Part shown: one piece after another, positions 1-43,902 of the stretch
Numbering within the stretch: the stretch's first letter is position 1
Layout: each line of letters begins with the position of its first letter
Origin: Minisyncoccota bacterium
Lineage (GTDB): Bacteria > Patescibacteriota > Minisyncoccia > UBA6257
Direction: 5' to 3'
DNA length: 43,902 bases
Assembly (NCBI GenBank): GCA_028719125.1
Contig: JAQUKM010000001.1
Span: forward strand, 30,757 to 74,658
Program-made: the position numbers and the translations under genes
The notes under the pieces: model-generated
The model's input: only the letters and a program-made list of their open reading frames with translations
Databases searched by the model: none
What the model was told of the DNA's origin: nothing

Positions 1-74
1 TAGTGTTTTCTTAATTCTTAACCTTACAATAAGTAGCCGTCGACCCTTCATTCTATCAGCTACCTCATATAGAA

Positions 75-103
75 ATGATAAATCAGCACTGTTAAAAAGT
101 CAA
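75..103 (-). promoter_or_regulatory. sigma-70-type promoter reading out of the left edge
   Basis: On the minus strand there is TTGACT (98-103), a 17-bp spacer and TATCAT (75-80), a good sigma-70-like pair just downstream of the smc stop. Transcription would start near 68 and run off the window. The first ATG on that strand is at 51 and stays open to the edge (17 codons). A short hairpin, GTAGC paired with GCTAC (33-37 and 59-63), lies at the start of the transcript. Whether the unit is a protein gene or an RNA gene cannot be told from 68 bases. Confidence 0.5.
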
Positions 104-107
104 GAAA

Positions 108-127
108 TATTCTGTATTCTGTATTCT
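108..127. repeat. heptamer tandem repeat (TATTCTG)x2.9
   Basis: Almost three perfect copies of the 7-bp unit TATTCTG (GAATACA on the other strand, rotated) abut the smc stop codon. The same unit occurs four times at 7267-7294 and, degenerate, inside polX at 17340-17375. Confidence 0.85.
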
Positions 128-2235
128 CACTCTGCCAAAGCCTCTGCTTCTTCTAATTTAAGGGAGAAAACCTTGGAACTACCATCCTGAGACAAAGTGA
201 TGCCGTAAATCACCTCCACCGCATTCATTGTCAACCGATTATGAGTAATGATAATAAACTGAGTTCTTTTAGTTAAAGCTTTTAAAATTTCAGAAAAACG
301 GCGGCTGTTATCCTCATCTAAAGCGGCATCGATCTCATCCACCACCAATAAAGGTACATTAGACTGCTCAATTAAGGCAAAAAGTAAACAAATTGCCACT
401 AATGTTTTTTCGCCGCCAGAAAGCATTTCTAAGCTCTGAAGTTTGGTCTTCGGAATATTAACTTTAATATCTACCCCCCAAGCCAAATTCTCACCATTGG
501 TTTTTTCCTTTTTCTGAACTAATTTAGCTGATCCGCCATTAAATATCAGGCGAAAATAATTATTGAATTGATTGTTAATCTCTAAAATCGCTTCATTAAA
601 TTTTTGCTCAATTTGCTCTTCTAATTCTTTTATCAAAATCTTTAAATCTTCTATCGCCTTGTTTAAATCATTAATTTGTTGCGTTAGAAAATCATAACGA
701 TTGGTTACTTCTTTATATTCAGCAATAACAGTTGGGTCTTCAACACCAATTTCCGCCAATCCTTGTTTTCCTTTTAAAATTCTACTCTCCAGCCTAGAAA
801 ACTCTTCATCCGAAACCAATTCCGTCTCTTTGCTATTTTGATAAATTCTTTCTATCTCTTCAAACTCAAGGCCTGATTCTTTGAGGCGGCGTTTAAAGTT
901 TTCCAAATGAAGATTAAATTTTTCATTAAGAATTTCTTCTCTCTCTAATTCGCGGTATAAAGCTTCTTTCTCCCCCCTCTTTAATTCTATCTCTTGAAAT
1001 CTTTTTTTAAAATTTAAGCTTTTTTGATTTTGTTGTTCTTGGAAATTATTTAGTAATTTATTCTTTTGATTAATCTCGGACTCAATCTTATCTAAAGCTA
1101 TCTGAATTTCCTCAATTTTCCCATTTTCTTTTTGTTGCCGCTTATTATTCCCTGAACCAAAGAAAGACTCTAAATCTTTTATGATCTTAGAGATCTTTCG
1201 TTTTATTTCTCTTAAATCAGAAAGGGGTAACAAAGATTCTAGTCCCTTTTTTAATGAAGAAATTTGTTCTCCCAAAGATTCTCGGCTGATATTCATATCG
1301 GTATCTACTTCTTTTCTTCCTAAATCTCTTAATAAAAGCGACTTTTGATTCTGAAGATCAATAATCTCTTGAGTTAAATTTTTGATTTTCGTCTCTAGGT
1401 TTTTATCATTCTCTTCATCTAATAACCCTATTTCCCTGCTTTTTTCCTTAATAATTTTTTCTAAATTTTCTATTTTTTGCTTTGTTTGGTTAAAATCTAT
1501 GGAAGAACCTCTCTTCTCTTTCAAAATTTGGTCATAAAGATTAACAAAATATTTTCTTTCTATTATTACCAAATCTTCTTTTATCCTTTCGATTTTTTCC
1601 CACCGGCTAACCTGCCTTTTGAGCGACCTCAAATGAGGAAGAATCTCCTGTCTTAAAGCTTGAATTTTATCAGAGTTAACTAAAGCAGTTTCTAGCTTTC
1701 TTTTCGCTTCTTCCTCTTTAATTTCTAAATTTTTTAAACCCAAATTTTCTTCCAGCATCACCCTCCTTTCCTGACTAGAAACTTTTAAAATGTTCTCTAC
1801 TGACCCTTGATTAATTATAGAAAATCCTTTCAAACCTAATTTTGCCGCCGCGGAAATTTCTATAATGTCTTTCAGCCGACAGGACTGATGATTAAGGTAA
1901 TAATCATTGTTTTCTTCTCTATCAATTCTTCTCATTAGGCTAACTTCGGAAAATTCCAAGGGGAAAAAACTTTGTTTGTTGTCAAAAACCAGCTCCACTT
2001 CAGCAAAACCAGCAGTGGAATTTTTTTTACTGCTGGAAAAAATTAAATCGCTCCCTTTTGCCACTCTTAAATTTTTAAAACTTTGCTCCCCTAAAGCCCA
2101 ACGAATAGCATCAACAATGTTTGATTTACCCGAACCATTAGGGCCAACAATGGCCGTAAAAAAAACAGGAAAATCCAAAACAGTTTTCCCGGCAAAAGAT
2201 TTAAAATTTTTTAAGATAATTTGTTTGAGAAACAC
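127..2235 (-). CDS. smc: SMC-type chromosome segregation ATPase, short form without a recognisable hinge
   Basis: This is an ABC-type ATPase of the SMC family, expected to shape and segregate the chromosome. The N-terminal head carries Walker A GPNGSGKS at residues 31-38. The C-terminal head carries the signature LSGGEK at 605-610 and Walker B/D-loop residues DEIDAALDEDN at 633-643, followed by a THNR switch. Between the heads lie about 430 residues of charged coiled coil. At 702 residues it is far shorter than canonical bacterial SMC (about 1150-1200), and I see no glycine-rich hinge domain at mid-protein, only a short break near residues 335-365. A RecN or SbcC identity is less likely because the head sequences are SMC-like. 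Translation starts at GTG, with no ribosome-binding motif. It lies 27 bp downstream of rnc, a usual smc neighbour, and is probably co-transcribed with it. Confidence 0.9.
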   Translation of the reverse strand: MFLKQIILKNFKSFAGKTVLDFPVFFTAIVGPNGSGKSNIVDAIRWALGEQSFKNLRVAKGSDLIFSSSKKNSTAGFAEVELVFDNKQSFFPLEFSEVSLMRRIDREENNDYYLNHQSCRLKDIIEISAAAKLGLKGFSIINQGSVENILKVSSQERRVMLEENLGLKNLEIKEEEAKRKLETALVNSDKIQALRQEILPHLRSLKRQVSRWEKIERIKEDLVIIERKYFVNLYDQILKEKRGSSIDFNQTKQKIENLEKIIKEKSREIGLLDEENDKNLETKIKNLTQEIIDLQNQKSLLLRDLGRKEVDTDMNISRESLGEQISSLKKGLESLLPLSDLREIKRKISKIIKDLESFFGSGNNKRQQKENGKIEEIQIALDKIESEINQKNKLLNNFQEQQNQKSLNFKKRFQEIELKRGEKEALYRELEREEILNEKFNLHLENFKRRLKESGLEFEEIERIYQNSKETELVSDEEFSRLESRILKGKQGLAEIGVEDPTVIAEYKEVTNRYDFLTQQINDLNKAIEDLKILIKELEEQIEQKFNEAILEINNQFNNYFRLIFNGGSAKLVQKKEKTNGENLAWGVDIKVNIPKTKLQSLEMLSGGEKTLVAICLLFALIEQSNVPLLVVDEIDAALDEDNSRRFSEILKALTKRTQFIIITHNRLTMNAVEVIYGITLSQDGSSKVFSLKLEEAEALAE

Positions 2236-2262
2236 GGTGATAAAAAAATCAAAAGTTCTTTC

Positions 2263-2967
2263 TTATTCCCACCCCCTTTTTTTGAGCGCGCTTTCAGCTG
2301 CTTTAGTCTCTGCCTCTTGTTTGGAATAACCCTCGCCTTCAGCTATTAAATCATCCGCAATATAAACTCCCACTCTAAATTGTTTTAGATGATCCGGTCC
2401 CCAAGATTTTAATAATTTATAGTTCGGTGTCGCTCCTAAAATTTCTTGACTTTTTTCCTGAAATATACTTTTAAAATCCTTAAAACGGCCGCCTTGAAGA
2501 ATTTCTTCAATCCTAACTAAAATATGCTGTTTTACAAATCTCCTTGCTTCTTCAATTCCTTGGTCTAAATAAATAGCACCGATAATTGCTTCTATGGTAT
2601 CCGCTAAAAAATAAGGAGAGGTTTTCTCCAAATCCCTTTTTTCTCCCTTTGAAACTAAAAGATATTCCCGAATATCTAATTTAGTGGCCACCTCCAACAA
2701 AGCATTACTATTGATAAGGGTGGCCCTCAAATTAGTCAATTCTCCTTCCTGAAAATGAGGGTATTTATTATACAAACATTCTGCCACAATAAAGCCGAGC
2801 ACTGCATCGCCCAAAAATTCTAATCTTTCATTGTGACCTATCCGAGACCATTCTTTATGCTCATTTAAAAAAGAGCGGTGAGTTAATGCTTGCTTCAGCA
2901 AATCTATGTTTTTAAATTTTAACCCTAATTTTTTTTCAATTTTACTAAAATCTTCGCCCATTATCAC
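2263..2967 (-). CDS. rnc: ribonuclease III
   Basis: This double-strand-specific endoribonuclease processes rRNA precursors and structured mRNAs. The N-terminal RNase III domain contains the signature [12 protein letters not shown] near residue 46 and the second acidic cluster ([15 protein letters not shown]) near 121. A C-terminal double-stranded-RNA-binding domain (about residues 160-234) ends in the usual alanine-rich helix. The length (234) is normal. The GTG start at 2967 overlaps the nusB stop (GTGA); an ATG two codons later at 2961 is an alternative. The overlap indicates translational coupling with nusB. Confidence 0.96.
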
Positions 2968-3419
2968 TGATTTTTCTTAGTTGGTTTTTTATTAACCATC
3001 TCTTCCATCTCCCGAAAAATTGTCCCTAAAACACCGTTGACAAAACGACGGGAAGAATCACCTCCAAAAGTCTTTGCCAATTCTACCGCTTCATTTATTG
3101 CGACTTTCGGAGGAACTTCTTTAAAGTCACTGAATAGTAATTCAAAAATTCCAATACGTAATATATTTCTATCTACAATATTAATTTGATTTAAGGGCCA
3201 TTCTGGCGCCCCCGAGATAATTAATTTATTTAATTCATCCCAATGTTCTGAAACCCCCTTTAAAAGTTTTAGAGGATATTGTTTGTCTAACAATCCCTCG
3301 CCAAATAATTTTAAATTCCTTTGAAAAATTTCTTCGATATCTCCCTTTTTCCCTTCCCAAAAATCCCATTCATAAAGTGTTTGTAAAACTATAGAGCGAG
3401 AGAGGTGACGAGAGCCCAT
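2964..3419 (-). CDS. nusB: transcription antitermination factor NusB
   Basis: NusB is an all-helical RNA-binding protein that joins S10/NusE in antitermination complexes on rRNA operons. The 151-residue protein has the family's N-terminal pattern (SRxxxLQxLYEWD) and the conserved C-terminal segment around [27 protein letters not shown] (residues about 105-131). The C-terminal tail is lysine-rich. The ATG start lies 8 bp from an octamer array (3427-3454) and has no Shine-Dalgarno sequence. It is followed directly by rnc with a 4-base overlap, so both rRNA-related genes are probably made together. Confidence 0.95.
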
Positions 3420-3426
3420 AGAAATA

Positions 3427-3454
3427 AATTGTTAAACTGTTAAATTGTTAAGTG
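3427..3454. repeat. octamer array upstream of nusB
   Basis: Three and a half tandem 8-bp units (AATTGTTA, AACTGTTA, AATTGTTA and a partial copy) run from just upstream of the nusB start to the rpmF stop. In the nusB sense direction the unit reads TAACAATT. It belongs to the octamer family also seen near 20730, 21664, 25663, 26369, 31476 and 40524. Confidence 0.8.
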
Positions 3455-3688
3455 TTATTTTCCTTTTTCTATCTCTTTCTGTTTGTTTTTCCTCTCTTTT
3501 TTAGTCAATCCCTTAAAAACATCAATAGTCTCTTTCTCTTTATAGTAGCCACAGACAGGACAAACTTGATGAGGAGGAATCATTTCCCCGCAATGGGAAC
3601 ATTTTACCAAATTAAATAATTCAAGAGCCGTATGAGATCGGCGCTTATTAACGCGAGAACGAGTATGATGACGAGCAGGAAGTGCCAT
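3455..3688 (-). CDS. rpmF: 50S ribosomal protein L32
   Basis: A small large-subunit ribosomal protein of the zinc-binding (C+) type. The basic N-terminus MALPARHHTRSRVNKRRSH matches L32, and a zinc ribbon is formed by C30, C33, C43 and C46 (CSHC...CPVC). The lysine-rich C-terminal extension makes it slightly longer (77 residues) than typical L32 (about 56-60). The start ATG at 3688 is the usual L32 start. The 5' region is a tandemly duplicated 27-bp unit whose first copy overlaps the start codon by two bases. Confidence 0.95.
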   Translation of the reverse strand: MALPARHHTRSRVNKRRSHTALELFNLVKCSHCGEMIPPHQVCPVCGYYKEKETIDVFKGLTKKERKNKQKEIEKGK

Positions 3689-3740
3689 AAATATAGGTTT
3701 TTTTATTTACCAGATAAATATAGGTTTTTTTATTTACCAG
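3687..3740. repeat. perfect 27-bp tandem duplication in the rpmF 5' region
   Basis: Positions 3687-3713 and 3714-3740 are identical 27-bp copies. On the minus strand they form the immediate leader of rpmF. Upstream there is a plausible promoter, TTGTGG, 17 bp, then TAAATA, with the TAAATA at the beginning of the distal copy. The duplication therefore repeats a possible -10 element. Confidence 0.9.
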
Positions 3741-3784
3741 CTTCAAAAGATTACCACAAAAAAACTATCAGGGCAAGAACATTG

Positions 3785-6751
3785 TTAATCTCTTCTGGTT
3801 TTTTCAAAAGAGACGTTAATTTCCTTGCCGTCCAAAAGCAATTTTTCTTGGAAAGCAAATTTTTCTTGTTTATTCCAAAAAACCTTCTTTATTCTCAGCT
3901 GTTTTTTCATTTCCTCTTCATTTTCCCGCAATAAGTTTATTATCGGCTCATCTCCTTCAAAAGAAATTATTATCTCATCATCTCTAGACAAATTAGCTTT
4001 CTTGCGAATAATCTGTATTTGCCTAAAACACTCACGCTTTATTCCTTCTCGTTTTAATTCAGGCGTCAAATTAAGATCTAATTCTACTTCTTTTTCCAAT
4101 TTATTATCAAAAACCACTTGTTTAACATTAATTTCATCTTTAATCAGTTGAATCAACTCATCTTTATCTTTTAATTTGCAACTCTTAATCCTTAATTCAT
4201 TTAACGGCTGCTTTACCTTTATTCCAACCTCCGCTCTTCCAGCCAAAGCCAGAGAAACAATCTGGCGCGCTATCTCCATTTCTTCCTCAAGCTGCTCATT
4301 TATTAACTTCTTTTCTGCCTCAGGATAATCACAAAGATGAACTGATACTGGGTCATCTTTACTTTTTAAATTTTGGTATAATTGTTCACTTAAAAAGGGA
4401 ACAAAAGGAGCGGCTAATTTACTCAAAATAAAGAGAGCATTTCTCAAAACCAATGAGGCCTCTTTTATCTCTTTGTCCTCTTTAAATCTTTGGCGAGATC
4501 TTCTCAAATACCAGAGAGACAAATCTTCAATAAATTTCTCTATTGGTTTAATTGCGTCTTCAAGACTATACCTCTCCATCGCTTCAGTAATTGTTTTATT
4601 CAAAGTATTTATTTTAGATAAAATCCATTGGTCTAAAATAGGCAAAGATTTGATATTTTCAATTATTAAAGAAGAATCTAAATTTTCTTTATCTTTTGAA
4701 GCATACAACTGATAAAAACCATAGACATTCCAGAGAATAATTAATGATTTTTTAAGAATTTGCTCAACCCCTTTTTCAGAAAAGCAGAGGTCCTCGGCTT
4801 TAATAGCCGGGCTCGTTAAGAGATAAAGCCGCACTGCATCAGCGCCGTATTTATCAATAATCTGCATTGGTTCTGGATAATTTTTTAAATGTTTACTCAT
4901 TTTTTGGCCATTTTCAGCCAAAATAATACCATTAACAATGTTGTTTAAAAATGCCGGCTGATCAAATAAAGCCGTTGATAAAACCATTAAGGTATAAAAC
5001 CAGCCTCTGGTTTGATCGATGCCCTCAGCCACGAATTGCGCTGGAAAATTCTTTTCAAAAAATTTCTTATTCTCAAAAGGATAATGAACTTGAGCATAAG
5101 GCATTGAGCCAGATTCAAACCAACAATCCAAAACCTCAGGAATTCTTTTCATTGTTCCGCCGCATTTCTCGCATCTAAAACTAACCGCATCAATATACGG
5201 CCGATGGAGATCTTTTATTTTTTGACCACTTAATTTTTCTAATTCCTCAACTGAACCAATGACTTTAATATTATTACAATATTGTTGATTTTTAATCCTT
5301 CGGCCTCGCCCAGAATAATCTTCTGGTTTTTGATTTTTTTTGCCCTCACATCGCCAAATAGGCAAAGGCGTTCCCCAATAACGGGACCGAGAAATAGACC
5401 AATCCGGCGCTTCTTCCAAAATTTTTCCGAAACGCCCCTCTTTTATATGACTTGGCACCCAATTAACCTTCTTGTTGTTTTTAATGATTTTCTCCTTAAT
5501 TGCTGTTACTTTTACAAACCAAGAAGAAGTGGCGTAATTTAGAAGCGGAGAATCGCATCGCCAGCAGAAAGGGTAGCTATGAACAATTTTTTCCTGGCTA
5601 AATAACTTATTCTGCTTCCCCAGCCACTCAACAATTTTCATATCGGTTTTAGAAATATTATCCCTTGGTTTTACCTCTTGATTCTCCCAATCCCTGACTT
5701 CTTTTCTAAATCGGCCGTCTCCTTTAACATGCTGAATAAAGGGTAAATTTTCTTTTCTTCCGAGCGCCAAATCATCTTCTCCAAAAGCCGGGGCTATATG
5801 AACAATCCCCGTTCCTTCTTCAATAGAAACAAAATCTGCGGCATAGATTTTCCAGCCATTTTCTTTGTTTTCTAAATCTTTTTGCTTGCTGAAATAATCA
5901 AATAATGGTTCGTATGCTAAACCTACCAAATCCTTGCCTTTCATTCTCTCTATAATCCTGTAATCATCCTTGATAATTTCTAATCTTTTTTCTGCCAAGA
6001 TATAATAATTATTTTTAATCTGAATCTTAAGATAATCAATGTTATTGCCTACCGCCAGAGCCACATTGCCGGGTAGGGTCCAAGGGGTTGTTGTCCAAGC
6101 CAAAAAAAATGTCTCTTTTAAATCTTTTGCCTTAAATTTTATTGTCACTGCCAAATCTTCAGCATCTTTATATCCTAAACTCACTTCAAAATTAGAAAGT
6201 GTCGTCCCGCAACGGGGGCAAATATGCATACTTTTGTAACCCTCGTAAATCAGGCCTTTGCCCCATAATTCTTTGAAAACCCACCACACTGATTCCATAT
6301 AGTTAAAATCCATTGTTCGATAAGCATTTTCCATATCAACCCAGCGGCCGATTCGGGGAATAATTTTTTTCCACTCATCAGCATAGCGCAAAACAACTTC
6401 TTTACAGGTCTGATTAAATTTATCAATGCCAATTTTTTCGATGTCTTTCTTGCTTTTTAAACCCAGCTCCTGCTCTATTAAATTTTCAATCGGCAAACCA
6501 TGGCAATCCCAACCCCAACGGCGTTCTATCCGAAAACCTCTCATTGTCCAATAACGAGACACTGCATCTTTAATTAAAGAAGCAAGGATATGACCATAAT
6601 GGGGTAGACCTGTCGCGAACGGGGGACCATCATAAAAAACATAGCCTTTATCTTTTGGCCTTTGGTCTATTGATTGTTCAAAGATTTTATTTTTCTGCCA
6701 GAAACCTAAAATCTCTTTTTCTTTTTGAATAAACTCTAAAGTTTTCTCCAT
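3785..6751 (-). CDS. ileS: isoleucyl-tRNA synthetase, type 2 (eukaryote-like)
   Basis: Class I synthetase that charges tRNA-Ile. The HIGH-type motif is PHYGH at residues 50-54, inside FYDGPPFATGLPHYGH, a form characteristic of the eukaryote-like IleS2 group. The KMSKS-type motif appears as GQKMSKHLKNYPEP. Also visible are the editing-domain segment (AWTTTPWTLPGN), the WGTPLPIW segment, a CPRC zinc knuckle near residue 180, CEKCGG further on, and a C-terminal anticodon-binding region. The length (988) is normal. IleS2 enzymes are generally less sensitive to mupirocin (family knowledge; resistance here is inferred). It is separated from smpB by a short divergent intergenic region and has an A-rich start without Shine-Dalgarno. 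Confidence 0.97.
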   Translation of the reverse strand: MEKTLEFIQKEKEILGFWQKNKIFEQSIDQRPKDKGYVFYDGPPFATGLPHYGHILASLIKDAVSRYWTMRGFRIERRWGWDCHGLPIENLIEQELGLKSKKDIEKIGIDKFNQTCKEVVLRYADEWKKIIPRIGRWVDMENAYRTMDFNYMESVWWVFKELWGKGLIYEGYKSMHICPRCGTTLSNFEVSLGYKDAEDLAVTIKFKAKDLKETFFLAWTTTPWTLPGNVALAVGNNIDYLKIQIKNNYYILAEKRLEIIKDDYRIIERMKGKDLVGLAYEPLFDYFSKQKDLENKENGWKIYAADFVSIEEGTGIVHIAPAFGEDDLALGRKENLPFIQHVKGDGRFRKEVRDWENQEVKPRDNISKTDMKIVEWLGKQNKLFSQEKIVHSYPFCWRCDSPLLNYATSSWFVKVTAIKEKIIKNNKKVNWVPSHIKEGRFGKILEEAPDWSISRSRYWGTPLPIWRCEGKKNQKPEDYSGRGRRIKNQQYCNNIKVIGSVEELEKLSGQKIKDLHRPYIDAVSFRCEKCGGTMKRIPEVLDCWFESGSMPYAQVHYPFENKKFFEKNFPAQFVAEGIDQTRGWFYTLMVLSTALFDQPAFLNNIVNGIILAENGQKMSKHLKNYPEPMQIIDKYGADAVRLYLLTSPAIKAEDLCFSEKGVEQILKKSLIILWNVYGFYQLYASKDKENLDSSLIIENIKSLPILDQWILSKINTLNKTITEAMERYSLEDAIKPIEKFIEDLSLWYLRRSRQRFKEDKEIKEASLVLRNALFILSKLAAPFVPFLSEQLYQNLKSKDDPVSVHLCDYPEAEKKLINEQLEEEMEIARQIVSLALAGRAEVGIKVKQPLNELRIKSCKLKDKDELIQLIKDEINVKQVVFDNKLEKEVELDLNLTPELKREGIKRECFRQIQIIRKKANLSRDDEIIISFEGDEPIINLLRENEEEMKKQLRIKKVFWNKQEKFAFQEKLLLDGKEINVSFEKTRRD

Positions 6752-6803
6752 TTTTTTCTAGTTTACTTCAAAAAAGACAAAAAAACAATATTTTTGATAT
6801 TTA

Positions 6804-6812
6804 TGATATAAT
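6804..6812 (+). promoter_or_regulatory. extended -10 promoter of smpB, apparently leaderless
   Basis: TGATATAAT (TG at 6804-6805, TATAAT at 6807-6812) is an extended -10 element with no good -35 at 17 bp. The expected transcription start, about 7 bp downstream, coincides with the A of the smpB ATG at 6819. The mRNA would then have no 5' leader. Confidence 0.65.
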
Positions 6813-6818
6813 AAATTT

Positions 6819-7268
6819 ATGGAAACTTTGGCAACAAACAAAAAAGCGTATTTTGACTACGAGATCTTAGAAAAATTTCAGGCAGGGATAGTGTTATCTG
6901 GAACGGAAACAAAAGCCGCCAAAACAGGCAAGGTTAGTTTAACTGGCAGTTTTGCTATCATTAAGGATAACGAAGCGCTTCTTCTCAATTGCCCTATTGC
7001 GCCTTTTCAACCCAAAAATACTAATCCTGACTACAACCCTTATAGAACCAGAAAACTTCTTCTTAATAAAAAAGAAATTGCTAGTTTAGCAGGAAAAATC
7101 AAACAAAAGAACTTGACTTTAATACCCCTAAGAATGTATAATAAAGGAGGTTTAATTAAGGTAGAGTTAGGCTTGGCAAAGGGTAAAAAGAAACTTGATA
7201 AAAGGGAAGCAATAAACAAAAAAGAAATTCAAAGAAAAATAGATAGAGCCAAAAAGGGACAATACTGA
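6819..7268 (+). CDS. smpB: SsrA-binding protein SmpB
   Basis: SmpB binds the tRNA-like domain of tmRNA and brings it to stalled ribosomes for trans-translation. The 149-residue protein shows the family core: an N-terminal beta-barrel with LSGTETKAAKTGKVSLTGSF at about residues 26-45, NPYRTRKLLLNKKEI near 78, and the basic tail (GLAKGKKKLDKREAINKKE) that occupies the empty mRNA channel. Its partner gene ssrA begins 31 bp after the stop, so protein and RNA are neighbours and likely share a transcript. The ATG has no Shine-Dalgarno sequence and sits at the predicted transcription start. Confidence 0.97.
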   Translation: METLATNKKAYFDYEILEKFQAGIVLSGTETKAAKTGKVSLTGSFAIIKDNEALLLNCPIAPFQPKNTNPDYNPYRTRKLLLNKKEIASLAGKIKQKNLTLIPLRMYNKGGLIKVELGLAKGKKKLDKREAINKKEIQRKIDRAKKGQY

Positions 7269-7294
7269 ATACAGAATACAGAATACAGAATACA
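7267..7294. repeat. heptamer tandem repeat (GAATACA)x4
   Basis: Four perfect tandem copies of GAATACA fill almost the whole gap between the smpB stop and the tmRNA 5' end. They are the same unit as at 108-127. Confidence 0.95.
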
Positions 7295-7299
7295 GATAA

Positions 7300-7676
7300 G
7301 GGGATGACGGGATTTGATAAAAAGAACTTTTTAAAATAAGCAAGCCGAGGAATTCTTGTTAGCTCGTAAAAACCAAGAAGGCATCAATTAAATGCCAATC
7401 AAAGACTTGCTTATGCTTATGCCTAATCGCTAAGCATAAGCCATTCCCTTTTAAAAGGGAAATTCTTTGGGCAGATTCTCAATAAGCCTAAAGGATAAAA
7501 AACATTGAGATAGATTGGTTTTTAGCTTTTCCGACCAAAAACCAATTGAATTCTATTCGGAAAACTTTAAGGAAGGTTTGTTCATTTTACCTCTTAAAGA
7601 AATAAAAAATGGAATAAGCTTGTAGGATTATTTTAAAAAGCCTTTTTAGACGTGGGTTCAACTCCCACCTTCTCCA
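7300..7676 (+). ncRNA. ssrA: transfer-messenger RNA (tmRNA)
   Basis: One-piece tmRNA of about 377 nt. The 5' end GGGGATG pairs with CTTCTCC (7669-7675) to form the acceptor stem, with discriminator A at 7676 and no encoded CCA. The T arm is GTGGG-TTCAACT-CCCAC (7652-7668). Helix H2 is a perfect 13-bp pairing of 7327-7339 with 7628-7640. The tag frame ends in helix H5: an 11-bp stem (7409-7419 with 7431-7441) has its stop TAA (7424-7426) in the loop, the standard arrangement. Reading back, the tag is A-N-Q-R-L-A-Y-A-Y-A if GCC at 7394 is the resume codon. The exact resume codon is inferred, not proven. It lies between smpB and infC. Confidence 0.96.
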
Positions 7677-7681
7677 CTCTA

Positions 7682-8185
7682 ATTAAAACAATCGTTAATA
7701 ATATATTCAATTTGACACCAGAGAAAATCCGTCTCATAGACGAACAAGGAAAACAATTAGGAATTTTTGATTTTGATGAAGCCTCTAAAATAGCCCAAGA
7801 GAAAGGTTTTAATTTGGTCTTAATTACCAACAAAACTACCCCGCCAGTATATAAACTCGGAAATTATGATAAATTAAAATACCAAAAGGAAAAAGAATTA
7901 AGGAAAAAGAAACTCCAGGAAAGGCATTCCACTCAAAAATCTGTTCGTTTGGGATTTAACGAGGGTGAACATGATTTAAACACAAAAATAAAGAAGGTAG
8001 AAAAATTTCTCGAGGAAAGGAGGGCTGTGGCGATTGAAATGAAATTACGGGGAAGAGAAAAAGCCCATTTTGATCTTGCCAAAGAAAAAATAAATAACTT
8101 CTGTCTAAAAATCACTGTCCCTTATAAAATTATTCAACCATTAAAAAAAACTCCTCAAGGGTTAACTGTCCTCTTAAAGCAATAA
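7682..8185 (+). CDS. infC: translation initiation factor IF-3, probable AUU start
   Basis: IF3 binds the 30S subunit, prevents premature 50S joining and checks the start codon. The N-domain contains EKIRLIDEQGKQLGIFDFDEA, and the C-domain contains RLGFNEGEHDLNTKIKKVEKFL and the MKLRGREKAH segment. No ATG, GTG or TTG precedes the conserved N-domain in frame except a GTG at 7652, which lies inside the tmRNA T arm. The codon ATT at 7682, followed by AAA, is my choice; E. coli infC also starts at AUU for IF3 autoregulation. ATC at 7691 is an alternative, and TTG at 7712 would trim the start of the N-domain. The start is only 5 nt after the tmRNA 3' end. Followed by rpmI and rplT in the classical order. 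Confidence 0.93.
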   Translation: MKTIVNNIFNLTPEKIRLIDEQGKQLGIFDFDEASKIAQEKGFNLVLITNKTTPPVYKLGNYDKLKYQKEKELRKKKLQERHSTQKSVRLGFNEGEHDLNTKIKKVEKFLEERRAVAIEMKLRGREKAHFDLAKEKINNFCLKITVPYKIIQPLKKTPQGLTVLLKQ

Positions 8186-8198
8186 AATAAAAGCTAAA

Positions 8199-8375
8199 AT
8201 GACAAAAAAATTATTTCAGAAGAGATTAAAACAAACAAAGCAAGGTAAAATTATCCGACGTTCTAGCCACATCGGGCATACCAAAGCCAAAGAGCCAACA
8301 AAAGTTAAAAGAAGAAGACGAAGACCAATTGTGATGGAAAAACAAAAGAAAATCATCCTTCAGCATGCGCACTAA
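8199..8375 (+). CDS. rpmI: 50S ribosomal protein L35
   Basis: A 58-residue, very basic protein translated from ATG at 8199 (starting MTKKLFQKRLKQTKQGKIIR). The RLKQTKQGKIIRR block corresponds to the conserved RFKVTGSGKIKRR region of L35, followed by SHIGHTKAKEP and a run of arginines. Its identity is strongly supported by position between infC and rplT. The gap to infC is 13 bp, with no Shine-Dalgarno sequence. Confidence 0.93.
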   Translation: MTKKLFQKRLKQTKQGKIIRRSSHIGHTKAKEPTKVKRRRRRPIVMEKQKKIILQHAH

Positions 8376-8416
8376 AAAAGTTAACTAAAGTAATTTTTTA
8401 TTTATATTTTTAGGTC

Positions 8417-8761
8417 ATGACCAGAGTCAAAAGAGGCACTATTGCCCATAAAAGAAGAAAAAATCTTTTAAAGCAAACCAAGGGTTTTAAATATAGCCGC
8501 AAAAGCAAATATCGTTCGGCTAAAGAAGCAACTCTCCATGCCGGAACGCATGCTTTTAAAGACAGAAAAGTTAAAAAAAGAGAAATAAGAAAGCTTTGGC
8601 AAATTAAAATCAATGCCGCTTTAAAAGCGGAAGGTTTTAATTATAATCAGTTCATTAAAGGATTGAGAGATAAAAAAATTGCTGTTGACCGTAAAATTTT
8701 AGCTGAATTAGCCGAAAAACAGCCATCGGTTTTTAAAGAAATTATTAAAGAAGCTTTTTAA
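8417..8761 (+). CDS. rplT: 50S ribosomal protein L20
   Basis: L20 is an early assembly protein of the large subunit and, in other bacteria, the autogenous repressor of this operon. The 114-residue sequence begins MTRVKRGTIAHKRRKNLLKQ and contains the typical GFKYSRKSKYRSAKEATLHAG and the globular part LWQIKINAALKAEGFNYNQF. The 41-bp spacer from rpmI is AT-rich; I see no clear L20-binding fold there. Its stop overlaps the stop of the convergent AAA+ gene by 4 bases, with no terminator between them. Confidence 0.97.
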   Translation: MTRVKRGTIAHKRRKNLLKQTKGFKYSRKSKYRSAKEATLHAGTHAFKDRKVKKREIRKLWQIKINAALKAEGFNYNQFIKGLRDKKIAVDRKILAELAEKQPSVFKEIIKEAF

Positions 8762-11307
8762 GCAGCGGCTATTTTTGTTTTAATCTCTCCGTTTTCCAAA
8801 ACAAAATTTACTTTGCTATTAGGGCCGGTTTTTTCTTGCAAAATAGATTTAGCCAAACTATCTTTTATATAATGCCTGATTACCGAGTCTAAGGGTCTGG
8901 CGCCAAATATCGGGTTGTATCCTAATTGAGCTAATTTTTCAACCACTCCTTCATCAAAGAATAATTCTATTTTTTTATTTTTCATTAAAGAATTTGCTAA
9001 TTCTTTAAGTTTTAATTCTACTATTTCTTTTAGGTGTTCTTGAGTAAGAGGTCTAAAAACCACTACCTCGTTAAATCTGTTTAAAAGCTCCGGTTTAAAA
9101 TAATCAGTTAATTTCTTTTTTAATATTTCTGCTAACTTTTGGGTTTCTGTCCCTTTTTCTATCTCATCTTTAATAAAATCGGACAGGGCGTTGGAAGTGG
9201 CAATAATAATTGTGTTTGTAAAATCAATTATCTGCCCCAAGTTGTCAGTTAGCCTTCCTTCGTCAAAAAGAGCCAAAAAGATATTTAAAACATCGGGGTG
9301 AGCTTTTTCAAATTCATCCAAAAGAATTAAAGAAAAAGGATTATTCCTGGCTGCCTCGGTTAAAGCTCCATAACTACTTCCGTCAGGACTCCCAATAAAA
9401 CGATAGATGCTTTTCTTATCTTGATATTCAGCCATATCAAAACGGATCATTGTTTTCTCGCTGCCAAAATAAATTTCAGCCAAAGCTTTTGCTAACTCTG
9501 TCTTTCCAACGCCGGTTGGTCCCACAAAAAGAAAAACAGCAATCGGCTTATTAACATTACTTAAACCAGCGCGGTATTGCCTTAAAGCTGAAGCCACCAA
9601 CTGAACAGCCTCTTCCTGATTAATAAGCCGTTTATGAATAAGTTCTTCCAAGTTCAATAATTTTTCTCTCTCTTCGTCAGAAGAAATATCCAAAGGAATT
9701 TGGGTTTTTAAACTCACCAAATCCACTATATCTTGCTCAGTAACTATTTTCTTCTTGTTTCGGCGGGCACCTTCTATTGCTTCTGTCAAAAGCGATTCCG
9801 CTGAAGAAGGCAAAGGAACTGTTGTTAAAAATCTCTGGGCCAAAGCCACCGCTCTTTTAATCGCCTTAAAGCTAACTTTAACTTTTGTTTTGCGCTGTAA
9901 TTCCAAGGAGCGAAATGCTAAAAAAGCAATCGCCTCCTCGCTAGTTAATTCTTTTACTTTAATAATTTCGAAATTCTCCCTGATAATAGAATCTTCTTCC
10001 AAATAACGGCGATAATCTTCTGGTGTTGTTGCTCCAATAATTGGCACCCAAGCGGTATTTATCAGCGATTGAAAAGCATCTAAAGCGTTGTAACCTCCTT
10101 TTTGAGCCAAAGATTTATAATTATGAAACTGAGGCAGATAAAGAATAATATCCCTATTAAATAATAATTCTTTTGTGATTTTCGTTAAACGATTGAAAAC
10201 TTCCAAAGGCTCCTCAATATCTTCAAGAAGAGAAGAAAGGGAAAGGTTGATAAGACGATAATCTCTGATGGCTGGAGGAACTTTATCGTGCACTAAATTT
10301 AAAGCAAGATAAGAAACAATCGTTTCTTTCCCCACCCCATCTGGGCCTACAAGAAGTACATTACTCTTTCCTTCTCTTGTTAAAATATCCACTAAACTCT
10401 GGTATTCTTGCTGATGACCAATCATAATACCAATTTTTAGCTCTAAAGCTAACTCTGTAAAATCTATACCATAAAGATCTAACGTCGGTGTGGGCCTAGA
10501 AGTAAGAGAGCGATTAACTTTTATTCTTTTTGGTTGAAAAGTTATTTGTCTCTTGTCCGCCAAACCTTTTAATACTTCAATGCCTTTTTCCCGAGAAAGA
10601 CGATTCATTTCAAATGCCGTCACCAAATCGCTTTTCTCCAGATGGAAAAGATCAAAAACCGCAGCCACCCGCGGGTCTTCAGAAAAATAAAGAGACAGCA
10701 TTAAAGAGTCAATATTGATTGAATCTCTTTTAAGATTTACTGATTCAATAAATGCTTGGCGACAAACATTTTCTAAAAACAGCTCATAATTTTGGTCCGT
10801 TATCTTTTCCATCTGTTCTAGCTTTTCTTTCCGCAAATATTCCCTCATTTCTTCTATTTGTGAGGAAGAAATATCCAAAAAAGACAAAGTTTCCTCTATA
10901 TCTTCTTGGAAAAGAAGGATCAACAGTAAGGCTGACTCTAAAGATATTTTATAATTTATGGCTACATCCCTGCTTTCTAACAGAATGTCTCTTGCTTTTG
11001 GAAAAAGAAAATGCGCTAAATTCAGATTAGGTTTTGTTAAATTGTTCTCTGGGTAAGAAAACTCTGCCTGATTCTGCTTAATGAAAACATAGACAAAAAA
11101 TAAAAAAAGGATAATTGCTAAATTAGACCATCGTTCTATTTGAAGAATGATTAAGAAAAAAGAAAAAATTAATCCTAAATAAAGAAAAGCGCTAAAAATT
11201 ACTCTATATAAAAACCTCCTCCATCTAGGCCAAAAGAAAAAAGCATCTCTAAAATACAAGCTTCTTTCTGGTTTATTTTCTTTTTGTTTCATTTTCTCTT
11301 TTTTCAT
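8758..11307 (-). CDS. membrane-anchored ClpB/ClpC-like AAA+ protein with degenerate first ATPase domain
   Basis: A double-AAA+ protein of the Clp/Hsp100 type (849 residues). Two hydrophobic segments at about 33-57 and 60-78 anchor it in the membrane, unlike soluble ClpB/ClpC. Residues about 95-250 are helical and resemble a divergent Clp N-domain. D1 (about 290-530) has GPDGVGKE at 321-328 in place of GxxxxGK[ST], and ILYLPQFH (388-395) where Walker B should read ILFIDEIH, so the catalytic acidic pair is gone. GATT (sensor 1) remains at 425-428. D2 (about 555-849) is intact: Walker A GPTGVGKT 596-603, Walker B LILLDEFE 660-667, and a C-terminal NPIFGARPLDSVIRHYI lid domain. I see no ClpP-docking loop with confidence. 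The likely role is a membrane-tethered unfoldase powered by D2 only (inference). Confidence 0.88.
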   Translation of the reverse strand: MKKEKMKQKENKPERSLYFRDAFFFWPRWRRFLYRVIFSAFLYLGLIFSFFLIILQIERWSNLAIILFLFFVYVFIKQNQAEFSYPENNLTKPNLNLAHFLFPKARDILLESRDVAINYKISLESALLLILLFQEDIEETLSFLDISSSQIEEMREYLRKEKLEQMEKITDQNYELFLENVCRQAFIESVNLKRDSINIDSLMLSLYFSEDPRVAAVFDLFHLEKSDLVTAFEMNRLSREKGIEVLKGLADKRQITFQPKRIKVNRSLTSRPTPTLDLYGIDFTELALELKIGIMIGHQQEYQSLVDILTREGKSNVLLVGPDGVGKETIVSYLALNLVHDKVPPAIRDYRLINLSLSSLLEDIEEPLEVFNRLTKITKELLFNRDIILYLPQFHNYKSLAQKGGYNALDAFQSLINTAWVPIIGATTPEDYRRYLEEDSIIRENFEIIKVKELTSEEAIAFLAFRSLELQRKTKVKVSFKAIKRAVALAQRFLTTVPLPSSAESLLTEAIEGARRNKKKIVTEQDIVDLVSLKTQIPLDISSDEEREKLLNLEELIHKRLINQEEAVQLVASALRQYRAGLSNVNKPIAVFLFVGPTGVGKTELAKALAEIYFGSEKTMIRFDMAEYQDKKSIYRFIGSPDGSSYGALTEAARNNPFSLILLDEFEKAHPDVLNIFLALFDEGRLTDNLGQIIDFTNTIIIATSNALSDFIKDEIEKGTETQKLAEILKKKLTDYFKPELLNRFNEVVVFRPLTQEHLKEIVELKLKELANSLMKNKKIELFFDEGVVEKLAQLGYNPIFGARPLDSVIRHYIKDSLAKSILQEKTGPNSKVNFVLENGEIKTKIAAA

Positions 11308-11318
11308 AGTAATTTACA

Positions 11319-11660
11319 TCAAATTGTTTTAAAAATCAGATAAAAAGGCAAACAGAGCCAGCAAACATAAACAGCTCCAAAAGCAAGAGTCAATAAAATC
11401 AATACAATTCCTCCAAAGATTATTTTGATTATCCGGTAAGGAATACTTAATAAATATGCCGGCAGAGAATATTCCTGCCAGAGAGGAATCAGAAAATAGC
11501 GAATATTTATAATCAAACCCACCTTATGTTCTAATTTGGTAAATAGATTTTGGTAAGTTTTTAAAAGCAAACGATGACCACCTATAAAATAGGTCTTAAC
11601 AAAATCTAGGATATAAAAGCCAAGTTTTTGGAAAAAATAGCCTAATAATGTTTGCTCCAT
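11319..11660 (-). CDS. small membrane protein of unknown function, between endoQ and the AAA+ gene
   Basis: I do not recognise this 113-residue protein. It is rich in aromatic and basic residues. Its C-terminal third (about residues 78-110) is strongly hydrophobic and could form one long or two short membrane spans; an amphipathic stretch with two histidines precedes it. It starts at ATG, 16 bp after the upstream nuclease gene, and ends 11 bp before the membrane AAA+ gene. The three genes are thus very probably one transcription unit. A role as membrane partner or adaptor of the AAA+ protein is a guess from position only. Confidence 0.7.
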   Translation of the reverse strand: MEQTLLGYFFQKLGFYILDFVKTYFIGGHRLLLKTYQNLFTKLEHKVGLIINIRYFLIPLWQEYSLPAYLLSIPYRIIKIIFGGIVLILLTLAFGAVYVCWLCLPFYLIFKTI

Positions 11661-11676
11661 ATTAAAAAAACTTTCA

Positions 11677-12933
11677 CTAAAAAAGTTTACTTTGCAAAAT
11701 TGACCCTTCTTTATTTTCTTGGAATATCCTTACTTTGCCGTACTCACCATCATAACCAGGCTCTATAATCAACTCACCTTTCCTCACTTTATCTATCCCC
11801 TCGGCGATTTCAGGAAGAGTAAAAGCGTTTAATTCAGACAAAGGAACATCTAAAAGAATATTTAACTCATTAGAAAATCTCTGAATTAAATTTTGATAAT
11901 GTTGGGCTACTGTTTTGGTATGAGGCTGAACTCCTAAAGATTGCGCAATAATCTCCACTAGAGGCACTAAATTTTTATAAGGAATAGCATTCTGCGGTTT
12001 AAAATTTAACTCTCTGTCTGCCAATTCATCAACACGCGATAAAACTCCAATAGTTAATTCCCTTCCGCATTTGGGACAAATTCCTTTAACTTTTTTTGTC
12101 TCTTGAGGCGACATTCTGACTTGGCACAAACGATGACCATCATAATGATATTTTCCTTCTTCAGGGAAAAACTCAATAGTATATAAAAATCTTGATTTAT
12201 CTTTTTTAATGATGGCATCTCTCATAGCGGTATAATTAAAATCAATGTCAAAAACATTGGCTTCTCTTCCTAAATTTGAAGGAGAATGAGCGTCAGAATT
12301 AGAAATTAAACTGAACCTATCTAAACTTGAAAGACGCCAGTTCATTAAGGGATTACTGCTCAAACCTGTTTCTAAACCAGCGATGTATTTGACATTTTCC
12401 CCAAAGGCCTCCTCCAAACTGTCAAAACCTGACATTGAGCCGAGAATGCCGAACCAAGGCGTCCAGATATGCGCCGGCGCAAATAAACCTTCTGGTTCTA
12501 TTGACATAACAATTTTTAAAAGTTCCTCCGAATCCATCCCTAAAATGGGGCGGCCATCTGACTTAAGGTTACCCTGCCAGGAGAGCCGGTTGTTTATCTT
12601 TTCTGCTGATTCTAAGGAAGGCAAAATGATTAAATTGTGAACTCGGCGTCCTTTTCCAGCTCGGGTATAAATATTGGAGATTTCGCCTGTAATAACAAAT
12701 CTTACCTTATCCCTTGTTTTTTCACTTAAATTTTTTATTCTGTAAAATCCTTGTTCTGCTGGCTCTAATTTATTCTTTAATCCTTGAAACCATTCCGGAT
12801 GAGTAAAATCCCCTGTTCCCACTACAGTAATGCCTTTTTCCTGAGCTGACTTGTAAATATGTTCCAAATCCATATCCTGCGAAGTAGCCCGGGAATATTT
12901 AGAATGAATGTGAAAATCAGCAATAATTTTCAT
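11677..12933 (-). CDS. endonuclease Q-like PHP-domain nuclease
   Basis: EndoQ cleaves DNA 5' of deaminated bases (uracil, hypoxanthine) and abasic sites; it is known from Thermococcales and some bacteria. The N-terminal PHP metal site is visible as ADFHIHSKYSRATS (residues 5-18), GTGDFTHP (39-46), TGEIS (82-86), PAHIWTPW (153-160) and NSDAHS (212-217). A zinc knuckle is formed by H267, C270, C286 and C289, followed by the family segment TIGVLSRVDELADR. The C-terminal helical region completes a length (418) typical of EndoQ. A histidinol-phosphatase or a plain PHP phosphoesterase is less likely because of the zinc knuckle and the long C-terminus. It leads a probable three-gene operon. Confidence 0.85.
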   Translation of the reverse strand: MKIIADFHIHSKYSRATSQDMDLEHIYKSAQEKGITVVGTGDFTHPEWFQGLKNKLEPAEQGFYRIKNLSEKTRDKVRFVITGEISNIYTRAGKGRRVHNLIILPSLESAEKINNRLSWQGNLKSDGRPILGMDSEELLKIVMSIEPEGLFAPAHIWTPWFGILGSMSGFDSLEEAFGENVKYIAGLETGLSSNPLMNWRLSSLDRFSLISNSDAHSPSNLGREANVFDIDFNYTAMRDAIIKKDKSRFLYTIEFFPEEGKYHYDGHRLCQVRMSPQETKKVKGICPKCGRELTIGVLSRVDELADRELNFKPQNAIPYKNLVPLVEIIAQSLGVQPHTKTVAQHYQNLIQRFSNELNILLDVPLSELNAFTLPEIAEGIDKVRKGELIIEPGYDGEYGKVRIFQENKEGSILQSKLF

Positions 12934-12960
12934 AATGAAACTTTTCTTTTGAACTTATCG

Positions 12961-13032
12961 TCCCCCTACGAGGAATCGAACCTCGATCGTAGACTCCGGA
13001 GGCCTACATTCTGTCCATTAAACTATAGGGGG
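12961..13032 (-). tRNA. tRNA-Arg (anticodon CCG)
   Basis: On the minus strand, CCCCCTA pairs with TAGGGGG as acceptor. The D stem is GTTT/GAAT. The anticodon stem TAGGC/GTCTA has the 7-base loop CTCCGGA, giving anticodon CCG. The T arm is CGAGG-TTCGATT-CCTCG. The discriminator is A at 12961. CCA is not encoded (the genome continues CGA), so a CCA-adding enzyme is needed. Confidence 0.95.
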
Positions 13033-13041
13033 AATTTTTAA

Positions 13042-14205
13042 TTAGTAGACTAAAAATGTTTGGCATAGGGCTCCGACAATAAAAGCCGTTATAAGAATTG
13101 CCATTACCACCGTATTTAAAGGCACTTGATAAGGCGGTTCTAAATCACTGTGCTCTTTTGCTTTTTTCAAAACCGAAAGAATCATTATCCCTTCAAAACC
13201 TCCCAGCATTCCACCAGTAAAAGATATTAATCTTATTAAATTTTCTAACCGTAGAAAATAAACCAGTAAAGGTCCAGCAATGACAAGCAAATGGCTAATA
13301 AAAGAGGACCACTCAAAATCATTAATAAAACTATTTTTAATGTATGAAGCGAAGATTAAATACGAAGTGACTACTGCCAAAAATCCCAATCCAGCGCCTA
13401 ATAAAATAATGCTATTCCCTAAAACGCCTTTTAATCCTTGAATTGCTTCAAGAGTTGTGCTCTCGCCACTGACCCCAACTACGGCAATCATAAAACCCAA
13501 ATAGCAGAGAGCGGGAATTATTGTGCCGATAGCAATAACCTGCTTCAACTTTTTTTTATCCGCCCCTCTTTTTTCTAAAATCTTTGCCGCTTCCGGAACA
13601 GCCACCATTCCATTAAGGGCGTAAAAAATTGCTCCATAAGGAATCAGCCAGCCCCATTGGTTTTTGAAATTAAAGAAATTTAAATTTTCTGTTTTAAAAT
13701 GCGGCAAAGCGAAAATAATAATGGCAAAAAACAAAAAGAGAAGAAGAAAGGATAAATAAAAATTAATTTTTGAAAGTTTGTTGCCGTCGGTTAAAACAAC
13801 TAAACTTAAACAAACCCAGAGAAAAACAACTAAAAGTCCTGCTGGAAAAACGTTGTCTGGAAAAAAGAAATCAATTATTACCCCCAAAAACTGGCTGCCT
13901 AAAAGGAGATAAATTAAAAGGGAAAAAGCAAAAGTTAAAAAAGTGGTTAAAAGAACAAATTTTTTTGCTGGCGGATTTAAGTAATGACCGACATATCCCG
14001 GCAGGCGAAAATCGCCTTTTGTTCTTAAAACTACTTCCCCAAAACTTAAATGAAGAAAAATGATTATGAAGCTGACAATAATTAACCAGCCTATTGTGAT
14101 GATAAAACCCGAATTAACAGCTATATAAGGCAAGGTAAAAACACCAGCGCCAACAATTGTTCCCACCAAAACAGCGATAGCTTCGGGTACAGCCAATTTG
14201 GCCAT
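13042..14205 (-). CDS. amino-acid permease, aromatic/hydroxy amino-acid type (APC superfamily)
   Basis: A 387-residue polytopic membrane protein with about eleven hydrophobic segments. The N-terminal VLVGTIVGAGVFTLPYIAVNSG (residues about 12-33) is the substrate-site helix 1 typical of the Trp/Tyr permease and related APC families, including the unwound GAG motif. The segment AIFYALNGMVAVPEAAKIL around residue 192 matches the corresponding helix 6 region. It probably imports amino acids with protons or sodium, fitting an organism that may depend on uptake; the substrate cannot be told. It lies 9 bp upstream (5') of tRNA-Arg on the same strand. Confidence 0.85.
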   Translation of the reverse strand: MAKLAVPEAIAVLVGTIVGAGVFTLPYIAVNSGFIITIGWLIIVSFIIIFLHLSFGEVVLRTKGDFRLPGYVGHYLNPPAKKFVLLTTFLTFAFSLLIYLLLGSQFLGVIIDFFFPDNVFPAGLLVVFLWVCLSLVVLTDGNKLSKINFYLSFLLLFLFFAIIIFALPHFKTENLNFFNFKNQWGWLIPYGAIFYALNGMVAVPEAAKILEKRGADKKKLKQVIAIGTIIPALCYLGFMIAVVGVSGESTTLEAIQGLKGVLGNSIILLGAGLGFLAVVTSYLIFASYIKNSFINDFEWSSFISHLLVIAGPLLVYFLRLENLIRLISFTGGMLGGFEGIMILSVLKKAKEHSDLEPPYQVPLNTVVMAILITAFIVGALCQTFLVY

Positions 14206-14230
14206 TGTTAATGAAAATTATTAGAGTTCT

Positions 14231-14485
14231 CTACGAAAGAATTAAATAAACCTCATCACCCTCTTTTACTTTCTGATCTACTTTGAGACCGATAGCATCT
14301 CCTTTTTTCGCTTTTTCTACATCCTGACGGTCTATTTGCATTGAACTTACGTCTTGCTCAAAATCAGTGCTATGGCCTTTAATATGAACCCTATCACCCT
14401 TTTTGAGCCCATCAGTTAGCTCAATAATAGCCACTCCAATCTTGTTAAAATAATGGGTAATTTTTCCGATAAGTTTTTCTTCCAT
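14231..14485 (-). CDS. small EF-Tu domain II-like protein
   Basis: An 84-residue stand-alone beta-barrel resembling domain II of translational GTPases: GKITHYFNKIGVAIIELTDGLKKGDRVHIKG at the N-terminus and KKGDAIGLKVDQKVKEGDEVYLI at the C-terminus. There is no G domain. Similar small 'elongation factor-like' proteins occur in archaea and some bacteria, often near RNA-modification or U32 peptidase genes. The function is unknown. It lies 82 bp after rtcB; that gap holds a possible extended -10 (TGGTATTAT, minus strand), so it may also be transcribed on its own. Confidence 0.7.
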   Translation of the reverse strand: MEEKLIGKITHYFNKIGVAIIELTDGLKKGDRVHIKGHSTDFEQDVSSMQIDRQDVEKAKKGDAIGLKVDQKVKEGDEVYLILS

Positions 14486-14567
14486 AATAATTTTTATTTA
14501 ATGGTTTTTAATCGACCTTTCTTAATAATACCACAAAAATAAGAGCATAAAAAGAAGGCCAAAAAGC

Positions 14568-16010
14568 TTACTCTCCTTTTATCACTGCCAAGGGTATTAA
14601 CTTTGCCACTTTTTTTGCTAAACCGGCTTTTTCCACCGCGGTTACTACTTCATTAATGTCTTTATATGCCTGAGGCGATTCTTCAGTTAATCCCCGCAAA
14701 CTTTGGCACTTTACAATAATCCCTTTTCCTTCCAATTCTCTGATTAATTCTGACGGGCTTATACTTTTCGTAGCTTGGTGCCGAGACATCGCCCTCCCTG
14801 CCCCGTGGCAAACTGTATAAAAAGCATCAGCAGACTCTTCTGTGCCTGACAAAACAAAAGAAGCAGTCCCCATAGTGCCGGGAATAAGAACTGGCTGGCC
14901 ACTAGAGCGGTATTTTTCCGGCACCTCGGAGTGTCCCGGAGGAAAAGCCCGGGTTGCCCCTTTGCGATGAACAATTAATTTCATCTTCTCTCCATCTATC
15001 TGGTGTTCTTCTACCTTTGCTATATTATGAGCTACATCATAAAGCAATTTCAAATTTATTTTTTTTGAGATAACTTTTTGCCAGCCATAACGAAGATAGT
15101 AGGTAATCATCTGCCTATTAGCCCAAGCAAAATTACAACTAGCATTCATTGCCTTAAAAAATCTCTGACCCTCTGGAGAATTAAAAGGGACGCAAGCCAA
15201 TTCTCTATCTGGCAATTCTATTCCATATCGGCTTAAAGCCCCTATTATCACTTTCAGATAATCTGTGCAATTTTGATGGCCCAAACCCCGAGAACCGGTG
15301 TGAATCATTATCACCACTTGATTCTTAAATAGACCAAAAACTTTAGCGATTTCTTCATCATAAATTTCCGCCACTTTTTGAATTTCGGTAAAATGGTTGC
15401 CTGAACCGAGGGTACCTACTTGATCTCCGCCTCTTCTTTTCGCTAAATCAGAAACAAGAGAAGCATCAGCTTCTTCTATTCGTCCGCCAGCTTCGCAATT
15501 TTCAATATCTTCTTTTTCGCCATAGCCCTTTTCCACTAAATACCTAGCGCCTCCTTCTAAAATCCTATTCATCTCACTAGCGCTTAATTTGGTTTTTCTT
15601 CCCTTACCTAATCCTGAAGGAATTTCTTTTTGTATTTCCGAAGCCAAATTTTCTAAATGAGAGATGACTTCTCTTTCTTCGCATTCTGACTTCAACAACC
15701 TGCAACCACAATTCTCGTCGTAACCCACAAAGCCGGGAGAAATAACCCCATTAGAAAGTCTCATTGCCCCGACGCCGCCAATGGGTACTCCATATCCCGA
15801 ATGAATATCAGGCATTGCCAGAGCATATTTTACAATGCCAGGTATTGTCGTCGTATTAACCAATTGAATTAATGCTTCGTCTTCTGTCTCTTCAATCAGC
15901 TTTTTTGAAGCGTAAATTCTTGCCGGCACCCGCATATCATTTCTAAAAGAACGGGGAATCTCCCAAAGATAGTCGGTTAATTTGATTATTTGAGGTCTAT
16001 TAAACATCAA
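14568..16010 (-). CDS. rtcB: RNA 3'-phosphate ligase RtcB
   Basis: RtcB joins RNA 2',3'-cyclic-phosphate or 3'-phosphate ends to 5'-OH ends using GTP and Mn2+. It seals spliced tRNAs and repairs cleaved RNAs. All metal and guanylylation residues expected from the Pyrococcus enzyme can be placed: D98 and C101 in GYDENCGCR, H206 in GSGNHF, H237 in IHTGSRG, H328 in VAHNI, and the guanylate-accepting H402 in CHGAGR. The length (480) is normal. The start at 16010 overlaps the archease gene by 11 bases, so the ligase and its activator are translationally coupled. Confidence 0.97.
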   Translation of the reverse strand: MMFNRPQIIKLTDYLWEIPRSFRNDMRVPARIYASKKLIEETEDEALIQLVNTTTIPGIVKYALAMPDIHSGYGVPIGGVGAMRLSNGVISPGFVGYDENCGCRLLKSECEEREVISHLENLASEIQKEIPSGLGKGRKTKLSASEMNRILEGGARYLVEKGYGEKEDIENCEAGGRIEEADASLVSDLAKRRGGDQVGTLGSGNHFTEIQKVAEIYDEEIAKVFGLFKNQVVIMIHTGSRGLGHQNCTDYLKVIIGALSRYGIELPDRELACVPFNSPEGQRFFKAMNASCNFAWANRQMITYYLRYGWQKVISKKINLKLLYDVAHNIAKVEEHQIDGEKMKLIVHRKGATRAFPPGHSEVPEKYRSSGQPVLIPGTMGTASFVLSGTEESADAFYTVCHGAGRAMSRHQATKSISPSELIRELEGKGIIVKCQSLRGLTEESPQAYKDINEVVTAVEKAGLAKKVAKLIPLAVIKGE

Positions 16011-16419
16011 AAAGTATTATTGCCTCCCAAAGGCCTTTTTTATTTTGAAAAATCTCTAAACCGTAATAAGTTACCGCTTTTATCTCTTCCTTAAATTCTT
16101 CAATTTTTTGACCCTTTATTACGCCCCTAATTTTTTGCTCTGTCAACTCTTTTATTTCTATTTCTGGAAAAACTGAATGATAAATATCTGTCAAAGCCAA
16201 AACCTCATTTAAAAAATCCACTAATAAACTATTTTCTTCTGGGGCGGAAACTTTAATTTGTTTCTTAATTGACTTTTCGTCTTTCTTAATATTTTCCTGG
16301 CCGGCTATTATTAAAGCCATTCCCTTTAAGGCTCCTTGAAATAAATCTTTTTTTGAGGAAGCGGTGATTTTTAATCTTATATCTGCCGGGTGTTCTAAAA
16401 CACTAATTTGATAGCTCAT
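16000..16419 (-). CDS. archease, RtcB activator
   Basis: Archease accelerates RtcB guanylylation and allows multiple turnover. The 139-residue sequence has the family N-terminus EHPADIRLKITASSKKDLFQ (canonical H[TS]AD), the central SLLVDFLNEVLAL and the C-terminal IKAVTYYGLEIFQ...WEAIILFDV, whose acidic end coordinates metal. It is placed directly before and overlaps rtcB. The gene begins downstream of the hairpin at 16468-16501. Confidence 0.93.
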   Translation of the reverse strand: MSYQISVLEHPADIRLKITASSKKDLFQGALKGMALIIAGQENIKKDEKSIKKQIKVSAPEENSLLVDFLNEVLALTDIYHSVFPEIEIKELTEQKIRGVIKGQKIEEFKEEIKAVTYYGLEIFQNKKGLWEAIILFDV

Positions 16420-16467
16420 TTACTTATTCTTTTTATTATTCTATCAAAAAGACGCCCTTCTATCAAG

Positions 16468-16501
16468 AAAAAAAGCGGATTAATAAATTAATCCGCTTTT
16501 T
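16468..16501 (-). terminator. rho-independent terminator after the ATP-cone gene
   Basis: A perfect 10-bp inverted repeat, GCGGATTAAT (16475-16484) and ATTAATCCGC (16487-16496), with a 2-base loop is flanked by an A run and a T run. It terminates the minus-strand polX-ATP-cone unit and is symmetric enough to work in both directions. It separates that unit from archease-rtcB. Confidence 0.85.
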
Positions 16502-16525
16502 CCCGCCAAATCGGAGAAAAAACTA

Positions 16526-16801
16526 TTAACTTTTAGTCGCTTCATAACTTCGCCAAGCATCCGCAGTCTCCGAAGAAATAATATCTAATTCAGAAAGAAT
16601 TTTATCCCTCAATTCAATGCTCTTTACTGATTTTTCTTCGCCAAAAGCCTCCGAAATTTTATTTACTACTGCCTTTGCCAATTCTTCCTGCTTAATTTCA
16701 TCAAGACCGGCCTGAGAAGAAGCGGCTCTCACAGCGTTTTTGATTTTTTCTTCATCAAATGGCTCTTCCTGACCTCCTTTTTTAATTACAATTTCAACCA
16801 T
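16526..16801 (-). CDS. stand-alone ATP-cone domain protein
   Basis: This 91-residue protein consists of a single ATP-cone fold: EIVIKKGGQEEPFDEEKIKNAV at the start and SIELRDKILSELD followed by an ADAWRSYEATK-like end. ATP-cones bind ATP/dATP and usually sit at the N-terminus of ribonucleotide reductases or in NrdR. Here there is no zinc ribbon and no reductase. It begins 13 bp after polX and ends before a strong terminator, so it is co-transcribed with polX. A nucleotide-sensing role linked to DNA repair is only an inference. Confidence 0.8.
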   Translation of the reverse strand: MVEIVIKKGGQEEPFDEEKIKNAVRAASSQAGLDEIKQEELAKAVVNKISEAFGEEKSVKSIELRDKILSELDIISSETADAWRSYEATKS

Positions 16802-16814
16802 ATTTTTTGTTTTT

Positions 16815-18632
16815 TTATTTTTGATTTCGACCTTTTATTTTTTGCTCGCTTTGAAAAAATGACAATAGTTTTTCTATCTCCCAACTATTAATTATATCTT
16901 TTTTAGTTGCCCAGCCCCGACGGGCTTGGGCAATGCCAAAATTAATAAATCTTAACTGGCCTTGATGGTGCGAATCAGTATTAATAACCATTTTCACCCC
17001 CGATGCCACCGCTTTTCTTATATTTTTATCGTTTAAGTCCAGGCGATCAGGAAAAGCATTGATTTCTAAAGCCACTTGGTATTCTTTGGCGGCTCTTAAA
17101 ATTTTATCAAAATCTATTTGGTATTCATCGCGGCGATTAATCAACCGGCCAGTGGGATGGGAGATGATATTAGCATTGGGGTTTTTCATCGCCCTGATAA
17201 TTCTTTCAGTCATCTCGTCTTTTGCCATTTTCATCTGGGAATGAACGCCAGCAATAACATAATCCAACTGGGACAAAACTTCATTATTGATATCTAAGGA
17301 GCCGTCGTTTAAGATATTGGCTTCGCAACCATGAAGAATTTGTATTTTGTATCCTGTATTCTGTATTTTGGTATTTAATTTTTCGATTGCTTTATGCTGG
17401 GCTAATAATTGCTGTTCATCTAAACCCTTTTCTATTCTTAAAAACTTTGTATGGTCAGAAACTCCTAGGTACTCATAACCCATTTTCATCGCTACCATTG
17501 CCATTTGTTCAATTGAATTTTCTCCTCCATCCCAATCAGAATGGCAATGGAGATCCCCTCTAATCTCGTTATAGCCAATAATTTTTGGCAGTTGATGCGC
17601 TCTAGCCGCTTCTATTTCTCCGGTATTTTCCCGAAGTTCCGGCTCAATATAACTCAACCCCAACGATTTATAAATTTCCTCTTCCGTTTCTCCGCTTATC
17701 CTTTTCCATTGATATCTTATATCTTTTGATTTTTGACTTAAACTTTTGACTTTTTTGAATAAACCGTATTCGTTTAATTTTAGTCCTTTTTCCAAAGCAA
17801 TCTTTCTGGTAATGATATTATGCTCTTTAGAGCCGGTAAAATATTGGAGCGCGGCGCCAAATTCATAATCTTTAACCACGCGTAAATCAGCGTCAATGCC
17901 TAAATCAAATCTAACAGATGATTTTGTCAAGCCATAATCCCAAATTTTAATTGTTCCTTCCATATTGGTAAAAGCGTCCATTATTTTTTTAGCGCCGTGA
18001 GGATAACCCTTTTTAACCGTTGCCAAAAAATCAATATCGCCGATAGTCTCCTTTTTCCGCCTTAAAGAACCGGCTAAAGAAATCTGTTCTATTTCTTTCA
18101 GCTTCTTTAATTCCTCAATAATTTTTTCCGCGACTGATAAAGCTTCAGAAATTAAAAATCTCCCTTTTGACCTTTCCAAAAACTCAATGGCTTGTAAAAT
18201 ATTTTTTTCAGATTTTTCTCCAAAATTCTCCAATTTTCTAATTTTTCCTTCTTGAGCTGCTTTTTCCAAATCTTTCAAGTTTTTTATTTTCAAATACTCG
18301 TAGAGAGCCTTAATTGTTTTAGGCCCCAGGCCTTCCACTGACATTAACTCATCAAGGTCAACAGGAATTTTCTTTTTCTGCTCTTCAAATTCCTTGATTT
18401 TTCCAGTTTTCAAAAATTCAATAATTTTCTCAGCGATGCTTTCTCCAACGCCGGGAATATTCAGCAGTCCCTCTTTACCCTCTTTTTTATAGATTTCTTC
18501 CACGCTTTCCGCCATCGTTTCTAAACCCAAAGCCGCTTTTTGATATGCCTCTGGTTTAAAAGGAATATCATCCATTTTTAAATAAACAGCTATTTTTTTG
18601 AAGATATTGGCTAATTGAAAATTTTTATTCAT
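16815..18632 (-). CDS. polX: DNA polymerase X with PHP domain
   Basis: Family X repair polymerase with a PHP 3'-5' exonuclease domain, used in gap filling and base excision repair. Helix-hairpin-helix motifs lie at NIPGVGESIAEKI (about 58-70) and SVEGLGPKTIKAL (98-110). The polymerase metal residues are GDIDF (D199, D201) and DADLR (D248). The PHP site includes DLHCHSDWDGGENS (from 360), VSDHTKF, HGCEANIL and NTDSHH near the C-terminus. The protein carries two short low-complexity inserts, at about residues 294-309 and 420-431, encoded by DNA that looks like intergenic micro-repeats. An extended -10 lies close upstream. It is followed by the ATP-cone gene. Confidence 0.95.
   Translation of the reverse strand: MNKNFQLANIFKKIAVYLKMDDIPFKPEAYQKAALGLETMAESVEEIYKKEGKEGLLNIPGVGESIAEKIIEFLKTGKIKEFEEQKKKIPVDLDELMSVEGLGPKTIKALYEYLKIKNLKDLEKAAQEGKIRKLENFGEKSEKNILQAIEFLERSKGRFLISEALSVAEKIIEELKKLKEIEQISLAGSLRRKKETIGDIDFLATVKKGYPHGAKKIMDAFTNMEGTIKIWDYGLTKSSVRFDLGIDADLRVVKDYEFGAALQYFTGSKEHNIITRKIALEKGLKLNEYGLFKKVKSLSQKSKDIRYQWKRISGETEEEIYKSLGLSYIEPELRENTGEIEAARAHQLPKIIGYNEIRGDLHCHSDWDGGENSIEQMAMVAMKMGYEYLGVSDHTKFLRIEKGLDEQQLLAQHKAIEKLNTKIQNTGYKIQILHGCEANILNDGSLDINNEVLSQLDYVIAGVHSQMKMAKDEMTERIIRAMKNPNANIISHPTGRLINRRDEYQIDFDKILRAAKEYQVALEINAFPDRLDLNDKNIRKAVASGVKMVINTDSHHQGQLRFINFGIAQARRGWATKKDIINSWEIEKLLSFFQSEQKIKGRNQK
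17340..17375. repeat. degenerate heptamer repeat inside polX
   Basis: Four to five degenerate 7-bp units (GTATTTT, GTATCCT, GTATTCT, GTATTTT) lie in the coding sequence and encode the K-I-Q-N-T-G-Y-K-I-Q stretch between two conserved PHP segments. They match the intergenic GAATACA/TGTATTC family. Confidence 0.75.
17706..17753. repeat. low-complexity insert in polX of intergenic-repeat type
   Basis: A stretch of short, imperfect TTTTGAC/TTTTGAT units encodes about 16 extra residues (K-V-K-S-L-S-Q-K-S-K-D-I-R-Y-Q-W) between EYGLF and KRISGETEEE. In relatives of this protein these segments are normally only a few residues apart. Confidence 0.6.
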
Positions 18633-18648
18633 TTTCTTGCTGTTTTTA

Positions 18649-18654
18649 TTATAG
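18649..18654 (-). promoter_or_regulatory. extended -10 promoter of polX
   Basis: On the minus strand TGCTATAAT gives an extended -10 with TATAAT at 18649-18654. Transcription would begin about 10 nt before the polX ATG at 18632. No strong -35 is present. Confidence 0.6.
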
Positions 18655-18683
18655 CATAAAGAGGCGCCTTGTTGAGAATATCC

Positions 18684-18712
18684 TTTACAAAACAGTAAAA
18701 AATATGTAGTAT
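18684..18712 (+). promoter_or_regulatory. promoter of the DUF502 gene
   Basis: TTTACA (18684-18689), a 17-bp spacer and TAGTAT (18707-18712) precede the plus-strand gene. The start would be near 18720, leaving a leader of about 40 nt that carries a real Shine-Dalgarno sequence. Confidence 0.6.
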
Positions 18713-18758
18713 TTAGACAGCACCTTAAAAAAATTTAAAAACGAAAGGGGTGGAAGAA

Positions 18759-19376
18759 ATGAAAAGTATTTTTTGGGGAGGAATACTGTCCTTAATTATT
18801 GTAGTCATTATTGGCGTCATAATCAGCGCTGGATTAGTCTGGTTAATCTCTATAGTAAAGCCAATTATTGCCTTCTTTTTTGGTCGAGAGGTCTCAATAG
18901 CAATGCAATATCTATTCTGCTTCTTATTTGTTATTCTCTTAGCTTTAATTTTGGGGTATTTAATTAAGGCCTTGCCAAAAACCCGTTTTGTAAAGAAATA
19001 CTTAACTTTTGCCGACACTAACAAAGCTATCCAGAATAAACCAGTTGTTTTGGTAGAATTCTCGGAGGGAGTTTATCTCATTGGTATTGCCGTTGAAAAT
19101 CAAGAAATTTTAAGAGAGGATAAGGGAAAATCCGCCAAGAGAGTTTTTTTACCTTCATCGCCTGTTCCTTTTACTGGCTGGACCGTTATTGCTGAAACTG
19201 ATAAAATTATTCCAATTAATTTCCATTATCAAGAGCTATTTAGTTTAGTTTCCAGCTGGGGAAGCTTGGGGTTAAAACCAATGGTTTACTCGCCAAATAA
19301 TCAAAACTCTTCACAAAACAATAATGTCTCAACTAATAACGTCTTAACTTCCGACGGCGAAAAAACTAAAAGTTAG
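18759..19376 (+). CDS. DUF502-family membrane protein
   Basis: A membrane protein with two N-terminal transmembrane segments (about residues 8-32 and 47-70). These are followed by a conserved soluble region containing VVLVEFSEGVYLIGIAVEN and VFLPSSPVPFTGWTVIAE, which matches the DUF502 pattern. The C-terminal 30 residues are Asn/Ser-rich and likely disordered. The function of the family is unknown. I chose ATG at 18759 because AAAGGGG lies 8-9 bp upstream; a GTG at 18750 would directly abut that motif. It is one of only two genes here with a clear Shine-Dalgarno sequence. Confidence 0.82.
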   Translation: MKSIFWGGILSLIIVVIIGVIISAGLVWLISIVKPIIAFFFGREVSIAMQYLFCFLFVILLALILGYLIKALPKTRFVKKYLTFADTNKAIQNKPVVLVEFSEGVYLIGIAVENQEILREDKGKSAKRVFLPSSPVPFTGWTVIAETDKIIPINFHYQELFSLVSSWGSLGLKPMVYSPNNQNSSQNNNVSTNNVLTSDGEKTKS

Positions 19377-19387
19377 TTAATAAAAAT

Positions 19388-19441
19388 GCCATTGTTGGAG
19401 ATAACAAGTTTAATTATTATTCAACCAACAATGGCTTTTTT
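19388..19441 (+). terminator. bidirectional terminator between DUF502 gene and rpsT
   Basis: GCCATTGTTGG (19388-19398) pairs perfectly with CCAACAATGGC (19425-19435) around a 26-base loop, followed by a T run and preceded by A residues. It lies between convergent genes and can serve both. Confidence 0.8.
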
Positions 19442-19457
19442 CATTTCCTAATTTTTA

Positions 19458-19742
19458 TTATTTAGTCAGTTTCCCGGATTTAAGATTTGTTTTCAATTTT
19501 TTCATCAATCTTGATTTTTCGCGATTTACCTTGTTTTCTTCCATTAGATTAGTTTTTGCCGCTTTATCCAGCATCTTATATAAACGGCTCTCCATCTTTT
19601 TTGCTTCCTCTGTTTTACCATCTTCAATCAGCTTCAGAAATTTTTTCTTTGTTTTTTTAAAATTCTCCAATTTTTTGAAATTGGTTTTTCTTTGCTTTTG
19701 ATTTTTTTTAACAGCTTCTTTTGCGGATTTAGTGATAGGCAT
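19458..19742 (-). CDS. rpsT: 30S ribosomal protein S20
   Basis: Small basic helical protein of the 30S body. The 94-residue sequence begins MPITKSAKEAVKKNQKQRKTN and includes the typical KMLDKAAKTNLMEENKVNREKSRLMKKL segment at about residues 56-83. It follows holA on the same strand, a common pairing in bacteria. The 43-bp gap is AT-rich with no Shine-Dalgarno sequence. Confidence 0.94.
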   Translation of the reverse strand: MPITKSAKEAVKKNQKQRKTNFKKLENFKKTKKKFLKLIEDGKTEEAKKMESRLYKMLDKAAKTNLMEENKVNREKSRLMKKLKTNLKSGKLTK

Positions 19743-19785
19743 AGATTACAATAAAAAATTAAAAATTAATGAATATAGTATTGCA

Positions 19786-20721
19786 TTATCTGTGTAAAAA
19801 ATCAACTAAAAACATCTCTAAACCCATTTTTCCATCAATACTGCCTCCTTTTATTTTCCTGTCATAATCAAGAAGGGTTAAATATGTAGCTTTCAAAGTT
19901 TCCAAAGGAATCATTTTAGATAAAGGCAATAATTTCCTAAAAACATATGGGTGCATTGAACCGGGCCTGAAAGAGCTTGTTTCAATCATCAATAAATTGC
20001 GAAATTCAAAAATAATCATTTTTAAAATATATAAAGGGTGGATCCCTTGGTTTAGCAATATTTCCAAAAGCCAAAAGGCTTTTTTCTCGTCTCCTTTAAC
20101 CAAATAATCCAAAAAAACAAAAATGGCGCTTGACAGCGGTAAAAATAAATTAGCTTCAACCAATTCTTTATCCACGACCCCTTTTTTAATTAAAGACAGT
20201 TTCTTCAAAGAATGATAAATTGAACCTGTATCCGAAGCAAAGCTTACAAGTATTATTTGCCGAGCTTCTGGAGATAATTTTAAACCCAATTTTTGTTCTT
20301 CCTTCATAGTCCATTTTACTAATTCATTTTTTTCCAGCAACGAGAATTCCTTTATCCCCTCGGCTTTTTCTTTTAACCATTTTTCTAAGGAACTTTTCTG
20401 AACTTCGCCATTTTCATAAAAAATAACCATCAAATCTTTTGTTCTATCCGCTTTGTATTTTTTCAAAATATCTAAAAGGTCGTTGCGGAATTGAATATTT
20501 GTATTCTGAAAAACATTTTTTAATGTTATCAACCGACTGCCGGAAAAAAGCGTTTTAGTTTTTAGCTTTTCCTCTAAGGTAGAAATATCAGGAGGGCTCA
20601 TCGTGTTATCAGAAAAGTCATAATAAAAAATAGCGGGTGTTTTATTTTGATAAAACTCTTTAACCTGAAGAAAGTATCTTCCGGAGCGAAAAGAATCTTT
20701 GCCATAAATAAAATAAAGCAT
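19786..20721 (-). CDS. holA: DNA polymerase III delta subunit
   Basis: Delta opens the sliding clamp as part of the clamp loader. The 311-residue protein starts MLYFIYGKDSFRSGRYFLQV, the degenerate nucleotide-binding motif of delta. It shows the LFSGSRLITLKNVFQ segment near residue 58 and the C-terminal helical collar (LLEILLNQGIHPLYILKMIIFEFRNLLMI at about 221-249). Length and architecture fit HolA. An octamer array lies 8 bp upstream of its ATG. Confidence 0.88.
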   Translation of the reverse strand: MLYFIYGKDSFRSGRYFLQVKEFYQNKTPAIFYYDFSDNTMSPPDISTLEEKLKTKTLFSGSRLITLKNVFQNTNIQFRNDLLDILKKYKADRTKDLMVIFYENGEVQKSSLEKWLKEKAEGIKEFSLLEKNELVKWTMKEEQKLGLKLSPEARQIILVSFASDTGSIYHSLKKLSLIKKGVVDKELVEANLFLPLSSAIFVFLDYLVKGDEKKAFWLLEILLNQGIHPLYILKMIIFEFRNLLMIETSSFRPGSMHPYVFRKLLPLSKMIPLETLKATYLTLLDYDRKIKGGSIDGKMGLEMFLVDFLHR

Positions 20722-20729
20722 CGAACTGA

Positions 20730-20785
20730 ATTGTTACATTGTTACATTGCTACATTGTTACATTCCTGCATTGCTAAATGGTTAT
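20730..20785. repeat. octamer array upstream of holA
   Basis: About seven tandem 8-bp units (ATTGTTAC, ATTGTTAC, ATTGCTAC, ATTGTTAC, then decaying copies) fill most of the holA-mutM interval. In the holA sense the unit reads GTAACAAT. Confidence 0.9.
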
Positions 20786-20813
20786 TTGTTTATCGCTTCG
20801 GTATCAATTTTTG

Positions 20814-21647
20814 CTAATTCTGACACCTCTCGCAGTAAAAAGTGGCTCGGCCTTTTTCTAAAGTTCTTTTTATCGGCGTCCCGCAACGAGCGCATTTTTC
20901 TTGATGATAAGCTTTTAATAATTTGCCATAACCGCCCATCTCGCCTTTTATGTCCCGATACATCTCATCATTAATAGTAGAGCCCCTCAATTTTATTGCT
21001 TCTTGTAAAATTTTCTTTATCGCCTCATAAATTTCTCTTTTTTCTTTTAAAGACAACAACTTTATGTCCTTAAAAGGACTTACTTTCGCTTTCCATAAAA
21101 TTTCATTAGCATAAATATTCCCGATGCCGCTAACAACACTTTGATCCATTAAAATATTTTTAATTTTACCGCTTCTCTTTTTAGCCAAGGCTTCGTCAAA
21201 AGCTTCAAAAGTAAAATCTTTTGCCAGCGGCTCCAGACCTAATTTTTTGATTTCTTCCAAGGTCTTTATTTTTTCTGTTTTTTCCAAAATAATTTTGGCA
21301 AATTTTCTTAAATCTGAAAGCGCTAAATAAATCCCGTCGCTTAATTCCATCTTAAAATGAACATAGGGATCTTCGGCAATAAAATCATCATTGCCTACTA
21401 AAATTCTGCCTGTAAGTTTCAAATGGATTATGAGGCTCCAACCACCGCTTAAATGAAAAATTATATTTTTCCCTTCTCTAGCGACCTTCAAAATTGTTTT
21501 GCCTTCAACTATCTCCTTAAAATTTTGCTGATTAATTTCTCCTTTTAGTAACTTTGGATAATCAAACCAAACCTTTGTAATTTTTAGGCTCTTAACTTTT
21601 TTATTTAATTGGCGAACGATTGTCTCCACTTCTGGTAATTCAGGCAT
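20814..21647 (-). CDS. mutM: formamidopyrimidine-DNA glycosylase
   Basis: Bifunctional glycosylase/AP lyase that removes 8-oxoguanine and formamidopyrimidines. The mature N-terminus is P-E-L-P-E-V-E-T, with the catalytic proline exposed after Met removal, so the start must be ATG at 21647. An open frame extends 18 codons further upstream to 21701, but that extension is octamer-repeat DNA. The C-terminal zinc finger is complete: CARC, 16 residues, then CERC. The H2TH region (LMDQSVVSGIGNIYANEILW) is intact. The length is 277 residues. Confidence 0.96.
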   Translation of the reverse strand: MPELPEVETIVRQLNKKVKSLKITKVWFDYPKLLKGEINQQNFKEIVEGKTILKVAREGKNIIFHLSGGWSLIIHLKLTGRILVGNDDFIAEDPYVHFKMELSDGIYLALSDLRKFAKIILEKTEKIKTLEEIKKLGLEPLAKDFTFEAFDEALAKKRSGKIKNILMDQSVVSGIGNIYANEILWKAKVSPFKDIKLLSLKEKREIYEAIKKILQEAIKLRGSTINDEMYRDIKGEMGGYGKLLKAYHQEKCARCGTPIKRTLEKGRATFYCERCQN

Positions 21648-21663
21648 GCGGTTATAATAAATT

Positions 21664-21695
21664 TTGTTGCACTGTTTCATTGTTGCAATGCAGCA
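21664..21695. repeat. octamer array upstream of mutM
   Basis: Four 8-bp units (TTGTTGCA, CTGTTTCA, TTGTTGCA, ATGCAGCA) lie 16 bp upstream of the mutM ATG. In the gene's sense the unit reads TGCAACAA. Confidence 0.75.
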
Positions 21696-21706
21696 ATGCA
21701 TTTCTG

Positions 21707-23023
21707 TTATTGTGACGGAATATAATCAGGGTCTGTGGGTAAAGTAAAGGTGAAAATAGATCCTCTCTTTACTGCTGACTTCGCCCAAATTTTTCCACCA
21801 TGCCTTTCAATAATATTCTTTGCCAAATATAAGCCCAAACCTATACCGCTTGTCTCTTCTTTCAAGGCCTCCTTGGATCTAAAAAATTTAGTAAATAATC
21901 TCGGGAGATCTTCTGGCGATATTCCTTTTCCAGTATCCTCCACAGAAACCATAATAAAAGGTTTATTATCCATCGGCTCTATTTTAACTCTGACCTCGCC
22001 ATTTTGGATATTATATTTTATTGCATTATCAACTAAAATTTCTAAAACTAATTTGATTCTTAAAGGATCCATCACAAATGGCGCCAATTTAAATTCTGGC
22101 CGATAGAATATTAATTTAATATTATTCTTCTGAGCCATGGGCTCAAATTTAGTAAGCGTCTCCTCTATAATTTTTTCTATATCGGCCATAGCAAACTGAA
22201 AACCAAATCTTCCTTCTTCAATCTGGGCGGCACTCAATAAAGTTTCCACTGTTTTTAAACTTTCCTCTATTGCTTTCTTGCCATCATTCAAAAGTTTTTC
22301 TTGCTCTGCATTCAAAGGGCCTAATTCTTTATTAGCCAGCATTTCTAAAATCCAAGACACTCCAGAAATTGGTGTTCTCAACTGATGAGCGACAACAGTA
22401 ATAAAATCTGACTGAGTTTTCTTTAAAAGTTCTTCCTTTGTTAGATCATGAATAATTCTTAGAAATCCATAGACTTTGCCTTTTTCGTCAATAACTTTAG
22501 TGGTTACTATATCTAAAACTAATTCCTGCGGCTGGAAAAATTTTATTTTTATTTTTTCAGGATAAGTATCAATCGTTTTTTCCAAAACAACCGGCGCTAA
22601 ACTTGGAAAAATCAATTTTGTTAGAACGCCGAAACGACTATCATTGCTTAATTCTGGAGTAATAATTTTTCCAATAAGCTCTTTCTTGCTCAAGCCGAGA
22701 AATTTCTCCATTGCCTCATTCACTAAAACAATCTCAAAATTCTGAGTATAAGAAACAACTGGATCATTAATGCTGGCAATAATGGCGTTCATTTGGTTTC
22801 TTTCCACATCCAGCCGCGCAATATTGTCAACCGCGTTTATTAAAAAAACAGCAATGATAAAATAAAATGCTATCAGGCCAATACTAATAAGGAAATTTAA
22901 GGGCCGCTCAAACCAAAGAAAATTAAAAACTATTTGAACTATTAAAACAGCCCCAAAAAACCAGTAAACTAAAAGATGGGGCGAAAAAAAATGTTTTTTA
23001 AGTTTTTGAAAAAACTCTTTCAT
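21707..23023 (-). CDS. membrane PAS-domain sensor histidine kinase (orphan)
   Basis: Two transmembrane helices (about 17-37 and 42-63) with almost no external loop are followed by a PAS domain (about 78-195), then HisKA with the phospho-acceptor H213 in AHQLRTP. The HATPase_c domain has N333 in the N box, DTGKG (363-367) and GIGLGL (393-398). The architecture suggests sensing in the membrane or cytoplasm rather than outside. No response regulator is encoded in the window. It sits between polA and mutM with tiny gaps (4 bp from polA), so it is co-transcribed with DNA-repair genes. Confidence 0.92.
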   Translation of the reverse strand: MKEFFQKLKKHFFSPHLLVYWFFGAVLIVQIVFNFLWFERPLNFLISIGLIAFYFIIAVFLINAVDNIARLDVERNQMNAIIASINDPVVSYTQNFEIVLVNEAMEKFLGLSKKELIGKIITPELSNDSRFGVLTKLIFPSLAPVVLEKTIDTYPEKIKIKFFQPQELVLDIVTTKVIDEKGKVYGFLRIIHDLTKEELLKKTQSDFITVVAHQLRTPISGVSWILEMLANKELGPLNAEQEKLLNDGKKAIEESLKTVETLLSAAQIEEGRFGFQFAMADIEKIIEETLTKFEPMAQKNNIKLIFYRPEFKLAPFVMDPLRIKLVLEILVDNAIKYNIQNGEVRVKIEPMDNKPFIMVSVEDTGKGISPEDLPRLFTKFFRSKEALKEETSGIGLGLYLAKNIIERHGGKIWAKSAVKRGSIFTFTLPTDPDYIPSQ

Positions 23024-23027
23024 AAAA

Positions 23028-25664
23028 TTAAAACCCTAATGTCTTCATCTCTCCCCAATTTTTTCCTGCCCTTGCTTCCGCTTTTAACGGCAAGTCCAAC
23101 TCAACTACTGTTTCCATTATATCCTTTATCTTGGGCGCCAACTCTTCTATTATCTCAAATTTAATTTCCAATATCAACTCATCATGAATTTGGATTAATA
23201 TCTTCGCTTTTTCTCCCAAATTATAGCTAGTAATAAAATCTTGAATTTTTATCATTGCCATTTTTATGATATCTGCCGCTGATCCCTGAATAGGCATATT
23301 TAAAGCGATTCTTTCCTGCTCTTTGGCGGTTCGCCCAAAGCCGCCTAAAAAAGGCAACAATCTTTTTCGACCAAACATCGTTTGGGCATAACCTGTTTCT
23401 TTTGCTGTTTGCAAACTGGCATCTAAATAATTTTTTAATCCGGAGAATTGAGAAAAGTATCTTTCTCTAAAAATTTTTGCTTGTTCTAAAGAAATTTTTG
23501 CTGTTTCGGCAAAAGCTTTATCGCCCATTCCATAAATAATTCCAAAGTTTAAGGCCTTGGCTTGATTTCTCATCTCCGATGTCACCTCTTGTTCCGGAAT
23601 ATTGTGAATATAAGCGGCAGTCATTAAATGTATATCCTTATCCCTCTTGAATATCTCTATCATCGTCTTGTCTTGAGAAAGATAAGCGGCCACGCGCAAC
23701 TCTATTTGGGAATAATCAAAAGATACCAGGCGAAAATACTCCTCTGCAATAAACGCTTGCCTCACCTGACTCATAAAATGCCCTCCTTGAGGAATACTTT
23801 GTAAATTAGGTTTTTCTGAAGAAAGACGACCGGTTGCCGTCCCTGATTGGTTCCAAATTGTATGGATTCTTTTTGTTTGATTATTGATAAAAGCCGGGAG
23901 CGTTTTTAGAAAAGAATTTTTTAATTTCTCCAAAGCTCGGTATTTTATCAATAAAGGGACTATTGGATGTTCATTCTCTATTTTGGAAAGTTCGCTGGCA
24001 TTCGTTGAAATCTTCATTTTGCTGGTCTTTTTAAGCTTTTCTGAAGCAATTTTTAGTTCCCCAAACAAAACTGCTGATAATTGCTGATAAGAATTGATGT
24101 TAAAAACCCTGCCTGCTATTTGATAAATTTGTTTTTCTAAATCATTGATTTCTCTCTCGTTTAATTCTAAGAGTTTTCGCAAAAGTTTCTCGTCTACTAA
24201 AGCGCCGTTTTCCTCCATCAAAGAAATTACAGGTATTAAAGGTTTCTCTATTTTCTCCCAGACATTTTCTAATTGCAAAATATTTATCTTTTTCTCTATT
24301 GCTTCCCAAAGAGGAATCAATAAAGATAAAAAACTTTCAAATGAAGACACTGTTTCTTGCTTTAAAAAAAATTTTCCCAAAGAGGAAATCGTGTAATTTT
24401 TCCTATCTGGATCAAGAAGCCAAGCTAATATCTTAATATCCTCAATTAAAACTGGCGGAAATTCTTCTATCTCTTCAAAAATAATTTTAGCTTCAAAACT
24501 TATTATTTTTTTTGCCTGCCAGTCAATCTTTTCTGAAAAAAAATTATTAAAAAACCCCTTTGGCAAATAAAACAAACTCCCATCCAAAAAACTAATTCCT
24601 AAACCCTTTATTTTTCTCTCGCCCCATTTCTCGCCCTCAAAGTCTAAAAGCAAACCTACCATTTCCGCTTTTTTGGTCTTTTCAACTAATTTTTCTAACT
24701 CAGATAAATCTTTAATAGTTAACATTAATTTCTTTCCTTTATCTGGGGCTTTAATTTTCTCAACACCAAATATTTTTGGTAATAAACTTTGAAACCCTAA
24801 CTTGTTTAATAAGTCTTTTAATTTTCCTTCGTGAGGGATTTGAAACCTGGCTTCTTCTAAGTCAAAATCAAAAGGCGCTTCTTTGTCTATCATTACCAAA
24901 TGGCGGCTAAAATAAGCTTGGCCTTCAAAATCTTTCAAATTTTTAAAAACCCTTGGGGATATTTTAATTTCTGGATTGTTTGCGATAAATTCTTTTACTG
25001 AAGAACAATCCCTTAATTGCTTATAGAGATTATTCAAATTATCAAAATTTTTAATTAACTCCTCGGCAGTTTTTTCGCCAATTGAAGGCACTCCCGGCAC
25101 GTTATCTGATGGATCTCCTCTTAAAGCCTTCCAATCTCCCAATTGCTCCGGCTCTAAGTGGAATCTTTCTCTAATTTTTTCTCTGTTATAAACGATAGTA
25201 TCACGAAGCCCTTGATGAAGGGTGTAAACAAACACTTTATCGTTTACGAGCTGCAGAGTATCCAAGTCGCCAGTGACAATAAAAATTTCAACATTTTGGT
25301 CTTTTAATTTATCCACGACAGTGCCAATTAAATCATCTGCTTCATATCCTTCTTTCTCTAAAATTGGAACACCGAATTCCTTTAACAAATCCTTTATCAG
25401 TAAAACCTGTTCATAAAAATTGTCTGGCATTTTAACCCTTTTGGCTTTATATTCTTTATACTCTTGATGTCGAAAAGTCGGTGCCGCCATATCAAAAGCG
25501 GCTAAAACATAATCCGGATTTAGGTCTTTAAGCATCTTCAGGAAAATCAGCATAAACCCATAAACCCCATTAACCAAAACACCCTCAGGCGATGTTAAAG
25601 GAGGGAGGGCGTGATAAGAACGGTGTGCTAAAGCATAAGAATCTATAATGGCTAATCTTTTCAT
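23028..25664 (-). CDS. polA: DNA polymerase I
   Basis: Repair and Okazaki-fragment polymerase (878 residues). The 5'-3' nuclease domain has GYEADD (106-111), GDLDTLQL (132-139) and the RGDPSDNVPGVPSIGEKTA helix-hairpin region (182-200). The polymerase domain has motif A DYSQIELR (650-657), motif B RNQAKALNFGIIYG (699-712) and motif C with HDE at 827-829. The middle 3'-5' exonuclease domain looks inactive: a DFE remains at 341-343, but the NxxxD and YxxxD motifs are not found. The ATG at 25664 follows an AACAAT-type octamer array directly. Confidence 0.97.
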   Translation of the reverse strand: MKRLAIIDSYALAHRSYHALPPLTSPEGVLVNGVYGFMLIFLKMLKDLNPDYVLAAFDMAAPTFRHQEYKEYKAKRVKMPDNFYEQVLLIKDLLKEFGVPILEKEGYEADDLIGTVVDKLKDQNVEIFIVTGDLDTLQLVNDKVFVYTLHQGLRDTIVYNREKIRERFHLEPEQLGDWKALRGDPSDNVPGVPSIGEKTAEELIKNFDNLNNLYKQLRDCSSVKEFIANNPEIKISPRVFKNLKDFEGQAYFSRHLVMIDKEAPFDFDLEEARFQIPHEGKLKDLLNKLGFQSLLPKIFGVEKIKAPDKGKKLMLTIKDLSELEKLVEKTKKAEMVGLLLDFEGEKWGERKIKGLGISFLDGSLFYLPKGFFNNFFSEKIDWQAKKIISFEAKIIFEEIEEFPPVLIEDIKILAWLLDPDRKNYTISSLGKFFLKQETVSSFESFLSLLIPLWEAIEKKINILQLENVWEKIEKPLIPVISLMEENGALVDEKLLRKLLELNEREINDLEKQIYQIAGRVFNINSYQQLSAVLFGELKIASEKLKKTSKMKISTNASELSKIENEHPIVPLLIKYRALEKLKNSFLKTLPAFINNQTKRIHTIWNQSGTATGRLSSEKPNLQSIPQGGHFMSQVRQAFIAEEYFRLVSFDYSQIELRVAAYLSQDKTMIEIFKRDKDIHLMTAAYIHNIPEQEVTSEMRNQAKALNFGIIYGMGDKAFAETAKISLEQAKIFRERYFSQFSGLKNYLDASLQTAKETGYAQTMFGRKRLLPFLGGFGRTAKEQERIALNMPIQGSAADIIKMAMIKIQDFITSYNLGEKAKILIQIHDELILEIKFEIIEELAPKIKDIMETVVELDLPLKAEARAGKNWGEMKTLGF

Positions 25665-25694
25665 TGTTGAATTGTTGAATTGTTAAATTGTTGT
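25663..25694. repeat. octamer array directly upstream of polA
   Basis: Four units (ATTGTTGA, ATTGTTGA, ATTGTTAA, ATTGTTGT) begin within the polA start codon. In the sense strand they read TCAACAAT and form the entire proximal leader. Confidence 0.9.
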
Positions 25695-25708
25695 TGCTTT
25701 ATTCTGCC

Positions 25709-25751
25709 ATTGCGAGCCCGCTCCGCCAGTTGGCGGGAGGGGCGAAGCAAT
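25709..25751. repeat. REP-like nested palindromic element
   Basis: ATTGC (25709-25713) and GCAAT (25747-25751) bracket a GC-rich core containing the palindrome CCGCCAGTTGGCGG (25723-25736). It is much richer in GC than its surroundings. ATTGCGAG...CGAAGCAAT elements of this look are dispersed repeats in many bacterial genomes. The core is shared with 41953-41968 and 43734-43749. Confidence 0.75.
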
Positions 25752-25768
25752 CCCATGAGGTCGTTATT

Positions 25769-26245
25769 CTAAGGGATTTGGATCTCCAATGCCCTTGTGC
25801 TTTTTCCTATCGTTTCAAATCTTATTCTGATATGTTTTTTGGGCAAAAGTTTTTTTATTTTATCGCCCCATTCAATGAAAATTAAATTTTGAGGGTTGTT
25901 AACTATTTCTATAAATCCTAAATCCTTTATGCCTTCTGCTTCCTTTAGGCGATAGCAATCTAAATGCCATAATGTTTTAAAGAATTGTTCTTCTCCTGCT
26001 TTTTTAGAAGAAAGGGGGAAGCTCTTCATTATTAAAAAAGTGGGGCTGAAAATTTTCTCTTGTAATTCTAAACCTTTGGCAACGCCTTTAAGAAATTCTG
26101 TTTTCCCACTACCCAAAGATCCCTCTAAAGAAACAACAAGAGCTTGGTTTTTAGAAAAAGACCCAAGCTCCGCTATTGCCTCCGTAAAAAAACGAGCTAT
26201 TTGTTGGGTTTCTTTTGGGCTCTCGCTGATAACTTTTACTTTCAT
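25769..26245 (-). CDS. tsaE: tRNA threonylcarbamoyladenosine biosynthesis ATPase TsaE
   Basis: TsaE is the P-loop ATPase of the TsaB-TsaD-TsaE complex that makes t6A37 in ANN-decoding tRNAs. Walker A is GSLGSGKT (residues 42-49), followed by the family motif SPTFLIMKSF near 67. WHLDCYRL and FIEWGDKI, typical of TsaE, are present. The length (158) is normal. tsaB and tsaD are not in the window. A REP-like element lies between it and polA. Confidence 0.94.
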   Translation of the reverse strand: MKVKVISESPKETQQIARFFTEAIAELGSFSKNQALVVSLEGSLGSGKTEFLKGVAKGLELQEKIFSPTFLIMKSFPLSSKKAGEEQFFKTLWHLDCYRLKEAEGIKDLGFIEIVNNPQNLIFIEWGDKIKKLLPKKHIRIRFETIGKSTRALEIQIP

Positions 26246-26320
26246 TTTAATATTTTACAACTCAGACGTCGTAATATTTCATTCTATCACGATTTTTCGC
26301 TTTTCTAAAGAGGAATATGA

Positions 26321-26329
26321 TGGTATAAT
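26321..26329 (+). promoter_or_regulatory. extended -10 promoter of the tandem pilus ATPase gene
   Basis: TGGTATAAT (TATAAT at 26324-26329) is an extended -10 without a good -35. The start near 26336 gives a leader of about 73 nt that contains the inverted octamer arrays. Confidence 0.6.
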
Positions 26330-26340
26330 TACATTATTAA

Positions 26341-26402
26341 ATTGCTTCATTGCTCCATTATTGAGAAATTTAACAATTTAACAATTCAACAATGAAACAA
26401 TG
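26341..26402. repeat. inverted octamer arrays forming a possible leader hairpin
   Basis: Units of ATTGCTTC type (26341-26364) are followed by four units in opposite sense (TTTAACAA, TTTAACAA, TTCAACAA, TGAAACAA; 26369-26400). The two halves can pair over about 12 of 16 positions, including seven consecutive pairs, just before the start codon at 26409. Confidence 0.7.
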
Positions 26403-26408
26403 TAATTC

Positions 26409-29312
26409 ATGGAAGATTTAACTAAAAAAAGGGAGGAAAAAATAAAAGCTCTCTGGCAAGAGTCCAAAGAAAGAGTAGCTCAAGAATTAGCAACTCAACA
26501 AAATTATTTATATATTGATTTAAGGAAAACGCCAATCGAAACAAGCGCCCTGTCTCTTATTCCGGAACAAACTGCAAAACAAGCTAATGTTGTTGTTTTC
26601 CAAAAAATAGGCAACAAAATTAAAATTGCCGCTTTAGACCCTTCAAATCTTGAAACTTTAAAAGTGATTGCCGATTTGGAAAAACAAGGTTATAAAGTAA
26701 GTATTTTCGTCGCCACTCAAGAAAGTTTAAACGAGGCTTGGAAAAACTATACCCTTGTTCACCATCGCCCCAAAGAACTTTCAAATTTTATAGAAATTAC
26801 CGAGACTGAACCAGTAGAATTTAACGACCTCCACCAAAAACTTTTATCCTTACCCAGTGAAGAAGTGACATCTCTCGTCTCCCTTATCTTAAAATCAGCA
26901 GTCATTATTGACGCCTCTGATATTCATATTGAGCCCCAGGAAGAACAAGCCTTAATCCGTTTTCGGGTAGACGGAGTGCTTTATGATGTCTCGGAAATAG
27001 ATAAAAGGAAATATGAGGTAATCAATCAAAGATTAAAACTGCTGTCTGGCCTAAAATTAAACATCAAAACAATCTCCCAAAATGGCCGTTTTACTATTCA
27101 AAACAATCAGGATTTTATTGATGTCCGCGCTTCCAGCCTTCCCGGTCCCGAGGGAGAATTTCTCGTTTTTCGGCTTTTAAATCCCCGTCGAACTGCTTTA
27201 GGCCTAAAAGATTTAGGCATCCGTGAAAATAATATTGAAACCTTTGAGCGTATTCTCTCAGCGCCAAATGGAATGATTCTCATCACCGGCCCTACTGGTT
27301 CTGGTAAAACAACAACTCTTTACGCTTTTTTAAAAAGAAAAGTTTCCCCGGGAATTAAAATTATTACTATTGAAGACCCGATTGAATACCATATTCCCGG
27401 CGTAAACCAAACCCAAGTATCCAAAAAATACGATTTTGCCAATGGCTTAAAGTCAATTCTTCGCCAAGATCCGGATGTTCTTATGATAGGCGAAATGCGG
27501 GACGCAGAAACGGTAAAAACAGCCATTCAAGCATCTTTGACCGGCCATCTAGTTTTTTCCACTCTTCATACAAACGAGGCCTGTGGTACTATTAATCGTT
27601 TAAAAGAGCTTGGAGCTGAAACTCCCATTATCTCCGGCTCCCTCAAATTAGTTATTGCCCAAAGATTAATAAGACGTCTCTGCCCTTATTGCAAAGAGCA
27701 ATACGAGCCAAGCCCGGATATTAAAGAACAATTAATAGAAGCCCTGAGCATCCTTTCGCCAAAAAGCCAAGTTAAAATTCCTAAAGATATCCCGCCTCTT
27801 TTTAAGGCAAAGGGATGTGAGAAGTGCCATTGGCTTGGCTACAAAAACCAGATAGGAATCTTTGAATATTTTATAATGACTCCCCGTATGGCTAGAGCGA
27901 TTGAAGAAGAAGCTGACCAAAATAAATTGAGAATTATCGCTATTGATGAAGGGATGGTGCCGCTCTTCCATGATGGTTTGATAAAAGCTATTGAAGGCAT
28001 TACTTCTTTAGAGGAAATAATCAGAGTCGCCGGTGATATCTCTTATATTCAAGAACTTTACAAGGAGCTCTTTTCCCAAATTTTGGTTCGTGGGGTAAAA
28101 GTCAGCGCCCAAGAACTGAAACAAATAGAGAAATTGCTTCAAGAAAACAAACCTCTCCAGCCCTTATTAAAAGATAAATCTTCAGAAAGACAAATTGGTT
28201 TGATTTTAGCAACTGCTTTAAAATCAAGAGCCACTGATGTCCATTTTGAACCCGAGGAAAAAAACAGCCAAGTAAGGCAAAGAATTGACGGCGTCCTCCA
28301 TCCATTAGTCTCCTTTGACGCCAGAGAGCATCCAAAAATTATTAATGAATTAAAAAACCTCAGCGGCCTTGCAACCGAAGAAACCCAAAAAGTTCAGGAG
28401 GGAAGGTTCCGCTTGATTCTACCTGATAAATCATTTGACCTCCGTCTTTCAATCGTTCCCGGCGGATACGGGGAAAGCGCCTCTTTGAGAATATTAGGCG
28501 GGGAGACCGCTATTTTGGATCTGGAAAACTTGGGATTTCTTTCTCCTCAGAGAGAAAAAATAGAAAAAGTTTTAGAAAAAAAAGTTGGCCTTATTTTAGC
28601 AGCAGGCCCGACTTCTTCTGGAAAAACCACTACCCTATTCTCTATTCTTAAAAAATTAGCCAAGCCCGACGTCAAAATCATTACGGTTGAAGACCCAATT
28701 GAATATCGCTTGCCAAACATTATCCAAACTCAAATTAACGAAGAAAAAGGCTATACTTTTGCCAAAGCCCTGCGCAGTTTGCTCCGCCAAAATCCAAATA
28801 TTTTCTTAATTGGGGAAATTAGAGATGAAGAAACGGCCGAACTTGTTTGGCAGGCATCATTAACTGGCCACCTGGTTCTTTCAACAATTCATACCAATGA
28901 TGCTTTGGGAGCCTTATCGCGTTTAGAAACTTTAGGGGTTCCTTCGCAAAAATTAGTTTCCAATATCAATGTTATTATTGCCCAAAGGCTTGTTCGTTGC
29001 CTTTGCCCTGGCTGCAAAAAGAAAATAAAAATCCCAAAAGAAATTACGCCTTTGATTAAGCAAGCTTTGAAAAAATTTCCTGAATATAAAGAGCTCAAAC
29101 AAACTGAATATATCTACGAGCCAAAAGGTTGCCCTCAATGCAGCTTTACCGGCTACCAAGGTTTAGTTGGCATTTTTGAAATCTTAATTCCGCCTTCTGG
29201 AGAAAAAGACCTTTCAAAAGTAGATTTTCCCAAATTAATAGACGACGCCATTATTAAATTGCTTCAAGGCGTCACTTCCTGGGAAGAAATTCAAAGAGTT
29301 TTAGGGATATAA
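26409..29312 (+). CDS. tandem-fused PilB/GspE-type secretion ATPase (two complete ATPase modules)
   Basis: A 967-residue protein with two type II/IV secretion ATPases in one chain. Residues about 40-120 resemble the MshEN/GspE N-domain. Module 1 has Walker A GPTGSGKTT (294-302), Asp-box segment ITIEDPIEYH, Walker B LMIGEMRD (358-365), STLHTN (384-389) and a four-cysteine zinc knuckle (C425, C428, C470, C473). Module 2 repeats all of it: GPTSSGKTT (733-741), ITVEDPIEYR, FLIGEIRD (799-806), STIHTN (825-830) and C866, C869, C908, C911. Both look catalytically competent. Typical PilB/GspE has one module (about 550-600 residues). No other pilus or secretion genes are in the window. I infer a pilus or competence-type assembly motor. 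Confidence 0.93.
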   Translation: MEDLTKKREEKIKALWQESKERVAQELATQQNYLYIDLRKTPIETSALSLIPEQTAKQANVVVFQKIGNKIKIAALDPSNLETLKVIADLEKQGYKVSIFVATQESLNEAWKNYTLVHHRPKELSNFIEITETEPVEFNDLHQKLLSLPSEEVTSLVSLILKSAVIIDASDIHIEPQEEQALIRFRVDGVLYDVSEIDKRKYEVINQRLKLLSGLKLNIKTISQNGRFTIQNNQDFIDVRASSLPGPEGEFLVFRLLNPRRTALGLKDLGIRENNIETFERILSAPNGMILITGPTGSGKTTTLYAFLKRKVSPGIKIITIEDPIEYHIPGVNQTQVSKKYDFANGLKSILRQDPDVLMIGEMRDAETVKTAIQASLTGHLVFSTLHTNEACGTINRLKELGAETPIISGSLKLVIAQRLIRRLCPYCKEQYEPSPDIKEQLIEALSILSPKSQVKIPKDIPPLFKAKGCEKCHWLGYKNQIGIFEYFIMTPRMARAIEEEADQNKLRIIAIDEGMVPLFHDGLIKAIEGITSLEEIIRVAGDISYIQELYKELFSQILVRGVKVSAQELKQIEKLLQENKPLQPLLKDKSSERQIGLILATALKSRATDVHFEPEEKNSQVRQRIDGVLHPLVSFDAREHPKIINELKNLSGLATEETQKVQEGRFRLILPDKSFDLRLSIVPGGYGESASLRILGGETAILDLENLGFLSPQREKIEKVLEKKVGLILAAGPTSSGKTTTLFSILKKLAKPDVKIITVEDPIEYRLPNIIQTQINEEKGYTFAKALRSLLRQNPNIFLIGEIRDEETAELVWQASLTGHLVLSTIHTNDALGALSRLETLGVPSQKLVSNINVIIAQRLVRCLCPGCKKKIKIPKEITPLIKQALKKFPEYKELKQTEYIYEPKGCPQCSFTGYQGLVGIFEILIPPSGEKDLSKVDFPKLIDDAIIKLLQGVTSWEEIQRVLGI

Positions 29313-29350
29313 CCTACAACTTATTTTAACAATATCTTTGCCTTGGGTAT

Positions 29351-29520
29351 AAAAAAGGCCCATTAATCTGTAGGCAAAACCCTCCAAATTATGGAGATAA
29401 AAGATTAACCCGAGGTATATTTGAGGCGCCGAAGCGTCTAAAATACCCATCTGCAGAAAATCCCCTTGCAAGCATAAGCGCTTGCGTGCCCACAGATTAA
29501 TAGACCTTTTTCAAAACCCT
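29351..29520 (-). ncRNA. structured non-coding RNA of unknown family (6S-like size)
   Basis: A transcript of about 170 nt between convergent genes. It is preceded by a consensus promoter and ends in six U residues directly after its closing stem. That stem is 19 continuous pairs (29488-29506 with 29357-29375, including G-U). Inside are a hairpin GCAAGC/GCTTGC on the 5' side, a long apical hairpin capped by TTCG (GGTAT...ATACC), and a small hairpin CTCC/GGAG on the 3' side. No signature of SRP RNA, RNase P or tmRNA is seen. The long rod with a central open region and the size recall 6S RNA, but this assignment is only a hypothesis. Confidence 0.75.
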
Positions 29521-29527
29521 AAGACGT

Positions 29528-29556
29528 ATTATAATATACTAATTTTATTTTGTCAA
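29528..29556 (-). promoter_or_regulatory. perfect consensus sigma-70-type promoter of the ncRNA
   Basis: On the minus strand there is TTGACA (29551-29556), a 17-bp spacer, then TATAAT (29528-29533): both hexamers are exact consensus. Expected start near 29520. No open reading frame follows; the structured RNA does. Confidence 0.88.
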
Positions 29557-29572
29557 CCCCCACCTTCTGCTT

Positions 29573-31117
29573 CTATCTGGCTATCTCAATCGCTCTTGTC
29601 TCCCGAATAACCGTTACCTTTATTTCTCCAGGGTATTTTAAAGTTTCTTCCAAACGATTAGCTATATCCTTAGCCAATTTAACAGCCTCTAAGTCGTCTA
29701 TTTCGTCCGGCTTCACAAAAACCCTAACTTCTCTTCCCGCGGAAATAGCATAAACTCTCTCTACTCCCTCATAAGAAGAAGCTATTTCTTCTATATTGGC
29801 TAATCTTTTAAGATAGGCCTCTATGGAATCTCTTCTCGCTCCAGGCCGCGAAGCGGAAATAGCATCAGCCGCATTAATTATCGCCGCTTCTATCGTCTCT
29901 ATTGGATAAGTATCATGATGGGATTGCATCGCTTTTATAATTTCTTCCGGTATATTATATTTCATTAATATCCGCCTGCCTAGCTCTAAATGAGTCCCTT
30001 CTATCTCCTGATCCACCGCTTTCCCAATATCATGAAGCAATCCAGCTTTTTTGCTTATTTCAACGTCCGCGCCTAATTCTGAGGCTAAAGCCGCTGCTAA
30101 TAAAGACACCTCTATTGAATGTGTCAAAGCGTTCTGACCATAACTAGTTCTAAAGTTTAATCTACCCAATAAATAAACCAATTCCTGAGGCAGATCCAAT
30201 ATGCCCACCTCATAAAGAGCATCCTCTCCAGCCTTTTTAATTCTTTCTCTCACTTCTGACTGGGCTTCTGTGATTTTCTCCTCTATTTTCGCCGGCTGAA
30301 TCCTCCTGTCTTGAATTAATTTTTCCAAAGCCACCTTCGCCACTTCTCTTCTCGCAAGGTCAAAGCTTGAAAGAACGATTGTATTTGGAGAATCATCCAT
30401 TATTAATTCTACTCCTGTTAACTTTTCAAAATGACGAATGTTTCTTCCTTCACGACCGATAACCTTACCTTTAATATCCTCTGAAGGTAAGTTTATTACT
30501 GTTGTTGTTACCTCGCTAACAGTAGAACGGCTGTACTTTTGAATTGCCTCAACCATTATTTCCTTTGCCCTTTTCTCCAATTCTTCTTTCCTTACAGTTT
30601 CCAATTTTTTTAAGGATTCTAAAGTTTCTTCGCTATTTTCTTTTTCTATCCTTCTAAACAATTCTTCTTTTGCCTCTTTTGAAGATAATCTTGCGATTTT
30701 TTCCAACGCATCCAGCTCACTTTTCTGAATTTCCTCTAATTCTAATTTTAATGATTGAATCTTTTCAAAAATCCTTTGGTTTTCTTTTTCTTTATCACTC
30801 AATTCAATTTGCCTTTTATCCAACAACTCCTCCCTCTGTAGCAACCTCCCCTCCATTTTATCCAACTGAGTTTTCCGGGCTTTATTTTCCTTCTCTATCT
30901 CTTCTAAAACTTGCGTTGCTTTTTCTCTAGCTTCCAAAATAATTTTCTTTGCTTCTTCTTGAACTTTTTCTATCCGAGCTTTTAATTTTGATTCTATTGA
31001 ATCAGATGATTTTTGGGCAATTATCTGGCGAACTATATAACCCAACAAAGCGCCGAGACCCACTGAAAGCATAATCATAACACTCATCGGAATATCAAAA
31101 ATATTAAACATAGCCAT
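29573..31117 (-). CDS. rny: ribonuclease Y
   Basis: Membrane-anchored endoribonuclease that initiates mRNA decay. An N-terminal transmembrane helix (about 10-32) is followed by a long charged coiled coil (about 40-190). The KH domain contains GKVIGREGRNIRHFEKLTG, and the HD domain contains ALTHSIEV and LLHDIGKAVD. The C-terminus ends with IKVTVIRETRAIEIAR. The length (514) is standard. Starts at ATG 31117 (an ATG two codons further in is possible). A strong promoter lies nearly 300 bp upstream, so the mRNA probably has a long leader. Confidence 0.97.
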   Translation of the reverse strand: MAMFNIFDIPMSVMIMLSVGLGALLGYIVRQIIAQKSSDSIESKLKARIEKVQEEAKKIILEAREKATQVLEEIEKENKARKTQLDKMEGRLLQREELLDKRQIELSDKEKENQRIFEKIQSLKLELEEIQKSELDALEKIARLSSKEAKEELFRRIEKENSEETLESLKKLETVRKEELEKRAKEIMVEAIQKYSRSTVSEVTTTVINLPSEDIKGKVIGREGRNIRHFEKLTGVELIMDDSPNTIVLSSFDLARREVAKVALEKLIQDRRIQPAKIEEKITEAQSEVRERIKKAGEDALYEVGILDLPQELVYLLGRLNFRTSYGQNALTHSIEVSLLAAALASELGADVEISKKAGLLHDIGKAVDQEIEGTHLELGRRILMKYNIPEEIIKAMQSHHDTYPIETIEAAIINAADAISASRPGARRDSIEAYLKRLANIEEIASSYEGVERVYAISAGREVRVFVKPDEIDDLEAVKLAKDIANRLEETLKYPGEIKVTVIRETRAIEIAR

Positions 31118-31412
31118 AATTTTAAATTTAAGGCCTATTATTCTCTATTTTGGAAAGGCGATAAAAAATTAATTTCTAAACAATTTTTTTCCCTCTCATC
31201 TTCAATCTATTTTTCACGCTATAAACTTAACCAACCAGGATATTTTGTCCTCGGTTTAATGTTTGAAGAAATAAAAAAGAATCAAAAGAGTCCAAGAAGA
31301 AAAAATGTCCGTGCTTGGGAGTTTTACAGAAATTTGCTGGTAGAGAATAAATAGCGCCCATGTTAAATCAAAAATTCATTAATAATTCACTTTTTTAGAC
31401 CTCTCTGAATAC
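31118..31412 (-). other. long untranslated leader upstream of rny
   Basis: About 295 nt separate the predicted minus-strand start (near 31412) from the rny ATG. I find no convincing gene in it. Short frames exist on both strands (31 codons plus at 31259-31354; 44 codons minus from ATG 31361) but neither resembles a known protein. A small hairpin, AACC-GGA paired with TCC-GGTT, lies near 31231-31256. It may be a regulatory 5' UTR or hold a small RNA. Confidence 0.5.
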
Positions 31413-31418
31413 ATTTTC

Positions 31419-31446
31419 ATTATAGCAAAAATACACACTTTGTCAA
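31419..31446 (-). promoter_or_regulatory. strong promoter of the rny leader
   Basis: Minus strand: TTGACA (31441-31446), a 16-bp spacer, then TATAAT (31419-31424) with TGC before it (extended -10). The -35 overlaps the -35 of the divergent gpmI promoter. Confidence 0.82.
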
Positions 31447-31468
31447 AGAGCCAAAAATACGATATACT
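31440..31468 (+). promoter_or_regulatory. promoter of gpmI
   Basis: TTGTCA (31440-31445), a 17-bp spacer, then TATACT (31463-31468). Start expected near 31475, giving a leader of nearly 70 nt that begins with an octamer array. Confidence 0.75.
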
Positions 31469-31475
31469 AATATTA

Positions 31476-31507
31476 GATTGTTAAACTGTTTAATGGTTAA
31501 ATTGTTT
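31476..31507. repeat. octamer array in the gpmI leader
   Basis: Four units (GATTGTTA, AACTGTTT, AATGGTTA, AATTGTTT). Unlike most other arrays, the sense strand here carries the T-rich orientation. Confidence 0.75.
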
Positions 31508-31542
31508 AAATATGATACTGAATTCTAAACTAAATAGTAAAT

Positions 31543-33141
31543 ATGAATCATCTTTGTTCAAAAATTTGCCTTATTATTCTTGATGGCTGGGGAATAGGAG
31601 AAAAAAATTTCTCAAATGCTATCTATCGGGCAGGGACGCCTTGCATAGACGAAATAAAAAGATATTACCCCATGGTCTCAGTCCAAGCCTCAGGGATTGC
31701 CGTGGGTCTGCCATTTAATAAAGCCGGCAATAGCGAAGTGGGGCATTTAACAATAGGAAGCGGCCAAATTATATATCAACACGTTGTTCGTATTTCCCAG
31801 AGTATAGAAAACGGGTCTTTTTTTCAAAATCCCGCATTGTTAGAAATATTTAATCACGTCAAACAAAATAATAGCACCCTCCACTTATTAGGACTGTTAA
31901 GCGAAAGTATTGTTCACAGCTCTTATGACCATCTGATCGCTCTCTTAGACTTAGCTCAATCCCTCAAAATAGAAAAAATTAATCTTCATATCTTTACTGA
32001 TGGAAGGGACTCTCCTCCTAAAAAAGCCAAAGAGCTAATAGGCCAATTACAGAAAGATTTAAAAAAGAGAGGTGAGGGGAAAATCGCTACTATCTCTGGG
32101 CGTTTCTATGCAATGGATAGGGATAAAAATTTTAATAGAACTGCTAAATGTTATGATGTCTTAGCCTTTGGTAAGGGCAGAGTGGTCAAAGATTCTATTT
32201 CTTATATCGATGAATGCTATAAAGAAGGTATTACTGATGAGTTTATCGTACCAGCAATAGTCAAAGATCCATTAGACCCCAATTCAGAGGGAATTATCAA
32301 GGAAAAAGACGGTCTTATCTTTTTTAATTTTCGCGAGGAAAGAATGAGGCAATTAGTAGAGGCCTTCTCTAACCCTGACTTTAAAGAATTCCCCATTAAA
32401 AATATCCCTGACTTAAAAATTGCCACTTTTACTGAATACAGAAAAGATTTTCCGGTCAAAGTGGCTTTTCCTCCTCAAAAAATATCCACTTGCTTAGCGC
32501 AAATTCTCTCTCAATCCGGGAAAAGGCAATTTCATTTGGCAGAAACAGAAAAATACGCTCATGTGACCTATTTTTTTAATGGTCTCCAGGAAAAACCATT
32601 TCCTGGAGAATACTGGGTGATTATCCCTTCCATAAAAACATTACATTTAGAAAATTATCCGGCTTTAAAATCTGTAGAAATTACGGCTCGTTTAATTCAA
32701 GCTTTTGAAGAAAACATCTATAATTTTATATTAGTTAATTATGCCAGCCCTGATTTAATAGGCCATACAGGCAATATTAGAGCCGGAATCGAATGCGCCA
32801 AAATCATTGACCAAGAAATTGGAAAAGTAATCAAAAAAAGCCAGCAATTTCAATATACGACAATTATTACCGCTGACCACGGAAATTTGGAAAGAATGAT
32901 GAACCCAATAACTGCCGAGGTTGAGACGGAGCATGATGCCAGTTTAGTCCCCTTTTATTTAATAGATAATCGCTGGCGACTTTTTTCTGAGCGGCAAGAA
33001 TCCGAAATCATCGAGATAGAACGATGGGCCGGGGGAATGCTTGCTGACGTTAGCCCAACAATTTTAGAATTATTTGGTTTTACTATTCCTCCCGAAATGA
33101 CCGGTCAAAGTTTACTTCCTTTGCTTGGAATCAAAAAATAA
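31543..33141 (+). CDS. gpmI: 2,3-bisphosphoglycerate-independent phosphoglycerate mutase
   Basis: Glycolytic Mn-dependent enzyme that converts 3-phosphoglycerate to 2-phosphoglycerate through a phosphoserine. The first metal site includes D14 in ILDGWG. The catalytic serine is S64 in GNSEVGHL. HIFTDGRDSPP, FFNFREERMRQL, the ADHGNLE segment and TEHDASLVPF are all present. The length (532) is normal. It is the only central-carbon enzyme in the window. The ATG start has an A/T-rich leader and no Shine-Dalgarno sequence. Confidence 0.97.
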   Translation: MNHLCSKICLIILDGWGIGEKNFSNAIYRAGTPCIDEIKRYYPMVSVQASGIAVGLPFNKAGNSEVGHLTIGSGQIIYQHVVRISQSIENGSFFQNPALLEIFNHVKQNNSTLHLLGLLSESIVHSSYDHLIALLDLAQSLKIEKINLHIFTDGRDSPPKKAKELIGQLQKDLKKRGEGKIATISGRFYAMDRDKNFNRTAKCYDVLAFGKGRVVKDSISYIDECYKEGITDEFIVPAIVKDPLDPNSEGIIKEKDGLIFFNFREERMRQLVEAFSNPDFKEFPIKNIPDLKIATFTEYRKDFPVKVAFPPQKISTCLAQILSQSGKRQFHLAETEKYAHVTYFFNGLQEKPFPGEYWVIIPSIKTLHLENYPALKSVEITARLIQAFEENIYNFILVNYASPDLIGHTGNIRAGIECAKIIDQEIGKVIKKSQQFQYTTIITADHGNLERMMNPITAEVETEHDASLVPFYLIDNRWRLFSERQESEIIEIERWAGGMLADVSPTILELFGFTIPPEMTGQSLLPLLGIKK

Positions 33142-33189
33142 TATTGAGGATCAAAAAATAAATCCCAGTTTTTCTTCAAAGCAAAATTT

Positions 33190-33218
33190 TTGACTTTTAG
33201 AGATATTTGCCGTATAAT
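33190..33218 (+). promoter_or_regulatory. promoter of the holin-like/secG/SBP unit
   Basis: TTGACT (33190-33195), a 17-bp spacer, then TATAAT (33213-33218). Start near 33225, only about 10 nt before the ATG at 33235. Confidence 0.8.
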
Positions 33219-33234
33219 TTAACCGTCCCGCCTT

Positions 33235-33594
33235 ATGAATTTTCTTAAGAAACTTTTTTGGGGTGTTATCTTAAACTCTTTAGCTATTTTACTCTGCCAA
33301 AGAGTTTTGAATGAGCTGTTAAATGATTTTTATTTTAGAGGTTCTCTTCAAGAATTAATCTTATTAGCTTTAATTATCACTCTTCTTAATTTTTTGGTGA
33401 AACCGATTTTGCGCCTTGTTTTCCTTCCTCTAATTTGGATAACCCTCGGTCTTTTTACCTTAGTTATTAACATTATTATTTTAAAAATAGCTACTTCGCT
33501 TACCCCATCATTGATTATTCAGCAACCTATCACTTGGCTTCTATCTTCTGCTATTATTAGCATTTTTAACTCTTTACTGCACAAAATGCATTAA
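33235..33594 (+). CDS. YvlD/phage-holin-IV-like small membrane protein
   Basis: A 119-residue protein with four hydrophobic helices. The segment LLALIITLLNFLVKPILRLVFLPL followed by WITLGLFTLVINIIIL matches the mycobacterial phage holin superfamily IV (YvlD-like) pattern N..VKPI...L.LP. Such proteins are widespread chromosomal membrane proteins of unclear function, so no prophage is implied. It begins a plus-strand unit: the secG ATG follows 2 bp after the stop. Confidence 0.82.
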   Translation: MNFLKKLFWGVILNSLAILLCQRVLNELLNDFYFRGSLQELILLALIITLLNFLVKPILRLVFLPLIWITLGLFTLVINIIILKIATSLTPSLIIQQPITWLLSSAIISIFNSLLHKMH

Positions 33595-33596
33595 CT

Positions 33597-33815
33597 ATGA
33601 CGCAATTTACTTTAACCATTATTCAAATTATTGTCGGCGTTCTCTTGATCATTCTTATTCTTCTCCAACAAAGAGGCGAAGGGCTAGGAATTTTAGGAGG
33701 GTTTTCTTCCCAGTTTTATGGAACTCGGAGGGGATTAGAAAAAACAATTTTTATCTCTACAATTATCTTAGGCGCTTTATTTATTCTTCTCTGTCTCGTC
33801 TCTTTTTTGGTTTAA
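33597..33815 (+). CDS. secG: preprotein translocase subunit SecG
   Basis: A 72-residue protein with two transmembrane helices (about 5-23 and 49-70). They are joined by a loop reading LLQQRGEGLGILGGFSSQFYGTRRG, the SecG signature (LLQ...GxGLG...). SecG stimulates SecYEG translocation. It lies 2 bp after the holin-like gene and shortly before a secreted/anchored binding protein. Confidence 0.92.
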   Translation: MTQFTLTIIQIIVGVLLIILILLQQRGEGLGILGGFSSQFYGTRRGLEKTIFISTIILGALFILLCLVSFLV

Positions 33816-33833
33816 TCTCTCTATTTGATTTTA

Positions 33834-35489
33834 ATGAAAAAGATTTTAAACTCTTTCTTAAAGAGATGGCAAATATTGACACCAAAAGAAAGACTTTTTA
33901 GCTCTATATTCTTTCTTTTGCTCATTGCCGGTCTCATTCTTTTAACCAATAATTTGTTGAACAAATTTACTACTCTAGAGCCCAAAGAGGGAGGAATTTT
34001 ACGATTAGGAACTATCGGTCGCCCAGCCTATATCAACCCTGTTCTTTCTCAATCCAATGATTGTGAAAAAGATTTGATCGAATTAATTTATAATGGCCTT
34101 TTTTCTGTTGACGGCAAAGGATCATTAATCCCTAAATTAGCGGAAAAAGTTGAAATCAGCGAAGATGGGACTAGCTATATTGTTTTTTTGAAAGAAAATG
34201 TATCATGGCATGATGGAATTCCTTTTACAGCAGACGATGTTGTTTTCACTTTAGAAACGATTCAAAACCCAAATATTAAAAGCCCTTTAAGATTAAACTG
34301 GGAAGGCGTAGTTGTGGAAAAACTTGGGTCAAATGTTGTCCGTTTCAATCTCAAGGGCGCTTACCAACCATTTCTTCAAAACCTTACTTTAAAAATAATT
34401 CCTAAACATCTTTGGGAAAATATTGAACCAACCTATTTTAGCGGAGCCGAGTACAACCTTAAACCCATTGGTACAGGCCCTTATCTTTTTGAAAGTTTGG
34501 AGAGAACAAAAGAAGGTAAAATTATCAATTATTCATTAGTCGCCAATGATAATTATTTTGAAAAAAAACCTTACATTTCAAAATTAATTTTCAAATTTTA
34601 CGATACTTATGAATTGGTCAAAAACGGTCTGCTTAAAAAAGAAATTGATGGATTTTTCCCTCTTCTAACTGAAGATATTGATTTTTTTGCCGATAAGAAA
34701 AACCTTAAAATTAATTCTTTAATTCTACCCCGTTATTACGCAATATTTTTAAACTTTGAAAATCCTTTATTCCAAAATAAATCTCTCCGTGAAGCTCTAA
34801 ATTTAGCAATTTCTAAACAAGAACTCGTTATGGAGATATTAAAAGGGCAGGCTCTTCCCCTAGAGGGACCTATAACCGCAGGTTTTTTGGGTGATATGTT
34901 TGATTTAAAAGCAGAATATTCCTTGGAAAAAGCCCAAGAGATTATTAGCCACTTAGGATTAGGTCAATCTGAAAAAGATTCAATAACTTTTACCCTTTCT
35001 ATTCCTGATAACAAAGAATTAATAAAAGTGGCAAATTACATAGTAAATTGCTGGGAAAAAATTGGAGTTTCTGTGGAATTGGAGATATTACCATTAGCTG
35101 ACTTGGAGAAAACAGTGATTCAACCTCGGTCTTATGACGCTCTTCTTTTTGGAGAAATTATTGGTCAAAATCCTGATTTATATTCATTTTGGCATTCTTC
35201 TCAAATTACAAATTCAGGGCTTAATCTTTCTAATTACCAAAATCAGGAATTAGATAAATTTTTGGAAACAGCAAGGCAAACCTTTAACGAGAAAAAACGT
35301 CTTGAAGATTTAAAAAATATTCAAGAGATTCTTTCTCAAGAAAAACCAGCTATTTTTCTATACAACCCTTTTTATCTTTATCTTCTGCCACAAGCAGTTA
35401 AGGGTAATAATATGCAGTATGTTAACTTTCCTTCAGAAAAATTTGCTGACGTAGAAAATTGGTATTTATACACCAAAAGAACTTTTTAA
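33834..35489 (+). CDS. membrane-anchored ABC-type peptide-binding protein (SBP family 5)
   Basis: A solute-binding protein of the oligopeptide/nickel type. An N-terminal hydrophobic segment (about residues 22-44 of this start) works as signal anchor; there is no lipobox cysteine. The mature part begins GGILRLGTIGRPAYINPVLS and contains WHDGIPFTADDVVFTLE, the family hallmark, then GTGPYLFES and the NLALAISKQ-type region (LREALNLAISKQEL). ABC permease and ATPase genes are absent from the neighbourhood. I use ATG at 33834; a TTG at 33825 would add three residues. tRNA-Leu follows. Confidence 0.9.
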   Translation: MKKILNSFLKRWQILTPKERLFSSIFFLLLIAGLILLTNNLLNKFTTLEPKEGGILRLGTIGRPAYINPVLSQSNDCEKDLIELIYNGLFSVDGKGSLIPKLAEKVEISEDGTSYIVFLKENVSWHDGIPFTADDVVFTLETIQNPNIKSPLRLNWEGVVVEKLGSNVVRFNLKGAYQPFLQNLTLKIIPKHLWENIEPTYFSGAEYNLKPIGTGPYLFESLERTKEGKIINYSLVANDNYFEKKPYISKLIFKFYDTYELVKNGLLKKEIDGFFPLLTEDIDFFADKKNLKINSLILPRYYAIFLNFENPLFQNKSLREALNLAISKQELVMEILKGQALPLEGPITAGFLGDMFDLKAEYSLEKAQEIISHLGLGQSEKDSITFTLSIPDNKELIKVANYIVNCWEKIGVSVELEILPLADLEKTVIQPRSYDALLFGEIIGQNPDLYSFWHSSQITNSGLNLSNYQNQELDKFLETARQTFNEKKRLEDLKNIQEILSQEKPAIFLYNPFYLYLLPQAVKGNNMQYVNFPSEKFADVENWYLYTKRTF

Positions 35490-35504
35490 GTTGCCTCTGA
35501 GAAC

Positions 35505-35588
35505 GCCTTGATGGCGAAATTGGCATACGCGCTAGCTTCAGGGGCTAGTTCCCGAAAGGGATTGGGAGTTCGAATCTCCCTCAAGGCA
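35505..35588 (+). tRNA. tRNA-Leu (anticodon CAG)
   Basis: Class II tRNA. The acceptor GCCTTGA pairs with TCAAGGC, and the discriminator is A at 35588. The anticodon stem CTAGC/GCTAG encloses the loop TTCAGGG, giving CAG. The long variable arm is TCCCGAAAGGGA, and the T arm is GGGAG-TTCGAAT-CTCCC. CCA is not encoded (genome continues CT). Confidence 0.96.
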
Positions 35589-35616
35589 CTTAACCTAAAC
35601 TCTAATTTAAAAAATA

Positions 35617-37338
35617 ATGCAGAGCAAAATAAAGTATCGGAAAAAAAGAACTCCTAAAATAGCAAAGCAAGCATCTGATTCCTTAAAGATTATTCCTTTA
35701 GGGGGATTGGAAGAAATTGGTCGCAATATGACTTTATTTGAGTACCAAGACCAGATTTTTATTATTGATATGGGGCTCCAGTTTCCTGATGAGGATATGC
35801 CGGGCATTGACTTCATTATTCCTAACATAGAGTATCTCCTTAGACATCCTGAAAAAAAATTATTGGGAATTATAATTACCCATGCTCATTATGACCATAT
35901 CGGGGCTATCCCCTATTTAATTGATAAATTAAATTATCCTCCCATCTACACCGCCCCCCTGAGTCGAGGAATAATTCTAAAAAGACAGGAAGATTTTCCT
36001 GATTTGAAAAAACTCAATATTCAAGAAATAAATGCTGGCCAAAATATAACCTTAGGACCCTTTAAAATCGTTCCTTTCCATTTAAACCATAATATTCCTG
36101 ATACTTTGGGTCTAGCAATTAATAGCCCTGCGGGTCTAATTATCTATGCCACTGATTTTAAGTTTGATCTCCAGCCGATAGCCGATAAACCAGCCGATCT
36201 CTCACGGATTATAGATCTCGCTTCTCCGGGAGTAACTCTTTTATTAGCTGACTCAACTGGCGCCGAAAATCCGGGACATTCCATTTCAGAAAAAACAATC
36301 ATGGACAATCTTGACCCTGTTTTTAGAGAAGCCCAGGGAAGAATTATCCTCTCAACCTTCGCTTCCCTTATCAGCCGCATTCAGCAAGCTATCTGGCTTT
36401 CTGAAAAATACAATCGTAAGGTTATTATCGAAGGATATGCGATGAAGACAAACATCGCTATTGCCGAAAAGCTTAAGTATTTATCCATAAAAAAAGAAAC
36501 TATTGTTAACTGGCAGGAGGCAAATCGTCTCGAACCAAATAAATTAACCGTTCTTTGCACTGGCGCCCAAGGAGAACCTGAAGCAGTTTTAATGAAAATA
36601 GTAAATAGAGAGCATAAATATTTAAGAATTCAAAAAAATGATGTTGTTATTTTTTCCTCCTCTGTTGTCCCGGGCAATGAATTAGCGGTCCAAAACTTAA
36701 AAGATAATTTAGCAAAACAAGGGGCTAAAATTTACCATTATAAAATGCTTGATATTCATGCTTCTGGCCATGGCTACCAGGAAGATTTGAAAACAATGAT
36801 TAATTTAGTCAAACCTAAATTTTTTATGCCTATCCATGGTCATTACTCCATGTTAAAAACCCATGGCGAATTAGCAGAATCCGTGGGTATTTCCACAAAG
36901 AATATTGTTACTGCGACAAATGGACAAATTATTGAATTAGGTAAAAATAAAATTATAGCGACACAAAAATTTGTACCTACAAATTATGTGATGGTTGACG
37001 GATTAGGTGTGGGTGATGTCAAGGAAGTAGTCCTTAGAGCTAGACAAACACTTGCCAAAGATGGAATTTTTATTATTGTCGCTTTAGTGGATAGAAAAAC
37101 AGGATTGCTTCATAACGATCCTCAAATTATTTCCCAAGGATTTGTTTATATGAAAGAGTCAAGGGATTTAATAAATCAAACCAAAAAATTAATTAAAGAA
37201 ATCGTCAGCTCTTCTACCCGCGGTCAGACATTCAACGAAGGATATATTCGTAATAACCTCAGAAATAAAATTGGTCTTTTTTTGTTCAAAAAGACACAGC
37301 GCCGGCCAATGATTCTCCCGATTGTCATTGAAATTTAA
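35617..37338 (+). CDS. rnj: ribonuclease J
   Basis: Metallo-beta-lactamase/beta-CASP ribonuclease with endo- and 5'-3' exo-activity. The basic N-terminal tail (residues 1-20) is followed by the metal motif THAHYDH (88-94), FHLNHNIPD, ATDFKFD and, in the beta-CASP part, STFASLISRIQQ, EGYAM and HASGHGYQEDL. FFMPIHGHYSM and the C-terminal RNase J domain complete the length (573). With RNase III and RNase Y in the same window, a Gram-positive-like decay system is indicated. It begins 28 bp after tRNA-Leu, and its stop overlaps that of tatD. Confidence 0.96.
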   Translation: MQSKIKYRKKRTPKIAKQASDSLKIIPLGGLEEIGRNMTLFEYQDQIFIIDMGLQFPDEDMPGIDFIIPNIEYLLRHPEKKLLGIIITHAHYDHIGAIPYLIDKLNYPPIYTAPLSRGIILKRQEDFPDLKKLNIQEINAGQNITLGPFKIVPFHLNHNIPDTLGLAINSPAGLIIYATDFKFDLQPIADKPADLSRIIDLASPGVTLLLADSTGAENPGHSISEKTIMDNLDPVFREAQGRIILSTFASLISRIQQAIWLSEKYNRKVIIEGYAMKTNIAIAEKLKYLSIKKETIVNWQEANRLEPNKLTVLCTGAQGEPEAVLMKIVNREHKYLRIQKNDVVIFSSSVVPGNELAVQNLKDNLAKQGAKIYHYKMLDIHASGHGYQEDLKTMINLVKPKFFMPIHGHYSMLKTHGELAESVGISTKNIVTATNGQIIELGKNKIIATQKFVPTNYVMVDGLGVGDVKEVVLRARQTLAKDGIFIIVALVDRKTGLLHNDPQIISQGFVYMKESRDLINQTKKLIKEIVSSSTRGQTFNEGYIRNNLRNKIGLFLFKKTQRRPMILPIVIEI

Positions 37339-38174
37339 ATATTAAATAACCGCCTCGCATTTTGAAAAGTAGCTTCCTCTATATCCTTTAGAGGAAGCTT
37401 TTTAATTTCGGCTATTTTTTTAGCCACTTCTTTAACATAAATCGGCTCGTTTCTCTTTCCGCGATAAGGCTCTGGCGCAACATAGGGAGCGTCTGTCTCT
37501 ATTAATATTTTTCCCAAAGGCGCTTTTTCTACCACCTCATCCATTTTTTGGGAATAAGTAATTACCCCTGAAAAACTTATATAAAAACCTTTTTTAATAA
37601 TTTGCTCCGCTTGAATTTTATTACCAGTAAAAAAATGGAATACTGCCTTATCCTCATACGACTCCTCATCTAAAATGCCTAGAGCGTCCTCATATAAATC
37701 ACGTATATGCAAACAAAGTGGTAAATGATATCTTTTGGCTGCTTGAACCTGTTTCCTAAATTCTTCTTCCTCTACTCTTTCATATTCTTCCCTCTCTTCC
37801 GAAGAAAAATTATTTAAATAGCTATAGTCTAAACCGCATTCTCCAACAGCAACAACTTTTGACTCTTCTAAAAGAGCCTCAAATCTTTCATCAAAAATTT
37901 CTGGTTTTAAAAAAACAGAGTTAGAATCGGCTAAATTTTTCTCACTTATTTCATTTTCGTCTTTTTTTGCGGGAATTAAATGGCTAGGATGCAAACCTAC
38001 AGTTGCCCAACAATTTTTATTATCTTTAGCAATAGTTATCGCCTTTTGTGAGGTCTCAAGGCAAGTCCCCACATTAATAACCCAAATACCTTCGGGTTTT
38101 AATTTTTTAATCACTTCTCTTCTATCTTTATCAAAAGCGGCTAAATTTAAATGGGTGTGAGAATCAAAAATCAT
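37335..38174 (-). CDS. TatD-family metal-dependent hydrolase/DNase
   Basis: A TIM-barrel hydrolase of the TatD family (279 residues). DSHTHLN at the N-terminus supplies two metal-binding histidines. ATVGLHPSH, VAVGECGLDY, LPLCLHIRD, FHFFTG and the ILIETDAPYVAPEPYRGKRNEP block are all canonical. TatD proteins act as 3'-5' exonucleases in DNA repair and turnover; the substrate is not known here. The stop overlaps the convergent RNase J stop by 4 bases. AI-2E and M16 genes precede it on the same strand. Confidence 0.93.
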   Translation of the reverse strand: MIFDSHTHLNLAAFDKDRREVIKKLKPEGIWVINVGTCLETSQKAITIAKDNKNCWATVGLHPSHLIPAKKDENEISEKNLADSNSVFLKPEIFDERFEALLEESKVVAVGECGLDYSYLNNFSSEEREEYERVEEEEFRKQVQAAKRYHLPLCLHIRDLYEDALGILDEESYEDKAVFHFFTGNKIQAEQIIKKGFYISFSGVITYSQKMDEVVEKAPLGKILIETDAPYVAPEPYRGKRNEPIYVKEVAKKIAEIKKLPLKDIEEATFQNARRLFNI

Positions 38175-38176
38175 TC

Positions 38177-39232
38177 TTATAAAAGCTGTTTCTGCGGCAA
38201 GTAAGAGGATAGGCGACCGCTATGAATATCCCTTATTAATTCAACCATTGCCGCAGCTAAAGGCAAGGCAATAATAATGCCGGCAAAACCCGCTAATTTT
38301 CCTCCCACTAAAAGGGCAATGATAATAACCAAGGGATTTAATTTCATAGTTTTAGCCCTTAATAAAGGGCTGACAAATCCTTCAATCGCCTGAATAACAA
38401 TAAAAACGATTAAGACAGTAACCCCTAATAATAAATGTTGGCTCATGCCGACTAAAACCGCTATCAAGCCAATAATTATTGGACCAATATATGGAATAAA
38501 ATCAAATAATGCCGTTAAAATAGCCAGTAATTCAGCATGACTAATGCCCAAAATTTTAAAACTGATAAGGGCTAGACCACCAACAATGCCGCTTAGAGTT
38601 AATTGGACTAAAAACCAGCTACTAACTTTCTGGCGTGTTTTTCCCCAAAGATCAATAAAATAATCTTCATAATTCTTTGGGGAAACCAAACGGATAGCTT
38701 TTTCTATCCCTTTTTTCTCGGTATTAATGAAAAAAGAGAAAAGAAGGACAAAAAAAGCAGTGGACGCCCCTCCTAGAATTTTAGTGATTATACTGGCAAA
38801 CTGGACCAAAAAATCATAAATCTGACCTTTGGAGATGCCGAATAAAGTCAAAAAATTTTCTATTGAAGACCCTGTAATCTGCCAATCCTTCCATAATTGA
38901 GCCAAAACTTCTTTATTCATCCAAGAAGGAATCAAATCCTTAAAACCCATTAAATAAGTGTTAAAAGCAGGAGCCAGCCAAAAAGCTAAAAGACCCAAAC
39001 CTCCCAAAAAAATCAAATAAACCGCAAAGGTTGCTAACCAGCGATTTTTCCATTTTACTTCTAAATAATCAATTGGTTTATCCAGTAAAGAAGCCAAGAT
39101 AAAACCAAGCAAGGCTATAAAAATAATCTGCCGAAAATACCAGGCAGCTATTATCGCAATACAAATAGCAAAAAACCTAAAAAAACTCTGCCAGGAGATA
39201 TCTATATTTATATTTTGACTGGATTTAAACAT
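38177..39232 (-). CDS. AI-2E family transporter / permease
   Basis: A 351-residue polytopic membrane protein with about seven or eight helices. An N-terminal pair (FFAICIAIIAAWYFRQIIFIALLGFILASLLDKP) is followed by a long soluble stretch. Then comes the typical C-terminal region GISHAELLAILTALFDFIPYIGPIIIGLIAVLVG and FVSPLLRAKTMKLNPLVIIIALLVGGKLAG. The family (TqsA/PerM/YdbO) exports diverse small molecules or ions, so AI-2 should not be assumed. The start overlaps the upstream M16 gene by 8 bases. Confidence 0.93.
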   Translation of the reverse strand: MFKSSQNINIDISWQSFFRFFAICIAIIAAWYFRQIIFIALLGFILASLLDKPIDYLEVKWKNRWLATFAVYLIFLGGLGLLAFWLAPAFNTYLMGFKDLIPSWMNKEVLAQLWKDWQITGSSIENFLTLFGISKGQIYDFLVQFASIITKILGGASTAFFVLLFSFFINTEKKGIEKAIRLVSPKNYEDYFIDLWGKTRQKVSSWFLVQLTLSGIVGGLALISFKILGISHAELLAILTALFDFIPYIGPIIIGLIAVLVGMSQHLLLGVTVLIVFIVIQAIEGFVSPLLRAKTMKLNPLVIIIALLVGGKLAGFAGIIIALPLAAAMVELIRDIHSGRLSSYLPQKQLL

Positions 39233-40496
39233 AAAGTAATTTTTCTAATTTTTCTTTGTTCTTGTGGGGTCCTATTAGAGCCAAGTTTAAAGATTGCGAG
39301 GTTAACAAATCCTGAGCCACTTTTTGGACATCACGACTAGTAACTTCCTTAATTTTTCTCAAATATTGCTCTGGGGTTTCAATTTGATTTTGCAGTAATT
39401 CCTGAAAAGCGATATCTTCTGCGGCATCATGAACGTTCTCCAAGGACAAAGCAACCCTGCCGGCAATAAAATCTTTTGCTTTTTTAAATTCCTTGCCGCC
39501 AACTAATTTCGTTTTGAATTTTTTCCATTCTTTTAAGGTAACCTTGATTACCTCTTCTAAACGGCTGTTATCCACCCCCGCCTTAACTGCCCAAAAGCCA
39601 TAATCTGAATACAAAGCCATAATACTACCAACGTAATAAGCAACCCCTAATTTCTCTCTAATTGTTTGAAATAGTATTCCCGACATTCCCCCATCGAAAA
39701 TTGTATCTAAAACCCTCAAAGCATATTTTCTTTTATCAAATAAATTTATTCCCCGAAAACCTAAAACTAAATGGCTCTGATCCGTTTTTTTATATTCTAA
39801 ACTAACCCCCGGTTTTGTCTGTTTCTCCTGAATTTTCTCTTTTGCCTTCCCCTGACCTGATCTTATTGCCCGGAAAGACCTGTGAATTTGTTTAACAATT
39901 TCTTTTTCAGAGAAATTTCCACTTGCAAGAATCAATATTGACCCTGCCCTATATTGAGATTCACAGTATTTTATAAGATCTTCTCTTTTAAACCTTTTAA
40001 TATTTTCCTTATTGCCAACGATCGGGCGACCAGCTGGTTGATTTTCATACAATAATTCCCCCCAAACATCCCAAATATATCTTTTGGGGTCATCTTGACG
40101 CATATTAATTTCTTCAATAATCACTCCTTTTTCTTTGTTTATTTCTTTTAATGGAAACTGAGAATTTAAAAAGATATCTGAAACTACATCTAAAGCAATA
40201 TCCTTATTTTGCTTGGCTACTTTGGCGTAATAACCCGTATATTCGCTTCCGGTAAAAGCGTTATAAGATCCGCCGATAGAATCCAATTCCCTAGTAATAT
40301 CAAGATTGGTAGGACGTTTTTTCGTTCCTTTAAAACACATGTGTTCCAGAAAATGAGAAATGCCGTTGTTTTCTTTCGTTTCAAAATCAGCGCCTGTATT
40401 GACTAAAACCATTATTTGAAAAGAGAGCGATTGTTTGGAAGGGACTGTTAAAACTCTTAAACCGTTATTGAATTTTGTTAATTTAAAATGGTACAT
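39225..40496 (-). CDS. M16-family zinc metallopeptidase
   Basis: A peptidase of the insulinase/mitochondrial-processing type. The inverted zinc motif HFLEH lies at residues 48-52 from the start used here, with EEINMRQDDP about 75 residues later giving the third ligand. The C-terminal half is the inactive M16_C domain (VLGFRGINLFDKRKYALRVLD, REKLGVAYYVGS). I use ATG at 40496; an upstream TTG at 40517 would add M-S-F-E-F-S-I, which is encoded by simple repeat DNA. The protein lacks an obvious signal peptide, so it is probably cytoplasmic. It is coupled to the AI-2E-family gene by overlap. Confidence 0.93.
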   Translation of the reverse strand: MYHFKLTKFNNGLRVLTVPSKQSLSFQIMVLVNTGADFETKENNGISHFLEHMCFKGTKKRPTNLDITRELDSIGGSYNAFTGSEYTGYYAKVAKQNKDIALDVVSDIFLNSQFPLKEINKEKGVIIEEINMRQDDPKRYIWDVWGELLYENQPAGRPIVGNKENIKRFKREDLIKYCESQYRAGSILILASGNFSEKEIVKQIHRSFRAIRSGQGKAKEKIQEKQTKPGVSLEYKKTDQSHLVLGFRGINLFDKRKYALRVLDTIFDGGMSGILFQTIREKLGVAYYVGSIMALYSDYGFWAVKAGVDNSRLEEVIKVTLKEWKKFKTKLVGGKEFKKAKDFIAGRVALSLENVHDAAEDIAFQELLQNQIETPEQYLRKIKEVTSRDVQKVAQDLLTSQSLNLALIGPHKNKEKLEKLLYV

Positions 40497-40523
40497 GATA
40501 GAAAACTCAAAACTCAAAATTAC

Positions 40524-40558
40524 ATTACTACATTGTTGAATTGTTTTAATGAAACAAT
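40524..40558. repeat. octamer array between glyS and the M16 gene
   Basis: Units ATTACTAC, ATTGTTGA, ATTGTTTT, then AATGAAAC in reversed character. In the M16 sense the first units read TCAACAAT. The end of the array abuts the glyS stop. Confidence 0.7.
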
Positions 40559-41923
40559 TTACCGCAATTTCTCTTGGATATACTGAATGAGATTCTTTGT
40601 GTTAACTCTTTCTTGTTTCATTGTGTCGCGGTCACGTACTGTAACTGTATCATCTTCTAATGTTTGGTAGTCAATCGTCACGCACCAAGGAGTTCCAATT
40701 TCGTCTTGGCGACGATATCTTTTGCCTATGTTGCCAATATCATCCCACATTGTCATAAATTCCGGCTTCAAAAGATTAAAAACTTTTTTGGCTTTTTCAA
40801 TTAACTCCTGCTTATTAGCCACCAAAGGAAAGACCGCTGTCTTATAGGGCGCAAGGACTGGTTTAATTTTTAGAACAATTCTCTTCTCGCTTTTGACCAT
40901 TTCCTCTCTATAACTTTCTACTAAAAGAGCAAAAAAACTTCTTTGAAGGCCGCCTGAGCATTCAATAATATAGGGGATAAATCTTTTTTTATTTATTGGG
41001 TCAAAGTAATTAAGGGTTTTGCCAGAAAATTTTCCTTGTTGCTTTAAGTCATAATCCGAACGATTATGAACACCCTCCAATTCTTCAAATTCATCAAAAA
41101 ACTTATACTCAATATCCCAGGCATCTTTAGCATAAAAAATTCTTTCTTCCGGGGAGTGCTGTCTCCAGCGTAGCCTTTCTTTGCTTAAACCTATTTCTTC
41201 TAGATACCAATTAAACCTGATTTTTTTCCATTCTTCATAAAATTTATCCGATTCTTCAGGGGCGCAAAAATATTCAACATCCATCTGCTCAAATTCGCGA
41301 ACTTTAAATAAAAATTTACCCAAGGTAATTTCATTGCGGAAAGCCTTTCCTATCTGAGCAATACCAAATGGAATCTTAACCGCCATTGTGTCTCTAATCG
41401 GCAAAAAATCAAGATAGATATTCTGACAAGATTCCCCTTTAAGATAAACTTTTGTTTTTTCTCCGGTTACAGAACCCACCTCAGTGGCCATTAATAAATT
41501 AAATTCTTTTACCACAGGAATTAAATTTCCTTGACAATCAGGGCAGACTAAACTTCCCTGTTTTAGAACCTCCCATTGGCCTGTTAGATTATTTTTTTTT
41601 AATTCCCATCCTTCAATCTTATCAGCGCGAAATCTTTTTTTACAAACTGGACATTGAATTAAGGGATCAGTAAAAGCCGTTGTATGACCACTGGCTTCCC
41701 ATGCTTTTGGATGCATTAGAATAGAACCGTCAATCAGAAACATATCTTCTCTTTCCTGCACCATTTTTTTAATCCAAAGGTCTCTGATATTCTTGGCCAA
41801 AAGTGAACCTAAAGGGCCAAAATCATAGACATTAGCAAAACCTCCATAAATCTCAGAAGAGGGGTAAACAAATCCTCTCCTTTTGCATAAAGAAACAATT
41901 TTCTCCATTAAATCATCTGCCAT
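40559..41923 (-). CDS. glyS: glycyl-tRNA synthetase, dimeric alpha2 type
   Basis: Class II synthetase that charges tRNA-Gly, of the single-chain (eukaryote/archaea/Gram-positive) type rather than GlyQ/GlyS. The N-terminus reads VSLCKRRGFVYPSSEIYGG, and motif 1 follows (FGPLGSLLAKNIRDLW). A zinc ribbon is formed by CPVC near residue 90 and CPDC near 128. Motif 2 is AQIGKAFRNEI, followed by REFEQMDVEYF. Motif 3 lies around YIIECSGGLQRSFFALL, and the C-terminal anticodon-binding domain ends the protein. The length (454) is typical. Confidence 0.96.
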   Translation of the reverse strand: MADDLMEKIVSLCKRRGFVYPSSEIYGGFANVYDFGPLGSLLAKNIRDLWIKKMVQEREDMFLIDGSILMHPKAWEASGHTTAFTDPLIQCPVCKKRFRADKIEGWELKKNNLTGQWEVLKQGSLVCPDCQGNLIPVVKEFNLLMATEVGSVTGEKTKVYLKGESCQNIYLDFLPIRDTMAVKIPFGIAQIGKAFRNEITLGKFLFKVREFEQMDVEYFCAPEESDKFYEEWKKIRFNWYLEEIGLSKERLRWRQHSPEERIFYAKDAWDIEYKFFDEFEELEGVHNRSDYDLKQQGKFSGKTLNYFDPINKKRFIPYIIECSGGLQRSFFALLVESYREEMVKSEKRIVLKIKPVLAPYKTAVFPLVANKQELIEKAKKVFNLLKPEFMTMWDDIGNIGKRYRRQDEIGTPWCVTIDYQTLEDDTVTVRDRDTMKQERVNTKNLIQYIQEKLR

Positions 41924-41952
41924 AGCATGTTTTCATATTTTTCCCATTTGGA

Positions 41953-41968
41953 TTCGCCAGCTGGTGGA
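41953..41968. repeat. 16-bp palindrome (TCCGCCAGYTGGCGGA family)
   Basis: TTCGCCAGCTGGTGGA, just downstream of the stop of the 579-residue gene. Related copies lie at 25722-25737 and, on the other side of the same gene, at 43734-43749. Confidence 0.7.
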
Positions 41969-41985
41969 TTGATATTTATAACTTA

Positions 41986-43725
41986 TTACGGTCTTACTAT
42001 TCCATCATCAGGCAACACAGTTTTGTCAGTCAGCTGAATAGATTTTACAGCTGGATAAGTTAAGTGAATATTTTTACCAGTAAAAGCGTCTGTTGCTGAT
42101 AAGGTTGTCGTGCCAATTAAGTCTAAAGCTTGATTTATTTGCGATTGCGAAGGGGTGACTTTAATTTGAAAAACAAGTTCCTGAGCCTTGGTTAAAACTC
42201 CCGCGCCACTGGGGACTGAATCAATCTTCCAAGATAATTCACGAGTTAGAGGGTCGAAAACTGGAGGGTTTTGTCCGTAATTACCGCCGATTTGGCTTGT
42301 AAATTCTACCCAAAGAGGCAAGGTGGTACGCACAGTCACATCTCTTAAAGTATTAAAACTATTAACTATTTTCCAATGGATGGTAAAATCTGTAGCATTA
42401 TTAGCCCTTAAAGGCAAACTTCCCGTATTCGCTATTTTTGAAGAGGCATCCCTAAAATAACTTTCAATAACCAAATTAGTGTTTGCATTAAGTTTAACTG
42501 TATTCAAAGCCGCTGCGCGAGGCAGTTCTGAAACTCCTAATTGTTCAGGCACATTAGAGCTTTTTATAGTTGTTTGTATTTCTAGAATTACATTTTTCTG
42601 AGTCGCGCTTGTCATTGGCCAATCTTTCTTTAATTTTATTGAAAACTCCAAAGTTCCCCTCTCTCCTGGGTTAAGGGCATAAAGAGGAGGCACCTTAGCG
42701 CCTGACCAAGTTAAAGTATTAGTTTTAGAAAAAAATGTTGCTTGGGGAGCTCTCAAACTTGTAAAGTCAAAAACTTCGCCGTTAAAAACCACTGTCACAT
42801 CCAAATTCCTTAAGGTGGTGGCATAATTATTTTGATAATCAATAACTACATTTAAAGTTTCGCCCAAATCAGCATTATAATTTATCTCTCCATTAACCAA
42901 GGAAGAAATAGACAAGGGGTTTTTAATTATCGTGATGTACCCTTCTGTTTTAGTTAACGGAAGAAAGGTGCCATCTTTAATCATGCCCAAATTCATAATT
43001 ATTCTCTTTGTTTCTCCTGCTTGACCGGTAACAAACCCCTTGACAATAATTTTGCCGTGGCTTACAGGATTTAATTCTCCTAATGACCACCTGTTATATT
43101 CTGTCGCCTCGGAAGAAATGCCTGGGTTAGATTCCTGAAAGACAAAACCGCTAGGCCATTCTGCTCTAATTTCCACATTCTCAAAAGTATAGTTAGAGAG
43201 ATTTTCCCAATTAATTTCTATGGGAAAATTTTGCTCCGCAAAAACTTGATCTAAAGTAACTACTTCCAACCCAAAAGAGGACCCTGAAATTAGCACTGAT
43301 TTGGAAAATTTTTCTTCAAAAATAGAGCTAATTCCTTTGGGACGATAACTAAATGTGGCCTCAATATTTTTTAAGGTTTTTGATTCCCCGGTAATTAATA
43401 GTTCTATTTCTTCTTTCTTAGAAGACCGAGAATCAATTTCGCCAAAATCGTACATTATTGTCTTTTCTTCTGGGTTATCAACAGCGATTACCCCTTCGGG
43501 TAATTTAATCTGTACCTTTGATTCTTGAAGATTTAATCGGGAATCATTTTCTATCAATAAAGAAAATTCTGCAACTTCTCCCGACTTAATTTCATCCGGC
43601 CCTAAAAAAACAAAGCTTATTCCTCCCCTCGTAACAAAACCCCAAATAAGATAGCCAAGTATTAAAATTAAGATTGTGATTAAAACTCCTCCCCAGAAAG
43701 TTTTTAAAAAATCTTTTATCTTCAT
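41986..43725 (-). CDS. membrane-anchored protein with DUF11-like beta-sandwich repeats
   Basis: I do not recognise a named family for this whole protein. One transmembrane helix (about residues 12-33) is followed by about 540 extracytoplasmic residues. At least four repeats of similar design are present, each containing a valine-rich strand, a polar turn and an N-P/LP-x-G motif (for example FSLLIENDSRLNLQESKVQI, IEINWENLSNYTFENVEIRA, VVIDYQNNYATTLRNLDVTV and FTIHWKIVNSFNTLRDVTVR). This is the DUF11/CARDB-like pattern of surface proteins. No sortase signal or enzyme motif is seen. A Shine-Dalgarno GGAG, rare in this window, lies 7 nt before ATG, partly within a palindrome. Confidence 0.8.
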   Translation of the reverse strand: MKIKDFLKTFWGGVLITILILILGYLIWGFVTRGGISFVFLGPDEIKSGEVAEFSLLIENDSRLNLQESKVQIKLPEGVIAVDNPEEKTIMYDFGEIDSRSSKKEEIELLITGESKTLKNIEATFSYRPKGISSIFEEKFSKSVLISGSSFGLEVVTLDQVFAEQNFPIEINWENLSNYTFENVEIRAEWPSGFVFQESNPGISSEATEYNRWSLGELNPVSHGKIIVKGFVTGQAGETKRIIMNLGMIKDGTFLPLTKTEGYITIIKNPLSISSLVNGEINYNADLGETLNVVIDYQNNYATTLRNLDVTVVFNGEVFDFTSLRAPQATFFSKTNTLTWSGAKVPPLYALNPGERGTLEFSIKLKKDWPMTSATQKNVILEIQTTIKSSNVPEQLGVSELPRAAALNTVKLNANTNLVIESYFRDASSKIANTGSLPLRANNATDFTIHWKIVNSFNTLRDVTVRTTLPLWVEFTSQIGGNYGQNPPVFDPLTRELSWKIDSVPSGAGVLTKAQELVFQIKVTPSQSQINQALDLIGTTTLSATDAFTGKNIHLTYPAVKSIQLTDKTVLPDDGIVRP

Positions 43726-43733
43726 ATTTTTTC

Positions 43734-43749
43734 TCCGTCAGTTGGCGGA
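43734..43749. repeat. 16-bp palindrome overlapping the Shine-Dalgarno of the beta-repeat gene
   Basis: TCCGTCAGTTGGCGGA. On the minus strand its last bases plus the next G give GGAG (43733-43736), 7 nt from the ATG at 43725. Folding of the palindrome would pair this GGA with its TCC arm. Confidence 0.75.
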
Positions 43750-43776
43750 TTTATTTTTTTATTTTTATTATTTTAT

Positions 43777-43902
43777 TTATATTATATCTGCTTTCACTGC
43801 TAAAGTAAACTCATTGAAAAATTTTCTGATATATTTTTTCTCTTTTAAAATTTCTTGAATATAAGAGGGTTGGGAAAAACGCTGTAAAGACGAATTAAAT
43901 AA
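43777..43902 (-). CDS. possible 3' end of a gene entering from the right edge
   Basis: On the minus strand, one frame is open from the window edge for 41 codons and ends with TAA at 43777-43779. The peptide ends R-K-F-F-N-E-F-T-L-A-V-K-A-D-I-I, a plausible protein C-terminus with charged and hydrophobic residues alternating. It lies 51 bp upstream of the beta-repeat gene in the same direction. The stretch is too short to identify, and chance openness in AT-rich DNA cannot be excluded. Confidence 0.4.
   Translation of the reverse strand, partial: LFNSSLQRFSQPSYIQEILKEKKYIRKFFNEFTLAVKADII

Follow-up and report, generated by a model that had tools for sequence, protein, structure and literature searches.

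A structured RNA family of the Paceibacterota without an Rfam match, encoded convergently with pilB

Stand-alone structured RNAs are as such already known, and several of them offer a comparison for the RNA described here. The nearest analogue in kind is Ms1 of Actinobacteria, a class-specific RNA-polymerase-binding RNA that is defined by its conserved gene neighbours (PMC9130861). 6S RNA (RF00013) resembles our RNA in being a stand-alone RNA of ∼130–200 nt with a strong promoter, a long closing helix and a hairpin on the 3′ side before this helix. Bacterial SRP RNA (RF00169, RF01854) is likewise small, stable and structured, with a rod-like fold. Finally, tmRNA and RNase P RNA share with it the single copy and the housekeeping nature that we tentatively assign to it below; both are separately present in the same genome (tmRNA at 7300–7679, RNase P RNA at L234).

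The RNA gene was found in the window, that is, the whole analysed stretch of 43,902 nucleotides from a bacterium that is ultra-small and uncultured, and occupies approximately positions 29351–29521 (∼170 nt) of the minus strand; the strand had not been given in the original prediction. The gene is identified by its fold, its homologues and covariation. An exact-consensus promoter TTGACA-17-TATAAT had been predicted here, and indeed both hexamers on the minus strand, −35 at 29551–29556 and −10 at 29528–29533, separated by a 17-nt spacer, match the consensus in 12 of 12 positions. The 5′ end of the RNA was set 7 nt past the −10 hexamer, and the 3′ end at a U6 tract (29351–29356, A6 on the plus strand), the presumed transcription end. 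In line with the prediction of a region without an open frame, the gap between the neighbouring genes pilB and rny contains no ORF reaching 80 aa; variation among the homologues follows the pairing, which likewise speaks against a coding or leader sequence. Downstream lies a convergent gene for a PilB/GspE-type ATPase (26409–29312, plus strand, 967 aa, Pfam PF00437 matching with E 3.8e-212 in two stretches), and upstream, the gene of RNase Y (rny, 29573–31117, minus strand, with the Pfam domains RNase_Y_N, KH and HD). The ATPase combines two T2SSE modules in tandem within a single chain; the RNA lies next to the second one. Exact promoter sites are rare in this DNA, as there are two in the window compared with 0.01 in shuffled sequences; the second one, TTGACA-N16-TATAAT at 31419–31446 of the minus strand, is upstream of rny.

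The predicted minimum free energy of the RNA is −77.9 kcal/mol, compared with −43.7 ± 4.1 kcal/mol in shuffled sequences (z = −8.4; none of 200 shuffles as low). The fold is closed by a long helix, P1, whose 5′ strand (29513–29487) pairs with the 3′ strand (29350–29376), both strands showing compensatory changes among homologues; the closing stem had been proposed with 19 pairs and is longer, with 27. P1 encloses the three hairpins that had been seen in the sequence, all on the minus strand. P2 (29468–29485) is confined to the family of the window plus some further lineages. P3 (29399–29466) is the conserved core, backed by the covariation of a core model, and consists of P3a (29466–29459 with 29406–29399), an asymmetric internal loop, and P3b (29451–29434 with 29429–29412) with a UUCG cap (29433–29430), which corresponds to the TTCG cap noted earlier. 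P4 (29381–29397) shows compensatory changes in three of four pairs in each of the two architecture types described below. The U6 tract does exist; it comes after the GC part of the closing helix, and some of it pairs with the A-tract on the 5′ side.

DNA similarity identified homologues of the RNA in the genus and the family, and iterated covariance models extended the search. A model built from eight sequences (R1) found the RNA in 48 of 244 genomes of the order, and a model built from 13 type II sequences (R2), in 169 of 384 genomes of the class (Patescibacteria/Paceibacterota), with nearly always one match per genome. The core model (R3), applied to a phylum sample, matched 12 of 380 genomes, all but one of them in the class. 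The single match outside the class (G928, E 2.9e-4) is doubtful; no RNA match was found at its ruvB place. Scores on the sense strand are far above those on the antisense strand; we rejected an antisense reading, as the far lower-scoring matches on the other strand are due to the near-palindromic P1. The members are 130–200 nt long and form two architectures: type I, typical of the window's family, contains P2, and type II is without P2 and frequently shows one more hairpin after P4, with the P2 and P4–P5 regions varying in size among members. About half of the genomes in the class have no direct match to the models. In one genome of the same genus (G002), the apparent absence is explained by an assembly edge, since pilB there runs to the contig end. 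In the family f9 (G018, G041, G059, G075), we detected neither ruvB nor the RNA, and PilB/GspE-type genes are present.

The pairs of the proposed helices covary, as had been expected if the stems were real. Compensatory changes were found in 16 of 52 pairs of the type I alignment, in which 96% of cells are paired, in 26 of 50 pairs for type II, and in 18 of 22 pairs of the core model (67 sequences); for P1, the modelled pairs with such changes number 9 of 23 in type I and 12 of 22 in type II. In each of the three alignments, the covariation score is higher than in any of 500 shuffles or any slid control (0/500 shuffles reaching the score for type I, 0.491 vs. 0.230 in shuffles for type II, and 0.544 vs. 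0.278 for the core). When the partner is slid by one base, approximately half of the pairing is left in types I and II, and ∼60% in the core. The structures come from the same alignments, and the sequences were gathered with the models, which biases these counts towards structure; still, an artefact is unlikely because the effect is large and the alignments in which we counted were MAFFT alignments of the primary sequence. The core consensus, GGAAUUUUUCUUAG-n4-GGAUA..UGGYUNCGRCUGG..UUA(Y)UCCUCGGAAAAAUUCU, includes GG/CC pairs that never vary, together with a bulge and G-U pairs that are likewise fixed, features suggesting a candidate protein site in P3.

The signals of transcription are conserved along with the fold. 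A promoter with at least 10 of 12 matches is located just upstream in 90 of 108 members, and is exact in 27 of them, compared with 4.3% in shuffles and 9 of 108 on the opposite strand. The 3′ end is T-rich (at least six T in 8 nt) in 71 of 108 members, as opposed to 17% at random places. Thus, the conservation of promoter, fold and sequence across the class confirms that the RNA gene is real, and the reading of the locus as an independent structured RNA is borne out by covariation, promoter conservation and the class-wide occurrence. Judging from the promoter, the RNA is probably abundant.

None of the known families tested here includes this RNA. We scanned the window and nearly all the rest of its genome with 4227 models of Rfam 15 at the gathering threshold, and no family matched the RNA locus above its gathering score. 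The same nearly complete scan recovered tRNAs, tmRNA, RNase P RNA, and 5S, 16S, and 23S rRNA pieces, while 6S and SRP RNA were not found. A scan by E-value yielded a YenS match in the RNA region, which is a chance match (E 8.8), and no Rfam match at the RNA in 16 diverse relatives. We found no description of the RNA in the literature on non-coding RNA in Parcubacteria and Patescibacteria, although a prior description is possible, as most subscription journals were outside the search; a survey entitled “The discovery of novel noncoding RNAs in 50 bacterial genomes” does not mention these bacteria (PMC11109978). Taken with the covariation, the conserved promoter and the class-wide distribution, this upholds the suggestion of a new family, and we consider it almost certain that the RNA represents a real structured family without an Rfam match.

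The genomic address of the RNA is nearly constant. In 112 of 119 loci, it is convergent with a gene for a PilB/GspE-type ATPase, often a few bases from the stop codon, and in 92 of 119 it has a divergent ruvB on the other side; the 119 loci include two antisense or uncertain matches (L149, L042), to which we give no weight. Here, neighbours were grouped by BLAST from longest-ORF calls, making some distances approximate. The window is an exception, as only here is rny the upstream neighbour. The description of the RNA as sitting alone between convergent genes holds for the window, but the context across the class is different: the RNA points towards pilB and away from ruvB.

The constancy of the address enabled a blind test of pilB–ruvB gaps in 30 genomes, nearly all of which had matched neither R2 nor R3 (ruvB found in 24; of the 23 in the class, 19 with pilB within the retrieved stretch). 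With a lax threshold, R3 gave 13 matches in these seemingly RNA-negative genomes, and every one of the 13 fell into the gap on the upstream side of ruvB, on the strand that synteny had led us to expect. Most of the gaps with such a match also carry a promoter and a closed-stem RNA. In four further genomes with no or weak R1 match, the RNA adjoins a pilB paralogue. Therefore, the models underestimate the prevalence of the RNA in the class.

How might the RNA act? The computations show a sigma-70 promoter directed into a 130–200-nt RNA closed by the long P1 helix, in which the P3 core (an AU-rich helix, an asymmetric internal loop, and a bulged, UNCG-capped hairpin) is followed by P4 and, often, by a U-run end. 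Usually the RNA is encoded in a single copy at one address, convergent with pilB and, as a rule, divergent from ruvB. We propose that it acts in trans as a ribonucleoprotein, the internal loop and the bulge of P3 being the candidate protein site; its likeliest role, comparable to that of 6S, Ms1, or SRP RNA, may be to bind a protein of the cell and either regulate or scaffold it. A trans-acting, protein-binding RNA is the reading that we favour, with slightly better than even confidence. Because the linkage to pilB is retained, our best first guess for its function is control of the type IV pilus or of DNA uptake, although we doubt that the link to the pilus is functional more than we credit it. 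Somewhat less doubtful, yet still speculative, is a broader formulation, by which this is a class-defining housekeeping RNA of Paceibacterota and a part of an undescribed ribonucleoprotein that either serves type IV pilus or DNA-uptake control, or else takes over a job that stands vacant wherever neither 6S nor SRP RNA was detected.

The main rival is an RNA acting in cis, as an antisense or insulator: transcription against pilB and away from ruvB would control both genes by collision, by pairing with read-through mRNA, or by formation of the 3′ end. The extreme synteny and the nearly invariant orientation of the RNA agree with this, as does the fact that, in most genomes, its 3′ end abuts or overlaps the stop codon of pilB and its promoter abuts the start of ruvB. 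However, the fold is maintained where the arrangement is broken. Two genomes (G008 and G084) keep the RNA without an adjoining pilB, a third one (G010) probably does so too, at a contig end, and in G009 the RNA is flipped relative to pilB. The window's family has the RNA without ruvB; in the window's own genome, no convincing ruvB was found, a RuvB query giving only matches of 27–28%, and the RNA is kept. This persistence off pilB, in the inverted orientation, or without ruvB favours action in trans over purely cis antisense. Moreover, the compensatory changes preserve pairing within the RNA, which antisense pairing does not need. We thus regard the cis explanation as unlikely, while more plausible than the alternatives that follow.

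An RNA that binds RNA polymerase in the manner of Ms1, without being a homologue of 6S RNA, would agree with the class-specific occurrence, the synteny, and the strong promoter, and Ms1 was likewise found by synteny rather than by sequence (PMC9130861). On the other hand, our RNA lacks a central bubble; Ms1 belongs to another phylum and neighbours a HAD hydrolase gene, where our RNA has pilB and ruvB. We regard such a mode of action as improbable.

Even less probable is a divergent 6S RNA, an open-promoter mimic binding sigma-70 RNA polymerase, which the original prediction had offered as one of its two options. The size, the strong own promoter, the long rod-like closing helix and the broad conservation are indeed 6S-like, and the window's genome, scanned nearly in full, yields no match to the 6S model. 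However, the proposed search with the Rfam 6S model turned out negative: RF00013 matches neither the window RNA (E up to 10) nor 16 diverse members (E up to 1). The RNA has a conserved core different from that of 6S RNA and no open central bubble; in type II, P3 follows P1 after 0–8 nt, leaving no open 5′ bubble strand, and the pairing of P3a is backed by covariation. Furthermore, among the nine of 384 class genomes with an RF00013 match, seven (G058, G280, G317, G397, G414, G429, G561) also carry the RNA at a different place, and R2 does not match these separate 6S elements. One of the RF00013 matches in these seven genomes is above the cut-off, the only one among all nine, and the other six below it have 6S-like folds; those inspected show the 6S architecture, and several have promoters and terminators. 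These elements (L044 1487–1608 on G058:C8, and L091–L098; eight of the nine score under the Rfam cut-off) appear as divergent compact 6S RNAs in their own right, with which the 6S family would reach into Paceibacterota.

Finally, a divergent SRP (4.5S) RNA in a group whose SRP RNA goes unrecognised would fit the absence of RF00169 and RF01854 matches in all 21 genomes searched (the window's own and 20 relatives), but is extremely unlikely, as no tested member of the RNA family matches an SRP model, the core has neither a GNRA tetraloop nor the SRP helix-8 motif, and the partner domain on the protein side is itself seemingly lost in the window's relatives. In particular, the M domain of Ffh (PF02978) scored above the cut-off in none of 13 genomes, with all 14 controls positive; it is missing in 12 of the 13, and the window's own genome has a sub-threshold match in an 883-aa frame (G000:C1:18681–18851). 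This group seems to have a reduced SRP pathway, or to have lost it, and the RNA family draws notice to the missing SRP RNA and M domain of Ffh in the genomes that carry it.

The Paceibacterota (Parcubacteria) form one of the largest radiations of uncultured bacteria, and little can be spared in their genomes of about 0.5 Mb. A usually single-copy, strongly promoted RNA at one address throughout such a class implies an important function that is missing from the annotation. A covariance model, a defined strand, a promoter, and a syntenic handle make the question testable in metatranscriptomes.

Two further observations concern the window's genome. Its 3-kb contig G000:C30 carries a second copy of the RNA (L012 1501–1662, L268), which is 84% identical over 162 nt and has its own promoter, next to a pilB end that is 84% identical in protein; this may be a true duplication or come from a co-binned sibling species. 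In addition, the 23S rRNA matches in L260 (969–2277, contig G000:C22) are split, with model positions 2538–2602 followed by 2652–2912 some 770 bases further on, which suggests an intervening sequence or an intron in the rRNA gene.
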